Below are positions 1 to 64,000 of a stretch of 64,000 nt of DNA, piece after piece. The notes under the pieces were generated by a model. It saw nothing but the letters and a program-made list of their open reading frames with translations, made no database searches and was not told where the DNA came from. The stretch comes from Qipengyuania pacifica (lineage in GTDB: Bacteria > Pseudomonadota > Alphaproteobacteria > Sphingomonadales > Sphingomonadaceae), in the NCBI RefSeq assembly GCF_019857205.1, contig NZ_JAHWXO010000010.1, positions 1-64,000 on the forward strand, in the 5' to 3' direction. The position numbers and the translations under genes are program-made. Positions within the stretch are counted from its first letter, which is position 1, and each line of letters begins with the position of its first letter.

Positions 1-2457
1 GCGGGGGGAGAGATCTATTTCGAGTGCTTCGCGTTCTGCATCGGAGAGATCGGCGAGGCGGCGGTTAAGCATGGCTTCGGCGGTCGAGACGAGTTGCACT
101 ACAACAGCGTTGCCGTCGGCAAGCGCCGTATCAATCGCAGGCAGCAGACTCGGCAGCTTCATCGATAGAAGGAGCTGCGCGAAGAAGCGCTGCTTGGTGC
201 CTTCAAACACCGAAAGCGCAGCCGATTTGGCACCTGAATTCAGGGTATCGCCACTGTCAGTGTCGACGATCCGGGTTGCCTCGAGTGCCTCGCGCAGGTT
301 GGCATGAATGATTGCCCAGGCGCCTGCATAGGCGTCATAAACCGCTACCTGGTCGGGGGTCAGGCAATGCTCGAGAATCTCGTACTCAACTCCGGCGAAT
401 GAAAGTGCCCTCGCCGCGTACAGTCCGAGTGCCTTCAGATCGCGCGCGACCAGTTCCATTGCAGCGATACCGCCATCGCGGATGTCTGCGACGAAGGCTT
501 CACGATTGGCAAAAGCCGTCTCGGGACCCCACAGGCCAAGACGGGTGGCATAGGCGAGATTATTGACGTCGGATGCCCCGGTCGCCGATGCGTAGAGCAC
601 TCGGGCGCGCGGCAACAGATTCTGGATGCGAACACCGGCAATGCCCTGTTCCGATCCTTTGACCTTACCACGTGAGCCCTCCCCGCCTGCGGCGTTGGCC
701 ATCGCATGGGCTTCGTCGAAGACGATGAGCCCGTCGAAGTCCTCCCCTGCCCATTCGAGAATCTGATCGAGCCGGGTCGCGTCGCTTCGACCCGAACGGA
801 GTGTCGGATAAGTCACGAAGAGTATGCCCTCGCGCATCCCGATCGGGACACCGAGCTTCCATTGGCCAAGGGGCTGGACGTCGATGGGAAGGCCGCCGAG
901 CGCGCTCCAGTCGCGGCGGGCATCTTCGAGCAAAGCTTCGTTCTTGGAAATCCAGATGTGGCGCCGTTCGCCCCTCACCCACCGATCGAGGATGACGGAA
1001 GCGACCTGCCGTCCTTTCCCTGCACCAGTTCCGTCACCAAGAAAGTAGCCCATGCGGTAGGCGTGCCCCTCGGCGCTCGCCTTCAAGGCGCAGCCCTTGT
1101 CGTCGGGCTCAAACCGTCCCGGCAGATCGCGGGCATGCGCGCTTGCGGCATAGATCAGGGTCTCGGCCTGCGCAGCGGATAGGGCGCCCCCAGCAATGAG
1201 GCTCGACGGGAGCTGAGGCACCACTTCGGGCACGGGTGCGGTTATCGAACCCATCGCAACGGATTCGACCAGCGGGGTCGGATGCGGGACAGCATCTGCA
1301 ATCGAGATCCGGCTCGGTCGGTAAGGCAAATAATGCCCAACCTGGCTTTCGATCGGCGCAGGTGCTTCGAGCGGAGTAAATTCAAGCGGCAGTATCGACG
1401 CCGCTGCCGCGGCTGGATGGATCTTAAGTGGAACCGGTTTCGTCCTGTTCGCCACCAGTCGAAGCGGCAAGGCTGGCTTGGTGCCGATGCTGGGTTCGGC
1501 GGGCAGGCTTACCCGGTCAGGGAGCATATCGATCAGCAAATGAAGCTCGACAAAGTTTGCCGGCTGGGCGATGATCGGGCTGTTATCATCCTCAGCCTTG
1601 TCGAGAACCACGAGCCGGGTTGAGATAGAGGTGCCCTGCTTGACGAAGCCGCGCTCGATCGTCGCGTTGAGACGCAACGAGACGGGACCGGCGATCCCGA
1701 CAAGAAACTTCGGAAGCTCGAACCATTCGGGCATCACTGCGACCAGGCGTCCACCAGGCAGAAGGCGCTTCCAGGCAGAACGCAAGTGCCGGTCGCCAGT
1801 GCGGCTATCGTGGCCCCTCTCGATACCGTGTGAATAGGGCGGGTTCATCAGCACCACGCTCGGACCCACGTCAGGCGTGAGAAGTTCGTCGATCAGTTCC
1901 CCGTCAAATCCCGTGATTGTCGCCTCCGGAAACACAGTGCCCAGGCATTCGCGGCGCAACGGCGAAATCTCGTTGAGAGCAAGACGCGAAGTTGTCTTTG
2001 CTGCCCATACGCCCAGCATCCCGGTCCCGGCCGACGGCTCGAGAACCAGTTCATTGGCAGAAATCGCGCATGCCTTTGCAGCCATCCAGGCCAGACGGGG
2101 CGGCGTCGCGAATTGTTGCCACTCGATCTGCTCATCGCTCCGGTTGGACTGGGTCGGGACCAGACCTTCAAGGCGCGTGAAAGCCTCATCGGCAAAGCTG
2201 GATGACATTGCAGGTGAGAATTCAGTTGCCTGCGCCAGGAACAACACCTGCGCCAATTCAAGTGCAGCATGGGCATCGCGTATGGACCAGCGTCCTTCGG
2301 CGTCGCTACCGCCGAAGTGATCGGCCATTGTTGCATTCACAGTGAGCCGTGAAATTGCTTGATCTGCAGCGAGCCGCGCGGCCAGCGCCCTCGCGGCTGC
2401 CAGCACTTGCGGCTCGGCGGGATCGGAGAATGCGAAAGCGGTATTTGCGTGTGACAT
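1..2457 (-). CDS. Strawberry-notch-like methylase/helicase, partial (C-terminus beyond left edge)
   Basis: The reading frame is open from an ATG at 2457 to base 1 (819 codons) with no stop, so the gene runs off the window. An N-terminal N6-adenine methyltransferase-like domain carries MNPPYSHG, with NPPY at residues 205-208. It is followed by a helicase/NTPase domain with a Walker A-like GDGTGAGKG from residue 474 and a DEAH box at 581-584. This two-domain layout is that of the large methylase/helicase proteins encoded by ICEs and plasmids. The role is probably DNA modification or processing during transfer, but this is not established. The start is supported by AGGAGG 7 bases upstream. It is likely cotranscribed with the primase-like gene upstream. 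Confidence 0.88.
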   Translation of the reverse strand, partial: MSHANTAFAFSDPAEPQVLAAARALAARLAADQAISRLTVNATMADHFGGSDAEGRWSIRDAHAALELAQVLFLAQATEFSPAMSSSFADEAFTRLEGLVPTQSNRSDEQIEWQQFATPPRLAWMAAKACAISANELVLEPSAGTGMLGVWAAKTTSRLALNEISPLRRECLGTVFPEATITGFDGELIDELLTPDVGPSVVLMNPPYSHGIERGHDSRTGDRHLRSAWKRLLPGGRLVAVMPEWFELPKFLVGIAGPVSLRLNATIERGFVKQGTSISTRLVVLDKAEDDNSPIIAQPANFVELHLLIDMLPDRVSLPAEPSIGTKPALPLRLVANRTKPVPLKIHPAAAAASILPLEFTPLEAPAPIESQVGHYLPYRPSRISIADAVPHPTPLVESVAMGSITAPVPEVVPQLPSSLIAGGALSAAQAETLIYAASAHARDLPGRFEPDDKGCALKASAEGHAYRMGYFLGDGTGAGKGRQVASVILDRWVRGERRHIWISKNEALLEDARRDWSALGGLPIDVQPLGQWKLGVPIGMREGILFVTYPTLRSGRSDATRLDQILEWAGEDFDGLIVFDEAHAMANAAGGEGSRGKVKGSEQGIAGVRIQNLLPRARVLYASATGASDVNNLAYATRLGLWGPETAFANREAFVADIRDGGIAAMELVARDLKALGLYAARALSFAGVEYEILEHCLTPDQVAVYDAYAGAWAIIHANLREALEATRIVDTDSGDTLNSGAKSAALSVFEGTKQRFFAQLLLSMKLPSLLPAIDTALADGNAVVVQLVSTAEAMLNRRLADLSDAEREALEIDLSPR

Positions 2458-2517
2458 GAGAGACCTCCTGAAGAGGCCCTGGGTTTGTCCGGGTGTCCGT
2501 TCGGATGGATCCGCCCG

Positions 2518-2535
2518 GGGGCCTCACAAGGCCCC
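2518..2535 (-). terminator. GC-rich hairpin between the primase-like and methylase/helicase genes
   Basis: GGGGCCT and AGGCCCC form a 7-bp stem with a 4-base loop in the 103-bp gap between the two genes. No T-run follows on the minus strand, so it is more likely a processing or attenuation hairpin than a full terminator. Confidence 0.35.
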
Positions 2536-2560
2536 AAGCCCGCTTTCCTCTCACCGACAT

Positions 2561-3469
2561 TCAGACCGTAGCTCGGACTGAGCGCATGAGCACATCATTC
2601 CAGTCGTCGCCGGTTAGCTCCGGACGCCTGGTGACAATCAGCCGCCCTTCGCAAGCGTAGGCCTCTCGCGCACGCTCTTCAGCAAGGTGCCCGCCCGCAT
2701 CATTGTCGACAAAGAGATACAGCTGGTGCACCGATTCCGGGATTGTGGCCAAGCCGAAGCGTTCGTTTCCTAGCGTCGCCCAGCAGGGAACCTTGAACAT
2801 TTGCATCGCTGAGAGGGCCGTTTCATTTCCCTCTGCGAGGCCAAGGCGTCCCCCATTCGGGTACGCGAAACGCACCGCCCCAGAACCGGGGCTGCCTAAC
2901 GCACGCCTGGGCTGATCGAAAGAAGCCAAGCTGGTTTTGTCGAGGTCAAGGAAGGAGCGGTGCAGCGCCAGAATTCCGGCATCATTGCGCACAGCCGCCA
3001 CCATCGCGGGTAGAAACCGGACAGCACCCTTTGGCCCCAGCGGCATATGCGGGTGGAAACGCAGCTCCGGCGAAGAAATCGTGATGCCTCTGGACACGAG
3101 GTACTTCTCGGCGGGGCTGCCAGCGATGGTCGACGCCTCACGCCAGAGCCTCAGCGCATTGCGATTGGCGATTTCCTCGCGCGGTTCGGCCACGATCGGA
3201 CCACTCGTGCCATCGAACAGGTCCGCAATTCGTATTCCGAGCCCGGCCATGGCTTCTATCACCGCCTCGTTCGTGCAGCCGGCAAAGCAATGAACAAGAA
3301 TTGCGCGCTTGCCGAGTGTGATGCTTAGCGAAGGAGTACGGTCGTCGTGGGCCGGGCAGCAGCACATTCCGCGCGAACGCGACCAGGCACCGCCCAGCTG
3401 CTCGACTATCTTGCGCGCGCGGTTTTCCAGTTGCCCGCCTTGGAATCGGGATGATCGGTGTTGGTGCAT
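2561..3469 (-). CDS. CHC2 zinc-finger / Toprim primase-like protein
   Basis: This 302-residue protein has an N-terminal zinc-ribbon pattern (C38-P-A-H41 and C61-F-A-G-C65, followed by HDDRTPS as in DnaG-type primases). It has a C-terminal Toprim domain (glutamate in LAEGNETA near residue 213 and acidic DND at 255-257). This is the architecture of short plasmid/ICE primase-like proteins of the DUF7146-Toprim group. It probably makes primers for element DNA replication or transfer; that role is inferred. ATG at 3469 is preceded by GGAG. The methylase/helicase gene follows on the same strand after 103 bp. A LexA-type box lies about 80-95 bp upstream. Confidence 0.82.
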   Translation of the reverse strand: MHQHRSSRFQGGQLENRARKIVEQLGGAWSRSRGMCCCPAHDDRTPSLSITLGKRAILVHCFAGCTNEAVIEAMAGLGIRIADLFDGTSGPIVAEPREEIANRNALRLWREASTIAGSPAEKYLVSRGITISSPELRFHPHMPLGPKGAVRFLPAMVAAVRNDAGILALHRSFLDLDKTSLASFDQPRRALGSPGSGAVRFAYPNGGRLGLAEGNETALSAMQMFKVPCWATLGNERFGLATIPESVHQLYLFVDNDAGGHLAEERAREAYACEGRLIVTRRPELTGDDWNDVLMRSVRATV

Positions 3470-3549
3470 GGGGCATCTCCATCGTAACGTGCCTCCACCC
3501 GCGCAGCCTCCGCTCTGCGTCGCTGACGTTTCATTTTCCTACATCAGAT

Positions 3550-3564
3550 GTTCTATATATGTTC
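3550..3564 (+). promoter_or_regulatory. Candidate LexA (SOS) box, GTTC-N7-GTTC
   Basis: GTTCTATATATGTTC matches the alphaproteobacterial LexA consensus exactly. It lies in the 126-bp divergent gap between the primase-like gene (minus) and the transglycosylase gene (plus), 31 bp before the latter's ATG. Eight fixed bases match by chance about twice in 64 kb counting both strands, but a match inside a short divergent promoter of a mobile element is much less expected. LexA control is an inference. Confidence 0.6.
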
Positions 3565-3595
3565 TTTCCCGATTCGACCATTAAAGGATTCGGGA

Positions 3596-4255
3596 ATGAG
3601 ACTGAAATGGGCAGTAGCCGCAGTGGCAACGGCAGGACTTGGGTTCGTCCTCCCCGCTCACGCGCAGGAACTTGAGCCCAATCAGATGACCGTTGCCTCG
3701 GAGTTGACGACCGACGGCTTCCGCGTTGCAGAAGGAACCGATGGCTTCCTTCTCGTCGAACATGGCATTTGGAGAAAGCCTCCAACGGCCTCGTCCGAGC
3801 CGCCGGCTACCGATGCGGGTCGAACCCATCTGCCCTATCGATATCCAAAGCCCCAAGGCAGCGCGCCATCGGGCTTCCGTCGGGCAAGCTACCTTCCTCA
3901 TGTTTACGCTGCTGAGGCTCAATACTCGCTACCAAGCGGCCTTCTCGACGCTCTTGTATGGACGGAATCACGATATAATCCGATGGCCATCAGCAAGGCC
4001 GGGGCCGCAGGCTTGGGGCAATTGATGCCAGGGACAGCGCGGGACCTTGGCGTTTCAAATCGCTCCGATCCCAAGGCAAACATCTTGGGTGCGGCCCGAT
4101 ACCTACGCCAGATGCTGGACAAGTTCGGGGTGGTTCATCTGGCCCTCGCCGCATACAACGCAGGTCCAGGTGCCGTCGAGCGCGCAGGCGGTATTCCTCG
4201 CAATGGCGAGACGCCGGCCTATGTGCGCGAAGTGCTGCGCCATTGGCGTTTTTGA
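3596..4255 (+). CDS. Secreted lytic transglycosylase (SLT/goose-lysozyme fold)
   Basis: This 219-residue protein starts with a Sec signal peptide (about residues 1-23, ending PAHA|QE). It has a C-terminal SLT domain with the catalytic glutamate in WTESRYNP (E124), [10 protein letters not shown], and [11 protein letters not shown] near the end. It cleaves peptidoglycan glycan strands in the periplasm. In ICEs such enzymes (VirB1-like) open the wall for a secretion channel, which fits its location, but no channel genes are visible. The ATG at 3596 is chosen because AAAGGA lies 7 bases upstream and the signal peptide begins there; a longer in-frame start at 3548 would overlap the LexA box. Confidence 0.87.
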
Positions 4256-4267
4256 ACGGGGGGTGTT

Positions 4268-4465
4268 GTGAGCGCGGGTCGAATACGCGTCTCGGGAATT
4301 TTAAGCCGCGGTAGACGCGGGATGTTCCTGACCACGACAGACGAAGTCGTCTGGATCATCGAGAGCGAAGAACCCGAATGCGAATTCGTCGGATCAGAGG
4401 TGATTGTCGAGGGGGTTGTCGCAGGTCGAGATCGTTTGCGCGCAGACTGGATTGGACCGGTCTGA
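4268..4465 (+). CDS. Small OB-like protein, possibly DUF5818 family
   Basis: This 65-residue protein reads as alternating short beta strands (RVSGILSRGRRG, VIVEGVVAGRDRL) and ends in DWIGPV. The pattern suggests a small OB-like barrel and resembles the DUF5818 proteins I recall from sphingomonads; the family assignment is from memory. No function is known. It uses a GTG start 12 bases after the transglycosylase stop, behind a G-rich stretch, so the two are probably cotranscribed. It converges with the integrase gene. Confidence 0.6.
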   Translation: MSAGRIRVSGILSRGRRGMFLTTTDEVVWIIESEEPECEFVGSEVIVEGVVAGRDRLRADWIGPV

Positions 4466-4480
4466 TCGAAGCCATAGTTA

Positions 4481-5734
4481 TCAGGCTGCGCGCTTCCCTG
4501 CCTTCTTGATGTCGATCACCTTCCCGCCGCTCAGATAGTCAGCCCAGTCCTGCATCATCCGGCGCCGGGGAGCCAGGTATTCAGCGGCATTATAAGCTCC
4601 ACGCACGTCGTTTTTCTCCGAATGCGCGAGCTGTAGTTCGACCCAATCCTCATGGTATTTCCTGATCCACATGGGCGGCTTACCGAACTCGACCAACTGC
4701 TCATTGGCCCAGGTGCTCGCCAAGCCCCGGAAGCCGTGTACGGTTTGGCGGCTGTGGTATCCGAGGCGATAGAGCGCGTAGATCATTGTGTTCTCTGAAA
4801 GCGGCTTGTTCGGGCCGTTGCCCGGGAAGAGAAACTCGCCAGGCGCTGCTGCTATCATGGATTTCGCGATGTGCGTTGCCTGCTGCGAGAGGGGTACCAA
4901 ATGCTCTCGTCCCATCTTCATTCGCTCGGCTGGTATGCGCCAGACAGGTGATTTGCCGCCCAGGTCTTCAAACTCGGATTTGGCGGCGAAACGCAGTTCC
5001 TTGGTTCGAACCCAAGTCAGGAGCGCAAAGAGAACTGCGTCACGGGTGATCGCGGACCGTCGTTCGCCCTCTTCCTGATAGGCATGCAGCTTCTCGATAA
5101 ATGCGGGCAATTCGCTGAGCGGCAACCGGCTCATATGCTTCACTCTTGGTCGCGGCTTTAGCGCCCCACGCAAATGTGTCGTCGGATCGTTCGACGCCAG
5201 ACCACACGCGATTGCGAACTGGAAGACTTGCCCCACCCCTTGTTTCGCACGCCGGCTGATATCGAGCGCGCCTCTTGCTTCGATCTTGCGGATCATTGCC
5301 AGGACGTCGGGTGCCATGATTTCATTCACGAGTTTTTCGCCGATGACTGGAAAGACGTCCCTTTCCATGCGCGACCAGACGCGTTCGGCGTGCGCGGCAT
5401 TCAACGCGCTCTTTCGATTTTCATGCCAGCGCTTTGCGACCTCGAGGAAGGTGGCTCCTTCCTGCGAGATCACTTCTCCCTTGGATTTCATTGGATCCTT
5501 GCCCTCGGCTAGCAACGCCTTTGCGGCTGTGCGCTTGTCGCGCGCGGCAGCTATCCCGAGATCTGGGTAAGCGCCGAACGAGAGCAACTTCTCCTTGCCC
5601 GCGAAGCGGTACTTCATCCGCCATAACTTTGACCCGTTCGGCTGTACGAACAGGAATAAGCCCTCCCCGTCGGCCATCTTGTAGGCGCGCTCGCGTGGCT
5701 TGGAATTTCGGGCCTGAATCTCCGTGAGAGGCAT
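4481..5734 (-). CDS. int: Tyrosine-type site-specific integrase (P4-like, DUF4102 N-terminus)
   Basis: This 417-residue protein has an N-terminal arm-binding domain (KPRERAYKMADGEGL, then KLWRMKYRF), a core-binding domain, and a catalytic domain with R243 (WVRTKELR), H333-x-x-R336 (HGFRG), H371 (LAHSE) and the tyrosine near 381 (GAYN). It integrates and excises the element at the adjacent tRNA-Met. The ATG at 5734 (MPLTEI) is chosen because family members begin just before the arm domain. The frame stays open upstream to 5908, but that stretch translates the arm-type repeats and the tRNA-proximal DNA. The gene reads away from the tRNA into the element. Confidence 0.92.
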   Translation of the reverse strand: MPLTEIQARNSKPRERAYKMADGEGLFLFVQPNGSKLWRMKYRFAGKEKLLSFGAYPDLGIAAARDKRTAAKALLAEGKDPMKSKGEVISQEGATFLEVAKRWHENRKSALNAAHAERVWSRMERDVFPVIGEKLVNEIMAPDVLAMIRKIEARGALDISRRAKQGVGQVFQFAIACGLASNDPTTHLRGALKPRPRVKHMSRLPLSELPAFIEKLHAYQEEGERRSAITRDAVLFALLTWVRTKELRFAAKSEFEDLGGKSPVWRIPAERMKMGREHLVPLSQQATHIAKSMIAAAPGEFLFPGNGPNKPLSENTMIYALYRLGYHSRQTVHGFRGLASTWANEQLVEFGKPPMWIRKYHEDWVELQLAHSEKNDVRGAYNAAEYLAPRRRMMQDWADYLSGGKVIDIKKAGKRAA

Positions 5735-5788
5735 TGGGGGTATCGCTCCTTTCCGATACTCCGCGAAAATACCCCCAAAATACCCCCA
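5735..5788. repeat. Three 9-bp TGGGGGTAT repeats upstream of the integrase, probable arm-type sites
   Basis: TGGGGGTAT occurs once on the plus strand (5735-5743) and twice on the minus strand (as ATACCCCCA at 5769-5777 and 5780-5788). The latter two are spaced 11 bp apart, one helical turn. Repeats beside an integrase gene at an attachment site usually bind the integrase N-terminal domain or an excisionase. The plus-strand copy abuts the integrase start codon, so binding could also repress the gene. Confidence 0.6.
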
Positions 5789-5891
5789 CACCAAATCTGG
5801 CTGCATGTGGAAGACCATGGGCGCATGCGGACGCGAATCACCCGCAAACCTCTGCTTTTCTTTCGATTCTTGGAAAAATGCGGAAGCTAGT

Positions 5892-5935
5892 GGAAGCTTC
5901 CGGATCAAGGAATGGTAGCGGAGGAGGGACTCGAA
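5892..5935. other. Probable attachment site region (tRNA-Met 3' end and adjoining palindrome)
   Basis: The crossover for P4-type integrases normally falls within the last 15-25 bases of the tRNA gene, here about 5913-5935. Just inside the element lies a perfect 10-bp palindrome, GGAAGCTTCC (5892-5901), preceded by a direct GGAAGCT (5882-5888). The exact core cannot be fixed without the other end of the element. Confidence 0.55.
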
Positions 5936-5989
5936 CCCCCGACACGCGGATTATGATTCCGCTGCTCTAACCACCTGAGCTACTCCGCC
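5913..5989 (-). tRNA. tRNA-Met (CAT)
   Basis: This is a 77-base cloverleaf with acceptor GGCGGAG pairing CTCCGCT, D-arm GCTC..GAGC, anticodon stem GCGGA/TCCGC around loop ATCATAA (anticodon CAT), T-arm with GGTTCGAGTCC, and an encoded CCA. It looks like an elongator Met tRNA; a lysidine-modified Ile tRNA also has CAT, but the body matches elongator Met better. It serves as the insertion site of the element to its left. Confidence 0.95.
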
Positions 5990-6156
5990 CCGAAAGGCAT
6001 GCCGGGGCATTTGCTCGCTCGGCAGGCGGCGCGTTTAGGGCGGTCCGGCCACCGGGTCAACCGCGCAAATGTGCTACATGTGCGATTTCCGGAATGGGCC
6101 TCACGCAAACAATTTATCTTCGGTCACAACGGGCCGGCAAGCCATCTGTTTACCAG

Positions 6157-6687
6157 CTAGAGACGGCCATGTCCGCGGAAGTCGAACCCTTTCACCTTCT
6201 CCCAGGGCCCCCCTCGATACCGGAAGAGGTCAACCCCCGTGAACTGGAATGCTCGGGGCTCGATCGTGCCCGCCAAGGCTGTTTGCAGTGCCTTTGCTTC
6301 CTTGCCGCTGACTTTGTTCTGGATCGTCACATGCAGGCGTGGGCGATGCTGATCCTGTTGCGTCAACAGGCCATGAAAATGGTCGGCAATCAGTTCGCGT
6401 AGTAAAAGCATGTCCGCACTGATCAGTTTGACGGCCGTTCCCCGGCCCAATGACATTATGCCTTCGACATGGCCATCGATGGGCGCAAACTCTGCTGCCA
6501 AGCGCCTGAGATACGTGCACGCTTCCTCTTCGCACATGGCCGGCAAGGCGTGAAACAGCGTGACATGAGCTTCGAGATAATTGCGTTCTGCAGGAAAATG
6601 GGCCTTGCGAAGGGCCGTATATCGGGCGTGCAGATCACGCGGCAGCCGGGCCGTGACAATCAGAGGCGCTTCACCTTCGGTGTTCAC
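6157..6687 (-). CDS. 2'-5' RNA ligase family protein (2H phosphoesterase)
   Basis: This 176-residue protein has the two hallmark HxT motifs, HVTLF and HVTIQ, about 80 residues apart, which form the active site of 2H phosphoesterases. Members ligate or cleave 2'-5' or cyclic phosphodiester bonds in RNA; the bacterial substrate is often unknown. The GTG at 6687 is preferred because it overlaps the stop of mltG (GTGA), giving a translationally coupled pair; an in-frame start at 6720 lies inside mltG. It is the last gene of the acpP-fabF-mltG run. Confidence 0.83.
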   Translation of the reverse strand: MNTEGEAPLIVTARLPRDLHARYTALRKAHFPAERNYLEAHVTLFHALPAMCEEEACTYLRRLAAEFAPIDGHVEGIMSLGRGTAVKLISADMLLLRELIADHFHGLLTQQDQHRPRLHVTIQNKVSGKEAKALQTALAGTIEPRAFQFTGVDLFRYRGGPWEKVKGFDFRGHGRL

Positions 6688-7655
6688 ATTTCCCCACGCT
6701 GGCGGCGGATCTCGAACCACTTGGCGACATTGCGATTGTGCTCGTCCAGCGTCTGGGCGAATGCGTGCCCACCAGTGCCGTCGGCCACCATATAACGCGC
6801 AGACGTCTTTGCCGGATTGAGCACGGCAGCAATGGACTCGCGGCCCGGATTTGTAATCGGCCCCTTCGGCAATCCCACCATCGAATACGTGTTATAGTCG
6901 TTGATGGCGGCAATTTCGGATTGCTTGATCCGTCGGCCCAACGGCCGGCCCTTCGTAATCGGGTAGATGATCGTGGGGTCGGCCTGCAGCAGCATCCCAT
7001 CCTTCACGCGATTGGAGTAGAGGCCGGCGACCATGCGCCGTTCTCTGGCGACGCCGGTTTCTTTCTCGACGATGGAGGCAAGTGTCACGGCTTCCTGAAT
7101 GGTATCGACAGCGATATCGTCGGCGCGCTTGGGCCAGGCTTCGGCGAGATAGTTCTGCATTGCCGCTTGCATACGTGCCAGCACGGCGCCGCGGGATTCG
7201 CCGCGTTCATAGTCGTACGTATCGGGAAGCACCGAGCCTTCGACCGGAACGGGGATCTCACCGGTTAAATTTTCTTCTGCCATCAGCCGGTCGTGAACCA
7301 TGACGGAAGGCAATCCTTCGGGAATCGTAACAAAACGCCTTATCACCTCGCCATGCTGAAATGTATCGAGGATCTTCGAATTGCTGGCGCCTGCGGGCAA
7401 AAGAAATTCGCCGGCCATGATCGGATCGGACGATCCGAAGATCTTGGCGCGTAGCAGGAAGCCGCGAGGGTCGGAGATCAGCCCTTCATCCGCCAACTTG
7501 TCAGCCACGGACGTCAGGCTGGCCCCAGACGGGACGATGAAATTCGTATCATCCTCGACCTGGGCACTGCCCCACCAGCCCGACAGGAACCAGATAGCGC
7601 CAATCGCCAGGACGAGCGCCAATACGCTGGTTAGAAGGCACCCGGCCTTCTTCAC
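6684..7655 (-). CDS. mltG: Endolytic transglycosylase MltG
   Basis: This 323-residue protein has one N-terminal membrane segment (about residues 8-26) and a YceG/MltG domain. Visible family signatures are LASIVEKETG with the catalytic glutamate, YSNRVKDGMLLQADPTIIY, and YNTYSMVGLPKGPITNPG near the C-terminus. It cuts nascent glycan strands in the inner membrane and so limits peptidoglycan length. It starts with GTG one base after the fabF stop, so it is cotranscribed with fatty-acid genes as in many proteobacteria. Confidence 0.95.
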   Translation of the reverse strand: MKKAGCLLTSVLALVLAIGAIWFLSGWWGSAQVEDDTNFIVPSGASLTSVADKLADEGLISDPRGFLLRAKIFGSSDPIMAGEFLLPAGASNSKILDTFQHGEVIRRFVTIPEGLPSVMVHDRLMAEENLTGEIPVPVEGSVLPDTYDYERGESRGAVLARMQAAMQNYLAEAWPKRADDIAVDTIQEAVTLASIVEKETGVARERRMVAGLYSNRVKDGMLLQADPTIIYPITKGRPLGRRIKQSEIAAINDYNTYSMVGLPKGPITNPGRESIAAVLNPAKTSARYMVADGTGGHAFAQTLDEHNRNVAKWFEIRRQRGEM

Positions 7656-7656
7656 G

Positions 7657-8916
7657 TCAGTCTACCTTCTTGATGATTACCGACGCATTGGTGCCGCCGA
7701 AGCCGAAACTGTTGTTGAGTGCGGCATTCACTTCGCGTTGTTTCGCCTTCAAGGGCACAAGATCCACACCTTCCGTGCCCTCGTCGGGGTTATGTAAGTT
7801 GAGCGTCGGCGGGACGATCTGGTCGCGAATGGCGAGAATGCAGAAAATCGCCTCGACTGCACCCGCACCGCCCAAGAGATGGCCGATGGCAGACTTGGTC
7901 GAACTCATGGATGCGCCACCAAGATCATCGCCCATCACACGCTTCACGGCGCCAAGTTCGATCGTATCGGCCATGGTCGATGTACCGTGCGCATTTACGT
8001 AATCGATATCGCTCGGCTCCATGCCGGCTTTCTTCAAGGCCATACGCATGGCGAGCTCAGCGCCTTTACCTTCAGGATGAGGCGCGGTCACATGATAGGC
8101 GTCGCCAGAAAGGCCGTAGCCGACGATTTCCGCGTAGATTTTCGCACCGCGAGCCTTGGCATGTTCATACTCTTCGAGCACGACGACGCCAGCCCCCTCG
8201 CCCATGACGAAACCATCGCGGTCCTTGTCGTACGGGCGGCTGGCTTCGGTCGGGCGATCGTTCATGCTCGTGTTCAGGGCCCGCGCTTGCGCGAAGCCGG
8301 CTACGCCGAGCGGATTGATGGTCGATTCTGCACCACCTGCCAGCATCACATCAGCATCGTCGAGCGCAATCATCCGCGCGGCATCGCCGATGGAGTGCGC
8401 GCCGGTGGAGCAGGCCGTGACGACGGCATGATTGGGGCCCATGAGGCCGTATTTGATGGAAACCTGCCCGGAGATGAGGTTGATCAACCGCCCATGAACG
8501 AAATGCGGGCTCACCCGCCCAGGGCCGCGCTCGTGAAGAACGATAGATTCGCTCTCAATGCCCGGCAAACCGCCGATGCCCGAACCGATCGATACGCCCG
8601 CGCGCAGTTTGAGATCGTCATCCATGTCGACAAGACCGGCATCTTCCAGCGCCTGGCCAGCTGCATCGATCCCATATATGATAAATGGATCAACCTGGCG
8701 CTGAACCTTGTGATCCACCCGCTTGTCGGGATCGAAACCGTCTCCGTGGTCCTTGGGTTTCACTTCGCAGGCAATAGTGCATTTCTGCCCGGTCGTATCG
8801 AACCGGGTGATCTGCCCCGCCCCGCTTTTACCAGCGATAAGGTTTTTCCATGAAGTCTCCACATCACCACCCAGGGGGGTGACGAGGCCAAGTCCGGTTA
8901 CGACCACACGACGCAT
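7657..8916 (-). CDS. fabF: 3-oxoacyl-ACP synthase II (KAS II)
   Basis: This 419-residue protein is a full-length KAS II. It carries the nucleophile Cys169 in TACSTGAHSIG and the catalytic histidines H310 (VNAHGTSTMAD) and H346 (KSAIGHLLGGAGA). It condenses malonyl-ACP with long acyl-ACPs in type II fatty-acid synthesis in the cytoplasm. It follows acpP, its carrier partner, with a hairpin between them that may set their relative expression. Confidence 0.97.
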   Translation of the reverse strand: MRRVVVTGLGLVTPLGGDVETSWKNLIAGKSGAGQITRFDTTGQKCTIACEVKPKDHGDGFDPDKRVDHKVQRQVDPFIIYGIDAAGQALEDAGLVDMDDDLKLRAGVSIGSGIGGLPGIESESIVLHERGPGRVSPHFVHGRLINLISGQVSIKYGLMGPNHAVVTACSTGAHSIGDAARMIALDDADVMLAGGAESTINPLGVAGFAQARALNTSMNDRPTEASRPYDKDRDGFVMGEGAGVVVLEEYEHAKARGAKIYAEIVGYGLSGDAYHVTAPHPEGKGAELAMRMALKKAGMEPSDIDYVNAHGTSTMADTIELGAVKRVMGDDLGGASMSSTKSAIGHLLGGAGAVEAIFCILAIRDQIVPPTLNLHNPDEGTEGVDLVPLKAKQREVNAALNNSFGFGGTNASVIIKKVD

Positions 8917-8938
8917 GCTATTCTCCGCAAAAAGACAA

Positions 8939-8970
8939 CAGGCCCGGCCCAGTTACCGGGTCGGGCCTGT
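8939..8970 (-). terminator. Strong hairpin between acpP and fabF
   Basis: AGGCCCGACCC pairs with GGGCCGGGCCT (one G-U) around a 7-base loop in the 93-bp gap after acpP. A short run, TGTTGTC, follows rather than a clean T-tract. It is probably a partial terminator or 3' stabiliser that lets acpP mRNA exceed fabF. Confidence 0.6.
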
Positions 8971-9009
8971 CCGAACCCGCACTGGGCGGGCATGAAGGCA
9001 GCTGAAGGC

Positions 9010-9246
9010 TTAGCCCTTGTGCTCTTCGATGTACTTGGTCGCATCACCAACGGTGGTGATTTTTTCGGCAGCGTCATCGGGGATTTCGACACCGAATTCT
9101 TCTTCGAACGCCATAACCAGCTCGACGATATCGAGGCTGTCCGCACCGAGATCATCGATGAAGCTGGCTTCCTGGGTGACCTTGTCGGCCTCGACGCCGA
9201 GATGCTCGACGACAATCTTCTGCACGCGGTCGGCAGTATCGCTCAT
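9010..9246 (-). CDS. acpP: Acyl carrier protein
   Basis: This 78-residue acidic protein has the phosphopantetheine attachment motif [10 protein letters not shown] (Ser37). It carries growing acyl chains for fabF and other FAS II enzymes. It is the first gene of the acpP-fabF-mltG run; a likely promoter lies in the 119-bp gap upstream, where TTGCCT and TAGGGC are spaced 17 bases on the minus strand. Length and sequence are typical. Confidence 0.98.
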
Positions 9247-9328
9247 TGTAATCCCTCTCAGATCTGGGGGTTATTGAATTGCCTGTCGCCCTAATGAACG
9301 CTGAAGGCTTAGGCAAGGGTCTAGGAAT

Positions 9329-9343
9329 CGTTCTGACAGAACG
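9329..9343. promoter_or_regulatory. Perfect 15-bp palindrome upstream of acpP, candidate operator
   Basis: CGTTCTGACAGAACG is a 7+1+7 inverted repeat in the aspS-acpP gap, about 83-97 bp before the acpP start and just upstream of its likely -35. A 1-base centre cannot make an RNA hairpin, so a dimeric regulator site is the better reading. The regulator is unknown. Confidence 0.4.
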
Positions 9344-9365
9344 CGGACGGTAGCCCGGGACCCGT

Positions 9366-11183
9366 TCACTCCCCGGCTTGGTCGACCCGCGTCGCTTCCG
9401 CGCCCTGCGGTTTGGGTGCATCAACGGTGCGAATATGAACATCACGCAATTGGCGCGGCGAAACAAGGCTCGGTGCGCCCATCATAAGGTCCTGTGCCTT
9501 CTGGTTCAACGGGAAGGCAATGACTTCGCGGATGTTGGGTTCATCCGCAAGCAGCATGACAATACGGTCGATACCCGGGGCCGAACCGCCGTGCGGCGGT
9601 GCGCCAAGCTTGAACGCCTCGATCATGCCCGAGAAGTTTTCATCGACATCGGCCTGCGTGTAACCGGCAATCTCAAAGGCCTTGTACATGATGTCGGGCC
9701 GGTGGTTACGGATCGCACCGCTGGACAGTTCGTATCCGTTGCAGACGATGTCGTACTGCCACGCCTTGATGTCCAGCGGGTCCTGGGTTTCGAGCGCCTC
9801 CATCTCACCTTGCGGCATCGAGAACGGGTTGTGGCTGAAATCGACCTTCTTGAGATCCTCGTCATATTCGAACATCGGGAAGTCGACGATCCAGCAGAAC
9901 TTGAAGCAGCCTTCCTCGATCAGGCCCAGTTCCTCGGCCACGCGGGTGCGGGCAGCACCCGCGAGCTTGGCCGCGTCCTTTTCCTTGCCTGCAGCAAAGA
10001 ACAGACCGTCGTTTTCGCCCAGGCCCAATTCTGCATAGAGTTTCTCCATGCCCTCGGTACCGTGGTTCTTGGCGATCGGACCGCCGAATTCGCCGCCCTT
10101 GCGGGTGACGTAGCCGAGACCGGCAAAGCCTTCGCGGCGGGCCCAGTCGTTCATCTCGTCGAAGAACTTGCGGCTCTTTTCATGCGTTCCCGGCGCTGGG
10201 ATCACACGGACCTTGCCGCCGGTCCCGACGATTTTTTCGAACAGGCCGAAACCGCTGGTCGTGAAGTGTTCGGTCACGTCGCTGATGAGCAGTGGGTTAC
10301 GCAGATCGGGCTTGTCGCTGCCATACTTCAGCATGGCGTCGGCATATGGGATGCGCGGAAATTCACCTGCAGGGGTCACAGTTTTTCCGTTCGCGAATTC
10401 TTCGAAAACGCCCGCCAGAACCGGTTCGATCGTCTGGAAGACATCTTCCTGCGTCACGAAGCTCATTTCGAAATCGAGCTGATAGAATTCGGGGCTGCGA
10501 TCGGCGCGCAGATCTTCATCGCGGAAGCAAGGAGCGATCTGGAAGTAACGGTCGAAACCGGCAACCATGAGCAACTGTTTGAACATCTGCGGGGCCTGCG
10601 GAAGCGCATAGAAGCGACCCGGGTGCAGACGGCTCGGCACGAGATAATCGCGTGCGCCTTCCGGACTCGATGCCCCAAGGATAGGGGTCTGGAATTCGCT
10701 GAACCCCTGGTCGATCATCCGGCGACGCAGCGAAGTGATTACGCGGTTACGCAGCATGATATTGGCGTGCACCCGTTCGCGGCGCAGATCCACGAACCGA
10801 TATTTGAGGCGCGTTTCTTCCGGGTAATCCTCCGCCGAATTGACGATCAGCGGAAGATCGTCTGCGCGGCTCTGGACATTGACCGAGCGCGCGAAGACTT
10901 CGATCTCCCCCGTCGGCAGGTTCTTGTTGACCGCCACATCGGCGCGCGCTTTCACGACACCGTCGATCGTGACGACCGATTCCAGCTTGATCTTGTCAAG
11001 AACTGGCAAGGCTTCGCTATCCTCATCGGCAACGATCTGCGTGATGCCGTAATGATCGCGGAGATCGATGAAGAGAACGCCGCCATGGTCGCGCTTGTTA
11101 TGCACCCAGCCCGACAAACGAACGGTTTCGCCGACATCGTCTTTGTTCAGCGCGGCACAGTTGTGGGTACGATAGGCGTGCAT
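9366..11183 (-). CDS. aspS: Aspartate--tRNA ligase
   Basis: This 605-residue protein is a bacterial-type class II synthetase. It has an N-terminal OB anticodon-binding domain ([22 protein letters not shown]), the catalytic domain with motif 2 ([23 protein letters not shown] region), a GAD insertion, and motif 3 ([14 protein letters not shown]). It charges tRNA-Asp. Whether it also charges tRNA-Asn cannot be told from sequence alone. It is a single gene, divergent from rnd. Confidence 0.97.
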
Positions 11184-11311
11184 CTAAAATCTTTCCATTT
11201 TCGGAGCTATAGCGCTAGGGGCGCGAAGGGCTGCGCTCCTCTAGCAGGAATCGCGCGCGCTAACAGGGCAAGCACGGCTTTTTGTCAAGGTTGCGCACGC
11301 CCTGTTGTCTT

Positions 11312-11344
11312 GGGCCGGTCCGGCCCGTGGGCGGCACTCCGCCC
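11312..11344 (+). other. Two adjacent GC-rich hairpins in the rnd leader
   Basis: GGGCCG-GTC-CGGCCC (11312-11326) and GGGCGG-CACT-CCGCCC (11329-11344) lie back to back, 19 bp before the rnd ATG. Neither has a T-run, so they are not standard terminators. They could be 5' leader structure affecting rnd translation or stability. Confidence 0.4.
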
Positions 11345-11362
11345 GAACCAGAAACGAGTACG

Positions 11363-12565
11363 ATGAAAATACACGAACTGATTACGACGACAGAACCGCT
11401 GGCCGAACTGTGCGAGCGCCTGGCAAAACACGAATTCGTCTGCGTCGACACCGAATTCATGCGCGAGAATACCTATTGGCCTGAACTCTGCCTGGTGCAG
11501 ATCGGCAATGAGGAAGAAGCTGCCGCCATCGACCCGCTTGCCGACGGTATCGATCTGACACCGCTGTGGGACCTGCTCTGTGAAAATGAAGACATTCTGA
11601 AGGTCTTCCACGCAGGGGGGCAGGATGTGGAAATCGTCTACAATTTTACCGGCAAGACGCCGCAACCGATCTTCGATACGCAAATCGCGATGATGGCGAT
11701 CAGCCAGTCCGAACAGATCGGCTACGCCAATCTCGTCGAGAGCTGGCTCGGGCTGACCATAGACAAGGGCGCCCGCTTTACCGACTGGAGCCGTCGCCCG
11801 CTGACCGATCGGCAGATCGAATATGCGATCGGCGATGTGACCCACCTCGCCACGATCTTCCCCCGTATCCTGAAGAAGCTCATCAAGACCGGGCGTGGTG
11901 CTTGGCTCGATGCCGAAATGGATCGGCTCGCAGATCCTGCGAATTATGCCAATGATGCCGATATCGCGTGGCACCGCATTCGATCGCCCGGCCGCAATGC
12001 ACAGGTACTTGGGCGCCTGAAGGCGCTCGCCGCCTGGCGTGAGAGCGAAGCTCAGCACAAGAACATTCCGCGCGGCCGCATCATGCGTGATGAAACACTG
12101 GCCGATATCGCCAGCCACCCCCCCAACAAACAGCCCGACCTCACGAAGGTTCGCGGCCTGTCGAACGCCTGGAAAGACAACGACATCGGCAAACGCCTGA
12201 TGAAAGTGCTCGACAAGGCGGAACCGCTTTCGAAAGAGGAAATGCCCGAAAAGCCCAAGCGCGGCGCGCCGTTAGGCAAAGAAGGCGCCCTCGTTGCCGA
12301 CCTTCTGAAGCTGCTGTTGAAGATCCGCGCCCGCGAAATCGATGTTGCATCCCGGTTGCTGACCAAGGCGGATGAAATGGAAGCCCTTGCCGCGGGTGTT
12401 CGCGATCTTAAAATCCTCGATGGCTGGCGTTACGAGGTATTCGGCAAAGACGCGCTCGAACTCGTCGAGGGCCGGCTTGCCTTCGCGGTCAAGGATGGCC
12501 GCTTGCTCATGACGCACATTGATGACCTCCATGCCGGTATGGTCGAAACGCAAGCTGCAGAATAG
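11363..12565 (+). CDS. rnd: Ribonuclease D
   Basis: This 400-residue protein has an N-terminal DEDD 3'-5' exonuclease domain, with CVDTEFMRENTY for ExoI (D and E), FHAGGQDVEIVY for ExoII and the ExoIII region TDRQIEYAIGDVTHL. A C-terminal HRDC domain (LAAWRESEAQHKNIPRGRI) follows. It trims tRNA and other structured RNA 3' ends. The ATG at 11363 gives the standard N-terminus; an upstream in-frame start would translate the GC-rich hairpins. oxyR follows after 9 bases. Confidence 0.95.
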   Translation: MKIHELITTTEPLAELCERLAKHEFVCVDTEFMRENTYWPELCLVQIGNEEEAAAIDPLADGIDLTPLWDLLCENEDILKVFHAGGQDVEIVYNFTGKTPQPIFDTQIAMMAISQSEQIGYANLVESWLGLTIDKGARFTDWSRRPLTDRQIEYAIGDVTHLATIFPRILKKLIKTGRGAWLDAEMDRLADPANYANDADIAWHRIRSPGRNAQVLGRLKALAAWRESEAQHKNIPRGRIMRDETLADIASHPPNKQPDLTKVRGLSNAWKDNDIGKRLMKVLDKAEPLSKEEMPEKPKRGAPLGKEGALVADLLKLLLKIRAREIDVASRLLTKADEMEALAAGVRDLKILDGWRYEVFGKDALELVEGRLAFAVKDGRLLMTHIDDLHAGMVETQAAE

Positions 12566-12574
12566 GCCGGCCGA

Positions 12575-13471
12575 GTGTCCACCTATCTGCCGACGCTGAA
12601 GCAACTGCAGTATCTTGTCGCGTTGCACGAGCACGGCCATTTCGGCCGCGCTGCGGAGGCGAGCTTCGTTTCTCAGTCGACGCTCAGTGCCGGGATACGC
12701 GAGCTGGAATCGCTCCTTGGTGTAACGCTGGTAGAACGAAGTCGCCGGGTCGTGCGCTTTACAGCGCTCGGCAATCAGGTGGTCGAAAAAGCTCACCGGA
12801 TTCTGCGCGAAGCGGAGGAACTGGCGGATTTGGTACAGGCTGCGGGAAAGCCCCTCGCCGGCCAACTGCGTATGAGCGTAATTCCCACTATTGCCCCGTT
12901 TCTGCTGCCACGCTTTCTTCCGCGCCTGCGTCGCGAGCGTCCTGATCTGCAATTACTACTGCGTGAGGAAACCAGCCAAGACGCCGTTGAATCGCTTCAG
13001 CACGGGCGCGTCGACTGTGTGCTACTCGCCCTTCCCTTCACGACGGGCGAGATCGAACAGGCCCACATTGCGGATGACGAGCTTTATGTCGCCTTTCCAA
13101 AAGGCGACCCCCGTGACCCACCCGATGTCATTCCTCCAAGCATGATCGATGAGGGACGCCTGCTGCTGCTGGAAGACGGACACTGCCTCAAAGACCACGC
13201 CTTGGCCGCCTGCAACCGGCCAGAACTGCGGGCCTCGGCTACCATGATCGGCACGAGCCTGCATACGCTTGTCCAGATGGTGGATAACGATCTGGGGCTG
13301 ACGATGCTGCCCAAGATGGCCATCGATGCGGGCATTCTAAATGGCACCGAAGTCGTCGCGCGTCCCCTCAAGTCGAAGAACGCCACGCGCGAGATCGCCT
13401 TGATCTGGCGCCGCAACTCGCCAAGACGGGACGATTTCGAACTTCTGGCACAGGAATTACGCGAGGGCTGA
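12575..13471 (+). CDS. oxyR: OxyR-type LysR-family peroxide sensor/regulator
   Basis: This 298-residue LysR-family protein has an N-terminal winged HTH (LKQLQYLVALHEHGHFGRAAEASFVSQSTLS) and a substrate-binding-like domain. Two cysteines in GHCLKDHALAAC (C204 and C213) match the redox pair of OxyR, which forms a disulfide with hydrogen peroxide and activates antioxidant genes. It uses a GTG start 9 bases after rnd, so it is probably cotranscribed. No katG or ahpC lies beside it. Confidence 0.88.
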   Translation: MSTYLPTLKQLQYLVALHEHGHFGRAAEASFVSQSTLSAGIRELESLLGVTLVERSRRVVRFTALGNQVVEKAHRILREAEELADLVQAAGKPLAGQLRMSVIPTIAPFLLPRFLPRLRRERPDLQLLLREETSQDAVESLQHGRVDCVLLALPFTTGEIEQAHIADDELYVAFPKGDPRDPPDVIPPSMIDEGRLLLLEDGHCLKDHALAACNRPELRASATMIGTSLHTLVQMVDNDLGLTMLPKMAIDAGILNGTEVVARPLKSKNATREIALIWRRNSPRRDDFELLAQELREG

Positions 13472-13625
13472 CGCGGGCGTATGCGCGCCGCTGAACTACT
13501 CGTGTGATCTTCCAATATCACCGGCAATTCGGGAACTTAGTCCGAAATGGAACCGAGCACTGCCACTTGCGGAATAAACATGGCTGTCTAAACGTCTAGG
13601 CGGATATTTTCCGTGGGAATTAGAA

Positions 13626-14957
13626 GTGAAGCGACCTAAACGTCTGGTTCGACAGCTTAATCGATTGGCTGGTACGCGGGGCACACTCGATACCAATGCG
13701 CTCAACCGCTTTTCCGGTTGGGCCGCTGCGCGCGGCGACAAGGATGTGCTGATCGAGGCGTGGATCGATGGCAGGCCCGTCGCTTCAACCAAGACGGGTG
13801 TGGAGCGTCCCGATGTCGAACGTCATCTACCAGGTTACAAGCGCGGCAGATTCAGCGGCTTCACGCTGGAGGTGCCGAAAGATGCGATACCGCATGATCG
13901 TGTAGTCGACGTCAAGATAACTGCCCATCCCGAAGGGCGATTGGCCCCCAGAGTCTGGTTGGCAACGGCAAATCTGGCAGGAGATGGCCTTCTAGAGAAG
14001 CTCGCGTCCGCCCCGCGAACGGATATCGTCGGCCCTTTCCCTGCAGCTATCATCGATGCTGTCGCCGCCTATCGACCAGAGGCGGTCACCGACTTGCGTT
14101 CCATGGATGGTCAACATCAGTTCATCGTCGCCCTTCGCGAAATCCTTGTCGTGCCATCCTTGCGTGAAACGCCGGCGATCGCGGATTACATCCGCTATCT
14201 CCAGACCATCTCTGCGCATTTCGCCTTCGTCGATCGGTTTTTCCCCACCGCCAACCCCCGAGCACGTGAAGGCTCCGCCGATTTCCATGGCAAGCCCAAT
14301 TCGGTGGGCGAAATCATTTCAATCGCGCACCAACTTTACGTGCTTAAATCCTACGGAGTTGAAGGCGATTTTGCCGAATTTGGCTGTTTCAAGGGGTTCA
14401 GCTCGTCGATGCTGAGTTTTGCTTGCAAACAGCTGGATTTGAAAATGCACATCTTCGATTCGTTCGAAGGCCTGCCAGAGGCGAAGCACAGCGGCTATAC
14501 CGCGGGCGATTATGCCGGCAGCCTCGAAGAGGTTAGTGAAAATATTCGCCGGCTGGGATCGGTCGATCAGGTGACTTTTCACAAGGGTTTCTACGCCGAT
14601 ACTTTCCGCGAATACCGCCCGCCTCAGCTCATGTGTCTTTGGATGGACGTGGATCTCGAAGTATCGGCCAAAGACTTGATGGTTGTGGCTGATCGTCTTG
14701 ATCCTAAGGCCAGCCTCTTCAGCCACGAGTGCGTGGCGGACATGTTTGCCGACGGAGAGATCGTGACGGCGCCCCGCCCCGATAACCCCATCCCGCCGGT
14801 ACTCGACCGGTTCGAGGAGTTGGGGCGCCCCCTTACCGGGCACCATATTCACGGCCATACCGGAGCATTCTGGCCACGCACGGAAGGAATTCCCGCCCTT
14901 TATCATGAGACGCTGACGAGATTACTGGAAATTCTCAAAAAAGAGATATTCAAATAG
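13626..14957 (+). CDS. TylF/MycF-like class I SAM methyltransferase with an N-terminal beta-rich module
   Basis: This 443-residue protein has a C-terminal domain of the TylF (macrocin O-methyltransferase) family. It carries the SAM motif GDFAEFGCFKG (around 248-257), IFDSFEGLPE (around 276-285) and the metal/catalytic MDVDLE (340-345). Residues about 22-115 form an extra beta-rich module (FSGWAAARGDKD, VLIEAWIDGRPVAS, GRFSGFTLEVP) of a kind seen beside some glycan enzymes; this likeness is from memory. The target is probably a sugar hydroxyl of a glycan or small molecule. It has a GTG start, and its base composition looks less GC-rich than its neighbours. A dioxygenase gene follows after 56 bp. 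Confidence 0.75.
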   Translation: MKRPKRLVRQLNRLAGTRGTLDTNALNRFSGWAAARGDKDVLIEAWIDGRPVASTKTGVERPDVERHLPGYKRGRFSGFTLEVPKDAIPHDRVVDVKITAHPEGRLAPRVWLATANLAGDGLLEKLASAPRTDIVGPFPAAIIDAVAAYRPEAVTDLRSMDGQHQFIVALREILVVPSLRETPAIADYIRYLQTISAHFAFVDRFFPTANPRAREGSADFHGKPNSVGEIISIAHQLYVLKSYGVEGDFAEFGCFKGFSSSMLSFACKQLDLKMHIFDSFEGLPEAKHSGYTAGDYAGSLEEVSENIRRLGSVDQVTFHKGFYADTFREYRPPQLMCLWMDVDLEVSAKDLMVVADRLDPKASLFSHECVADMFADGEIVTAPRPDNPIPPVLDRFEELGRPLTGHHIHGHTGAFWPRTEGIPALYHETLTRLLEILKKEIFK

Positions 14958-15013
14958 CGGTGATTTGATCTGCCTGTTGGCAGGTCGGCAGCGATACAAA
15001 AAGGCAGCTTCGA

Positions 15014-15991
15014 GTGGCAGATCTGACTACCCTTCCCGATACGAAAACGGCAGCGCTATTCCCCGGTGTGCCTTTGATCGAATCGCCGATCTTTGACAGC
15101 GAGGACCTTGCGGGCTTTTCCGACCAGGAAAAGACATTGGCTCGGCAGTTGAATACCGATGGTTTCGGAGTCATCGATTTTCCCGACCCTGATATCGACG
15201 CGCGGATCGACCGTATCAAAAGCAATCTGGGTCCCGGTTTCGGCATCCCACTTGACGATCCTGGAGCCGACAAGACCAAGGGCGAGCGACGGGTTCAGGA
15301 TGCGTGGACAACTGACGAAGATGTGCATGCCATCGCATCAAATCCCGCTATTCTCGATTTGTTGTCCAAACTCTATGGCCGTCGTGCCTTTCCCTTTCAG
15401 ACTTTGAATTTTCCGGTCGGAACTCAACAGGCGCCCCATGCGGATTCAGTGCACTTTTCCAGCCTTCCCGAGCGATTCATGTGCGGCGTATGGCTGGCAA
15501 TGGAAGACATTGCTGCCGAAGCGGGGCCACTTTTCTATGTGCGCGGATCACATCGATGGCCGATTATCTCGAACGCCATGATCGGTCGACGCGGTTATGG
15601 CAGTGACCTGCACTCTGCGCAGGCACCCTACGCCGACGCATGGCAAGCCCTGTGCGAGACACACGACAAAAAGCAAGAACCGTTTCTGGCCCGCAAAGGG
15701 CAAGCGTTAATTTGGACCGCAAACCTGTTGCATGGTGGTAGCCGTCAAACCGATCCCACGCTCACGCGATGGTCGCAGGTCACCCATTATTTCTTCGACG
15801 ATTGTATCTATTACACCCCGGCCTTCTCCGATGAGGCGCTGGGCCAGCTGGCCCTCCGAAATCTCGTCTCGGTCTCCGACCAGACACCAAAGCCAAATAC
15901 ATATCTCGGCGAGGTGTTAGTTAGCGCCAAATCCAATGAACCCGCTTCCCTCCGCTCGAGGGCGAAGCGCCTTTTGGGACGCCGCAACTAG
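15014..15991 (+). CDS. Phytanoyl-CoA dioxygenase (PhyH) family protein
   Basis: This 325-residue protein has the Fe(II) facial triad of 2-oxoglutarate oxygenases: H142-x-D144 in APHADSVHF and distal H240 in NLLHGGS. Arg252 in TRWSQVTHYFF probably binds 2-oxoglutarate. It would hydroxylate an unidentified substrate. It has a GTG start and is on the same strand as the TylF-like gene, so both may act on one molecule, such as a surface glycan, lipid or secondary metabolite. No transporter or synthase flanks them. The 40-bp gap to the next gene, which is convergent, holds no clear terminator. Confidence 0.8.
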   Translation: MADLTTLPDTKTAALFPGVPLIESPIFDSEDLAGFSDQEKTLARQLNTDGFGVIDFPDPDIDARIDRIKSNLGPGFGIPLDDPGADKTKGERRVQDAWTTDEDVHAIASNPAILDLLSKLYGRRAFPFQTLNFPVGTQQAPHADSVHFSSLPERFMCGVWLAMEDIAAEAGPLFYVRGSHRWPIISNAMIGRRGYGSDLHSAQAPYADAWQALCETHDKKQEPFLARKGQALIWTANLLHGGSRQTDPTLTRWSQVTHYFFDDCIYYTPAFSDEALGQLALRNLVSVSDQTPKPNTYLGEVLVSAKSNEPASLRSRAKRLLGRRN

Positions 15992-16031
15992 ACATCCGAC
16001 GGCCTTGTAGCGGCGAGCCAGACCTCGAGCG

Positions 16032-17093
16032 TTAGTCTGGCGTCAACCCATCGGGCATTGCGCGTTCCGTGTTGCGGCGGCGCGCCAACTCGCGGGCGTA
16101 CTCCTGCAGATCCGGTTTTTCGTCGAGCTCGTCGACAATCTCGAAGCCGAAAATGGTTTCGAGCACATCCTCCAGTGTTACCAAGCCTACGAAAGTGCCA
16201 TATTCGTCGAGCACGGCCAGAATATGGTTGTGATCGGTGACCATGCGATGAAACAGCTTGTTCACCGGCACTTCGTCGAGGACACCTGGCAGCGACCTGA
16301 TGATACCGTCGATATCGCACTGCGCTTCGCCTTTCGCGAGGCACACAAGCAGATCGCTTTTCAACACGAAGCCGCTCGGCTTGTCGCTCTCCCCATCGAG
16401 AACCGGAATGCGGCTGTAGGGCGAGGCGCTGACCTTTTCCGCCCATTTGCCAAGATCATCCGACTTGCTCAGACTGAAAACGACCGTGCGCGGCGTCATG
16501 ATATCCGAAGTCTTGACCGCGTTGAGCTGGATAAGATTTTTCATAAACCGCACTTCGACCTTATCGATCTGGCCGGAAGCTTGCCCCAGACTGGCGATAG
16601 CCAGCAGTTCGTCACGGTGCTGAGGCGGATCCGCGGGCTTGCCGGATGTTATCAGTCGCGTGATCTGCCGTGACGCCCACACCAGTGGCGCGAGCGCAGT
16701 GATCAGCACGGGCAGCAGGGAAGCTGTGAACGGTGCCAGGCTGGTCGCATAACGCGCACCAATGGTTTTGGGGATGATCTCTGTCACCACCAGAACCGCC
16801 ACGGTCAGGACACCGGCGAAAACAGCTTCCCGTCCCGCTCCGTAGAGCGCGGCATACTGCGCGCCCGCCCCCGCTGCCCCCATAGTGTGCGCCACGGTGT
16901 TTAACGTCAGGATCGCAGCAAGCGGGCGCTCGACGTCGTCTTTCAGCCCTTTCATTTTCGCGGCCCACTTCGCGCCGCGTTCTTCCGCGGAGCGAACGCT
17001 GGACGGAGTTATCGTCAGCAGCGATGACTCCAGTAATGAACAGAAGAACGATACGATCAGCGCGAGCGAAACGTAGAAAATCAGTAGGGCCAT
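16032..17093 (-). CDS. CNNM (DUF21) and CBS-pair membrane protein, short form
   Basis: This 353-residue protein has an N-terminal DUF21/CNNM membrane domain of about four helices (FYVSLALIVSFFCSLLESS, VTEIIPKTIGARYA) followed by two CBS domains (residues about 200-320; LKSDLLVCLAKGE, GLVTLEDVLETIFGFEI). It belongs to the CorC/CNNM family linked to magnesium or cobalt export. The usual C-terminal CorC_HlyC domain is absent: the protein ends about 30 residues after the CBS pair. Transport has not been shown for such short forms. Confidence 0.88.
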   Translation of the reverse strand: MALLIFYVSLALIVSFFCSLLESSLLTITPSSVRSAEERGAKWAAKMKGLKDDVERPLAAILTLNTVAHTMGAAGAGAQYAALYGAGREAVFAGVLTVAVLVVTEIIPKTIGARYATSLAPFTASLLPVLITALAPLVWASRQITRLITSGKPADPPQHRDELLAIASLGQASGQIDKVEVRFMKNLIQLNAVKTSDIMTPRTVVFSLSKSDDLGKWAEKVSASPYSRIPVLDGESDKPSGFVLKSDLLVCLAKGEAQCDIDGIIRSLPGVLDEVPVNKLFHRMVTDHNHILAVLDEYGTFVGLVTLEDVLETIFGFEIVDELDEKPDLQEYARELARRRNTERAMPDGLTPD

Positions 17094-17249
17094 GAAAGCA
17101 GGCGTCTTGGCGCCGTCTCCGAAATTTGCAGTTCGTCTGTTACCTAGAGAGCCTGCGGAGTTACGCCAGCATTCTTGCGGCGCGATGGCAAAGAAATTTG
17201 CCCGCAGAGGTGACTGCGTCCGTCAGTTCCGTCCCCCGCTCCGGGAGCT

Positions 17250-17849
17250 TCAGTCCATGTGCTTCAGGCCAACCCGCAGATAGTCCCAGCCCGTTATGAC
17301 CGTCAGCACCGCTGCCCCCCATAGCGTCACCAGCCCAACGGTGTGCGGAATGTTCGCATCGACTGCGCCGATCATCATCGTCCAGCGGGGCAACCCTTCC
17401 CCGAGTATCAGAGCTCCGAGCGAGACCATTTGGAACGTCGTCTTCCATTTCGCCAGTTTACTCACCGGAACGGATACCTGCAGAGGTCCCAGAAACTCGC
17501 GCAGGCCCGATACCGCAATCTCGCGCATGAGGATGATAAGTCCCGCGACGACATGCATGTCGCCAACATAGGGCCCGTTCAGAACACCCTGCGCCGCCAG
17601 GACCAATATGACGGCAGCGACCATGATCTTGTCGGCAATCGGGTCGAGAAAGATACCCAGCTTCGATACCGTCCCGCTGGTCCGCGCGAGATAGCCGTCG
17701 AAATAGTCGGTAATCCCCATGAGGCAGTACAGCGCGAAGGCGATCAGATAGCCCATCTCCCATCCCGGCCACCACAGGAACCAAGCAAGCAGCGGAATGG
17801 CCATGATTCGTGACAGGGTGAGGATGTTCGGCAGATTGAGCATTACCAC
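17250..17849 (-). CDS. pgsA: CDP-diacylglycerol--glycerol-3-phosphate 3-phosphatidyltransferase
   Basis: This 199-residue integral membrane protein has the CDP-alcohol phosphotransferase signature D-G-x2-A-R-x8-G-x3-D-x3-D (DYFDGYLARTSGTVSKLG then FLDPIADK). It makes phosphatidylglycerol phosphate, the first step to PG and cardiolipin. Length is typical. It is divergent from an LplT-like MFS carrier, which also points to phospholipid work at this locus. Confidence 0.95.
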   Translation of the reverse strand: MVMLNLPNILTLSRIMAIPLLAWFLWWPGWEMGYLIAFALYCLMGITDYFDGYLARTSGTVSKLGIFLDPIADKIMVAAVILVLAAQGVLNGPYVGDMHVVAGLIILMREIAVSGLREFLGPLQVSVPVSKLAKWKTTFQMVSLGALILGEGLPRWTMMIGAVDANIPHTVGLVTLWGAAVLTVITGWDYLRVGLKHMD

Positions 17850-17956
17850 TCCGCTCTAGCGGCAATCGGTGCATCGCAAAAGCCGCCGAATGGCCTTGTC
17901 CGCTGGCGCGATAGGACTACACAGCAGTGCAAGAATGGGTTTCTACCCGGGGGGTC

Positions 17957-19291
17957 ATGTTTACAGCCACGCATTTGCTGCGCCGCCGACGGTTTCTGCC
18001 GCTCTTCGTCACGCAGTTGTTCAACGCATTCAACGACAATCTCTACAAGACCACTATGGTCCTGTTCGTCGTCTATGCGGTTTATAACGACGAAACGACC
18101 GAATCCAGCTTCAGCAGTCTGGCTTCCGCCTTGTTCATCCTCCCGTTTTTCATTCTCTCCGCGCTCGCCGGACAACTGGCCGACATGCGCGACAAGGCAA
18201 AGATCATCCGCACGGTAAAGATGTGCGAGATCGGGCTCATGATGATCGGGGCCGCAGGCCTGTACATGGCATGGCGCGGGATAATGGTTCACACGGTGGC
18301 GATCCCGCTGCTCCTGCTCGCGCTATTCCTGACCGGCGTGCAGTCCACTTTCCTTGGCCCCATCAAATATGCAATCCTGCCGCAGCATCTGAAGAAGGAC
18401 GAAGTACTAGCCGGGACCGGACTGGTCGAGGCTGGTACTTACATCGCCATCCTGATGGGTACGATCCTGGCAGGTCCCCTGGCGGTCGACTATACCGGGT
18501 GGGCCGCGATGGGGATCATCGTAGTCTCGTGTATCGGTTACATGATCAGCCGCCAGATCCCCCCCGCACCGCCTCTTGGCGAAATCGAAAAGCTCGACTG
18601 GCATGTCCTTCGCGCATCGGTGAAGCTGGTGCGGGACACGATGCACAATGCGGAAGTCTATTACGCGATCCTTGCCATAAGCTTCTTCTGGACGATCGGC
18701 GCCGTGCTGTTCATCCAGTTTCCGCCACTGGCAAAGAACACGATCATGGCCAGTCCGGAAGTAGCCAGTCTCTTCCTTGTGGTATTTTCGATTGGCGTCG
18801 CAATAGGGTCAGTGGCGGTGAACGCGCTGCTCAAAGGCAAAGTATCGGCGCGCTATTCTCCAGCGTCGGTCATAGTGATGGGCATCTTCGTGGTCGCCTT
18901 TTACGTTGTCGCCAAACTGTGGGAAGCGGACCAGCCGGCGGACTTGCTGGACGTGGGCGAGTTCATCGCGTGGCCCATGGCGTCTTTGCTTATGCTGTGC
19001 CTGCTCGGCATTTCAGTGGCAGGCGGCATGTTCGTAGTCCCGCTATACGCCTTTCTGACCACGCGTGTATCACCGGACAAGGCATCGCGGACCATTGCGG
19101 CGAACAATATCGTGAATTCGGGTGCTATGGTGGGCGGATCGCTTCTGGCCATGGCACTGAGCGCTGTCGGTGTCCCGATCACAGAACAGATTCTTCTGTG
19201 CGCCGCCATGTGCCTGTTCTCCGCGTGGCTCGCCAAGAGACTGATCGCGGCCGAGAACGAAGCGGCGGAAATCGCCGCCGGCGCAATTTAG
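17957..19291 (+). CDS. MFS transporter, lysophospholipid transporter (LplT)-like
   Basis: About 444 residues from the ATG at 17957, with 12 predicted helices. The N-terminal sequence FVTQLFNAFNDNLYKTTMV and the region SALAGQLADMRDKAKIIR match the LplT/Aas branch of the MFS, which flips lysophospholipids back across the inner membrane. No acyltransferase domain is fused. The ATG at 17957 follows a G-rich Shine-Dalgarno stretch; a GTG at 17927 is possible. It is divergent from pgsA. Confidence 0.8.
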   Translation: MFTATHLLRRRRFLPLFVTQLFNAFNDNLYKTTMVLFVVYAVYNDETTESSFSSLASALFILPFFILSALAGQLADMRDKAKIIRTVKMCEIGLMMIGAAGLYMAWRGIMVHTVAIPLLLLALFLTGVQSTFLGPIKYAILPQHLKKDEVLAGTGLVEAGTYIAILMGTILAGPLAVDYTGWAAMGIIVVSCIGYMISRQIPPAPPLGEIEKLDWHVLRASVKLVRDTMHNAEVYYAILAISFFWTIGAVLFIQFPPLAKNTIMASPEVASLFLVVFSIGVAIGSVAVNALLKGKVSARYSPASVIVMGIFVVAFYVVAKLWEADQPADLLDVGEFIAWPMASLLMLCLLGISVAGGMFVVPLYAFLTTRVSPDKASRTIAANNIVNSGAMVGGSLLAMALSAVGVPITEQILLCAAMCLFSAWLAKRLIAAENEAAEIAAGAI

Positions 19292-19485
19292 ACGATAAAC
19301 GCGAGCACGGCTGCGACCGTCGCGAAATAGGTCGTTGCCACCCCGCGCACATCGTCTGCTGTCAGCCGCCAATCGATTGGCGTGTTCGCCGGAATATCGG
19401 CAAATGCGGCACGGCGCTGCGGGAGGCTGGCTCTGAACCAGTGCCGCGATCCTTCGCTCGTCAATACAAGTGCGCGTCTCATCAT
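19288..19485 (-). CDS. Small hypothetical protein with C-terminal membrane segment
   Basis: This 65-residue frame has an Arg-rich N-terminal half (MMRRALVLTSEGSRHWFRASLPQ is its start), a motif-like DIPANTPIDWRLTADDV, and a hydrophobic C-terminal tail (TTYFATVAAVLAFIV) that could anchor in the membrane. Its TAA stop overlaps the stop of the convergent MFS gene. The sequence reads like a real protein rather than a shadow, but I do not recognise a family. A CtrA-type box lies just upstream of its start. Confidence 0.5.
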   Translation of the reverse strand: MMRRALVLTSEGSRHWFRASLPQRRAAFADIPANTPIDWRLTADDVRGVATTYFATVAAVLAFIV

Positions 19486-19491
19486 GCGGGA

Positions 19492-19530
19492 TTAATGCTT
19501 TTTTAACCATTTGGTCTCCGGTCAGATAAG
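19492..19530 (+). promoter_or_regulatory. Candidate CtrA-controlled promoter (TTAA-N7-TTAAC)
   Basis: TTAA at 19492-19495, 7 bases, and TTAAC at 19503-19507 match the CtrA consensus exactly. Taking TTAACC as the -35, a -10-like GATAAG (19525-19530) follows 16 bases later, pointing at the ThDP enzyme gene (ATG 19618). A second half-site, TTAACC, lies at 19563-19568. The same box sits 7 bp from the start of the small minus-strand gene and could repress it. Confidence 0.5.
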
Positions 19531-19617
19531 CGCCGTCCCCCGTTGAAACGGTTTGCCGGAAATTAACCATGTTTGGCGCGATTGCGCGCGCAACCTACGC
19601 GGGCTAACCGCAGTGAC

Positions 19618-21285
19618 ATGAAAGCACCTAACACTCCGCAAGCCGCCCAGCTTCTTGTCGATTGCCTGATCGAACAGGGCTGCGACCGGGTCTTCACGGT
19701 TCCCGGCGAAAGCTTCCTGCAGGTTCTCGACGGGCTGGGCCAACAAAGCACCATCGACGTCGTAACGTGTCGGCAGGAAGGCGGGGTTTCTTTCATGGCC
19801 TGCGCCGACGGGGCGATGACGGGCCGCCCGGGTGTCGCCTTTGTGACCCGCGGTCCCGGCGCGACCAATGCCAGCATCGGCGTTCACGTGGCCATGCAGG
19901 ATTCCCAGCCGATGATCCTGTTCGTCGGCGATGTGGATAGCGAGATGCGCGACCGCGAAGGGTTTCAGGAAGTCGATTTCGCGGCCTTCTTCGGCCCGAT
20001 CGCCAAATGGGCTGCGCGGATCGATTCGGCGGATCGCATTCCGGAATATGTCGCGCGCGCCTATGCCATGGCGGTTTCGGGTCGGCCTGGCCCCGTCGTC
20101 CTTGCTCTTCCCGAAGACATGCTGGGCCGGGATACGTCCGCAAAGCCGCGCCCGCGGGTGGAACGCTCGGCGCAGGCCCCCTGCCCCGATGCCATGCAGG
20201 CGATGATCGCAATGATCGCGGATGCCGCCTCGCCCATTGCGATCATTGGTGGAGCCGGCTGGAACACCAAGGCTCGCGAACATTTCCAGATCTTCGCAGA
20301 GCGTTTGGGCATTCCCGTTGCAACGGCTTTCCGTCGGCAGGATGCAATCTCAAGTTCAAGTAAGGTTTATGCCGGAAACCTCGGCTACGGCCCCAGTCCG
20401 AAGCTTGTCGAACGCGTCAGGAACGCCGATCTGATACTCGCGATCGGTGCGCGGCTCGGGGAAGCGACGACGGATGGCTATACCGTACCCCCGCTGATCG
20501 ATGGCGATCGCAAGCTGGTTCATGTCCACCCGGATGCGAACGAGCTTAACAGCGTTTATCCAGCCGATCTGGCAATCTGCGCCTCGATGGACGAGTTTGC
20601 CGAGAGCGCGGCACTCTGGGATGATGGTGAGGCTATCGATTTCGATGCCGGAATGCAGGCCCACGCCGAATGGGAGGAATGGGCTACGGCGCATCCCAAC
20701 GGCCATACGTTGGATATGGGTCAGGCCGTGCAATTCATGCGCGACACCCTCCCCGCAGATACGATCATTTGTAACGGTGCCGGCAATTTCTCGGGCTGGT
20801 GGCACCGTTACTGGCGCTACGGGGGGTTCCCTACACAGCTCGCTCCCACCTGCGGCGCCATGGGTTACGGCGTTCCGGCCGCAGTCGCTGCTGCCTTGCG
20901 GTTTCCTCAGCGAACGGTTGTCGCGGTGGCTGGTGACGGCGATTTTCTGATGAACGGGCAGGAGCTTGCGACCGCAGTACAGCATGATGCGAACATGATC
21001 GTGATCGTGGTGGACAATTCCGCGTACGGCACCATCCGGATGCATCAGGAACGCGAATTCCCTGGCGAAGACCGGATCAGCGCCACGCGCTTGGTCAATC
21101 CGGATTTTGCCGCCTTGGCGGCTGCCTATGGCAGCTGGTCGGCCAAGGCAGCGACGACGGATGAATTCAAGGATGCACTTGCTGCGGCACATGGACGGAA
21201 TGGTCTCCGCCTTATTCACTGCACCATCGACATCGAGCAGCTTGCCGCCAGCGGAGCAAGCGTCAGCGCTCTTCGCAATCGCTGA
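19618..21285 (+). CDS. Thiamine-diphosphate-binding enzyme, acetolactate-synthase-like
   Basis: This 555-residue protein has the three-domain layout of ThDP decarboxylases/synthases: an N-terminal PYR domain with the activating glutamate in VFTVPGESFLQ, a central nucleotide-like domain, and a C-terminal PP domain with GDGDFLMNGQELATA (the GDG-x~24-N ThDP/Mg motif). The best label is acetolactate synthase large-subunit-like. No ilvN regulatory-subunit gene is beside it, so a catabolic or other role is as likely as valine synthesis. The ATG at 19618 starts the conserved fold. It is followed by a bidirectional terminator. Confidence 0.82.
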   Translation: MKAPNTPQAAQLLVDCLIEQGCDRVFTVPGESFLQVLDGLGQQSTIDVVTCRQEGGVSFMACADGAMTGRPGVAFVTRGPGATNASIGVHVAMQDSQPMILFVGDVDSEMRDREGFQEVDFAAFFGPIAKWAARIDSADRIPEYVARAYAMAVSGRPGPVVLALPEDMLGRDTSAKPRPRVERSAQAPCPDAMQAMIAMIADAASPIAIIGGAGWNTKAREHFQIFAERLGIPVATAFRRQDAISSSSKVYAGNLGYGPSPKLVERVRNADLILAIGARLGEATTDGYTVPPLIDGDRKLVHVHPDANELNSVYPADLAICASMDEFAESAALWDDGEAIDFDAGMQAHAEWEEWATAHPNGHTLDMGQAVQFMRDTLPADTIICNGAGNFSGWWHRYWRYGGFPTQLAPTCGAMGYGVPAAVAAALRFPQRTVVAVAGDGDFLMNGQELATAVQHDANMIVIVVDNSAYGTIRMHQEREFPGEDRISATRLVNPDFAALAAAYGSWSAKAATTDEFKDALAAAHGRNGLRLIHCTIDIEQLAASGASVSALRNR

Positions 21286-21295
21286 CCAAAAAGAA

Positions 21296-21327
21296 AAGGC
21301 CACCGCCCCGGTTGGGGAGGTGGCCTT
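21296..21327. terminator. Bidirectional terminator between the ThDP enzyme gene and csbD
   Basis: AAGGCCACC and GGTGGCCTT form a 9-bp stem with the inner CCCC/GGGG extending it. On the minus strand it is followed by TTTTCTTTTT, a classic terminator for csbD. In the plus direction the tail is weaker. Confidence 0.8.
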
Positions 21328-21357
21328 CCTCGCTGTTATCTCAGCGTAACGCTATCG

Positions 21358-21540
21358 TCAGACATCGTCGCCCAAAGCGCCCTTGACCTTGCCCTTGACC
21401 TGCTGGGCTTCGCCCTTGCGTTCCTGGGTCTTGCCATCGACAACCATACTCTCGTTGTCGGTCGCTTTGCCAACGGCCTGCTTTACATTGCCGGCTGCTT
21501 CGTTTGCGCTACCTTTGATTTTGTCTGTAAGTTCACCCAT
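21358..21540 (-). CDS. CsbD family stress protein
   Basis: This 60-residue protein has the CsbD pattern (MGELTDKIKGSANEAAGNVKQAVGK is its start) and is hydrophilic, helix-prone and repetitive in KGxxxxxxGxxK. CsbD proteins are abundant general-stress proteins of unknown mechanism. AGGAG lies 7 bases upstream of the ATG. An EcfG-type promoter match stands 51-76 bp upstream, agreeing with control by the general stress response. Confidence 0.93.
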   Translation of the reverse strand: MGELTDKIKGSANEAAGNVKQAVGKATDNESMVVDGKTQERKGEAQQVKGKVKGALGDDV

Positions 21541-21590
21541 GATACGTCTCCTTTTCGATCGCGCGGATAATCGCGCGGCTACAGGGACAT

Positions 21591-21616
21591 AACGATCTGC
21601 TAGCGAATTACGTTCC
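21591..21616 (-). promoter_or_regulatory. Candidate EcfG (general stress) promoter for csbD
   Basis: On the minus strand GGAAC (21616-21612), 17 bases, then CGTT (21594-21591) match the alphaproteobacterial EcfG/sigma-EcfG consensus. The implied transcription start is about 45 bases before the csbD ATG. Confidence 0.65.
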
Positions 21617-21655
21617 TCGCCCTCGCGACCAAGCGAACCGGGGTTGCGACGAAGA

Positions 21656-22063
21656 TCAGATGCCAGCCATCGAACAGATTATCGACCACTCGTCGGCCTT
21701 GATTTCCGCCACCGATAGCCGCGAATATTTCACGAGCTCGCAATCGGCCAGTTTCGGCTCGGCCTTCACCTGCTTCAGGGTCACCGGGCATGGCAATTTG
21801 CTCTTGGGCTTCACCTTTACCGCAGCCCACTTTCCTTCTGGATCGGTCGGGTCGGTGATTCCGGCCACGCTGACTTCACATATGCCGACAATCTCCAGCC
21901 CTTCGCGCGAGTGGTAGAAGAACGCTTGATCCCCCACCTCCATCGCGGCGAGATTGTTCTTGGCCCGGTGGTTGCGCACCCCGTCCCATGTACCTTCGCC
22001 CTCGCTAACAAGATCGTCCCAGCTATATTTGAAGGGTTCGGATTTCATCAGCCAGTAGCGCAT
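21656..22063 (-). CDS. EVE domain-containing protein
   Basis: This 135-residue protein consists of a single EVE (PUA-like) domain, with YWLMKSEPFKYSWDDL at the start, TWDGVRNHRAKNNLAAM, and AFFYHSREGLEIVGI. EVE domains bind modified bases in DNA or RNA. The start matches the family N-terminus exactly. It probably stands alone upstream of csbD; the 115-bp gap to csbD has its own promoter candidate. The cellular role is unknown. Confidence 0.92.
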   Translation of the reverse strand: MRYWLMKSEPFKYSWDDLVSEGEGTWDGVRNHRAKNNLAAMEVGDQAFFYHSREGLEIVGICEVSVAGITDPTDPEGKWAAVKVKPKSKLPCPVTLKQVKAEPKLADCELVKYSRLSVAEIKADEWSIICSMAGI

Positions 22064-22151
22064 CGCGGGTATTCTCCATTTTTTCGCCTTGGCGCCGCGG
22101 TTAGCGATCCATGCACAGTATTGCCACCCGCCTTCCCGTCGTGCCCGGCAA

Positions 22152-22166
22152 TTAACCGGTTCTTAG
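22152..22166 (+). promoter_or_regulatory. CtrA-like box (TTAA-N7-TTAG) before the GGDEF/EAL gene
   Basis: TTAA (22152-22155) and TTAG (22163-22166) are spaced 7 bases, one mismatch from the CtrA consensus, 44 bp before the GTG start. No clear -10 is seen. Control by CtrA is an inference. Confidence 0.35.
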
Positions 22167-22209
22167 GTGCAATGAGTATATTTGGGGAAACGTAACCGGA
22201 CGCCAGGGG

Positions 22210-23907
22210 GTGGCATTGGTCGTCGAGACCTCATCTGAAATCGATCGTCGACCTGGCTCTGCCCGGCAGAAGACTGGCGTCGGTGAACGCGATTTCGTCT
22301 CTCTTGGCATCGCTCTTGCCGCCGTTATCCTCTTCGTGGGCACGGCAGGCGTCGTTCTGCCCGCGCTGTTCAAGGCGTGGAATGGCGAAGCAGCATCTCC
22401 GGATGTGGCCCTCACCAACGCCTTGTTGCTCAATGTGGCGCTCATCCTTCTGGGATGGCAGCGCTACAAATCGCTTTCTGCCGAACTCAAGGCACGCCGG
22501 AAATCCGAAGAAGAGGCACGAAGGCTCGCCGACATCGATCATCTCACCGGCTGCTTCAATCGCCGCAGCTTTACGACACTGCTCGGCGATCGGCTGACGC
22601 ATCTGGAAAGGCGCGAACATGCACTTGCCGCAATCGCCCTCGACCTCGACAACTTCAAGCAGGTCAACGACCTGTATGGACACCAGGCGGGCGACGAGGT
22701 TCTGCGCAATACGGCCGATCGGATCGATCGCCTGCTACCGGACGGGGCGATCCTCGCGCGGCTCGGTGGGGATGAGTTCGTATGCGTCGTGCCCTATCAC
22801 CCTGAGGTCCCCGATCGGGTCGATCAGCTAACCGCCCGGATGGCCGAACAGGTTGCGCGCCCGGTGAAGTGCGGAACAGCAACGATCGATATCACCATTT
22901 CGATCGGTATCGCATCCAGCCGGCAACTGGACGATATGCGCAATGGCACCACCTCTGCTCAAAGCCTGATGCACAAGGCGGATATCGCCATGTACCACGC
23001 CAAGAAGCAGGGAAAGAACCGCTTCTACTGGTTCGAACCGTCAATGGAAAATGAACTCCGTTTCCGCAACGAACTGGAGGCCGGCATCCGCCGCGGCATC
23101 GTGAACGGCGAATTTCGTCCCTATTACGAACAGCAGATCGATCTCGAAACCGGAAGAATTGTCGGCTTCGAAATGCTTGCACGTTGGGAATCGCCCGAGA
23201 TGGGCCTGGTTGGGCCAGACATTTTCATTCCGATTGCCGAAGACATCGCGGTCATCGGCGAGATGAGCGAGAAACTTATTGCGCAGGCTTTCCAGGACGC
23301 GCTCGCATGGGACGCAAGCCTGACCCTGTCGGTGAACATATCGCCCGTCCAGATGCGGGATCCCTGGTTTGCGCAGAAACTGCTCAAGCTACTTGTGCAG
23401 CATAATTTCCCCGCCAATCGCCTAGTCATCGAAATCACCGAAAGTTGCCTACTGGAAAATGTCGGCATGGTGCGTTCGATGATCACCTCTCTGCGCAATC
23501 AGGGCGTCCATATCAGTCTCGATGATTTCGGAACCGGCTATTCCAGTCTGGCCCAGCTACGCAGCCTCCCGTTCGACAATCTCAAGATCGACCGTGCATT
23601 CATTGCCGAACTCAAGAACGAGGAAAATGGCGCCAAGCTGGTCGATGCCATTCTAGCCATGAGCGATGGGCTCAAACTCCCGGTGACGGCCGAAGGCATC
23701 GAGAACGAGATCATTCTCGAAACGCTGAAGCGGATGGGGAAAATGAAGGGCCAGGGGTACCACTATGGGCGACCTGAACCGGCTGCCGACGTTCTCCGCC
23801 GGCTGGAGGAGCAGGATCTCCTCGCCAAGGATCTGCCAGCCAATGTGACGGAGGTTGATTTCGGCAAGCGTCAGCCCGGGCGCGAAGGCGGCACTCGCGC
23901 CGTCTGA
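22210..23907 (+). CDS. Membrane-bound bifunctional diguanylate cyclase / phosphodiesterase (GGDEF-EAL)
   Basis: This 565-residue protein has two N-terminal membrane helices (about 30-53 and 66-85), a GGDEF domain with intact GGDEF at 186-190, and an EAL domain. The EAL signature reads EML (321-323), but the rest of the catalytic set is present: LSVNIS, EITES, DDFGTGYSS (438-446), LKIDRAF and TAEGIENE. Both cyclic-di-GMP synthesis and breakdown are plausible. The inhibitory I-site RxxD before GGDEF is replaced by PDGA, so product inhibition is not expected. It starts at a GTG after a G-rich stretch, with a CtrA-like box upstream. Confidence 0.92.
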   Translation: MALVVETSSEIDRRPGSARQKTGVGERDFVSLGIALAAVILFVGTAGVVLPALFKAWNGEAASPDVALTNALLLNVALILLGWQRYKSLSAELKARRKSEEEARRLADIDHLTGCFNRRSFTTLLGDRLTHLERREHALAAIALDLDNFKQVNDLYGHQAGDEVLRNTADRIDRLLPDGAILARLGGDEFVCVVPYHPEVPDRVDQLTARMAEQVARPVKCGTATIDITISIGIASSRQLDDMRNGTTSAQSLMHKADIAMYHAKKQGKNRFYWFEPSMENELRFRNELEAGIRRGIVNGEFRPYYEQQIDLETGRIVGFEMLARWESPEMGLVGPDIFIPIAEDIAVIGEMSEKLIAQAFQDALAWDASLTLSVNISPVQMRDPWFAQKLLKLLVQHNFPANRLVIEITESCLLENVGMVRSMITSLRNQGVHISLDDFGTGYSSLAQLRSLPFDNLKIDRAFIAELKNEENGAKLVDAILAMSDGLKLPVTAEGIENEIILETLKRMGKMKGQGYHYGRPEPAADVLRRLEEQDLLAKDLPANVTEVDFGKRQPGREGGTRAV

Positions 23908-23954
23908 CGCATGCACTGGACGCTGCGGCGCCAAATGCATAGATGCGCCGCACG

Positions 23955-24764
23955 ATGCGCGTCGATTTCACCAAAATGCATGGACTGGGCAATGACTTTG
24001 TCGTGCTTGATGCTCGCGCAAAGGACTTGCCGCAAATCGATGGCAGCATCGCGCGCGCACTCGCCGACCGTCGCACCGGGATCGGGTGCGATCAACTGAT
24101 CCTTCTGCAGCCAAGCAGTGCTGCCGATTTCCGCATGCGGATCTTCAATCAGGATGGCAGCGAGGTCGGAGCCTGTGGCAACGCCAGCCGCGCCGTTGCC
24201 CTCCTCCATGGCGCGCCAGCAGATGTTGAAACGGCAGGTGGCACAATCCGCATCGAACCGGCGGCAGGCGGCGCCAGTGTCGATATGGGTGAACCCCGTT
24301 TCGAATGGGACGCGATCCCGCTTGCCTATGGCATGGACACGGCTGCGATGCCGGTCGGCTGGGATGGCCTCGACCAGCCCGGCGCGGTCAATGTCGGCAA
24401 CCCGCACGTAGTATTTTTCGTCGAGGACTGCGGTGCCGTGCCGCTCGATGTGCTGGGTCCGGAAATCGAGAATGATCCGCTCTTTCCCGAGCGTGTAAAC
24501 GTCAATGTCGCGACCATTGAAAACCGCGGCCACATCCGCCTGCGCGTCTGGGAACGCGGCGCCGGACTTACACAGGCTTGCGGTACTGGTGCCTGCGCAA
24601 CCGCCGTCCACGCCATGCGTCGCGGGCTGGTCGAACGCGAGGTCACCGTGACCCTGCCCGGCGGCGATCTCACCATTGCCTGGGGCGAAGACAACCGCAT
24701 CCGCATGACCGGTCCCGCCACGGAAGCTTATCGCGGAAGCTTCGAATGGGATGATTTCACGTGA
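23955..24764 (+). CDS. dapF: Diaminopimelate epimerase
   Basis: About 269 residues. The two catalytic cysteines are in GACGNASRAVA and TQACGTGACATA. The N-terminus VDFTKMHGLGNDFVVLDA is the family start. It converts LL- to meso-diaminopimelate for lysine and peptidoglycan. An ATG 4 codons earlier (23943) is equally possible. Its stop overlaps the GTG of mtaB, beginning a four-gene run whose genes overlap by 1-4 bases (dapF-mtaB-ftsY-yciB). Confidence 0.96.
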   Translation: MRVDFTKMHGLGNDFVVLDARAKDLPQIDGSIARALADRRTGIGCDQLILLQPSSAADFRMRIFNQDGSEVGACGNASRAVALLHGAPADVETAGGTIRIEPAAGGASVDMGEPRFEWDAIPLAYGMDTAAMPVGWDGLDQPGAVNVGNPHVVFFVEDCGAVPLDVLGPEIENDPLFPERVNVNVATIENRGHIRLRVWERGAGLTQACGTGACATAVHAMRRGLVEREVTVTLPGGDLTIAWGEDNRIRMTGPATEAYRGSFEWDDFT

Positions 24765-25936
24765 GCGAAGCGCAGGTCATTTCACTCGGATGCCGTCTCA
24801 ACATTTCCGAAAGCGAGCAGATCCGCGCCATGCTGGCCGGGGAGCAGGACCTGGTGGTCGTCAACAGCTGCGCAGTGACCAGCGAGGCGGTACGCCAGAC
24901 ACGGCAGGCGATCCGCCGCGCGCGTCGCGCCAATCCCGATGCCCGCCTGCTGGTTACCGGTTGCGCTGCCGATATCGAGCGTGTTCAGCTTTCCGCCATG
25001 CCCGAGGTCGACGGGCTTGTTGCCAATACGGCCAAGCTTGATGCACGCGCCTGGAACGTCCCGGCCGATGCAGCCCCGGCCCCGCAGGATCGCACCCGCG
25101 CCTTTATCGCAGTACAGAACGGCTGCGACCACGCCTGCACCTTCTGCGTCATTCCGCAGGGACGCGGGCCCAGCCGCTCGCTGACGATCACCGAGGTTCT
25201 GGCCGAGGTGGAACGGCATCTCGACCACGGCGCGCCCGAAGTCGTGCTGACCGGCGTGGACGTCACGTCATGGGGCCACGACCTGCCCGATACGCCGCCT
25301 CTCGGCCAACTGGTGGGCGCAGTGCTGGATCGCTTTCCGACCCTTCAGCGGCTGCGGATGTCGTCGCTCGACGGGGTGGAAATCGATCCGCAGCTGTTCG
25401 AACTGTTCGCCCATGAACAGCGTCTCATGCCGCATCTTCACCTCTCGCTGCAGCACGGTCACGATCTGATCCTAAAGCGCATGAAGCGCCGGCACTTGCG
25501 CCGCGATGCGATGGACCTCGTCACGCGGCTCAAGGGCCTCCGCCCAGATTGCGCCATCGGCGCGGATCTGATTGCCGGTTTCCCCACCGAAACCGAAGAC
25601 CATCACGCGGCCAACCTGTCGATCATCCGGGAACTCGGCATCGTGCATGGCCACATCTTTCCCTATTCGCCCCGCCCCGGCACGCCTGCCGCCCGCATGC
25701 CGCAGGTCGAGCGTCAAACGGTCAAGCGCCGTGCCGCCGAATTGCGTGCCTTGGCCAGCTCTACGCGCGACGTATGGCTTGCATCGCTCGTCGAAAATCC
25801 GCACGCCGTCCTCGCCGAACGCGACGGGACCGGCTACACGCCGCATTTCGCCCGGGTATCCGTACCCGAAGGCACACCCGCCGGCAGCGTGATCACCGTA
25901 TCGCCGACACGTTTCGAGAATGGCCTTCTGCAATGA
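24761..25936 (+). CDS. mtaB: tRNA t6A37 methylthiotransferase MtaB
   Basis: This 391-residue radical-SAM methylthiotransferase has N-terminal UPF0004 domain cysteines in SLGCRLNISE, VNSCAVT and VTGCAA. The radical-SAM cluster motif is CDHACTFCVIPQGRG. It adds methylthio to t6A37 (ms2t6A) in tRNAs reading ANN codons. MtaB rather than MiaB or RimO is favoured by the GCRLN motif and by the dapF/ftsY neighbours. The C-terminal TRAM-like region is short. It overlaps dapF by 4 bases (GTGA). Confidence 0.92.
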   Translation: MSEAQVISLGCRLNISESEQIRAMLAGEQDLVVVNSCAVTSEAVRQTRQAIRRARRANPDARLLVTGCAADIERVQLSAMPEVDGLVANTAKLDARAWNVPADAAPAPQDRTRAFIAVQNGCDHACTFCVIPQGRGPSRSLTITEVLAEVERHLDHGAPEVVLTGVDVTSWGHDLPDTPPLGQLVGAVLDRFPTLQRLRMSSLDGVEIDPQLFELFAHEQRLMPHLHLSLQHGHDLILKRMKRRHLRRDAMDLVTRLKGLRPDCAIGADLIAGFPTETEDHHAANLSIIRELGIVHGHIFPYSPRPGTPAARMPQVERQTVKRRAAELRALASSTRDVWLASLVENPHAVLAERDGTGYTPHFARVSVPEGTPAGSVITVSPTRFENGLLQ

Positions 25937-26859
25937 GTGACAAGCAAAGCTGGACCGACCGGCTGTTCGGGGGCTTCCGCAAGACCTCCGAAAAACTGAC
26001 GAGCAACCTGACCGAGGTGGTGGGCACTGCGCGGCTGGACGATGCCACGCTGGACGATGTCGAGGATGCACTGATCCTCTCCGACCTCGGCCCGTCGGCA
26101 GCCGCGCGTATTCGCGAAAAGCTGCGCGAAAAGCGCTTCGGCCTCGAAATTACGGAGCGGGAGCTGAAGGAAGCGGTGGCAGAGGAAATCGCCGCTATCC
26201 TGCGCCCCGTCGCCATACCGCTCGAAATCACCGCCTTTCCCCGCCCGCAGGTACTGCTGATAATCGGCGTGAACGGCAGCGGCAAGACGACGACCATCGC
26301 CAAGCTCGCACACCTCTTCCAGGAAGACGATTACGCCGTGATGCTGGCGGCGGGCGACACCTTCCGCGCGGCGGCCATCGGTCAGCTGCAGACCTGGGCG
26401 GAGCGGGTCGGCGTGCCGCTCGTGCGCGGACCGGAGGGCGGCGACCCGGCCTCGATCGTGTTCGATGCGGTAAAGAAGGCGACCGAGATCGGCACCGACG
26501 TGCTGATCGTCGATACGGCGGGCCGCCTCCAGAACAAGCGCGAACTGATGGACGAACTCGCCAAGATCAGGAAAGTCCTCGGCCGCCTCAATCCCGAAGC
26601 GCCGCATGACGTCGTACTGGTGCTCGATGCCACCAACGGCCAGAACGCCCTGTCCCAGATCGACGTGTTCAAGGAGGTTGCAGGCGTCACCGGCCTCGTC
26701 ATGACCAAGCTCGACGGCACGGCGCGCGGCGGCGTGCTGGTGCAGGCGGCCGAACAATACGGCTTGCCCATCCACGCGATCGGTGTCGGCGAAAAGATCG
26801 ACGATCTGCGCCCCTTCGATCCCGATCTTGTGGCGCGCGTGATCGCAGGAGTGGCCTGA
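25933..26859 (+). CDS. ftsY: Signal recognition particle receptor FtsY
   Basis: This 308-residue protein consists of the NG domains of FtsY: a helical N domain (about 1-95) and a GTPase with G1 GVNGSGKTT (112-120), AGDTFRAAA, DTAGRLQNK, TKLDGTARGG and the C-terminal GVGEKIDDLRPFD. It lacks the long acidic A domain of E. coli FtsY, as in many alphaproteobacteria. It targets ribosomes with membrane-protein chains to the Sec translocon. Its ATG overlaps the mtaB stop by 4 bases. Confidence 0.97.
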   Translation: MSDKQSWTDRLFGGFRKTSEKLTSNLTEVVGTARLDDATLDDVEDALILSDLGPSAAARIREKLREKRFGLEITERELKEAVAEEIAAILRPVAIPLEITAFPRPQVLLIIGVNGSGKTTTIAKLAHLFQEDDYAVMLAAGDTFRAAAIGQLQTWAERVGVPLVRGPEGGDPASIVFDAVKKATEIGTDVLIVDTAGRLQNKRELMDELAKIRKVLGRLNPEAPHDVVLVLDATNGQNALSQIDVFKEVAGVTGLVMTKLDGTARGGVLVQAAEQYGLPIHAIGVGEKIDDLRPFDPDLVARVIAGVA

Positions 26860-27506
26860 TGAACGAACAAGCTAAACCCAAGCCCAAATCCGGCTGGCTC
26901 AACATCCTCGTCGATTACGGCCCGCTGCTGGTGTTCCTCGGCGTCTACAAGTTTTACCAGCCCCCCGAGACATCGACCTTCGGCGAGATCGCGGCAGTGA
27001 TCTACGGCACGATCGCCTTCATGGTCGCAGCCGTCGTGGCGCTGGTCTTCAGCAAGCTGAAATTCGGCCATGTCAGCCCGATGCTGATCCTCTCTACGAC
27101 ACTGATAGTGGGCTTCGGTGGGCTGACCATCTGGCTGCAGGATGAAAAGTTCATCCAGATCAAGCCAACCGCCATCTATCTCCTGTTTGGCGCCCTGCTG
27201 ATCGGCGGGTGGCTCCGCGGCAAGGCACTGTTGCAGATCCTGCTGGAAGCGGCCTTCGAAGGTGTCGACCACCAGGGCTGGCTCAAGCTGTCGCGCAACT
27301 GGGGCTTCTTCTTCGTTTTCATGGCCGTCCTGAACGAGGTGCTGCGCATGCAGCTCACCTTCGAAAGCTGGCTCTGGGCGAAGCTGTGGGTGTTCATGCC
27401 GCTCAGCTTCATCTTCACCTTTACCCAGATCCCGATGCTGCTGAAACACGGGCTGGCGCTGGAAGACAGGGACGAAGTGGTAAAGGACGAACCGCCAACC
27501 GCCTGA
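26859..27506 (+). CDS. yciB: Inner membrane-spanning protein YciB (septation protein A family)
   Basis: This 215-residue protein has about five to six membrane helices and family signatures DYGPLLVFLGVYKF, KPTAIYLLFGALLIGG, LSRNWGFFFVFMAVLNEVL and WVFMPLSFIFTFTQIPML. It belongs to the IspZ/YciB family, which affects cell envelope and septation; the mechanism is unclear. It overlaps ftsY by one base (TGATG). A short hairpin terminator follows. Confidence 0.93.
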   Translation: MNEQAKPKPKSGWLNILVDYGPLLVFLGVYKFYQPPETSTFGEIAAVIYGTIAFMVAAVVALVFSKLKFGHVSPMLILSTTLIVGFGGLTIWLQDEKFIQIKPTAIYLLFGALLIGGWLRGKALLQILLEAAFEGVDHQGWLKLSRNWGFFFVFMAVLNEVLRMQLTFESWLWAKLWVFMPLSFIFTFTQIPMLLKHGLALEDRDEVVKDEPPTA

Positions 27507-27507
27507 G

Positions 27508-27529
27508 GACGGAAGGACGATCCGTCTTT
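27508..27529 (+). terminator. Weak terminator after yciB
   Basis: GACGGA-7 bases-TCCGTC followed by TTT lies in the 33-bp gap between yciB and the convergent HAD gene. Confidence 0.45.
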
Positions 27530-27539
27530 GACGCGGCGG

Positions 27540-28211
27540 TCAGAGCATTCCCAGAATCTCGGCGTGGCTGGAAACCACCGTTGCAGCTCCGCTGGCTTTC
27601 AAACGCTCGGCCAGTCCGGAATCCGCATGCCCCCCGCCGACAAACCCGATAGCCGTCATGTTCGCTGCTCGCGCTGCCAGCACCCCATTCACGCTGTCCT
27701 CTATGACAATGCACCGCTCAGGCTGCACATCGATCTGGCTCGCGGCGTAAAGAAAAAGGTCGGGTGCTGGCTTTCCTCGCTGAACGTGATCGGCTGAATA
27801 GATGTGTGGGGCGAACAAACGCTCGAGCTTGGTAAGTTCCAGTTTTTGAACGAGCTTATCGATTGAAGCCGAAGAACCGACGGCCACGCGCCCGCCAAAT
27901 GCAGCCACCAGTTTTTCCACGCCGTCGAGCGGCTTCAGTTCGGCCTCGATCCTAGGCCAGATGCGTTCATCCAACTGCGAACCAAAGTCCTGCGGAAATT
28001 CACCCCCGACGTGCTCGTTGAAATCCGCCGCAAGTTGCGCATGGAAATCCGAATTCGCCAGGCCAACGAACCGGGAAACATAAGTAGCGTAATCATACGT
28101 GAGCCCGAGTTCGGCAAGATACTCCTGCTCGACAGCGATGTTGATCACCTCCGAATTGACCAGCACACCGTCGCTATCAAAAATCAGGGCATCGCAATCT
28201 GTAAAGAGCAT
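27540..28211 (-). CDS. HAD-family hydrolase, beta-phosphoglucomutase-like
   Basis: This 223-residue protein has HAD motif I in LIFDSDGVLVNSE, a helical cap (VEQEYLAELGLTY...), motif II VAVGSSAS, motif III lysine in RGKPAPDLF, and motif IV CIVIEDSVNGVLAA. It acts on a small phosphorylated substrate, probably a sugar phosphate. The start is uncertain: ATG at 28211 fits the fold, and another lies 6 codons earlier. A 193-bp gap upstream contains no other visible gene. Confidence 0.85.
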   Translation of the reverse strand: MLFTDCDALIFDSDGVLVNSEVINIAVEQEYLAELGLTYDYATYVSRFVGLANSDFHAQLAADFNEHVGGEFPQDFGSQLDERIWPRIEAELKPLDGVEKLVAAFGGRVAVGSSASIDKLVQKLELTKLERLFAPHIYSADHVQRGKPAPDLFLYAASQIDVQPERCIVIEDSVNGVLAARAANMTAIGFVGGGHADSGLAERLKASGAATVVSSHAEILGML

Positions 28212-28404
28212 CCGGAAGCCTAACCCCATCACCGTCCTGAACCAATAGCCGCCTGCGTAGCGGGAATGACGCGTAAAGGTCGAGGTGTTTGTGTGCCCGG
28301 CGAGCTGTTTGGATACAGTCGCGATGATGACGACATGGTGTAACCGGCCACCTTCCCGTCTGGTGTCCATCCAGAGAACCAACGTCAGCGCATTCTCGGC
28401 GCGA

Positions 28405-28935
28405 TCAGCGAAGCGTTCGAAGAACGAAATCGGCTCGTTCTTCGACGCTCACCTTTGGCAGGATGACTGTTTCATAATCCAATTCGCGGTAGGTCTTCAG
28501 CAGGCGATCGTACTCGGCGCTCGCCTCCGCTAGACTGTGGCGACGCTCGCCATCTGTCTCGAAGATTTCGGGCCAAGGAGGCGCCAGAAATACGCGTTTA
28601 TGATAGCGCCGATACGCTGTCAGCAACCCGGCGGCAGCTCGTCCCGTCGCATGTTGCAGCGCGACCGCTGCGTCCACGAGACCGCGGTCGAAAAAGACCC
28701 AGCCGGCCTCCTCTGGCACATCGTGCCTGTCGTTACCTGCTAGGCTCAACGCCCGATTGGCGAAGGCCTTCAGATCGACCCAGGGGAGCGCGCTCCCGTC
28801 GCCTCGCAGCTCTTCCTCGACGATGCGGCGACCCGGTTCGGGCACGATCGCAAAGCCCCTGCGCCCTAGTTCTGCCAGAAGCGTCGATTTCCCGCCGCTT
28901 GAGCAACCGGACAGCACGACGTGGCAAGAGTTCAT
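28405..28935 (-). CDS. AAA-type NTPase / nucleoside-kinase-like protein
   Basis: This 176-residue single-domain P-loop protein has Walker A GCSSGGKSTLL near residue 10, the motif EPGRRIVEEE, and WVFFDRGLVDA as a Walker B-like strand. The layout matches small AAA_28-type NTPases related to nucleoside kinases. The substrate is unknown. The start at 28935 is supported by AGGAAGG upstream. Its neighbours (HAD, small secreted protein, histidine kinase) give no functional clue. Confidence 0.75.
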   Translation of the reverse strand: MNSCHVVLSGCSSGGKSTLLAELGRRGFAIVPEPGRRIVEEELRGDGSALPWVDLKAFANRALSLAGNDRHDVPEEAGWVFFDRGLVDAAVALQHATGRAAAGLLTAYRRYHKRVFLAPPWPEIFETDGERRHSLAEASAEYDRLLKTYRELDYETVILPKVSVEERADFVLRTLR

Positions 28936-29067
28936 GGGACCTTCCTCTTCGTCTTGGATCATTCGATGGACATCCCGTCGACCCCGGATGGTGGTCAACT
29001 CGTCTCGGGATAAATTGGACGTTCATCATGGCCGGGTCTATCGTGCCTGCTGCAGAACAGGATTTTC

Positions 29068-29433
29068 ATGGCAGTGAGACGCACCGGTCTTGGCATACTC
29101 AGTGTAACGGTTCTTTTCTCCAGCGCCGTGCCGGCGTTTGGCCAATATGCGCCGACTGATCCGATACCTATGGGCAATGCTGTAACCAGCGTCATGGCCA
29201 ACAAGATCTCGGGCGACATCGCAGATGGTAACTCGTCAGCCGCTTCCATTTCCCCCCGCTGTTTCGCCGATTCCGGGCCAGGGCCCGAGCGGCGCGCCAT
29301 GGAAACGGAATACAAAAACCGCTTACGGACAAATGGCAGGGCTGCCGCAGATGCCTGGCGCGCCGAACATGGTCACAGCTACCGGGCGAAGCTGGTAGCG
29401 GATGGGAAGTGTCCGGCGAGCGTACTTCCGTAA
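29068..29433 (+). CDS. Hypothetical secreted protein
   Basis: This 121-residue protein has a clear Sec signal peptide (about 1-25, ending PAFG|QY). The mature part is hydrophilic, with two cysteines (SPRCFAD and GKCPASV) that could form a disulfide in the periplasm. I do not recognise a family. It lies divergent to the NTPase gene and convergent to the histidine kinase gene. Confidence 0.65.
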   Translation: MAVRRTGLGILSVTVLFSSAVPAFGQYAPTDPIPMGNAVTSVMANKISGDIADGNSSAASISPRCFADSGPGPERRAMETEYKNRLRTNGRAAADAWRAEHGHSYRAKLVADGKCPASVLP

Positions 29434-29531
29434 AACGGGGCCCCAGTCAGCCGCACGGCTCAGGAGCGATCCGTGGCCAACGATTTTACAAACTGACGGA
29501 ACTGGCTTGCTGACGTTTGCGCCAAGCCATC

Positions 29532-30707
29532 TCACACAGGCGGAAGTTCGAAGGTAAACGTGGTTTTGCCATTCGCTGATACGGCACTCAGCGTGCCGTC
29601 ATGCGCGGCAGCAATCTGGGCAGAGATATAAAGACCAAGCCCGAGACCCTGGAGGCTCGAGCGCACCTCGCCACGTGAGAATGGCTGAAATAGCTGCTCC
29701 ATCGCGTCGGGGGGAATGGTGTCTCCCATATTCACAGTTCGAAATACGAGGTTCTCGCCATCTCTGACAAGGGCGATCCTGACGGGTTCGTTCGGATCGC
29801 CGTGCATCAGGGCATTCCCGATCAGGTTGGAGAAAACCTGACCAAGGCGATCATGGTCGCCATCCACCTCCAGGTCGGTCCATTCGGACTTATGGATAAT
29901 GCGATCCGGATGACTGGCTGCCAACTCGGAAATCACCTGATCGAGCGTTTCCGCGATATTTTTTCGCGACCGCGTCAGCGTCAAGCCGCCACCCAGCCTG
30001 CCGCGCGCAAAATCCATGACATTATCGATCAGCCCCGCCATGCGCGCCACGCTTCCCTCGATCAGGCCGACAAGGGATTTCCCGTTCTCGCTCAATGGCT
30101 CCTTGCCAATCAGCCGCATCCCGCTGGCGATGCTGGCCAATGGATTGCGCAGATCGTGACCGAGAACCGCGATGAACTGTTCCCGCAATGCCGACGTTTC
30201 CTGTTCGTCCAGCAGCGCCTTGTTGGTCTGCTCTACGGCGTGACCGGCCTCGATATGATAGGCGATCATCTCGGCAAACAGGTTGAACATGCCCAGCGTT
30301 TTGGGTTCGCTGACCTTCGCAGGTTTTGGCGAGATTGCGCAAAGCGTGCCGAAGAAGCTGCCGTCCGAAAGTAGGATCGGGACGGAAATATAGCTCTTCA
30401 ACCCATAAATCTGTGGCGTCTTGTGGTTATGATATGTGGGATCGTTGTCGACGTCATCGATGGCCACAGGGTCCCGATGGTCCCGGATTTCGTTGCAGAT
30501 CGTCGTTTCCACCTGAAGCTCTCCGCCAGGCTCCAGTCCGAAGGCAATCTCGTCCCGAACCCCGCAGGCGATCCAGCGATCTTCGGTCACCCGCGCGACC
30601 GCGGCAAAACCCATCCCGGTCGACTGGCAGACCACCTCGAGGATGGAAGGTACGACGCTGATAGCGCCGACCACTTCGACATCGCGGGAAAAATCCGAAT
30701 TCATCAC
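29532..30707 (-). CDS. GAF-domain sensor histidine kinase
   Basis: This 391-residue protein has an N-terminal GAF domain (about 20-155), a HisKA dimerisation domain with phosphoacceptor H184 (LGHDLRNPL), and a HATPase_c domain with N-box FSNLIGNALMHG and G-box GLGLGLYIS. It has no membrane helix, so it senses something in the cytoplasm. No response regulator gene is adjacent, so it is an orphan kinase. The signal is unknown; GAF domains of this type can bind small molecules or tetrapyrroles, but no chromophore cysteine is evident. Confidence 0.9.
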   Translation of the reverse strand: MMNSDFSRDVEVVGAISVVPSILEVVCQSTGMGFAAVARVTEDRWIACGVRDEIAFGLEPGGELQVETTICNEIRDHRDPVAIDDVDNDPTYHNHKTPQIYGLKSYISVPILLSDGSFFGTLCAISPKPAKVSEPKTLGMFNLFAEMIAYHIEAGHAVEQTNKALLDEQETSALREQFIAVLGHDLRNPLASIASGMRLIGKEPLSENGKSLVGLIEGSVARMAGLIDNVMDFARGRLGGGLTLTRSRKNIAETLDQVISELAASHPDRIIHKSEWTDLEVDGDHDRLGQVFSNLIGNALMHGDPNEPVRIALVRDGENLVFRTVNMGDTIPPDAMEQLFQPFSRGEVRSSLQGLGLGLYISAQIAAAHDGTLSAVSANGKTTFTFELPPV

Positions 30708-30851
30708 ACTGTGATAGAGAACGCTGTAGTCCGTGTCACTCTCCGGTGACGCAGGCCCTCTTCAGACGAAATTGCGACGCGGCCATCATTGCTAACTACG
30801 CCGCCACACCCGGAGCGCACAACCCGACATGTCCGGGCCGCCTGCCCAGGC

Positions 30852-32798
30852 CTAAATCTCGACCTGGCTGCCAAGCTCCACCACGCGGTTGGTGGGCAAG
30901 CGGAAGAAATCCATGGCGGTCGCGGCGTTGCGCAGCATCCAGGAGAAGATCTTCTCGCGCCATATGGGCATGCCCGGCTTGTCGCTCGCCAGCAGCGTCT
31001 GCCGGCTGAGGAAGAAGCTGGTGTGCATCATGTCGAATGCGCCGCCGCAGCGGGACATTTCTTTCAGTCCCAACGGCACATTGGTTTCTTCCATGAAACC
31101 GTAATGCAGGATCGCGCGGTAGAACCCGTCGCCCAGATCGTGGATTTCGCAGCGCTTGTTCGCATCGACATAAGGCGCATCGGCGATCAGCACGGTCAGG
31201 ATGACGACCCGCTCGTGCAGCACCTTGTTATGCTTGATGTTGTGCAGCAGCGCGCTGGGAACACCGGCGGTCTGGCTGGCCATGAAAATGGCTGTGCCGG
31301 GCACGCGGGTGGCGGAATTCTTCGCGCTCTTGGCGAAAATCTCGATCGGCAGTGCGGTCTCGCTCATCCGGTCCCGCATCAGCTTGCGGCCGCGTGACCA
31401 GGTGGTCAGCAGGGTGAAGGCGACGAGCCCCACTACCAGCGGGAACCAGCCACCGTCGGGCACCTTGGCGAGGTTGGCGGCAAAATAGGCGCCATCAACG
31501 ATCAGGAAGAACAGCACCACTGGCAGCGCAAGGAACCATTTCCACTTCCAGACGCCCACGAACAGCACGCCCATCAGCAGCGTATCGATGGTGACTGCAC
31601 CGGTCACCGCGATGCCATAGGCGCTGGCGAGGCTGGACGAATTCTGGAACGTCAGGACGAGGATGATCACAGCCACCATCAGCGCCCAGTTAACGACCGG
31701 GATGTAGATCTGGCCCGCTTCGGTTTCGCTGGTGTGGCGAATGGACAGGCGGGGCATGAAGCCCAGTTGCATTGCCTGATGCGTGATACTGAACGCACCG
31801 GAAATCACGGCCTGGCTGGCGATGAAGGTCGCCAGGGTGGCAAGGATCACCAGCGGCAGGCGGAATTCCTCGGCAGCCAGCAGGAAGAACGGGTTGCGCA
31901 CGACTTCGGCGGCCTGTTCGGCCGGCAGGCTCACGATCATGGCGCCCTGCCCGAAATAGTTGAGCAGCAGGCACGGCATGACGAAGCCGAACCAGGACAG
32001 GCGCATCGGCCCGCGTCCGAAGTGGCCCATGTCGGAATAAAGCGCTTCCGAACCGGTCACGGCGAGCACCACGGCGCCCAGCGCAAAGAATGCGACCGCA
32101 CCGTCGGTCAGGAAGAACTGCACCGCGTACCACGGGTTGAGCGCCCACAGGATGCCGGGATGCTGGATGATCTGGTTGAGGCCGAGGCCGGCGATCGTTA
32201 CGAAATAGACGATCATCACCGGCGCGAAGAGCGCGCCGACTTTGGCCGTGCCCCTGCTCTGCAGGAAGAACAGGAAGATCAGCAGCACCAGTGCTATGGG
32301 AATGACCAGCGGATCCAGTCCGGGATTGACCACCGTCAGGCCTTCGACCGCCGAAAGCACCGAGATGGCCGGGGTGATCATGCTGTCGCCATAGAACAGC
32401 GATGTCGCAAACACGCCCAGCAGCACGACCAGCCAGCCATAGCTCGATCGGCCCATGTGGCGGCTCAGCAGTGCGACGAGCGCCAGGCTACCGCCCTGCC
32501 CCTTGTTGTCCGCGCGCATCAGGATGGTGACATATTGCAATGCGACCACGATCAGCATCGACCAGAAGATCAGGCTGACCACGCCCAGCACGTGCAGGCG
32601 ATCGATCGCGATGCTGGCAGCGCCCGCGAAGGTTTCACGAAAGGCGTAAAGCGGGCTGGTACCGATGTCGCCGAAGACGACGCCGATGGCGCCCACGGCC
32701 AGCGCCGTGCGCGATCCGCTATGGCCATGGCCGCCATGCGAATCCGCAGGCGGCACGCCTTCGTTCAGCGGTGGCGGCGCGGGAACGGGATCATTCAT
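30852..32798 (-). CDS. kup: Potassium uptake protein Kup
   Basis: This 648-residue protein has about 12 membrane helices and a hydrophilic C-terminus. Family signatures are [29 protein letters not shown] and [20 protein letters not shown]. It is a proton-coupled, constitutive potassium importer. The ATG at 32798 ([10 protein letters not shown]) is used because residues upstream do not fit the family. The N-terminal 28 residues are His/Gly/Pro-rich. It lies 105 bp after ccmI on the same strand. Confidence 0.95.
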
Positions 32799-32903
32799 GC
32801 TGGATTGGGTTTCCGACAACTTCGTGTCACTCGGCCTGTATGGCGAAGTCGCCGCGATTAGCAGCATGTATTCGCACCCGCAACAAGGGACGCAACACGC
32901 TGT

Positions 32904-33560
32904 TTATTCTTCGGTTTCTACAGAGCCGTCCCGCTCGGTCACGCCGAGAATCGCCTCAAGCCGCTCGAGTCGCGCCGCCAGTGGCCCCCGCCACTCGGCA
33001 TCTGCGGGTGCGCTTTCCAGCAATTCGCGCCATAGGGTCAGCGTATTGGCGGGTTCGCCGGCGCGCAGGAAGGCGAGGCCCAGGAAATAGGTCGGCGCCG
33101 GATTTTCCGGGCTGACTGTCTCTGCTTGCGAATAGGCGTAAAGGGCCGCGGCGGTCAGCCTGCCCCCGGCATGCTCCACCAGTGCATTGCCAAGAGCCAG
33201 CCATGCTTCGCCATCCTTCGGGTTCTCGGCAACCGCATTGCGCAGGAAATTCGCGGCCTGATCGTGCTGGCCGCGGCGGGTAAAGGCATCGGCCGTGACC
33301 ACGAAGCGCGACGGAAGCCGTCCCTCGGGATAGAATTCGCGGCGCGCCTCGACCATCAGTTCGCCGGATTGCGCCGCATCGTCGCGCACCGGCGATGCCG
33401 GGGCTGACGGCTGGCCAGGATTTCCCTGTGCCGCATAGCCCGCCAGCCCGAACAGCAGCGCCGAGCCGAAGAGCGTCCATAGCGTGCGTGGCAGCTTGAG
33501 TACGAACACGGCCAGCGCAAAGACCAGCGCCGTCAGGATCAGGATCGGCAACCAACTCAT
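32904..33560 (-). CDS. ccmI: Cytochrome c biogenesis TPR protein CcmI/CycH-like, short form
   Basis: This 218-residue protein has two N-terminal membrane helices (PILILTALVFALAVFVLKL; LWTLFGSALLFGLAGYAA) followed by a TPR region (GQHDQAANFLRNAVAENPKDGEAWLALGNALVEH; NPAPTYFLGLAFLRAGEP). CcmI presents apocytochrome c to CcmF/H. It is shorter than the classical CycH (over 300 residues) and lacks the long periplasmic C-terminus. The ATG overlaps the ccmH stop (ATGA). Confidence 0.85.
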   Translation of the reverse strand: MSWLPILILTALVFALAVFVLKLPRTLWTLFGSALLFGLAGYAAQGNPGQPSAPASPVRDDAAQSGELMVEARREFYPEGRLPSRFVVTADAFTRRGQHDQAANFLRNAVAENPKDGEAWLALGNALVEHAGGRLTAAALYAYSQAETVSPENPAPTYFLGLAFLRAGEPANTLTLWRELLESAPADAEWRGPLAARLERLEAILGVTERDGSVETEE

Positions 33561-33973
33561 GCACGGCCCCGCATGCGGCGGATCAGGATGCCCCCTGCCA
33601 GCAGTATCAACAGTACGGGAATGGCAAACAACGGCCATGTCGTGGCGCTGACCGCCGGTTTGTAGCTGACGTAGTCGCCATAGCGCTGCATGAGCCAGCC
33701 GCGCACCTCTTCCGGGCTTTCGCCGGCTGCAATGCGGATGCGGACCTGGTGACGCATGTCGCCCGCCATCGGCGCATCGCTATCGGCGATGGACTGGGAC
33801 TGGCACTTGAGGCAGCGCAGAGTTTCCATCAGGTCCTGCGCTGCGGCCTCCTGCTGCGGATCGTCGAGCTGGCGATAGGCATAGGGCGCCGGCGGTAGGG
33901 AATCCTGCGCTGCCGCGGGACCGAACATGCCGAACAGTAAAACGGTGTTCAGCAGCAAAATCATACGTCTCAT
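33557..33973 (-). CDS. ccmH: Cytochrome c-type biogenesis protein CcmH
   Basis: This 138-residue protein has a signal peptide (ends PAAA|QD), the thioredoxin-like redox motif LRCLKCQSQSIADSDA, and a C-terminal membrane anchor (LFAIPVLLILLAGGILI). It reduces the disulfide of apocytochrome c before heme attachment. It overlaps ccmG and ccmI by 4 bases on each side. Confidence 0.95.
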   Translation of the reverse strand: MRRMILLLNTVLLFGMFGPAAAQDSLPPAPYAYRQLDDPQQEAAAQDLMETLRCLKCQSQSIADSDAPMAGDMRHQVRIRIAAGESPEEVRGWLMQRYGDYVSYKPAVSATTWPLFAIPVLLILLAGGILIRRMRGRA

Positions 33974-34497
33974 TGACGTGCCTCCGCCAACCTTTGGAGC
34001 AGAACCGGCACATCGCTCTCGCGGATATCGCCGATATGCTGATAGCGGATCACGCCCTTGCCATCGATCACGAAGGTCTCGGGAACCCCCGAAGATCCGA
34101 TCGCCAGCTGCACCTCGGACAGGTCGTCCCGCCCGATACGCACGTACGGATTGCCATGCTGCGCCAGGAAACGCGCCACGTCCTCAGGCCGGTCGCGAAT
34201 GGCAACACCCACGATTTCAGCACCTTGCTCCTTCAGCGCTTCGAGATGCGGCGCTTCGGCGATGCAGGGCAGGCACCAGCTCGCCCAGATATTGAGCAGG
34301 CGCGGCTGGCCGTCAGCGAAATCGACATTGGCGACGCCCTCTGCCCCCTCCATCGCGGGCGGCAGGTCGAAATAGGGAAGCTCCTGTCCGACCATCCGGC
34401 TTTCGACGAAATCGTCCCGCGGCTGCGTCAACTGATACGCCGCCAAACCGATAAACAGCGCAAAGGCGAACAGGGGAACCCACAGCCGCCAGTTCAT
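33970..34497 (-). CDS. ccmG: Thiol:disulfide interchange protein CcmG/DsbE
   Basis: This 175-residue protein has an N-terminal membrane anchor (WVPLFAFALFIGLAAY) and a periplasmic thioredoxin fold with active site WASWCLPCIAEAPHL and the cis-proline in SSGVPETFVID. It keeps CcmH and apocytochrome cysteines reduced. The ATG at 34497 overlaps the ccmF stop. Confidence 0.95.
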   Translation of the reverse strand: MNWRLWVPLFAFALFIGLAAYQLTQPRDDFVESRMVGQELPYFDLPPAMEGAEGVANVDFADGQPRLLNIWASWCLPCIAEAPHLEALKEQGAEIVGVAIRDRPEDVARFLAQHGNPYVRIGRDDLSEVQLAIGSSGVPETFVIDGKGVIRYQHIGDIRESDVPVLLQRLAEARQ

Positions 34498-36449
34498 GCC
34501 AGTGCCTCCCGGTCGGCCCGGCGCTCGGCGATGCGGACGGCAAGGCGGCGGTTGCGGATATCGGTTATGACACGCCCGATCAGCGCGAGCACACCGCCCA
34601 GTCCCACCAGCAGTCCGCCATACCAGATCAGCGGCACGAAAGGCTTCCACCACAGGCGCAACTGCCAACGGCCATCAGGGGTACGATCGCCGACCACTGC
34701 ATAAAGCTGGCCATTCCAGCGCGTCAGCAACGCGCTTTCGGTGGTCTGCTGCGGCGGCGCCCAGAAATTGCGCGCTTGCGGTGTCAGTACGCTGGCTTTG
34801 CCACCATCGTAACGCGCCGCAATCCGGGCCTGCATGGCCGTCCAGTTCGGCCCGGCTATGGGCTCGACCCCTTGTAACTCGATGCTCCACGGTCCCACGC
34901 TTGTGCGACCACCTTCCTCGAGCGCGGCCAGGCGTTCCTGTGTGAACGCGCTTTCGCTCGACATGCCGAGCAGTGCAACGGCGATCCCGAAATGCGCGAC
35001 CACCATGCCCCACGTCGCGAGCGGAGTACGCGACAGCTTGCGGCGGCGCAGTGGCAACAGGCTCGCCACAGCGAGACCGAGACCCAATGCCAAGCCCAGC
35101 AACGGAAGAATGCCAATGTCGGCGAGAACGCTAGCGAGGATCAGTGCGGCCAGCACCAGAGCACCGAACAGCGCGACTTCCTTGCCGATCCGGTCCAGAC
35201 GGTCCTGCCGCCAGCGCAGCAATGGCCCCACACCCATGACAATCAGCATGGGAATGGCGAAGATCGCCCCCACGGGGTTGAAGTAAGGCGGCCCCACGGA
35301 CACGCGCACGTCGAAAGCTTCGGTCAACAGCGGATAGAGGGTACCAAGCAGTACGATCGCCAGAATGGCGCTCAGCATCACGTTATTGAAGACCAGCGCC
35401 CCTTCGCGGCTGGCAATCCGGAAGCGCTCGCCCTCGCTGATGGTATTGGCGCGCAGGGCGAACAACAGCAGCGCGCCGCCGATGAATATGCCGAGCAGGA
35501 CAAGGATAAAGGTCCCGCGTTCCGGGTCGACGGCAAAGGCGTGCACGCTGGTCAGAATACCCGAACGCACAAGAAATGTGCCGACCATGCTCATTGAAAA
35601 GGCGACGACGCCGAGCATGATTGTCCACGTCCGCAGCGCATCGCGGCTGGCCAAGACGCTGGCGGAATGGAGAAGCGCTGTCGCTGCAAGCCAGGGCATG
35701 AGGGAGGCATTTTCGACCGGGTCCCAGAACCACCAGCCGCCCCAGCCCAGTTCGTAATAGGCCCAGTAACTCCCTGCCGTGATCCCGACAGTCAGCCATA
35801 CCCACGCACCCAGCACCCAGGGCCGCATGGCGCGGGCAAACTCCGGCGTGACCTGCCGTGTCAGTAATGCGCCCACGGCGAAACTGAAGGCAACGGACAG
35901 GCCGACGTAACCGAGGTAGAGCGTAGGCGGATGGAACGCGAGGCCGATGTCCTGCAGCAACGGATTGAGGCCCATCCCCTCCGCAGCCGGCGTCGGCAGG
36001 CGTTCGAAAGGGTTCGAGCTCAGGAGCAGGAAGGCGTAGAAGCCCAGGGATACGACACCTTGGGCGGCGAGCGTTGCATTCATCGTGCGCTCGGGCAGGC
36101 GGCGTTCCACCAGCGCGATAAGGGCGCCGGCAAAACCCATCACCATGACCCACAAGAGCATCGAGCCCTCGTGATTACCCCACGTGCCCGACAGCTTGAA
36201 GATAAGCGGCTTCATCGAATGCGAATTCGACACCACCAGTTTGACCGACAGGTCGGTAATCGCGAAGAGCCACACCAGCATGGCAAAGGAGAATGCGACC
36301 AGCACGCCCTGAGTGATAGCCGCGGGCCGGATCAGCTTGGCGAGTTCGCTGGTGCCATTGTCGCGCACCGCCAGAAAGCCTGCCACCATCTGCGTCGCGG
36401 CAAGCGCGGCGGCGAGCCACAGCGCGGCAAGACCCAGTTCGGCAATCAT
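34494..36449 (-). CDS. ccmF: Heme lyase CcmF
   Basis: This 651-residue multi-pass membrane protein has family signatures FKLSGTWGNHEGSMLLW and the tryptophan-rich WGGWWFWDPVENAS. It attaches heme from holo-CcmE to apocytochrome c at the outer face of the inner membrane. It overlaps ccmE and ccmG by 4 bases each. Confidence 0.97.
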   Translation of the reverse strand: MIAELGLAALWLAAALAATQMVAGFLAVRDNGTSELAKLIRPAAITQGVLVAFSFAMLVWLFAITDLSVKLVVSNSHSMKPLIFKLSGTWGNHEGSMLLWVMVMGFAGALIALVERRLPERTMNATLAAQGVVSLGFYAFLLLSSNPFERLPTPAAEGMGLNPLLQDIGLAFHPPTLYLGYVGLSVAFSFAVGALLTRQVTPEFARAMRPWVLGAWVWLTVGITAGSYWAYYELGWGGWWFWDPVENASLMPWLAATALLHSASVLASRDALRTWTIMLGVVAFSMSMVGTFLVRSGILTSVHAFAVDPERGTFILVLLGIFIGGALLLFALRANTISEGERFRIASREGALVFNNVMLSAILAIVLLGTLYPLLTEAFDVRVSVGPPYFNPVGAIFAIPMLIVMGVGPLLRWRQDRLDRIGKEVALFGALVLAALILASVLADIGILPLLGLALGLGLAVASLLPLRRRKLSRTPLATWGMVVAHFGIAVALLGMSSESAFTQERLAALEEGGRTSVGPWSIELQGVEPIAGPNWTAMQARIAARYDGGKASVLTPQARNFWAPPQQTTESALLTRWNGQLYAVVGDRTPDGRWQLRLWWKPFVPLIWYGGLLVGLGGVLALIGRVITDIRNRRLAVRIAERRADREALA

Positions 36450-36916
36450 TCCAGGCCGACCGTCGTTTCCTCGGCCATCTTGGCGGCCTGATGCTCGGTC
36501 ATTTCCTGCAATTCGCGGGGCACGTAGTTTTCGTCATGCTTAGCGAGAAGATTGTCCGCAATGAAGGTGCCATCCGGGCCAAGCCGGCCTTCCGCCACTA
36601 CGCCGGATCCTTCCACGAACAGGTCCGGTGCGATTCCGCTGAAGCGTACGGGCACACGCGCATCGTCCTTGCCGGTCACTGCGAAGGTCAGCGTCACGCC
36701 GTCCGCCGCGGTTTGCAGAGAACCCTGTTCTACCATGCCCCCGAGGCGGACTGCCTGTCCCGGTGCGGGCGGATTCTCCAGCATCTGTTCCGGCAGGTAG
36801 AAATAGCTGGCCTGATTGCGCAGCGCATAGGCAGCCAGCAGGCCCGCCCCCACAAGCGCCACCAGCGCGAGCACCACCAGCACGAGCCGCTGATGCTTTG
36901 GCTTGAATGCACTCAT
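36446..36916 (-). CDS. ccmE: Cytochrome c maturation protein CcmE (heme chaperone)
   Basis: This 156-residue protein has one N-terminal membrane helix and a periplasmic OB-fold. The heme-binding histidine and tyrosine are in LLAKHDENYVP. It carries heme from CcmC to CcmF. It ends with an acidic tail. It is linked to ccmD and ccmF by 4-base overlaps. Confidence 0.96.
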   Translation of the reverse strand: MSAFKPKHQRLVLVVLALVALVGAGLLAAYALRNQASYFYLPEQMLENPPAPGQAVRLGGMVEQGSLQTAADGVTLTFAVTGKDDARVPVRFSGIAPDLFVEGSGVVAEGRLGPDGTFIADNLLAKHDENYVPRELQEMTEHQAAKMAEETTVGLE

Positions 36917-37053
36917 TTGCGTCTGCTTTCCTCGCGGCGTTTTTCAGCACGTTTCATGTCGATCCAGGCCCACACCACCATGGCGAGTGTGCCCAGAATG
37001 CCGACTGCATAGGCAGCCACGACGAAATCCCACTGATCCAACGCTTCGCGCAT
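36913..37053 (-). CDS. ccmD: Heme exporter protein CcmD
   Basis: This 46-residue protein reads MREALDQWDFVVAAYAVGIL at its start, continues as a single membrane helix (to about residue 30) and ends in a charged tail rich in Lys, Arg and Glu. Its size, topology and place between ccmC and ccmE identify it. CcmD helps release holo-CcmE from the CcmABC complex. ATG 37053 shares a base with the ccmC stop, and its stop overlaps the ccmE start. Confidence 0.93.
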   Translation of the reverse strand: MREALDQWDFVVAAYAVGILGTLAMVVWAWIDMKRAEKRREESRRK

Positions 37054-37775
37054 CAAACTGCCTCCATCGCCCTGCGACGCAGGCGGGCTTCGGCCTGAAC
37101 ATCGGCCAGCAGCGCCCGCATCCGGGCCAGCACGACGCCCGCGAAGAGCAGCGAGAAACCGAATACCGCAATGAGCAGCGGCACCAGGAATTCAGCATCG
37201 ATCGCGCTTTGGCCCATGGTGATGCTGGGCGGCTGGTGGAGCGAATTCCACCACACCACGCTGCGGTTGATGATCGGAATGTTGATTGCACCGAGCAAAC
37301 CGAAGATCGCCGGAATTCGCGCGGAAACGCCTTCGCGCTCGGCCGCCTGTGCCAGCGCGATATAAGCGACATAGAGGAAGGCCAGCACCAGCATGCTGGT
37401 GAGCCTGCCGTCCCACACCCACCATGTTCCCCACGTGGGCCGCCCCCAGATCGAACCGGTGATGAGGCAAATGAGGGTAAAGACGAGCCCCGGCACTGCC
37501 GCGGCACGCGCGGCGAGCGCCGCCAGAGGATGCCGCCAGACGAGGAAAACCAGACTGGACAGGGCGATTGCCGTCCATCCGCCCATACCCAGCCATGCCG
37601 CCGGTACGTGAAGGAAGAGAATGCGAACAGTTTCGCCCATCAGCCGATCGGGCGATACCTGGGTAAGTCCCCACCACAAAGCTCCCGCACTCACCAGCAG
37701 TCCACCGATCAGGAAGATCGGCGTCAGCAAGCTGGCAAGCGACAGAAAGCGTTTGGGATTGGCGAAGCCGTGCAT
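37053..37775 (-). CDS. ccmC: Heme ABC transporter permease CcmC
   Basis: This 240-residue protein has six membrane helices and the tryptophan-rich WGRPTWGTWWVWDGRLTS heme-handling motif. It loads heme onto CcmE. It is the first gene of ccmCDEFGHI; ccmA and ccmB are not next to it and must be elsewhere. The 60-bp gap upstream separates it from the amino-acid dehydrogenase gene on the same strand. Confidence 0.97.
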   Translation of the reverse strand: MHGFANPKRFLSLASLLTPIFLIGGLLVSAGALWWGLTQVSPDRLMGETVRILFLHVPAAWLGMGGWTAIALSSLVFLVWRHPLAALAARAAAVPGLVFTLICLITGSIWGRPTWGTWWVWDGRLTSMLVLAFLYVAYIALAQAAEREGVSARIPAIFGLLGAINIPIINRSVVWWNSLHQPPSITMGQSAIDAEFLVPLLIAVFGFSLLFAGVVLARMRALLADVQAEARLRRRAMEAV

Positions 37776-37835
37776 CGAATTTTACCGTCCGGCACCGCTT
37801 TGACAGCGCGGCCCCTCCCCCGCAAGGGCGCAGTG

Positions 37836-38900
37836 TCAGCGGCCGATAAGTTCCTGTGCCATGCGGTCCGCGACCTGATCGGGCGAGGCCCCGGAACTGT
37901 CGCTCTCCTGCCAGATCTGCTCGAGCCGGCCCGGGATCAGCGCGATGCGCTTGCGCACCTCGTTGATGTCGCACGGCGCCTTGTCGTTGCGGCACAGATA
38001 TTCCAGCGTTACCGAAATGATCCCGCCTGCATTGATGACATAATCCGGCGCGTAGAGAATACCGCGCTTGGCCAGCATCGGTCCGTGCTCGGCCCGGCGT
38101 AGCTGGTTGTTCGCACCGCCGGCGACGATCTGGCAGTCGAGCCGGGCGATACCTTCGTCATCCAGTACCGCGCCCAGCGCGTTCGGGCTGAATACGTCAC
38201 AGGCAATGGACATGATCGCATCGGGCGCAGCGGTTTCGGCACCGATTTCCGTGGCCAGCGCTTCGGCGCGGTCCATGTGGATATCGGATAGCGTCAATTT
38301 CGCGCCGTCCTTGGCGAGCAGGCGGGCAACGCCTCCACCCACACTTCCCGTGCCCTGGATGGCGACATGCACGCCTTCGACACTGTCCTTGCCAAGCTTG
38401 TGCTTCACCGCGGCCTTGATGCCTAGAAAAATGCCCAGCGCGGTGAACGGACCGGGATCGCCGCCAGCAGCGTCATCACCTTCGACCGGAAGGCCGGAGA
38501 CAAACTGGGTGCGCTCGGCCACGGCTGCCATATCGGCTTCCGAAATGCCAACGTCCTCGGCCGTAACGTATTTACCGCCCAGTGCATCCACCGCATCGGC
38601 GAAAGCGGCGAGCATTTCGGGCGTCTTGGCCTTGTCCTGGTTGGCCAGGATCACCGCCTTGCCACCGCCCATGGGCAAACCGGCCATCGCGTTCTTGTAA
38701 CTCATACCGCGCGACAGGCGCAGCGCATCGCGCATGGCGTCGGACGCATCGGCATAGTGCCAGAAACGCGTGCCGCCGGCACCCGGCCCGAGGTGAGTGG
38801 AATGGAGCGCGATGATCGCTGTCAGACCGCTTTTCGCGTCACGTACAACCTGTACGAGTTCGTGGTCGTCGAAATCCGCTTCGGTCCAGAATGCCGTCAT
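37836..38900 (-). CDS. Glu/Leu/Phe/Val dehydrogenase family protein (leucine dehydrogenase-like)
   Basis: This 354-residue protein has an N-terminal catalytic domain with the glycine-rich LGPGAGGTRFW and catalytic lysine in YKNAMAGLPMGGGKAVI. A C-terminal Rossmann domain carries GTGSVGGGVARLLAKDGA. It deaminates a branched or aromatic L-amino acid with NAD. Leucine/valine preference is suggested by length and motif, not proven. It lies between ccmC and tRNA-His. Confidence 0.9.
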   Translation of the reverse strand: MTAFWTEADFDDHELVQVVRDAKSGLTAIIALHSTHLGPGAGGTRFWHYADASDAMRDALRLSRGMSYKNAMAGLPMGGGKAVILANQDKAKTPEMLAAFADAVDALGGKYVTAEDVGISEADMAAVAERTQFVSGLPVEGDDAAGGDPGPFTALGIFLGIKAAVKHKLGKDSVEGVHVAIQGTGSVGGGVARLLAKDGAKLTLSDIHMDRAEALATEIGAETAAPDAIMSIACDVFSPNALGAVLDDEGIARLDCQIVAGGANNQLRRAEHGPMLAKRGILYAPDYVINAGGIISVTLEYLCRNDKAPCDINEVRKRIALIPGRLEQIWQESDSSGASPDQVADRMAQELIGR

Positions 38901-38951
38901 GCGCCGTATGCCCCCAGAGAGGTGTTATGGACGGCTGATAGCGGGAGAAAA

Positions 38952-39029
38952 TGGGGCGATCGACGGGGTTCGAACCCGCGACCTCCGGTACCACAAACCG
39001 GCGCTCTAACCAACTGAGCTACGATCGCC
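38952..39029 (-). tRNA. tRNA-His (GTG)
   Basis: This is a 78-base cloverleaf including encoded CCA. The 5' G(-1) opposite C73 typical of tRNA-His is present in the gene. Anticodon stem CCGGT/ACCGG surrounds loop TTGTGGT (anticodon GTG). The T-arm reads GGGTTCGAACCCC. Confidence 0.96.
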
Positions 39030-39220
39030 ACATGCCCCCGGAACCGCCCGGGAAGGGGGCCTGTTACGCATGCAAGGGCCAGCGTCAAGCGGCCCTGCAC
39101 AACGGCGCGTGCCTGTTGCACAATGAACGGGAATTGGGAAGCGAAAAACGCGCCTGCGCACATTGCACGCAATTATCTTTCGCGGTTGATGCTGCACTTT
39201 CGGACGCTAATGTTCCGCCG

Positions 39221-39856
39221 ATGATGAATCCGGGCGAATCTTCAGCCGATAAGCTTCTTGCGCGGGACGGCGTGCAGCGCATTCCGAGCGAGAAGCTGGA
39301 ACTGTTCCAGTTACGCGATTTCGTGGCGCCAGATCTGTGCCAGGAACTGATTTCCTTGATCGAACTGGATCGCCGTCCCTCGACCTTGGCCGATGCGGGC
39401 GACGATAATTATTTCCGCACCAGCGAGACCTGCGATCTCGATGCCGGATTACCGGCAGTGATGCGAATGGAAGCTCTGCTCCACGCGCTGAACGGTATCG
39501 ATCCGGCTCATGGCGAACCGTTGCAGGGTCAGCGCTACGATGTGGGGCAGGAATTCAAGCCGCACTGCGACTATTTCAATCCGGGCGGCAAGGACTGGAC
39601 GCGATACTGCTCCGTAGCGGGGCAGCGCACCTGGACCTTCATGATCTATCTCAACGATGTCGATGCCGGCGGTGCGACGCGCTTCAAGGCTGCCAAGAAG
39701 ATGTTCCAGCCCGAAGCCGGCAAGTTGGTATGCTGGAACAACCGCCGCCCCGACCTGCGCGAAAACCCCAACACGATCCACCATGGCATGAAGGTCAGGA
39801 AGGGGCTGAAATACGTGATTACCAAATGGTACCGGGAAAAGCCTTGGGGGTGGTGA
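39221..39856 (+). CDS. 2-oxoglutarate/Fe(II) oxygenase, prolyl 4-hydroxylase type
   Basis: About 211 residues, with a P4H-alpha-like core. The iron ligands are H-x-D in FKPHCDYFNP and the distal His in NTIHHGMKVRKGLKYVITKWYRE, which also supplies the 2OG-binding lysine. It hydroxylates a protein or peptide residue that cannot be predicted. The ATG at 39221 (or the next codon, also ATG) is preferred; the frame is open upstream only because it crosses the tRNA-His gene. The GFA gene starts one base after its stop. Confidence 0.87.
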   Translation: MMNPGESSADKLLARDGVQRIPSEKLELFQLRDFVAPDLCQELISLIELDRRPSTLADAGDDNYFRTSETCDLDAGLPAVMRMEALLHALNGIDPAHGEPLQGQRYDVGQEFKPHCDYFNPGGKDWTRYCSVAGQRTWTFMIYLNDVDAGGATRFKAAKKMFQPEAGKLVCWNNRRPDLRENPNTIHHGMKVRKGLKYVITKWYREKPWGW

Positions 39857-39857
39857 G

Positions 39858-40292
39858 ATGATCGAAGCTGGCAAGATCCATCACGGTGGTTGCCATTGCG
39901 GCACGGTACGGTTCCGTTTCACCATGCCTGCCGATCCGGTGATCCGGCGCTGCAATTGCACTATCTGCGCGATGAAGGGCGTCGTCATGCTCGACGTGCC
40001 GATCGCAGATTGCGAAATCACGGCTGGTGAGGATGCGTTGACGCTTTACACATTCGGCAGCGGACAGGCCCGGCACAGGTTCTGCGCTCGATGCGGCATC
40101 CATCCCTTTCACCAGTTACGATCCGAACCCGATCACTACGGACTCAATCTTGCCTGCATCGATGGAATGACAATCTACGATCTGGCCGAAGTCCCCGTAT
40201 TCGATGGACAGGACCACCCGGCCGATGGTGGAGAGTACACTTACGCAGGCATGATGCGGTTCGAACGAACCGGCGGCCGAGATCGCGCATGA
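39858..40292 (+). CDS. GFA family protein (CENP-V/GFA zinc fold)
   Basis: This 144-residue protein has zinc-binding cysteines in GGCHCGTVRF, RRCNCTICAMKG and RFCARCGIHPF, the set that defines the glutathione-dependent formaldehyde-activating (GFA) family. Most members have no shown formaldehyde activity. It is tightly coupled to the oxygenase gene upstream. It ends at a strong bidirectional terminator shared with rpmE. Confidence 0.9.
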   Translation: MIEAGKIHHGGCHCGTVRFRFTMPADPVIRRCNCTICAMKGVVMLDVPIADCEITAGEDALTLYTFGSGQARHRFCARCGIHPFHQLRSEPDHYGLNLACIDGMTIYDLAEVPVFDGQDHPADGGEYTYAGMMRFERTGGRDRA

Positions 40293-40293
40293 A

Positions 40294-40321
40294 AAAGGGC
40301 GGCCCTGCCGGACCGCCCTTT
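40294..40321. terminator. Bidirectional terminator between the GFA gene and rpmE
   Basis: AAAGGGCGG and CCGCCCTTT pair over 9 bp with an inner partly paired loop. The minus-strand side continues TTTTTC, a good terminator for rpmE; the plus-strand side ends TTTCGT. Confidence 0.85.
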
Positions 40322-40346
40322 CGTAAAGCCTCGAGGCTCGCCTCGC

Positions 40347-40574
40347 TCAGTTCTTCTTGAGCGACAGGCCGCCGAAACGCTTGTTGAAGGCTGCGACGCG
40401 GCCGCCTTCCTGAATCTGCTTGGTGCCGCCCGTCCATGCCGGGTGGCTGGTCGGATCGATATCCAGCGAAAGCGTGTCGCCTTCCTTGCCCCAGGTGGAG
40501 CGCGTCTGGAATTCGGTACCATCGGTCATCTTGACCGTGATCATGTGGTAATCGGGGTGACCTTCGGCCTTCAT
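40347..40574 (-). CDS. rpmE: 50S ribosomal protein L31
   Basis: This 75-residue protein starts [20 protein letters not shown] and contains [22 protein letters not shown], typical of L31. It lacks the CxxC zinc motif, so it is the zinc-independent type found in alphaproteobacteria. The ATG at 40574 matches family starts. It follows fabZ by 94 bp on the same strand, with a palindrome in its leader. Confidence 0.95.
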
Positions 40575-40593
40575 GGTAATCGTCCTTCTAGCT

Positions 40594-40608
40594 TCGGAAC
40601 GGTTCCGA
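40594..40608. promoter_or_regulatory. Perfect 15-bp palindrome upstream of rpmE
   Basis: TCGGAACGGTTCCGA is a 7+1+7 inverted repeat 20-34 bp before the rpmE ATG. It is more like a dimeric protein-binding site than a hairpin. No regulator is suggested by the neighbours. Confidence 0.35.
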
Positions 40609-40668
40609 CCGGTCCAGCTGTGAATGGGAAAGGCGCGCGCATAGCGGCGAGCACCGATATTGGCAACC

Positions 40669-41124
40669 TTATTCGGGTGCGTCGGCAATCATCGCTGTGA
40701 AGCTCACTTCGCAAGTTACTTTGCCTTCGACCGATGCCGCGCCAGCGAATTTACAGACCCGGGCGCGCTTCTGCACGAACTCGGCCTTCAGATCGAGCAG
40801 GACGCCCGGCGTCACCGGAGCGCGAAACTTGGCGTTCTCGATGGCCATGAAATACACGAGCTTGCCCGATCCGGCGAGCCCGAGGCTTTCCACCGCAAGA
40901 ACACCGGCGGCCTGCGCCAAGGCTTCGATCTGCAGAACCCCGGGCATGATCGGCGCACCGGGGAAATGGCCCTGGAAAAAATCTTCGTTGAAGCTGACGG
41001 CCTTGACCGCGTGAATGCGCTCGTCAGGGACGAGCTCCTTCACCCGGTCGACGAGAAGCAGGGGATAGCGATGCGGAAGGCGCTTGAGCACCTCGACCAC
41101 GTCGAAACCGGAATCGCTCATCAC
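40669..41124 (-). CDS. fabZ: 3-hydroxyacyl-ACP dehydratase FabZ
   Basis: This 151-residue hot-dog-fold protein has the catalytic histidine in [21 protein letters not shown] and the matching glutamate in the same helix. It dehydrates 3-hydroxyacyl-ACP. It is the last gene of the envelope cluster. In organisms with LPS it usually sits between lpxD and lpxA; neither is here. Confidence 0.97.
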
Positions 41125-41144
41125 CCTGCCCCTATTATCCGAAA

Positions 41145-41837
41145 TCAGCGGCCCGAAGGCTGTGCGGGCTGCTGCTGTGCAGGCTGCTGGCCGGCCTGTT
41201 GCTGCTGCTGCGCTGCCTGCTGCTGGGCGACATTGAGCAGGACCTGCGAAACCGTCTGCTGCGTTGCCAGCGATTCCTGGCGCGGGCGCCAGCCGGCAGG
41301 CGGTGTCGTCTGCACGCTGGGAACGCGCTGGTTCAGCGCGGCGACGAGATCGTCGGTCACGTTCACTGCGTCAGGCGCCCACTGGATCGCATCGGGGTTG
41401 AGCAGGAGCTGGATCTTCTTCTGCTGGACGACCTGCTGCTGAACGTTCTGATAATCGTTGATCAGCTGCTCGATGGCATAGGTCTGCGCGAGGACGATCG
41501 GCTGCGATGCCTGCTGGAGCTGCTGTTCCTTCTGCTGCAGCTGCTGCACCACGGACTGGTTGGCCTGTGCTTCGGCCTGGCTGATCTGACCGTTGCTGTC
41601 CGTATCGAGGCTCTGCTGAAGCGTCTGCATTTCCTGACGCATCGTGCGGAGCTGAGTGATCTGGCTCGCGAATTGCTGGTCGATCTGCTGATACGCGTTG
41701 ATGCGCGCCTGGCTGCGAACGATCACGGCTTCCGGGCTGCTGGTGGCAATGCCTGCAACCTGCGCCGCAGCAGGAGTCGCGATGGCGGCCACGCTGGCAA
41801 GCGAGGCAGCAACGATGGTTTTTGCGAAAATTTTCAT
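41145..41837 (-). CDS. OmpH/Skp-like periplasmic chaperone, glutamine-rich
   Basis: This 230-residue protein has a signal peptide (ends PAAA|QV) and a long coiled-coil-prone middle (residues about 45-140) rich in Gln ([12 protein letters not shown]), followed by a Gln/Pro/Ala tail ([14 protein letters not shown]). Its position directly after bamA and its coiled coil identify it as the Skp/OmpH family, which escorts outer-membrane proteins. The unusual Gln content is seen from its start to its end. The ATG overlaps the bamA stop (TGATG). Confidence 0.88.
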
Positions 41838-44596
41838 CAGAATTGCGTTCCTACGTTGAAGGTGAAGACTTTGGTATCGTCTCCAACCTGCTTTTTAAGC
41901 ACGTGAGCTACATCGATCCTGAACGGACCGAAGGGCGAATTCCAGTTCACGCCCACACCCACTGAAATACGCGGCGACGGGCTGTCGCCAACGAAGACCT
42001 CCCTGAAGTAGGTCCCGCCAATAATGCTTGGAGGATTGACGGTGCCATCGGGCGCAACCGGACTGGTCACGAGTTCGACGGTAGGGTTCCCGTCGGCCCC
42101 GACGCCCGACTGGACGAACAGCAGATTTCCGCTGCCGTCGGTCGCCTGGAGGCCGTTTGGATAATCTTGGAGAACCGGCTGCGTAATGTCGAACAGCGAA
42201 CCGACGTCGAGGAAGATCGACGGACGCAGGCCCATCTCGCGGGCACCGCTACCCAGCGGGATTTCCAGTTCTGCGCGGCCCAGATAATAGGCCCGCCCGC
42301 CAAGTGAATCGTCGACCCGCCGGTCGCCCGAGAGCGCTTCGTCGATCGTCTGGAGTACGCGGGGCGTGCTGTCGTCGCCATCGTCATCCAGATATTGCAG
42401 ACGTACAATACGCGGGCCTACGCCTCGAATGTCGAAACCACGCATTTGTGGCTCACCGAGGAAGAACCGGTCGGTCAGGCGCACATTGTCCTGTCCGGGA
42501 ACGGCGTTGTTTTCGAAGCTGTGGATCCAGCCACCTTCACCGGTAACCGAGAAGATGAAGCCGGCGCCCACTGGCCAGAACTTGCTGCCCTTGGCGCGCG
42601 CGCGCACGTATTTCGCGTCACCGCCCAGACCGGCGAATTCGCCCGTGACACTGAGCGTTTCCCCGCGCGTTGGACGCAGCCGACTGTTGAGCGTGTTGTA
42701 ATTGATCGTCAGGCCGAGGATCGAGCTGGCGCGCTTGCCGATCGCTTCGCACAGATAACGGCTGGCGAGCAGCGGGTCACAGCTCGCGACCCCGTCGCCA
42801 TCGCGATCCGAGAAATACAGCGACTCGTCGAGCGACACGTCGTCGTAGTTGAAGGTGTAGCTGCCGATCGCAGAGATATATTCCGTCAACGGCACACCGG
42901 CCCGCAGCGAAGCACCGGTGGTGGATTGCTGGAAAGTGGTGTTGCGCTGATTGTTACGGAAATTGAAGCTGTTGATGTCGCGGCGATAGATATCGACGCC
43001 GGCCGAAATATTGCGATCGAACACGTAAGGCTCGGTAAAGCTGACCTGCGCCGACTTCGAGAAGCGCGAATAGTTCAGGCTCAGCCCGACGGTCTGGCCG
43101 CGGCCGCGGAAGTTGCGCTGGCGGATCGAGCCGGCAAGGATGAAGTTCTCGATGCTCGAGAAACCAGCCGAAAGCTGTAGTTCGCCGGTCGGCTGCTCTT
43201 CCACGTTGGCTTCGAGAATGATGCGGTCGGGTGCACTGCCCTCGACCTGGTTGATCTCGAAGTTTTCCTGGAAATAGCCCAGCGAATTGATGCGCGCCGT
43301 CGAACGCGCAACCGAAAGCGAGTTGAACGCATCGCCTTCCGCAATACGGAACTCGCGGCGGATGACCTTGTCCTGTGTCAGCGTGTTGCCGTTGACGTCG
43401 ATACGTTCGACATAAACGCGCGGCGCTTCGCGGATCACGAATGTGACGCTCATCGTATGATCTTCCGGGTTCCGGCGGAACTCGGGAGAAACATCGGCGA
43501 AGGCGTAACCGAAGGTACCAGCCAGTTCGGTCATCTGCTCGACAGTGTCTTCGACCAGCTTGGCATCGTACCAATCGCCCGTCTTCATCGGCAGGCGAGT
43601 TGTCATCGCGCTATCGTCGAAATCGCGCAGTCGCGACTCGACCCCGACGTCGCCGAATTTGTAGCGTTCGCCTTCTTCAACGACGTAGGTGATGATGAAG
43701 TCGCGCTTGTCCGGGGTCAGCTCGGCAACCGCCGAAACCACGCGGAAATCGGCATAGCCTTCGGTCAGGTAGAACTGGCGCAGCTTCTGCTGGTCGAAGG
43801 CGAGGCGATCGGGATCGTAGCTCGTGTTGGAACTCAGGAAGCTGGTCAGGCGCGCCTGCTTGGTGATCATCTCGCCGCGCAGGTCACCGTCCGAAAACGC
43901 TTCATTGCCGATGATGTTGATCTGGCGGACCTTGGACTTGGGCCCCTCGTTGATCTCGAACACGACATCGACGCGGTTCTGCGACAGTTCGACCATCTTC
44001 GGTTCGACCGTCGCGGCGAAGCGGCCCTGCCGCTTGTAGAGCTCGATGATGCGGGCAACGTCGGCGCGCACCTTGGAACGGGTGAATATCTGGCGCGGCG
44101 ACAGCTTGATCTCGGGCAGGATCTTGTCGTTCTTGATCCGCTTGTTGCCTTCGAGAATGATGCGGTTGATGACCGGGTTCTCGACCACGGTGATAACCAC
44201 GTTCCCGTTATCGTTCGTCACGCTGTAATTGGAGAACAGCTCGGTGGCGGACAGGTCCTTGAGGACCTGGTCGCCGGCCGCCTGCGTCCACACATCGCCC
44301 GGGCGCAGCTTGATATACGACAGGATCGTGTTCGGCTCGAGACGCTCTGCACCGCTGATCGCGATCGTCTGGACGACGTCCTGCTGCGCGGTTGCTGCAG
44401 GCGCCAGCGTCGGCACGAAGGCCTCGCCGTCCTGCGGCGTCGCCGGAGCGGGCGCGGGAGAAGGCGTTGCCGCATCTTCGTCCTGCGCGAATGCCGCAGC
44501 GGGCATCCCGGCAAGCATGGTCCCGGCCAGCAGGCCGATCGCCAGCCGCGCAGCAGAGTTCTTGCGACGCGTAGCGGCAGAAGCAAATTCAGTCAT
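41837..44596 (-). CDS. bamA: Outer membrane protein assembly factor BamA
   Basis: This 919-residue protein is longer than E. coli BamA (810). It has a signal peptide (ends AAFA|QD), a Pro/Ala-rich linker, five POTRA domains (about 90-440) and a 16-strand barrel that includes the lid-lock motif in GRGQTVGLSLNYS and ends GTQF. It inserts beta-barrel proteins into the outer membrane. The ATG at 44596 is chosen for the signal peptide; residues upstream do not fit. A 171-bp gap separates it from rseP. Confidence 0.96.
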   Translation of the reverse strand: MTEFASAATRRKNSAARLAIGLLAGTMLAGMPAAAFAQDEDAATPSPAPAPATPQDGEAFVPTLAPAATAQQDVVQTIAISGAERLEPNTILSYIKLRPGDVWTQAAGDQVLKDLSATELFSNYSVTNDNGNVVITVVENPVINRIILEGNKRIKNDKILPEIKLSPRQIFTRSKVRADVARIIELYKRQGRFAATVEPKMVELSQNRVDVVFEINEGPKSKVRQINIIGNEAFSDGDLRGEMITKQARLTSFLSSNTSYDPDRLAFDQQKLRQFYLTEGYADFRVVSAVAELTPDKRDFIITYVVEEGERYKFGDVGVESRLRDFDDSAMTTRLPMKTGDWYDAKLVEDTVEQMTELAGTFGYAFADVSPEFRRNPEDHTMSVTFVIREAPRVYVERIDVNGNTLTQDKVIRREFRIAEGDAFNSLSVARSTARINSLGYFQENFEINQVEGSAPDRIILEANVEEQPTGELQLSAGFSSIENFILAGSIRQRNFRGRGQTVGLSLNYSRFSKSAQVSFTEPYVFDRNISAGVDIYRRDINSFNFRNNQRNTTFQQSTTGASLRAGVPLTEYISAIGSYTFNYDDVSLDESLYFSDRDGDGVASCDPLLASRYLCEAIGKRASSILGLTINYNTLNSRLRPTRGETLSVTGEFAGLGGDAKYVRARAKGSKFWPVGAGFIFSVTGEGGWIHSFENNAVPGQDNVRLTDRFFLGEPQMRGFDIRGVGPRIVRLQYLDDDGDDSTPRVLQTIDEALSGDRRVDDSLGGRAYYLGRAELEIPLGSGAREMGLRPSIFLDVGSLFDITQPVLQDYPNGLQATDGSGNLLFVQSGVGADGNPTVELVTSPVAPDGTVNPPSIIGGTYFREVFVGDSPSPRISVGVGVNWNSPFGPFRIDVAHVLKKQVGDDTKVFTFNVGTQF

Positions 44597-44767
44597 CGAC
44601 AAGGAGATTCCCGTCCTCGTTACACTTACAGAAGACCCGGCAGGCGCAGTCCCCGATCCGGCATCGGGCCGCGTGTGCGGAGCGACCAATCGTCCCCCTG
44701 CCTCAAGCGCCCTCGCCAATCAAGCTTTGCTGCTGCGATTTGCCGGTATCCCGCTCCGTTTCCCCGG

Positions 44768-45910
44768 CTAATTCCCGAATACCGGGAGGTGCACCAGATC
44801 GTTGATCGTGACGAATACCATCAGCATGAGCACGAGGGCCACACCGGCGCGATACGCCACTTCGGTTCCACGTGGGCCCACCGGCTTCCGGCGGATCGCT
44901 TCAGCCGCATAGAAAGCCAGGTGCCCGCCGTCGAGGGCCGGAATTGGCAGCAGGTTGATGAATGCCAAGTTAAGCGAGATCAGGGCCACGAAGTTGATGA
45001 AGGCCATCCCGCCCAGACTGAGCTGTTCGCCGGAAAATTTCGCGATCTTCACTGGCCCGCCAAGTTCCTGAACCGACCGTTCGCCCGTGAATATCTGCCC
45101 GATTCCCGTGACCATCATGTCGACGATCCCGATCGAATGATCGACGGCCAGCCCGAGCGAGGCGATCACGCCCTGCGGTTCGAACTCGAAGGCCGATGCG
45201 CCCGAGGCGATGCCAATCAGACCCACCTTCGACACATTGCCGAAGCGATCCTCCATTTCCACGCTGCGGACCGGGACGGCAAAGGTCCGCTCCGTCCCGT
45301 CGCGGTCGACCGTTATGTCGAGCGTGCGGCCGGGATAGAGCATGATCGAATCCTGCACATCGCGGAAATCCTCCATCCGCTCGCCCTCGACCGCAACGAT
45401 CCGGTCGCCGACCTCGATACCCGCCTCGCGTGCAGGGGACACCTCGGCAAATTCCGCCACGGCCAGCTGCTGCTCGGCATCGGCCGGGACGGGTTTGCCG
45501 TAAAAGGCGAAAAAGCCGGCGAAAATCGCCAGCGTCAGCAGGATATTGGTCGCCGGCCCGGCAAAAACGATTAGCGCGCGCTTCCACAGCGCGGCATGGT
45601 GGAAACTGCCCTGCCGTTCCTCGGCGCTGGCATGCCTGGCCGCCTGCGGATCGGGAATGCTCGCAGGATTCATGTCGCCCTTGAACTGGACATAACCGCC
45701 CAGCGGCAGCACGCTCAGCTTCCAGCGCGTGCCGCGCCGGTCGGTAAAGCCCCAGATTTCCTTGCCGAAGCCGATCGAGAAGGCTTCCGCGTGAACGCCG
45801 AACCAGCGCCCCACCAGATAGTGGCCGAGCTCGTGGATCGTCACCAGCGGGCCCAGCAGCAGCGGGAAACCGATGACATAGTAAAGCCAGAGAGGCAGGT
45901 TCAATTCCAC
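44768..45910 (-). CDS. rseP: RIP zinc metalloprotease RseP
   Basis: This 380-residue protein has the site-2-protease zinc motif HELGH at 26-30, a central PDZ domain (EVSPAREAGIEVGDRIVAVEG), and the C-terminal LLPIPALDGGHLAF with the third zinc ligand. It cleaves anti-sigma factors or signal peptides within the inner membrane. It lies 3 bases after dxr. Confidence 0.96.
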   Translation of the reverse strand: MELNLPLWLYYVIGFPLLLGPLVTIHELGHYLVGRWFGVHAEAFSIGFGKEIWGFTDRRGTRWKLSVLPLGGYVQFKGDMNPASIPDPQAARHASAEERQGSFHHAALWKRALIVFAGPATNILLTLAIFAGFFAFYGKPVPADAEQQLAVAEFAEVSPAREAGIEVGDRIVAVEGERMEDFRDVQDSIMLYPGRTLDITVDRDGTERTFAVPVRSVEMEDRFGNVSKVGLIGIASGASAFEFEPQGVIASLGLAVDHSIGIVDMMVTGIGQIFTGERSVQELGGPVKIAKFSGEQLSLGGMAFINFVALISLNLAFINLLPIPALDGGHLAFYAAEAIRRKPVGPRGTEVAYRAGVALVLMLMVFVTINDLVHLPVFGN

Positions 45911-45913
45911 GGG

Positions 45914-47065
45914 TCAGGCAAGCTCCAGCATTTCGGTGGCGCGTCTGCGCGAAGCCTCGTCCACCATCAGCACGTCGCTGAGGGAACGCGGCGCATCGGG
46001 GTGATTCCCGCCCGCAAGAACACGCTCGACCAATACCGCGATCCTGCTGAACGCAATCTTACGCTTCAGGAAAGCTTCTACTGCGATTTCGTTCGCCGCG
46101 TTGAGCACCGCCGGGGCCGCTCCCCCCGCTTCGGCCGCCTCGCGCGCCAGTCGGGTAGCGGGAAAACGCTCCTCGTCCGGCGCAAAAAAGGACAGTTCGC
46201 CGATCGCGGCCAGATCCAGCGGCGCCATCGGCGTATCCATCCGCGCGGGCCAGGCAAGGCACGATGCGATCGGTACGCGCATGTCGGATGGGCCAAGCTG
46301 CGCCAGCGTTGACCCGTCGCGATATTCGACCATGGAATGGATCACGCTTTGCGGATGCACGACGATCCGGATCCGCTCCAGTCCGACGGGAAACAGATGA
46401 TGCGCCTCGATCAGCTCCAGCCCCTTGTTGAACATGGTGGCACTGTCGACGCTGATCTTGGCGCCCATGTCCCAGTTCGGATGGGCGATCGCCTGTTCGG
46501 GCGTGACCTCGGACAGATCCTCTACCAGCCGCAAGGGTCCGCCGCTGGCCGTCAGCGTGATCGAGCGGACATCTTCGATCCGGCCGCCTTGCAGGCACTG
46601 GAAGATCGCATTGTGTTCGCTGTCCACCGGCAGCAGCGTGGCGCCGTGGCGGCTCACTGCAGCAGTCATGACCTCGCCTGCGGAAACCAGCGCTTCCTTG
46701 TTGGCCAGGGCGATGGTGCCGCCCTGCTCGATCGCAGCCATGGTCGGGCCAAGTCCGGCACAGCCGACGATCGCGGCCACTGTCAGATCGACTGGGCGTG
46801 CCGCCGCTTCGCACAGCGCGGTCCTGCCCGCCGCAGCCTCGATGCCGCTACCCGCCAGCGCGTCGCGCAGGTCGGCAAGGCAGCTCTCGTCGGCCACTAC
46901 GGCAATCTCGGCCCCGAACTCGCGCGCTGCCGCAGCAAGCGTGGCGACCTGGCAATTCGCCGTCAGCGCGACCACACGCCAGTCGTCGCGGTTGCGGCGG
47001 ACAAGATCTAGCGTCTGTTCGCCGACCGAACCCGTCGCACCGAGGATGGAAATCGTGCGGGTCAT
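45914..47065 (-). CDS. dxr: 1-deoxy-D-xylulose-5-phosphate reductoisomerase
   Basis: This 383-residue protein has an N-terminal NADPH site ISILGATGSVGEQTLDL, catalytic-domain motifs LLPVDSEHNAIFQCL and ASGGPLR, and the PNWDMGAKISVDSATMFNKGLE segment. It performs the second step of the MEP isoprenoid pathway, feeding uppS in the same cluster. It overlaps cdsA by 4 bases. Confidence 0.97.
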   Translation of the reverse strand: MTRTISILGATGSVGEQTLDLVRRNRDDWRVVALTANCQVATLAAAAREFGAEIAVVADESCLADLRDALAGSGIEAAAGRTALCEAAARPVDLTVAAIVGCAGLGPTMAAIEQGGTIALANKEALVSAGEVMTAAVSRHGATLLPVDSEHNAIFQCLQGGRIEDVRSITLTASGGPLRLVEDLSEVTPEQAIAHPNWDMGAKISVDSATMFNKGLELIEAHHLFPVGLERIRIVVHPQSVIHSMVEYRDGSTLAQLGPSDMRVPIASCLAWPARMDTPMAPLDLAAIGELSFFAPDEERFPATRLAREAAEAGGAAPAVLNAANEIAVEAFLKRKIAFSRIAVLVERVLAGGNHPDAPRSLSDVLMVDEASRRRATEMLELA

Positions 47066-47784
47066 GCGATGCCTGTTACCAGCAGACCGACCACCACGGC
47101 CACCGGCAGCATCCCGTCGGTCCGATCGAATACCCCGCCATGTCCGGGGATCAGATTGGACGAATCCTTCATATGCGCCTTGCGCTTCAGCCAGCTCTCC
47201 AGGAAATCGCCCGATTGTGCAGCGATAGCCGCTATCGCACCGATCGCGATCGCGGCGAGCGACGACCAGGGATAGGCATCGATCCCCAGATGCCAGCTAT
47301 CCGACATCGGTACGATCGCCTGCAGCAGGATGACGCCGAACAGGGCCGCGCCGGCCATGCCGCCGCCCAGCCCTGCCCACGTCTTGGATGGGCTGATCCG
47401 CGGGGCGATGGTCGGCCCGCCGATCGTACGTCCGGTGAAATAGGCGAATGTATCCGTGAAGATGACCGATCCGATCACCAGATAGAGATAGAAACGCGGC
47501 ATGATGACGAGGGAATAGGCGGCAAACCCGATATAAATGGCGCCCAGTATCAACCCCGCGATCCGCCAGCCCGGCCGTACGGTCGCCCTGCCGACCAGCC
47601 TGACCAGTTCGGCATAGGTCGCCGCCGCCACGATGACGATAAACAGCGTCAGCGCAATGCCGCCGGCCCACAGCGCGCCGCCTGCCACGGCCAGCATGAC
47701 TGCCGCTGACGCGGCGCGTTTCGGCAAGTCGGATGTGCGCACCGCCAGAGGCACGCGGACATAACGCCTTGCGGTCGCTTTCAT
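47062..47784 (-). CDS. cdsA: Phosphatidate cytidylyltransferase
   Basis: About 240 residues, with 6-8 membrane helices and the C-terminal CdsA signature (PSKTWAGLGGGM; SGDFLESWLKRKAHMKDSSNLIPGHGGVFDRTDG). It makes CDP-diacylglycerol for pgsA and pssA. The start is ambiguous: ATG 47784 avoids overlap, while the frame is open to an ATG at 47850 inside uppS. A TTG at 47802 has the better Shine-Dalgarno spacing (CAGG). Confidence 0.94.
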   Translation of the reverse strand: MKATARRYVRVPLAVRTSDLPKRAASAAVMLAVAGGALWAGGIALTLFIVIVAAATYAELVRLVGRATVRPGWRIAGLILGAIYIGFAAYSLVIMPRFYLYLVIGSVIFTDTFAYFTGRTIGGPTIAPRISPSKTWAGLGGGMAGAALFGVILLQAIVPMSDSWHLGIDAYPWSSLAAIAIGAIAAIAAQSGDFLESWLKRKAHMKDSSNLIPGHGGVFDRTDGMLPVAVVVGLLVTGIA

Positions 47785-47815
47785 CCGGTCGCGTTTGCGC
47801 AATTCAACCTGCGGT

Positions 47816-48499
47816 TCACCGCCCGCCAAAACGTCTCTCCCGTTCCCCATATTCGATCAGCGCGCTCTTCAGATGGTCAGGCGTGAAGTCCGGCCATAGC
47901 ACGTCGAGGAACAGCATCTCCGCGTAAGCCGCCTGCCACAAGAGAAAATTGGACAACCGTACCTCGCCGCTTGTGCGAATAAGCAGGTCGAGCGGTGGCA
48001 ATCCGGCACTGTAAAGGTGGCGCGCAATGCTCTCTTCTGTGATCTCGCCCTCTGCCGCGGCGGCCTGCGCCGCATGGGCGATCTCGGCCTGCGATCCGTA
48101 ATTGAGCGCCACGGCCAGAGTGCGCGATCCGCTGGCCGTTTGCGCCAGCGCGTCTTCCAGCATGCCGACGATGTCGGGAGCCAGCCCCTTCCAGTCGCCC
48201 AGAATATGCAGCTTCACGTCGTTGGCAATGAATTCAGGCAGATCCGATTTGATGAACTTGCGCATCAAGTTCATCAAATCGTCGACTTCTTCCTCGGGCC
48301 GCTTCCAGTTTTCGCTGCTGAACGCATAGAGCGTCAGGCACTCGATGCTCGTGTCCTTCAGGCTGCGCACCAACTCGCGTACGGCTTCCACGCCCTTGCG
48401 ATGCCCCATGACCCGGGGCAGGTGCTTGCGCTTCGCCCAGCGGCCATTGCCATCCATGATGATGGCTACATGCCGGGCGTGCTGCCCTTCCCCGTTCAT
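47816..48499 (-). CDS. uppS: Polyprenyl diphosphate synthase (undecaprenyl, UppS)
   Basis: This 227-residue cis-prenyltransferase has the catalytic region HVAIIMDGNGRWAK, the LTLYAFSSENWKRP segment, and the C-terminal DLLIRTSGEVRLSNFLLWQAAYAE. It builds the C55 lipid carrier for peptidoglycan and glycans. It lies between frr and cdsA, as is usual. Confidence 0.97.
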   Translation of the reverse strand: MNGEGQHARHVAIIMDGNGRWAKRKHLPRVMGHRKGVEAVRELVRSLKDTSIECLTLYAFSSENWKRPEEEVDDLMNLMRKFIKSDLPEFIANDVKLHILGDWKGLAPDIVGMLEDALAQTASGSRTLAVALNYGSQAEIAHAAQAAAAEGEITEESIARHLYSAGLPPLDLLIRTSGEVRLSNFLLWQAAYAEMLFLDVLWPDFTPDHLKSALIEYGERERRFGGR

Positions 48500-48523
48500 C
48501 TTTCCGCTCCCCGTCCTGCCAGC

Positions 48524-49081
48524 TTACTGTGACAGGATTTCCTGAACCTTCTTTTCGACGGCCGCATCGGTATCGGCGACGTATTTGTCGGTCAGCTTCT
48601 GGACCTCGTCCTCGGACCGCTTGCGGTCGTCCTCGGAGATTTCCTTCTTCTTCTCGTCGTCCTTCAGCGCTTCCATACCGTCGCGGCGCACGTTGCGAAT
48701 GGCGATCTTCGCCTTCTCGCCATACTCGCCCGCCAGCTTGGCCAGCTCCTTGCGGCGTTCCTGGGTCAGGTCGGGCATCGGCAGACGCACGTTCTGACCG
48801 TCGATCATCGGGTTGAGGCCCAGGTTGGACTTCGCGATACCCTTCTCGACCGCCGTCACATTGGCCTTGTCCCACACCTGCACGCTCAGCATGCGCGGTT
48901 CGGGTGCGCTGACGGTGGCCACCTGGTTCAGGGGCATCATCGCCCCGTAAACCTCGACCACGACCGGATCGAGCAGACTGGTGTTGGCGCGGCCCGTGCG
49001 CAGACCCGAAAGGTCGCTCTTCAGGCTTTCCACTGCGCCATTCATGCGGCGCTCGATGTCGGCTTTGTCGTACTTTGCCAT
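48524..49081 (-). CDS. frr: Ribosome recycling factor
   Basis: This 185-residue, highly charged helical protein has the RRF signature LRTGRANTSLLDPV and PMPDLTQERRKELAKLAGEYGEKAKIAIRNVRRD. It splits post-termination ribosomes with EF-G. It lies 12 bases after pyrH. Confidence 0.98.
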   Translation of the reverse strand: MAKYDKADIERRMNGAVESLKSDLSGLRTGRANTSLLDPVVVEVYGAMMPLNQVATVSAPEPRMLSVQVWDKANVTAVEKGIAKSNLGLNPMIDGQNVRLPMPDLTQERRKELAKLAGEYGEKAKIAIRNVRRDGMEALKDDEKKKEISEDDRKRSEDEVQKLTDKYVADTDAAVEKKVQEILSQ

Positions 49082-49093
49082 GGCGGCTTCCTC

Positions 49094-49819
49094 TTACTTC
49101 TTTTCGTTCGTGACGATCGTCTGCACACCCTGCCCGCTCAGCACGCGGGCCAGATTGCCTTTCTCGCGGATCGAGAAAACGACGATCGGAATATTGTTGT
49201 CGCGGCACAGCGCGACCGCGCTGGCATCCATGACCTTCAGGTCGTCGGCCAGAACCTTGCCGTAGGTAACGGTGTCGAACCGCTTCGCTTCGGCGTTCTT
49301 CTTGGGATCGCTGTCATATACCCCGTCGACGCTCGTGCCTTTCAGCAGCGCGTCACAGTTCATTTCGGCTGCGCGCAGGGCGGCGCCGCTGTCGGTGGTG
49401 AAATAGGGTGCGCCGACGCCTGCGGCGAAAATCACGATGCGCCCTTTTTCGAGGTGCCGTTCCGCACGGCGGCGGATCACCGGCTCGCACACCTGATCCA
49501 TCTGCACCGCGCTCTGCACACGGGTCTGCACGCCAAGCTGCTCCAGAGCGCTCTGCATCGCCAGCGCGTTCATCACCGTCGCCAGCATGCCCATGTAATC
49601 GGCCTGCGCCCGGTCCATGCCCTGTGCCGCCCCGGCCATACCGCGGAAAATATTGCCGCCGCCGATGACCAGGCAGATCTCCAAGCCCGTCTCCCGCGCG
49701 GTCTTCACTTCCTTGGCCAGTTCAAGGACGAAAGCAGGATCGATCCCGAACTGTTGATCGCCCATCAGGACTTCGCCCGATAGTTTCAGGAGGACACGCT
49801 TCATCGTCTTAAGAGGCAT
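49094..49819 (-). CDS. pyrH: Uridylate kinase
   Basis: About 241 residues of the amino-acid-kinase fold: [38 protein letters not shown] and [16 protein letters not shown]. It phosphorylates UMP to UDP. The start could be the ATG at 49819 or the one at 49804. It begins the pyrH-frr-uppS-cdsA-dxr-rseP-bamA-ompH-fabZ run. tsf, its usual upstream neighbour, is 2 kb away beyond a symporter gene. Confidence 0.96.
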
Positions 49820-50039
49820 GGAGGCGGAGAATCCGTGTTGCGCAAGAGGTTGCGGCTCCTTAGCCGCGAAGGGGCACAGGCGCAAAGGGAAAGCCGTGCG
49901 CCTGCCGACCCGGCAATCTCAGGCAAGAAAGCCACCCACCCTAGTGACGCGGTGCAATGTGTCGGATAAGGCCGACAGCCCGACAACGTCGATCTTGGGG
50001 GATCGGGTCGATATGGCGGGCATGGGATTGGGAGAATGC

Positions 50040-51641
50040 ATGTCGGATGAAATTCGCCACCAGGGCCGGTACGAAGATTATGACGCACCGGCTACGCCGG
50101 GCTTGCGCCCCGCACGGCTGACCTGGATGCTTCGCGCCTTGGGGCCGATTGCCGCGCTGGCGGTCTGGCTGGCGCTCGGCGGCGCTGAGAATTTGAGCCA
50201 GGATGCCCGTGCCGTTGCCGCAATTGGGACATTGATGGCTGTATGGTGGACTACCGAAGCGATCCCGCTCGCCGCCACCTCGCTTCTTCCGATCGTGCTG
50301 ATGCCGATGGTTACCGATCTGGATGTAGCAGGCAGCACTGCCCCCTATGCCAGCCCGATCGTCTTTCTGTTTCTGGGTGGCTTCCTCATCGCCATCGCGA
50401 TGGAAAAATGGAATTTGCATCGGCGGATTGCGCTGTGGACACTGCGCCGGGTCGGCACGTCGCCCAAGCAGATCGTGCTTGGCCTCATGCTCGCCACTGG
50501 CTTTCTTTCCATGTGGGTTTCCAACACCGCCACAACGCTCATGATGCTGCCGATCGGCCTGTCGGTCATCGCGCTCATGGGCGACCGCGCGAATACGGCG
50601 TCGGACGCGGCGGACAATACCGCCGCCCTGCCCCGGCCCGGGCACGTGGATCTGGGGGAAGATTCCGACATTCGTCGTTTCGCGATCTGTCTGATGCTGG
50701 CCATCGCATGGTCAGCCAGCATGGGCGGCCTGGGCACGCTGCTCGGCAGCCCGCCCAATGCGATCATCGCCGGCTATGCCAGCACGGAACTGGGTATCGA
50801 AATCGGCTTTCTCGACTGGATGATGCTCGGCGTGCCGACTGCACTCGCCTTCATCCTGGTCGGCTGGCTCCTGATGACCCGGCTGCTCTATCGCTTCGAT
50901 CTCAGCGACATTCCGGGCGGCCGCGACATGATCGAAAAGGAAATCCACAAGCTCGGACCCGTCTCGCAGGGCGAAAAGATGGTTGCGGCCGTCTTCGTCG
51001 GCGCCGCGTTTCTGTGGGTCGTACCGGGCCTCCTTTCCAGCGTTCCGGGTCTTGGCGATAATCTCGGCTGGTTCGGACAGATGAACGATACCGCCGTCGC
51101 CATTGCCGCCGGCATCGCCATGTTCATCCTGCCCGGACGGGGCCGGCGCGAAATGGTGCTGACCTGGAAAGACGCGGAAGACGGTCTGCCCTGGGGCGTG
51201 CTGCTGCTGTTCGGCGGCGGCCTCAGTCTCGCCAGCGCGGTCGCCGCCACCGGTCTCGACGCATGGTTCGGCGTGCAGGCCAGTGGCCTCGGCGCATTGC
51301 CGCTCATCCTGCTGATCGCGGCAGTGGTCGCGATCGTGCTCTTCCTTACCGAAGTCACTAGTAACACGGCGACTGCCGCCACCTTCATTCCGATCCTCGG
51401 CGGGGTCGCATTGGGTATCGGGGTCGATCCGATGGGCCTTCTGGTCCCTGCCGCTTTCGCCGCCACCTGTGCGTTCATGCTGCCGGTGGGGACTCCGCCC
51501 AATGCGATCGTGTTCAGTACCGGTGCCGTCACCATCGCCGAAATGGCGCGCGGCGGCCTGGTGCTCAACCTCGTCGGAGTCGTGCTGATAACGCTGTTCT
51601 GCTACTTCCTGGGCGGCGCGACGATGGGCCTGCAATTCTAG
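50040..51641 (+). CDS. DASS (SLC13) family sodium-coupled anion symporter
   Basis: This 533-residue protein has about 11-12 membrane helices and the two SNT signature motifs of the DASS family (MWVSNTATTLMMLP and TEVTSNTATAATFIP), plus FLGGFLIAIAMEKW. It imports di- or tricarboxylates or sulfate with sodium; the substrate is not predictable. The start at 50040 is preceded by GGGAG. It is the only plus-strand gene in a long minus-strand block and separates pyrH from tsf. Confidence 0.9.
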   Translation: MSDEIRHQGRYEDYDAPATPGLRPARLTWMLRALGPIAALAVWLALGGAENLSQDARAVAAIGTLMAVWWTTEAIPLAATSLLPIVLMPMVTDLDVAGSTAPYASPIVFLFLGGFLIAIAMEKWNLHRRIALWTLRRVGTSPKQIVLGLMLATGFLSMWVSNTATTLMMLPIGLSVIALMGDRANTASDAADNTAALPRPGHVDLGEDSDIRRFAICLMLAIAWSASMGGLGTLLGSPPNAIIAGYASTELGIEIGFLDWMMLGVPTALAFILVGWLLMTRLLYRFDLSDIPGGRDMIEKEIHKLGPVSQGEKMVAAVFVGAAFLWVVPGLLSSVPGLGDNLGWFGQMNDTAVAIAAGIAMFILPGRGRREMVLTWKDAEDGLPWGVLLLFGGGLSLASAVAATGLDAWFGVQASGLGALPLILLIAAVVAIVLFLTEVTSNTATAATFIPILGGVALGIGVDPMGLLVPAAFAATCAFMLPVGTPPNAIVFSTGAVTIAEMARGGLVLNLVGVVLITLFCYFLGGATMGLQF

Positions 51642-51786
51642 CGCAGGCCCACTCGATCACCCGATTTCCTACACGTCGCCGTCCCGCTAGCTTCGCGGCG
51701 GGCCACTCCAACCCCGATTCGGCCACACCCGCATGCCCATGCATGAACTTGGCCAAGATGCCGCCCACCCCGGCACCCCGCCCACG

Positions 51787-51818
51787 AAAAAGGCCGCCGA
51801 ACACACGGTCCGGCGGCC
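51787..51818 (-). terminator. Rho-independent terminator of tsf
   Basis: On the minus strand GGCCGCCG-11 bases-CGGCGGCC is followed directly by TTTTTCG, 25 bases after the tsf stop. The rest of the 51642-51842 gap contains no clear gene. Confidence 0.85.
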
Positions 51819-51842
51819 CAATCCTGTAGGAAGCGGTTACGC

Positions 51843-52769
51843 TTAGCCGGCTACGGCAGCGGCGACCTCGGCGGCGAAGTCGCTCTCTTCCTTCTCGATG
51901 CCCTCGCCCAGCTGGAAGCGGACATAGTCCACCAGCTCGACCTTGGCGCCGACATCCTTGGCAGCCTGCTCGACGACCTGCGCGATGGGGGTCTTGTTAT
52001 CCATGACGAAGACCTGGCTCAGCAGGGCGTTCTCCTTGGCATACTTCGATACAGCGCCTTCGACCATCTTGTCCTGGACGTTCTCGGGCTTGCCGCTTTC
52101 GGCAGCCTTTTCCTTGGCGATCGCGCGCTCGCGCTCGATCACTTCGGCGTCGAGACCGTCAGCGGTCAGAGCCTGCGGGAAGGCGGCGGCGATGTGCATG
52201 CCGAGCTTCTTGCCGAGCTCGGCCAGCTTGTCCTTGTCGCCTTCACTCTCAAGCGCGACGAGCACGCCGATCTTGCCGAGGTCCGGAGCGACTGCATTGT
52301 GCATGTAGGGCACGACGACGCCGTCGGTGACCGAAACGGTCTTCATGCGGCGGACCTGCTGGTTCTCGCCGATGGTCGCAACATTGTCGGTCAGCTTGTC
52401 GCCGACGGTGCCACCGGTCGGATAGTCGGCAGCCTTCAGCGCTTCCACGTCGTCACCAGCCGTGCCGAGCGCGACCTGGGTGGTCTTGCGGACGAAATCC
52501 TGGAACTGGTCGTTCTTGGCAACGAAGTCGGTTTCCGAGTTCACTTCGACGGCAACACCCTTGGTGCCTTCGACGGCGATGCCGACGAGACCTTCGGCGG
52601 CAGTCCGGCTCGACTTCTTCTGAGCAGTGGCGAGGCCCTTGGCGCGCAGTGCGTCGACCGCAGCTTCGATATCGCCGTTTGCGGCTTCGAGTGCCTTCTT
52701 GGCGTCCATCATGCCCGCGCCGGTCTTTTCGCGGAGGGCTTTTACGTCAGCGGCAGTGAATGCAGCCAT
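51843..52769 (-). CDS. tsf: Elongation factor Ts
   Basis: This 308-residue protein has an N-terminal UBA domain ([20 protein letters not shown]), the TDFVAKND core contact with EF-Tu, and the usual dimerisation domain. It recycles EF-Tu-GDP. It is cotranscribed with rpsB, 110 bp upstream, and ends at a strong terminator. Confidence 0.98.
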
Positions 52770-52879
52770 GGTATTTTCCTTCTAGAGATGATGTGCGGGC
52801 ACCGGGCCAGCTGGATAGCGGCCCGGCGCGTAACTCCGCTTTGTGACGAGCGCGTGATGGCGCCCGGTCGTTGAAGAGC

Positions 52880-53632
52880 TTAGGCCGCCGCAGTTTCTTC
52901 CGGCGGATTTTCCATCGCACCAACGTCGGCACCCGAATCCTGGATGCCTTCGCCCTTGCCGCTCTTGGCTGCATTGGCGACTGCATCGCAGTACAGACGG
53001 ATGGCGCGTGCAGCATCGTCGTTGCCCGGGATCGGGAAAGCGATGCCTTCAGGATCGACATTAGTGTCGAGCACGGCGACGACGGGGATGCCGAGAACAT
53101 TGGCTTCCTTGATCGCCAGATCTTCCATGTTCGCGTCGATCACGAACATAACGTCCGGAATGCCGCCCATGTTACGAATGCCGCCAAGCGACATTTCGAG
53201 CTTGTCCCGCTTGCGGGTAAGGTCGAGCACTTCCTTCTTGGTCAGACCGGCCGTGTCACCCGAAAGGCGCTCATCGAGCGTCTTGAGGTACTTGATGCGT
53301 TCGCTGATGGTCTTCCAGTTGGTCAGCATGCCGCCGAGCCAGCGGTGGTTGACGAAGTGCTGACCCGAAGCAAGCGCGGCATCGCGGATCGCGTCCTGCG
53401 CCTGGCGCTTGGTACCGACGAACAGCACCTTGCCACCCGAACGCGCGGTCTGCTGGATGAAGTCGAGCGCGCGCGCAAACAGCGGTACGGTCTGCGACAG
53501 ATCGATGATATGGATGCCGTTGCGCGCGCCGAAGATATACGGCTTCATGCGCGGGTTCCAACGGTGGGTCTGGTGGCCGAAGTGCGTTCCGGCTTCGATC
53601 AATTGCTGCATCGTGACGGTAGGAGCCGCCAT
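52880..53632 (-). CDS. rpsB: 30S ribosomal protein S2
   Basis: This protein of about 250 residues is typical S2: [38 protein letters not shown] and [12 protein letters not shown], with an acidic/Ala C-terminal tail. The ATG at 53632 has AAGGA 8 bases upstream; the ATG at 53638 would be too close to it. It forms the usual rpsB-tsf pair. Confidence 0.98.
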
Positions 53633-53984
53633 AATCATATTCCTTTCCGGTTATGCCTCTGGAAAGCTGGAACCCGAATGCGGTCATGTCCCGCGCAGGG
53701 CACCGGTATGGTGTGCCTTCCATGTGGATTTGCCCGACCGGAACAGTCATTGAAACGACCGATTCCGATGCGAACCGGGCGCCCTTAGCGCCGTTCTGGC
53801 AGGAAATCCAGCTTCGATTCACCGCTAAAAAAGGGAATCCGGACGCGAAAAGCAGTTGACAGGGAAGAACAAAAAGAGAACATGGCCCACATCACCGGAA
53901 CCGACGGTGGTCAGTACGGGTTTTCCACCTGATTTCCCCAGTCTGTCAACATAGTTGGCGGCAGCCGGGGTTGGAGATATCGCA
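53633..53984. other. 352-bp divergent gap between rpsB and the small membrane-protein gene
   Basis: It holds the rpsB leader and, at 53856-53884, the TTGACA/LexA-box promoter reading right. A short GGCGC/GCGCC hairpin lies near 53778-53792. No clear rpsB promoter is seen on the minus strand and no convincing ORF is present. Confidence 0.6.
53856..53884 (+). promoter_or_regulatory. Candidate SOS promoter: TTGACA followed by LexA box GAAC-N7-GAAC
   Basis: A perfect -35 TTGACA (53856-53861) is followed 5 bases later by GAACAAAAAGAGAAC (53867-53881), an exact alphaproteobacterial LexA box. The box covers the spacer and the expected -10, so LexA would block RNA polymerase. The next gene on this strand starts 103 bp downstream at 53985. 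The AT-rich spacer fits known alphaproteobacterial boxes. Confidence 0.7.
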
Positions 53985-54224
53985 ATGTTCGCACTGTTTC
54001 TTGTCATCCTTCTCGCCGCTACCGCTCTGGCGGCAGTGGGAGTTCTCGCCGATAGCGGTCTACGGTGGTGGTCCGCTTTCGGCAGACTACGCCGCGATTT
54101 GAAGAACGGAAACGTCCCCGCTCTGCCGTCACTTCGTCCGGTCATCGCGGGTGGAGGTCATACGGCGTTCGATAGATCGGCCGCGGGCCGCGCCGCGAAG
54201 GGCACGATCAACTGCGCCGCTTGA
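53985..54224 (+). CDS. Small single-pass membrane protein behind a LexA box, possible SOS-induced protein
   Basis: This 79-residue protein has one hydrophobic segment (about residues 2-22, FALFLVILLAATALAAVGVL) followed by a basic, Gly/Ala/Arg-rich tail (SGLRWWSAFGRLRRDLKNG, then HTAFDRSAAGRAAKG). GGAG lies 9 bases before the ATG. I do not recognise a family. The promoter context suggests induction by DNA damage. Small inner-membrane proteins made in the SOS response elsewhere (SidA in Caulobacter) stop cell division; the same role here is only a hypothesis. Its 3' end overlaps the convergent pssA gene by 17 bases. Confidence 0.6.
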   Translation: MFALFLVILLAATALAAVGVLADSGLRWWSAFGRLRRDLKNGNVPALPSLRPVIAGGGHTAFDRSAAGRAAKGTINCAA

Positions 54225-55032
54225 TCCGGGAATAGCGGAGCAGAGTATAAGGCAGCAGCAAGAGATAGCCGACGCAAATCGCACTCAAGGTCCACCATGG
54301 TTCGACCAGCAGAGCGGCAAACAGAAGTCCCGCCAAGGCGATTATCTCGAGTCTGATCCCGCGCCGTGGCCGCAGTGACGTCCAACCGGGTGTGGCCATG
54401 CTCGAGATCATGAGCAATGCTACCGCGACCAGCCAAACGCCGACCAGAAGCGGATGACGAAGCTCTTCAAGCCCCGTAGCCATCCAGAGATAGAATGGCG
54501 CAAAGGCCAGCCCCGCCCCCAGAGGCGCAGGAACGCCAGTCAGGAAACCGAGGGATTTATGCGGCTGCTCCTTCACATCGATCTGAGCATTGAATCGTGC
54601 AAGCCTGAGAGCACAACATATCGCAAAAGCCAGCGCTGCGAACCAGCCGAGTCTCGGTTCGGCTGACAGCGACCACAGGTAAATGATGATCGCGGGCGCA
54701 GTGCCGAAGCTCAACGAATCAGCCAGGCTGTCCAGTTCTGCTCCGAACCGCGATTGCGCCTTGAGGGCACGGGCTATTCGTCCGTCGATCCCGTCAAGCA
54801 GGCCCGCCAGAATGATCGCGACAACCGCCGCACCCCAATTTTCGCCGATGGCAAATCGGATGCCGGTAAGGCCGGAACACAGAGCAGCAGCCGTGATCGC
54901 ATTGGGCACCATCGCCTTGAGCGTCAATGCACGCGAGCGGCCCATTACCGGACGTTCATCTTCCGCCGCCTTCGGGCCCAAACGTGCGCGCTCTTCCGGC
55001 TCTGCGGGGGCCTGCGGCGGGAGTAAGCTCAC
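54208..55032 (-). CDS. pssA: CDP-diacylglycerol--serine O-phosphatidyltransferase
   Basis: This 274-residue membrane protein has the CDP-alcohol phosphotransferase signature [20 protein letters not shown] and [11 protein letters not shown]. It makes phosphatidylserine from CDP-diacylglycerol. It has a GTG start overlapping the psd stop (GTGA). The two genes together make phosphatidylethanolamine. Confidence 0.96.
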
Positions 55033-55781
55033 TGGGAAACGCCCTCGATCAGCGCCTGCGTTCCAATTTCTGCCAGAACGGTCTCGCCTGCGATCACCTT
55101 CTGACCCAGCAGAACCTTCGAATCGGTGCCTGCCGGCAAGTAGACATCGACCCGACTACCGAACCGGATCAAGCCAATCCGCTGCCCTACGCCCACGGTG
55201 TCGCCCGGTTTGACGAAAGGAACGATCCGCCGCGCAACCAGGCCAGCTATCTGAGTGAAACCCAGCTTCAATCCGTCCGTCCGCTCGACCAGAATATGCT
55301 GACGCTCGTTTTCCTCACTCGCCTTATCAAGGCCGGCGTCCACGAAGCTGCCGGGAATGTAGACGACACGGCGGATGGTCCCCGCGATCGGCGTGCGGTT
55401 GATATGGACGTCGAAGACCGACATGAAGATCGAGATCCGCGTGACCTTGGCCGCTTCCAGCCCGGCATGTTCGCTACCATCATCGATGATCAATTCTGCC
55501 GGGGGTTCGACTTCGGCAATAAGCGAGACAAGGCCATCGGCCGGCGCGACGATGAACCTGTCGTCCTGCGGCACCACGCGCTGCGGGTCGCGAAAAAACG
55601 CGAACACGCCCAGAGAAAGCAGCAGCAGAGGCCAGCCAATGATTTCCCAGTCGAGACCGAGCAGGAAAACGAGGCTAATGATTACTGCGATAATCCCGAA
55701 CTTGCGTCCTTCGGGATGGATGGGGGGCCATGACCAGCGAGCATCGCCGCGGCCACGATTGTCAAGAAGATCACCAGGCAT
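55029..55781 (-). CDS. psd: Phosphatidylserine decarboxylase
   Basis: This 250-residue short-type proenzyme has one or two N-terminal membrane helices, [23 protein letters not shown], and the self-cleavage serine in RFGSRVD (a GS variant of the LGST site), which yields the pyruvoyl group. It converts PS to PE. The ATG at 55781 has AGG 9 bases upstream; a GTG at 55790 is possible. Confidence 0.95.
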
Positions 55782-55820
55782 GTTCAACACCTAGGGACTG
55801 CGGCCAATAGTCACAAGGTG

Positions 55821-56963
55821 TTATGCCACCTTGCGCACGAAGACCGCGCCTGCCGAATATCCGGCACCAAAGCTGCAGATCAGTCCGGTATCGCCTGCCT
55901 TCAGATCGTCGCTATGCTTGTGGAAAGCTATGATCGAACCAGCACTGGACGTATTGGCGTAGGTATCGAGTACCGTCGGGCTTTCGTCGGCGGTCGCCTC
56001 GTGTCCCAGCACGCGTTGGGCGATAAGACGGTTCATCCCGGCATTGGCCTGGTGAAGCCACAGGCGCCGCAGTCCTTGCCGATCGAGTCCGAAATTCTCT
56101 GCCTCGGTCACGATCATCTCGGCAACCATCGGAACGACTTCCTTGAACACCTTGCGCCCTTCCTGAACGAAGAGCTTGTCCGCCTTGCCCTCGCCGTCAG
56201 GGGATGCACGATTGAGAAAGCCGAAATTGTTGCGGATGTTGTTCGAAAAGACGGTCTTCAGCTTTGTGCCGAGAATGTCCCAGTGCGTGGCCGGTGCGAT
56301 CCCAGCATCTTCGACAAGCACCGCCGTTGCCACATCGCCAAAAATAAAATGACTGTCCCGATCGCGCCAGTTGAGGTGGCCGCTGGTTATCTCGGGGCTG
56401 ATCACCAGCACGCTTCGCGCGTTGCCCGAGCGGATGTAGTCCGCAGCCGTCTGGATGCCGAACGTCGCCGATGAACAAGCGACATTCATGTCGAAACCGA
56501 AACCATCGATGCCCAGCTCCTGCTGGATTTCGATCGCCATCGCCGGGTAGGGCCGCTCCATATTGGAGGCAGCGCAAAGGACGGCATCGACCTCCGCAGC
56601 ATCACGCCCTGCCCGCTCTAGCGCCTGCCGGGCAGCCTTTACCCCGATCTCTGCCAGCATCGAGAGCTCTTCATTGGACCGTTCCGGCCAGCGGGGCGCC
56701 ATTATCTCCGGATCCAGTATCGGACCTTTCGCCATGACATGGCGCGCCTTTATCCCGCTCGCCTTTTCGATGAATTCCACCGAACTGGTTTGTAGCGCTT
56801 CCACATCCCCTGCCTCGATTGCAGCAGCGTTGTCGGCATTGTGACGCTCGACATAGCGGTTGAAGCTTTCAACAAGCTCTTCGTTCGTGATGGTGTCGGA
56901 TGGCGTAAACAGCCCTGTGGCAGAGATGACAGGACGCCCGGTCAGCTTTTCGCTCTGAGTCAT
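55821..56963 (-). CDS. Beta-ketoacyl-ACP synthase III, long form
   Basis: This 380-residue KAS III-fold protein has the catalytic triad Cys (NVACSSATFG), His (LWLHQANAGMN) and Asn (YANTSSAGSI). It is about 60 residues longer than housekeeping FabH, with an inserted segment near residues 30-95. It resembles long KAS III proteins that use medium-chain acyl-CoA primers; that likeness is from memory. It is divergent from an Fnr-type regulator, which might control it. Confidence 0.85.
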   Translation of the reverse strand: MTQSEKLTGRPVISATGLFTPSDTITNEELVESFNRYVERHNADNAAAIEAGDVEALQTSSVEFIEKASGIKARHVMAKGPILDPEIMAPRWPERSNEELSMLAEIGVKAARQALERAGRDAAEVDAVLCAASNMERPYPAMAIEIQQELGIDGFGFDMNVACSSATFGIQTAADYIRSGNARSVLVISPEITSGHLNWRDRDSHFIFGDVATAVLVEDAGIAPATHWDILGTKLKTVFSNNIRNNFGFLNRASPDGEGKADKLFVQEGRKVFKEVVPMVAEMIVTEAENFGLDRQGLRRLWLHQANAGMNRLIAQRVLGHEATADESPTVLDTYANTSSAGSIIAFHKHSDDLKAGDTGLICSFGAGYSAGAVFVRKVA

Positions 56964-57064
56964 TGCAGCTGACTAGGCCGACTGGCCAATCCCGACAAGC
57001 TCCCCCGCCGATGCCTTGCACCATGTCTTGGCATCTCATGCGACAACGGATAGTCCCCGCATTT

Positions 57065-57775
57065 ATGGAGGAAGCGCCCGCATCGTCGCGACATGACCTT
57101 TGCCAGGCCTGCGCCATTCGCAACAAGGCGATCTGCTCCGATCTCGATACGCGGGAAATCGCCATTCTCAACGGCATTGGCCGTCGGCGCAGGCTTGCCG
57201 CGGGCGAGCAATTGATGTGGGAGGGCCATGAAGCGGTCCTCGTCGCAAATGTGATCGAGGGAATTTTGAAGCTTTCTTCCCATTCGGCAGACGGGAAGGA
57301 ACAGATACTCGGCCTCGTCTATCCATCCGATTTCCTCGGCAGGCCATTCGGCGAAACGTCGCCCTATGGCGTGGAGGCGCTGACCGATTCCCACATCTGC
57401 GTGTTCGAACGAAGGGATTTCGAACGCTTCGCCCGCGAACATCCGCGCCTGGAACATAAGCTTCTGGAACGCACGTTGGGCGAACTGGACCGGACTCGCC
57501 GGTGGATGCTGTTACTCGGCCGCATGACCGCAGAACAGAAACTCGCCAGCTTTCTGCTCGAGATGGCAGATCGCCTTGGAACGAGTGAAGCAGATGGATC
57601 GACGACCGTTCTCCTGCCACTTTCGCGGCAGCAGATTGCAGATATTCTCGGTTTGACAGTGGAAACCGTCAGCCGGCAGCTGACCCAGTTGCGGGCGAAA
57701 GGCATCATTACGCTTTCATCTCGGCGCGAGATCAGAATCGATATGATCGAAGAACTGCAAACAATAGCCGGATAG
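57065..57775 (+). CDS. fnrL: Crp/Fnr family regulator with iron-sulfur cysteines (FnrL-type)
   Basis: This protein of about 236 residues has an N-terminal C-x2-C-x7-C (HDLCQACAIRNKAICSD) and a later Cys in SHICVFERR, the four ligands of an oxygen-labile [4Fe-4S] cluster. The cNMP-like domain is followed by a helix-turn-helix with LTVETVSRQLTQL (E..SR reads FNR-type half-sites). It would switch on microaerobic genes when oxygen falls. The start is uncertain; ATG 57038 is the alternative. It is divergent from the KAS III gene. Confidence 0.88.
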   Translation: MEEAPASSRHDLCQACAIRNKAICSDLDTREIAILNGIGRRRRLAAGEQLMWEGHEAVLVANVIEGILKLSSHSADGKEQILGLVYPSDFLGRPFGETSPYGVEALTDSHICVFERRDFERFAREHPRLEHKLLERTLGELDRTRRWMLLLGRMTAEQKLASFLLEMADRLGTSEADGSTTVLLPLSRQQIADILGLTVETVSRQLTQLRAKGIITLSSRREIRIDMIEELQTIAG

Positions 57776-57836
57776 GCCGGCCCAAAGAAAAGGGCCCACC
57801 GCCCCCTGGACTTCTAAACGAGAATGAAAATGGCGG

Positions 57837-57922
57837 TGGTGGACAGGGCTGGATTCGAACCAGCGTACGCTTGCGCGGGCAGATTTACAGTCTGCTGCCT
57901 TTAACCACTCGGCCACCTGTCC
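57837..57922 (-). tRNA. tRNA-Tyr (GTA)
   Basis: This 86-base class II tRNA has a long variable arm and encoded CCA. Acceptor GGACAGG pairs CCTGTCC. Anticodon stem CAGA/TCTG surrounds a loop with GTA. The T-arm reads TGGTTCGAATCCA. Confidence 0.96.
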
Positions 57923-58063
57923 ACACGGGCCATTTCATCGAAGAAATCGTGAGATCGCATGGCGATCCCGTGCCGAGAGGCGCCCCTTTGGCGAAGCGGC
58001 GCTTGCCTGTCAATGCCCCCACTGGCACAGGCCGCAGCCAATGTTGCAGACAGGACGGATTTG

Positions 58064-58852
58064 ATGGCTAAGGGTGAACGCAAGCGGGCTTTACGAGGTC
58101 GCGCAGGGCGAATGCAGGGCGGACGAGGCAGTGGCCGCGCAAGTAGTGGACAGGTTCGCCTGTGGGGCCGCCATGCGGTCGAAGCTGCGCTCAAGAACCC
58201 CAACCGGGTTCACCGCAAACTATGGGCCACGCGCGAAGCCATCGAATCGCTGGATGGTGAACTGCCCGAAGACTTCCCTCTGGAATATGCCGATGTGCAG
58301 GATCTGGCGCGGCTTGTTGCAAAGGACGCGCCGCACCAGGGGCTGGTGCTCGAATGCGCGCCGCTGGAAGATATCCATCTCGATGAAGTTCTGAGCGGCG
58401 ATGCCGACCGGCCCATCGTCGTTCTCGATCAAGTGACCGACCCACATAACGTCGGCGCGATCATGCGATCGGCAGCGGCTTTCGGCGCTGCTGCCCTGGT
58501 GACGCAGGATCGCAACGCCCCACCTGAAGGCGGGGTCATCGGCAAGGCGGCTTCGGGTGCGTTGGAAATCCTGCCGTGGGTGCGCGTGGTCAACCTGGCG
58601 CGGGCACTGGAGCAGATGGCGGAAGCAGGATACTGGCGCATAGGGCTGACAGGGGCCACCGAAACAACGCTCGCCGAAGCTCTTCCAGCAGGTCCGGTAG
58701 CCATCGTGCTTGGGGCCGAGGGCGAAGGAATGCGGCAGAATATCGAATCGCATTGCGATGCCCTCGCCCGCCTGCCCATTGGCGAAGAGATCGAGAGCCT
58801 CAACGTTTCCAACGCCGGTGCGATCGCGCTCTACGCCATCGCGACGCGGTGA
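58064..58852 (+). CDS. rlmB: 23S rRNA 2'-O-methyltransferase RlmB (SpoU/TrmH family)
   Basis: This 262-residue protein has a basic N-terminus, an L30e-like substrate-binding domain (LWGRHAVEAALKNP), and the SPOUT knot motifs DQVTDPHNVGAIMRSA, VLGAEGEGMR and IPI-like LPIGEEIESLNVSNAGAIALY. It probably methylates G2251 of 23S rRNA; the TrmH-family substrate is inferred. The ATG at 58064 fits the family; the frame is open about 35 codons upstream. Confidence 0.9.
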   Translation: MAKGERKRALRGRAGRMQGGRGSGRASSGQVRLWGRHAVEAALKNPNRVHRKLWATREAIESLDGELPEDFPLEYADVQDLARLVAKDAPHQGLVLECAPLEDIHLDEVLSGDADRPIVVLDQVTDPHNVGAIMRSAAAFGAAALVTQDRNAPPEGGVIGKAASGALEILPWVRVVNLARALEQMAEAGYWRIGLTGATETTLAEALPAGPVAIVLGAEGEGMRQNIESHCDALARLPIGEEIESLNVSNAGAIALYAIATR

Positions 58853-58875
58853 TCTCTGTGTAGGGAAAACGAAAA

Positions 58876-58906
58876 CGCCGCGCTTTCCGATCGGGAAAGC
58901 GCGGCG
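58876..58906. terminator. Terminator between rlmB and the HU gene
   Basis: A 13-bp stem CGCCGCGCTTTCC/GGAAAGCGCGGCG has a 5-base loop. On the minus strand it is followed by TTTTCGTTTTC, so it ends the HU transcript; in the plus direction it has no T-run but may stop rlmB readthrough. Confidence 0.85.
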
Positions 58907-58961
58907 AGTATCGAACCGGCTGCGTTCTGCAATATGCGGGGGCGAACCGGAAAATTCCGAG

Positions 58962-59234
58962 TTAGTTGACGGAATCCTTCAGGCCCTTGCCAGCCTTGAA
59001 CTTGGGCTGGTTGGACGCCTTGATCGTCATGGGCTCACCCGTACGCGGGTTACGGCCGGTCGAAGCCTTGCGCTTGGCGACCGAGAACGTGCCGAAGCCG
59101 ACCAGGCGCACTTCGTCACCGCTCGACAGGGCCTTGGTGATAGCGTCGAAAACGCCTTCGACGGCACTCGACGCATCGTTCTTCGAAAGACCGCTGGAAT
59201 CGGCAACTGCGCTGATCAGGTCGTTCTTGTTCAT
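58962..59234 (-). CDS. hup: HU family DNA-binding protein
   Basis: This 90-residue protein has the HU/IHF signature GFGTFSVAKRKASTGRNPRTGEPM and a C-terminal KASNQPKFKAGKGLKDSVN. It is a dimeric nucleoid protein that bends DNA non-specifically. It is preceded by a good sigma-70-type promoter and stands just downstream of lon, an order common in proteobacteria. Confidence 0.97.
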   Translation of the reverse strand: MNKNDLISAVADSSGLSKNDASSAVEGVFDAITKALSSGDEVRLVGFGTFSVAKRKASTGRNPRTGEPMTIKASNQPKFKAGKGLKDSVN

Positions 59235-59299
59235 TAGAGAAACCCCCTAGTTTTTATCATCAAATCAATTCGGCTGAATCGCCTCGGCGAAGGCGAACG

Positions 59300-59328
59300 A
59301 ATTGAGAGTTTTTTCGGACCTCTGTCAA
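59300..59328 (-). promoter_or_regulatory. Promoter of the HU gene
   Basis: On the minus strand TTGACA (59328-59323), 17 bases, then TCAATT (59305-59300) match a housekeeping promoter, 66-94 bp before the HU ATG. The remainder of the 251-bp gap to lon shows no gene. Confidence 0.6.
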
Positions 59329-59485
59329 AGGCATTCTCGGCCAAAATCGGCGGTTTACGGGGTCGGAGACGGGAAAATTGAGATAAAGCGACCCGCTATC
59401 CGCCGATGCTGCACTGCACACACCGAAATTAGCGCGCAGCGTAGGTCGCCAAAGCTCCCGATTCGGTCGCTCAGGTTCGGCCTAC

Positions 59486-61873
59486 TTAATGGGCAGTCGG
59501 CGATGGCGCCCGCAGCGTGTGATCGGGTTGGCTCGCCAAATCATCCGCTTCGGTCCACTCGATCGGCTCGGGCACGCTGCACAATGCATGCGCCAGCACC
59601 TCGTCGACATGAGAAACGGGGACGATTTCCAGGCCATCTTTCACATTGCCCGGGATTTCCGCGAGATCCTTCACGTTTTCTTCCGGTATCAGGACTTTCT
59701 TGATTCCGCCGCGTAGTGCCGCGAGCAGCTTTTCCTTCAGCCCGCCGATCGCCAGCACACGCCCACGCAGAGTAACCTCGCCCGTCATCGCGACATCTGG
59801 ACGGACAGGAATACCCGAAAGCGTCGAGACGATCGATGTCACCATACCGACACCCGCGCTGGGTCCGTCCTTGGGAACAGCGCCTTCAGGCAGGTGAATA
59901 TGGATGTTGCGGCGATGGAACAGGCTCGGCTTGATACCGTAATGCGGCGCACGCGCCTTCACGAAGCTGAAGGCGGCGGCAACGCTTTCGTTCATCACTT
60001 CGCCGAGCTTGCCGGTCGTTTTGATGTCGCCCTTCCCCGGCGTAGTGACACTTTCGATGGTCAGCAATTCGCCGCCCACTTCGGTCCATGCCAGTCCGGT
60101 GACCGCACCGACCTGCGGCTCTTCCTCGCCCATGCCGTGCTTGAACTTGCGCACGCCGGCGAACTCACTCAGGTTTTCAGGCGTGATCGTGACGCTCTCG
60201 ACCTGCTTCTCGAGAATCTTGCGCAGCGATTTGCGGGCCAGTCGAGCAAGTTCACGCTCGAGCGTACGGACACCCGCTTCACGCGTATAATACCGGATCA
60301 GATCGCGCAGACCATCTTCGGTCAGTTCGAACTCGCCCTTTTTCAGGCCGTGTTCGCCGATCTGCTTGGGCAACAGGTGACGCTTGGCGATCTCGACCTT
60401 TTCGTCTTCCGTGTACCCTTCGAGCCGGATGATCTCCATACGGTCGAGCAGCGGTTGCGGCAGATTGAGACTGTTCGCCGTGGTGACGAACATAATGTCC
60501 GACAAGTCGAGATCGAGCTCGAGATAGTGGTCCTGGAACTTGTTGTTCTGTTCCGGATCCAGCACTTCGAGAAGGGCCGATGCCGGATCGCCTCGGAAAT
60601 CCTGGCCCAGCTTGTCGATCTCGTCGAGCAGGAACAGAGGGTTGATCTTGCCGGCCTTCTTCAGATTGCTGACAATCTTGCCCGGAAGCGACCCGATATA
60701 AGTACGGCGATGACCCCGGATTTCGGCTTCGTCGCGTACCCCGCCAAGTGACTGACGTACGAACTCACGGCCCGTCGCCTTCGCAATGCTTTTGCCGAGC
60801 GAAGTCTTACCCACACCTGGCGGGCCGACGAGGCAGAGGATCGGGCCCTTCAACTTGCGTGTACGGGCCTGGACGGCGAGATATTCGACGATACGATCCT
60901 TGACCTTTTCAAGCCCATAATGATCCGCATCGAGCACTTCCTGCGCCTTGTCGATGTCCTTCTTGACCTTGCTCTTCTTGCCCCAGGGCAGACCCAGCAG
61001 GACGTCGAGGTAGTTACGGATGACGGTCGCTTCGGCGCTCATCGGCTGCATGGCCTTGAGCTTCTTCAGTTCGCCTTCGGCCTTCTCGCGCGCTTCCTTG
61101 CTGAGTTTGGTCTTGGCAATCTTTTCGGTCAGTTCGGCAATCTCGTTGCTGCCGTCTTCGTCACCGCCGAGCTCGTTCTGGATCGCTTTCAGCTGTTCGT
61201 TGAGATAATATTCGCGCTGCGTACGCTCCATCTGCCGCTTTACACGGCCACGAATGCGCCTTTCCACCTGCAGCACGGAAAGCTCGCCTTCCATGTAGGA
61301 CATCACCATTTCCAGCCGCTTGAGCGGGTCCTTTTCGACCAGTAGCGCCTGCTTGTCCGAAACCTTCGCGGAAATCGCAGCGGCGATCGAATCGGCCAGT
61401 TCACTGGCATCGTCGATGTCACTCAATTGCTCGGCGGCTTCTTCGCCAAGTTTCTTGTTGAGCTTCGCATATTCGCCAAACTGTTCGACGACCTGCCGCA
61501 TCATGGCGGTCACTTCACTGCCGGATGCCGTTACCTCGTCCTGCGAGGAAACTGTGGCTTCGACATGCTCACCGCGCTGTGCAAGCTGTTCGAGCGTTGC
61601 GCGCGACGTACCCTGGACCAGCACGCGGACGGTGCCGTCGGGCAGCTTCAGCAACTGCAGAACCTGCGCGATCACGCCGACGTCAAACAGGTCATCTCGT
61701 TCGGGGTCGTCGCAACCCGGATCGAGCTGAGCGAGCAGGAAGATGTCCTTGCTGCCTTCCATTGCCGCTTCGAGGGCTGCAACCGATTTGTCGCGTCCGA
61801 CAAACAGAGGCACCACCATTCCGGGAAATACCACGATGTCGCGCAAGGGGAGGAGGGGGAAGGTCTGGGTCAT
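59486..61873 (-). CDS. lon: ATP-dependent protease Lon
   Basis: This 795-residue LonA protein has an N-terminal substrate-binding domain (about 1-205), a coiled coil, an AAA+ module with Walker A GPPGVGKTSLG (350-360), and a C-terminal protease domain with the catalytic serine in PKDGPSAGVGM and the lysine in GGLKEKLLAALRGG. It degrades misfolded and regulatory proteins. The ATG at 61873 starts MTQTFPLLPLRDIVVFPGM. Confidence 0.98.
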   Translation of the reverse strand: MTQTFPLLPLRDIVVFPGMVVPLFVGRDKSVAALEAAMEGSKDIFLLAQLDPGCDDPERDDLFDVGVIAQVLQLLKLPDGTVRVLVQGTSRATLEQLAQRGEHVEATVSSQDEVTASGSEVTAMMRQVVEQFGEYAKLNKKLGEEAAEQLSDIDDASELADSIAAAISAKVSDKQALLVEKDPLKRLEMVMSYMEGELSVLQVERRIRGRVKRQMERTQREYYLNEQLKAIQNELGGDEDGSNEIAELTEKIAKTKLSKEAREKAEGELKKLKAMQPMSAEATVIRNYLDVLLGLPWGKKSKVKKDIDKAQEVLDADHYGLEKVKDRIVEYLAVQARTRKLKGPILCLVGPPGVGKTSLGKSIAKATGREFVRQSLGGVRDEAEIRGHRRTYIGSLPGKIVSNLKKAGKINPLFLLDEIDKLGQDFRGDPASALLEVLDPEQNNKFQDHYLELDLDLSDIMFVTTANSLNLPQPLLDRMEIIRLEGYTEDEKVEIAKRHLLPKQIGEHGLKKGEFELTEDGLRDLIRYYTREAGVRTLERELARLARKSLRKILEKQVESVTITPENLSEFAGVRKFKHGMGEEEPQVGAVTGLAWTEVGGELLTIESVTTPGKGDIKTTGKLGEVMNESVAAAFSFVKARAPHYGIKPSLFHRRNIHIHLPEGAVPKDGPSAGVGMVTSIVSTLSGIPVRPDVAMTGEVTLRGRVLAIGGLKEKLLAALRGGIKKVLIPEENVKDLAEIPGNVKDGLEIVPVSHVDEVLAHALCSVPEPIEWTEADDLASQPDHTLRAPSPTAH

Positions 61874-61913
61874 CAATCAATTCCATTCGGGGCCGGTAAG
61901 GCCGTTCGCTCGG

Positions 61914-61942
61914 AATATGGTGAGACCAGTCGCGCTCCGCAA
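61914..61942 (-). promoter_or_regulatory. Possible heat-shock-type promoter of lon
   Basis: On the minus strand TTGCGG (61942-61937), 16 bases, then CCATATT (61920-61914) loosely match alphaproteobacterial RpoH promoters, 41-69 bp before the lon ATG. The match is degenerate. Confidence 0.3.
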
Positions 61943-62070
61943 CGTCGCGCGCCAAAGTCATGTGGATGAGATGGAATAGCGCCTGCCCGCGTCGCAGTGA
62001 CAAACATGCGTGTGACCGAGAAGAAACTGTCATTGCCCCGCCGTACGCGAGACAGGATCCAGGCTGGACG

Positions 62071-62562
62071 TCAGAAGGTGATGCTGACGGTCACGATATC
62101 CTCGTAAACACCGGGAGTCAGGTTGGCCGGTACGGATGCGATCCGGCCATAGGCGGTCATGCTGCCCCTGCCCCGCCCCCAGGCGATGCCCAGCGGAGCA
62201 TTTCCCGAACCGCTGCCCCAGGTTTGCGTGCGGGCGGTATTGCGGAAGATGCCATAGGGAATGAAATCCCCGGAGCCGTTGCGCATGCGACGCTGGGTGC
62301 CATTGGCATTGCTGCCCCGGTCCATATCGACACGAAACAGGGCCAGACGGGTGCATTCGATGTCGATCTGCGTGGTGCTGTCGACCGGCCCTGCCCCAGC
62401 GCCTGCGCTGATATCGAAAGCCATTTCCGCGGTAAGAACCGTGCAACCATCGATCACTTCGACAGTCGGGGTAAGCGTTGCCTGCGCATGAGCGACCGCC
62501 GGGAGACAGGCGGCGCCGAGCGCCCACAGCAACGATCCGGAACGAATAGAAACCACCAGCAC
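62071..62562 (-). CDS. Spore coat U (SCPU) domain secreted protein, copy 1
   Basis: This protein of about 163 residues has a signal peptide (ends AVAHA|QA) and one SCPU domain with the two conserved cysteines (IDGCTVLT and IDIECTRL), RNTARTQTWGSG, MTAYGRI, and a terminal VYEDIVTVSITF strand. SCPU proteins are pilin-like subunits of archaic chaperone-usher (Csu-type) pili or secreted adhesins. No chaperone or usher gene is nearby. The start is one of two GTGs (62562 or 62556). Confidence 0.82.
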   Translation of the reverse strand: MLVVSIRSGSLLWALGAACLPAVAHAQATLTPTVEVIDGCTVLTAEMAFDISAGAGAGPVDSTTQIDIECTRLALFRVDMDRGSNANGTQRRMRNGSGDFIPYGIFRNTARTQTWGSGSGNAPLGIAWGRGRGSMTAYGRIASVPANLTPGVYEDIVTVSITF

Positions 62563-62601
62563 CCCTCTGGAAATCGAGAGGACGTCTCTAGGACAACTCG
62601 G

Positions 62602-62616
62602 CTAAATATCGGTTAA
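62602..62616 (-). promoter_or_regulatory. CtrA-like box (TTAA-N7-TTAG) before SCPU copy 1
   Basis: On the minus strand TTAA (62616-62613), 7 bases, then TTAG (62605-62602) lie 40 bp before the GTG start. The spacing and TTAACCG...TTAG form repeat what is seen before the GGDEF/EAL gene. Confidence 0.35.
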
Positions 62617-62659
62617 TTCGGCGGGCACACCGCCGTGTCGCAGCGCCTCACGCCCGCGC

Positions 62660-63172
62660 CTAGAACGTGATGGTGACCGTCAGTTGATCGGTATACCGGC
62701 CCTTTGGCGTGGAGGGGGTGATGCCTGACAAGCGTCCATAAGCTTCGAAGTCCTCATTGCCGATACCGAGCAGTATCACCCCGGTGCGGCTCTCGCTGTT
62801 TCGCTGACCCCAGCGCTGCGTGCGGTTGTTATTGCGATAGACTTCGTAAGGAAGGTAGTTGTTGGAAGCGTTTTTGATCCGCCTCTGCTCGCCCGACGCA
62901 TTCTGCCCCCAGTCCATGGTCAGGCGAAAGAACGTGAGCAGGCCCGCGCAGGACACCGAAACGGTGGCGTTCGTGTCGACGCGGGTCACATTCTTCGTAT
63001 CGAGAACCCCGAATGCCATATCCGTCGTCGACACGGAGCATCGCCCCTCGACCTGCGCGCCGACCTGCATCTGCGATCCATTAGGCGCTGCGGCGGCGGA
63101 CGAGGAAAGACCGGTGAGCGCGCACGCGCCCGCCAGTGCCGAACAAGTAGTCCTGATCCCCGTTTTGCCCAC
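62660..63172 (-). CDS. Spore coat U (SCPU) domain secreted protein, copy 2
   Basis: This 170-residue protein has a signal peptide (about 1-28, SSSAAAA|P) and an SCPU domain with cysteines in VEGRCSVST and VSVSCAGL, RNNNRTQRWGQ, FEAYGRLSG and terminal YTDQLTVTITF. It is clearly related to the next gene but divergent in sequence, so this is an old tandem duplication. GTG start at 63172. It was probably exported and assembled or secreted, but the partner genes are not in this window. Confidence 0.82.
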   Translation of the reverse strand: MGKTGIRTTCSALAGACALTGLSSSAAAAPNGSQMQVGAQVEGRCSVSTTDMAFGVLDTKNVTRVDTNATVSVSCAGLLTFFRLTMDWGQNASGEQRRIKNASNNYLPYEVYRNNNRTQRWGQRNSESRTGVILLGIGNEDFEAYGRLSGITPSTPKGRYTDQLTVTITF

Positions 63173-63286
63173 GCCGTCTTCCCGTCGATTCGTCCGGGAA
63201 GACTAGGCGACACCTTTTGAAAAATACCTAAGCGGCCGTTACCACAAAATTAGGCATAAACGCCGCTTTGGTGGGCAAAGCCAGGA

Positions 63287-63622
63287 TTACATACCCGGCA
63301 ATTTGAAGCCTGCCGGCAAGCCAACGCCCTGCTGGATTTTATCCATTTCTTCGGCAGATACGCGATCTGCGCGGTCGCGGGCATCGTTGAAAGCGGCTGT
63401 CACGAGATCTTCGACCATCTGCTTTTCTTCCGGCTTCATCAGGCTATCGTCGATCGAGACGCCGAGAATGCGACCACGCGCCGTGGCGCGGACTTTGACG
63501 AGACCGCCACCAGCCGCGCCTTCGACCTCGATATCGTCAAGCTTGGCGTGGGCATCGCCCATCTGCTTCTGGATCGTTTCAGCAGCCTTCTGGGCCTGCG
63601 CGAGCATTTCTTCCATGTTCAT
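63287..63622 (-). CDS. ybaB: YbaB/EbfC family nucleoid-associated protein
   Basis: This 111-residue protein has the family pattern MEEMLAQAQKAAETIQKQM, VRATARGRILGVSIDDSLM and LVTAAFNDARDRAD. It binds DNA as a dimer. Its ATG overlaps the dnaX stop (ATGA), the conserved dnaX-ybaB arrangement. Confidence 0.96.
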   Translation of the reverse strand: MNMEEMLAQAQKAAETIQKQMGDAHAKLDDIEVEGAAGGGLVKVRATARGRILGVSIDDSLMKPEEKQMVEDLVTAAFNDARDRADRVSAEEMDKIQQGVGLPAGFKLPGM

Positions 63623-64000
63623 GCGTTTCTACTCCAGGGTATTTCGCGGCGCTGGGGAGCTGCGCCGCCATCATCGATCAGTTCTGCCTGCGGGAAAGCG
63701 TCGAAGGCCGCTTTGACCAGAGGGTGATTGCGCGTCGCGGCTGCTGCGGCATCGCGCTCGCTGACTTGTACTTCGACGAGCGAAGGAGCCCCGGCTCCCC
63801 CGGCGACTTCTTCCACGGCCCAGCGTTTCCCGGTGTGGCGGTGCAGCGCTTCTTTCAGCACCGGGATGACATCATCCGAGAATTTCGCATCTCTGCCGAA
63901 GCGGAGGACGCCGTCTGCCAGTTCGACCACGCGGACCTGCAGGCGCATGATGCTGGCTTCCTGCATCAGCCCGGATGCATCGATCGCATCGACCAGTTCC
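63619..64000 (-). CDS. dnaX: DNA polymerase III subunit gamma/tau, C-terminal part (5' end beyond right edge)
   Basis: The minus-strand frame is open from base 64000 to a TGA at 63619. It encodes the tau C-terminal region (ELVDAIDASGLMQEASIMRL, VRVVELADGVLRFGRDAKFSDDVIPVLKEALHRHTGKRWAVEEV), which binds the polymerase core. Identification rests on this domain and on the coupled ybaB gene. Confidence 0.88.
   Translation of the reverse strand, partial: ELVDAIDASGLMQEASIMRLQVRVVELADGVLRFGRDAKFSDDVIPVLKEALHRHTGKRWAVEEVAGGAGAPSLVEVQVSERDAAAAATRNHPLVKAAFDAFPQAELIDDGGAAPQRREIPWSRNA

Follow-up and report, generated by a model that had tools for sequence, protein, structure and literature searches.

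The window, by which we mean the whole 64,000-nt stretch of Qipengyuania pacifica DNA analysed here, carries between rpsB and pssA a small open reading frame (ORF) preceded by promoter-like elements and a LexA box. The features of this locus are as follows:

52880..53638, minus strand: rpsB, the divergent neighbour (TIGR01011, E 2.4e-95)
53856..53861, plus strand: TTGACA -35 element, read from the sequence
53867..53881, plus strand: LexA box GAACAAAAAGAGAAC, an exact GAACN7GAAC
53879..53884, plus strand: possible -10 element AACATG, found by inspection 17 nt from TTGACA, a weak match to the consensus
53921..53951, plus strand: putative leader array of three DnaA-box-like 9-mers, TTTTCCACC, ATTTCCCCA and CTGTCAACA, at 11-nt steps
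53973..53976, plus strand: GGAG, a Shine-Dalgarno-like motif read from the sequence
53985..54224, plus strand: ORF of 79 aa, with ATG at 53985 and a stop codon ending at 54224
54208..55032, minus strand: pssA, the convergent neighbour (TIGR00473, E 4.1e-28, 98.4 bits, which does not reach the cut-off of 107)

The TTGACA, the exact GAAC-N7-GAAC box, the 79-codon ORF and the rpsB and pssA flanks all lie where a preliminary description of this DNA had placed them. Five nucleotides separate TTGACA from GAACAAAAAGAGAAC, and a consensus scan of the promoter returned no consensus -10 element. The box had been expected to hide the -10, and at 17-nt spacing the putative AACATG (AACATT in many relatives) does overlap the second half-site. 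An ATG at 53882, directly 3' of the box, opens 16 codons and is probably accidental, because the compared relatives mostly have ATT at this position. The idea that the next start codon opens the ORF was therefore right about the start itself, since ATG 53985 aligns with the start codon of relatives in the genus alignment, but not about the order, since ATG 53882 comes first. The leader between the box and ATG 53985 is about 100 nt long. An in-frame TTG at 53955 would give an alternative product of 89 aa, and the Shine-Dalgarno-like motif is present in 49 of 59 genus orthologues. At its 3' end the ORF overlaps the convergent pssA by 17 nt, with its stop codon inside that gene.

AlphaFold predicted a single helix covering residues 2-40 (pLDDT 87-98 for residues 1-40, taken as a block) and a low-confidence remainder, with pLDDT below 50 for residues 56-76. 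This agrees with the one-helix membrane protein with a basic tail that had been proposed from the sequence, the tail being predicted as disordered. Lysine and arginine occur at positions 27, 34, 36, 37, 40, 51, 64, 69 and 72 and nowhere before 27, and for this reason the positive-inside rule would place the tail in the cytoplasm. Among 41 aligned genus sequences M1, D23 and R27 never vary, and conservation is 90% or higher at L21, A22, L26, W29, S30, A31, L35, R64, A78 and A79; not every one of the more distant family members has all of these residues. Third codon positions differ most in the core (0.45 versus 0.34 and 0.25), and the three positions are nearly equal in the tail (0.55, 0.57 and 0.66). 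The median dN/dS was 0.35 (range 0.05-1.34) over 241 pairs chosen for 5-25% divergence. These substitution patterns indicate an ORF that is coding and under moderate constraint, yet fast evolving.

The window protein matched no model in Pfam, NCBIfam (E up to 10), PHROGs or PADLOC, and no relative was found in the PDB at E 0.1. Scattered family matches by one to three of the 41 members, for example to DUF2537 (E 0.0012), the phage holin TIGR01598 (E 0.00085) and two PHROGs at about 0.005, were put down to accidental resemblance between hydrophobic helices.

Of 60 genomes from the same genus, counting that of the window, 59 encode the protein, and the sole miss is a genome that is 75% complete. 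The 33 named carriers are mostly Qipengyuania and Erythrobacter, and protein length in the genus ranges from 75 to 84 aa. After loci on the minus strand had been reversed, an exact GAACN7GAAC was found upstream of all 59 orthologues, with the first box 105-143 nt before the ORF start in every case. In the upstream alignment of the 59 orthologues the half-sites, the A after each of them and the TTGAC columns reach a rounded 2.0 bits; few other columns do so, and a GGAAC further downstream comes close. Lack of conservation of the box or the ORF in close relatives had been named in advance as evidence against the proposal; the comparison was run, and both are conserved. More than one box precedes the small ORF in two genomes (G050 and G002). 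The gene pssA adjoins the ORF in 59 of 59 loci. The distance from the start of rpsB to the ORF is about 0.3-0.4 kb in 58 of the 59 and about 1.3 kb in G030 (L193), where rpsB and the box are set apart by some 0.9 kb of additional DNA and both box and ORF are kept. Second weak matches in two genomes (G025:C2 and G031:C6) were dropped, as they came without rpsB, pssA or an ORF match.

Taken alone, an exact box is not rare. The window contains four GAACN7GAAC against 2.1 expected, which agrees with the chance level of about two per 64 kb allowed for in the preliminary description, and 18 of 100 shuffles reach four. The whole genome contains 140, against 69 for the reversed pattern, and the 15-mer GAACAAAAAGAGAAC occurs in it once. 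The box before the 79-aa ORF exceeds chance because it is conserved, in 59 of 59 genus orthologues and in 72 of 98 family genomes (see below).

The same genome carries GAACN7GAAC upstream of lexA (L097), recA (L098, in the opposite orientation) and imuA (L099), where the box lies immediately in front of the imuA-imuB-dnaE2 genes. These three genes were identified from their order and from partial matches below cut-offs (ImuA 31 bits); imuB exceeds the Pfam IMS cut-off. The LexA DNA-binding domain has one match in the genome, and the lexA gene scores above the TIGR00498 cut-off (E 2.4e-49). In L097 lexA occupies positions 963-1676 with the box directly upstream, and the Ala-Gly, Ser and Lys of a self-cleaving LexA can be seen by eye. 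In Sphingopyxis granuli, lexA, recA and imuAB-dnaE2 were induced in anaerobic growth, and the passages considered make no mention of the 79-aa gene (PMC6472365). Elsewhere in the window, an exact GAACATATATAGAAC lies at 3550-3564 (minus strand), and the gene that follows it after about 90 nt resembles a primase by eye; an identical 15-mer is found at G000:C12:366367, and this site possibly reflects a mobile element under similar control.

At the family level, a profile built from one genus matched 71 of 298 genomes, which is an undercount; only 18 candidates per genome were scored, and the profile was for that reason replaced by a survey anchored on rpsB. This survey comprised 99 genomes from 90 genera, including that of the window (30 as loci and 69 as regions, all regions placed by coordinates), and n became 98 when L277, at 260 nt too short, was dropped. 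Reading away from rpsB, GAACN7GAAC turned up in the first 520 nt in 72 of the 98, compared with 1 of 98 for a box in reverse orientation, 4 of 98 for the reversed control pattern, and a mean of 0.88 boxes (maximum 3) in 100 first-order Markov resamplings of the regions; as the genomes share ancestry, the family counts are not independent events. A box together with an ATG-initiated ORF of 45-140 codons bearing an N-terminal hydrophobic stretch was present in 69 of 98. TTGAC stands exactly 11 nt before the box in 40 of the 72 and elsewhere nearby in another 22; the other 10 lack it in the vicinity. Of the 25 loci L104-L128, 24 (L105-L128) showed the ORF with an upstream box; L104, an asymmetric piece that was not anchored, was not counted. 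More than one box precedes the small ORF in L205 (210, 277 and 295 nt from rpsB) and L215 (187, 220 and 245 nt), perhaps for tighter or graded LexA control.

No box was found within 520 nt in 26 of 98 genomes. In L201 an exact box lies slightly further out and in L193 about 0.65 kb further; four others (L227, L233, L239 and L264) have a one-mismatch box behind TTGA. The remaining 20 of the 26 have neither a one-mismatch box behind TTGA in those 520 nt nor an exact box counted as the same unit; L240 has an exact box at 806, and in G145 (L248) a box-carrying unit lies 4.6 kb away. The misses are not accounted for by loss of LexA, since 25 of the 26 box-less genomes gave a LexA match; its domain was present in 45 of 46 family genomes checked.

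Across the order, the pattern TTGACN6GAACN7GAACA was found in 193 of 396 genomes searched, and its reversed control in 4 among the matches listed. Thirty pattern loci were fetched, of which 13 lie before uvrA, 13 before a small ORF beside rpsB, three (L172-L174) before a small one-helix ORF beside adk, and one (L166) before neither; identity was checked for one UvrA and one Adk fragment, and the remaining loci were named by eye. In other families of the order the pattern occurred in five genomes, four times before uvrA and once as L166. By anatomy and promoter, rather than by sequence similarity, the adk-linked ORFs are probably equivalents of the 79-aa gene. In all three of these loci the unit is followed by an inverted repeat and a T run that look terminator-like by eye.

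These comparisons indicate that the promoter with its box and the small ORF belong together as a unit. A LexA-controlled promoter before a real ORF, as had been proposed, is strongly supported by the conservation of both in genus and family. The 79-aa gene is almost certainly under LexA control, and it very probably represents a new family of small proteins regulated in this way.

Besides the box, the leaders share short words. Allowing one mismatch, 58 of 127 leaders contain CTGTCAACAG (50 of them exactly; 0.4 on average in resampled sequence) and 55 of 127 contain TTATCCACA (17 exactly; resampled 1.1); the excess over resampled sequence is inflated by the common descent of the leaders, 59 of the 127 being from one genus. 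At least 18 of 27 positions agree with three anchor words in 88 of 127 leaders, with 11/11 spacing in 61 of the 88; the anchor words were chosen from the same leaders, the score slightly favoured this spacing, and the array counts stand without a resampled control. Closely spaced DnaA boxes are known from the arrays of oriC, which the leader array resembles, and the leader 9-mers could serve DnaA or another factor. In the genome exact TTATCCACA occurs 12 times, against 7 for the reversed word, scattered and with no visible cluster. As a consequence of this scatter, and of the lack of an exact site in the window copy, the DnaA reading is kept as a lead. Its fullest form would be a family-wide checkpoint with two signals, in which the promoter responds to LexA and a leader array of TTTTCCACA, TTATCCACA and CTGTCAACA, helically phased at 11-nt steps, responds to DnaA, division is stopped from the cytoplasmic face, and the protein is removed through its Ala-Ala end. 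We regard this as improbable; if true, a single promoter would tie cell division to DNA damage and to the initiation of replication. The consensus folding energy of 86 leaders was -7.4, versus -1.1 (sd 1.1) for shuffled columns; a conserved leader RNA structure is not claimed, as the helices contain many broken pairs and little compensatory change.

The protein ends in Ala-Ala in 56 of 59 genus members and 63 of 69 family members, compared with 1 of 59 among the longest non-overlapping ORFs of the window. The overlap with pssA is a serious confounder and may explain part of this conservation. It measures 17-56 nt in all 59 genus members, and in every genus case the Ala-Ala end faces, on the opposite strand, the conserved pssA codons of a basic C-terminal motif. 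Of the 69 survey genomes that carry both box and ORF, 67 had pssA on that piece by tblastn, and in 65 of these 67 it overlaps the ORF. Among the eight cases found without overlap (a count that leaves aside overlap in L104 and L106-L128), seven end in Ala-Ala and L273 is the exception. The seven represent about four lineages: L105, L243 and L246 come from one genus, their fetched pieces showing no pssA match and, by eye, a psd-like neighbour; L172-L174, from another, have adk as neighbour; and L220 has an overlap of 0. A degron reading of the Ala-Ala end, at first held to be strong, is kept as a possibility because of these seven of eight cases. Caulobacter CtrA was stabilised when its C-terminal alanines were changed, according to the excerpts of PMC4433202, and by analogy the Ala-Ala end here may act as a protease signal.

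Several small proteins of known SOS and division systems invite comparison. SidA of Caulobacter crescentus, with 29 aa, is likewise a LexA-controlled small membrane protein of an alphaproteobacterium; the gene described here differs in encoding, within the genus, 75-84 aa with a long basic tail. According to PMC12700426, sidA is an early SOS gene on which the filamentation of a lexA deletion depends. Caulobacter DidA (71 aa, one predicted helix) is controlled by DriD and acts on FtsN. It resembles our protein in size and in its one predicted helix, whereas didA is SOS-independent, and short domains of DidA protrude to either side of the membrane, with the periplasmic part of FtsN needed for its interaction in two-hybrid assays (PMC4211646), in contrast to the predicted cytoplasmic tail here. 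The suggestion that the gene has the right size, topology and promoter for a SidA- or DidA-like protein stands for a small one-helix protein behind a LexA-type promoter, but does not extend to the orientation of SidA or DidA in the membrane.

SulA is a soluble FtsZ inhibitor; it would share the role of SOS division inhibitor with the 79-aa protein if the division-block guess is right. The latter has no PF03846 match and differs in this respect. As anticipated, SulA was not found in the genus: PF03846 matched 0 of 60 genomes and, among 14 controls, E. coli alone was positive. YneA and SosA of Firmicutes have a C-terminal part that faces outward. On the same condition they would be similar as SOS-induced division inhibitors (PMC6851548 and PMC13396833). 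TisB and DinQ of Escherichia coli are SOS-induced small membrane peptides that share the probable regulation and the one-helix anatomy of the 79-aa protein (PMC8145889, PMC2826370, PMC3567139). Both are shorter than it and are paired with antisense RNAs. For the gene here, Rfam gave no match at E 1 in 53500-54300.

Our best single guess for the function is a SidA-like block of cell division, which we believe about as much as we doubt it and which is in keeping with a small one-helix protein regulated in this way. With LexA sitting between the -35 and -10 elements, the gene would stay off; after DNA damage, RecA filaments would promote self-cleavage of LexA, and a short-lived inner-membrane protein would be made. 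Its N-terminal helix would lie in the membrane, with the disordered and basic tail on the cytoplasmic side. Through its conserved LAD(S)xxR stretch the helix would bind a membrane component of the divisome, and division would be delayed until the DNA is repaired. On recovery, a cytoplasmic protease such as ClpXP would recognise the Ala-Ala end and clear the protein. Sequence comparison supports the operator, the -35 element, the ORF, the single helix and the conserved Ala-Ala end; LexA binding, topology, recognition by a protease, and the division block with its target are our inference. The chances that this mechanism is correct as a whole appear evenly balanced.

Any small SOS membrane protein would show the same features as the 79-aa one, and the main rivals are a TisB-like peptide and a role in the envelope or lipids. 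An SOS regulator of envelope or phospholipid metabolism, with PssA or Psd as possible targets, or a protein that modulates some other membrane enzyme independently of division, would fit the adjoining pssA and the overlapping 3' ends in 59 of 59 genus members and in most survey genomes. However, the adk-linked units (L172-L174) and those without pssA on the fetched piece (L105, L243, L246) keep box and ORF, and we consider this role rather unlikely. Also unlikely, and slightly more so, is a peptide that, like TisB or DinQ, lowers the membrane potential and brings about slower growth or tolerance, its translation being limited by a leader or antisense RNA. The conserved leader of about 100 nt, with the folding energy given above, is in keeping with it, as are the shared regulation and anatomy. 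On the other hand, a depolarising helix would not obviously need a disordered tail of about 40 residues, the invariant D23 and R27 or the Ala-Ala end, and the Rfam search, which covers known families, gave no antisense or leader RNA match.

The overlap of 17-56 nt could also point to antisense control of pssA by a convergent SOS transcript as the main function, but units without the overlap retain both ORF and box, which makes this very improbable. Hardly credible at all is the view that the box serves no gene, or rpsB, and that the ORF is a chance reading frame: the ORF is short, its tail is poorly conserved and exact boxes are expected about twice per 64 kb, yet forward boxes outnumber reverse ones by 72 to 1 among the 98 genomes, the combination of box and small ORF also occurs away from rpsB, third codon positions vary most in the core, and the start codon is shared. 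Considering the division block again, the small membrane protein described here, behind what looks like a DNA-damage switch, is a strong candidate for a division brake in sphingomonads.

No description of the gene or of a sphingomonad SOS division inhibitor was found in the literature searched, which included excerpts of PMC6472365, PMC4211646, PMC12700426, PMC13384398 and PMC4433202; regulon databases and most subscription papers lay outside its scope, and an earlier prediction of this LexA site may exist. Nor did this literature describe by what means sphingomonads hold back division once their DNA is damaged. The gene described here is a well-defined candidate that is immediately testable. 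Over about 90 genera, a LexA-type operator has been kept in 72 of 98 family genomes while the protein behind it changed fast. If the proposed function is true, lineage-specific one-helix SOS proteins would be better found by their operator and neighbourhood than by their sequence.
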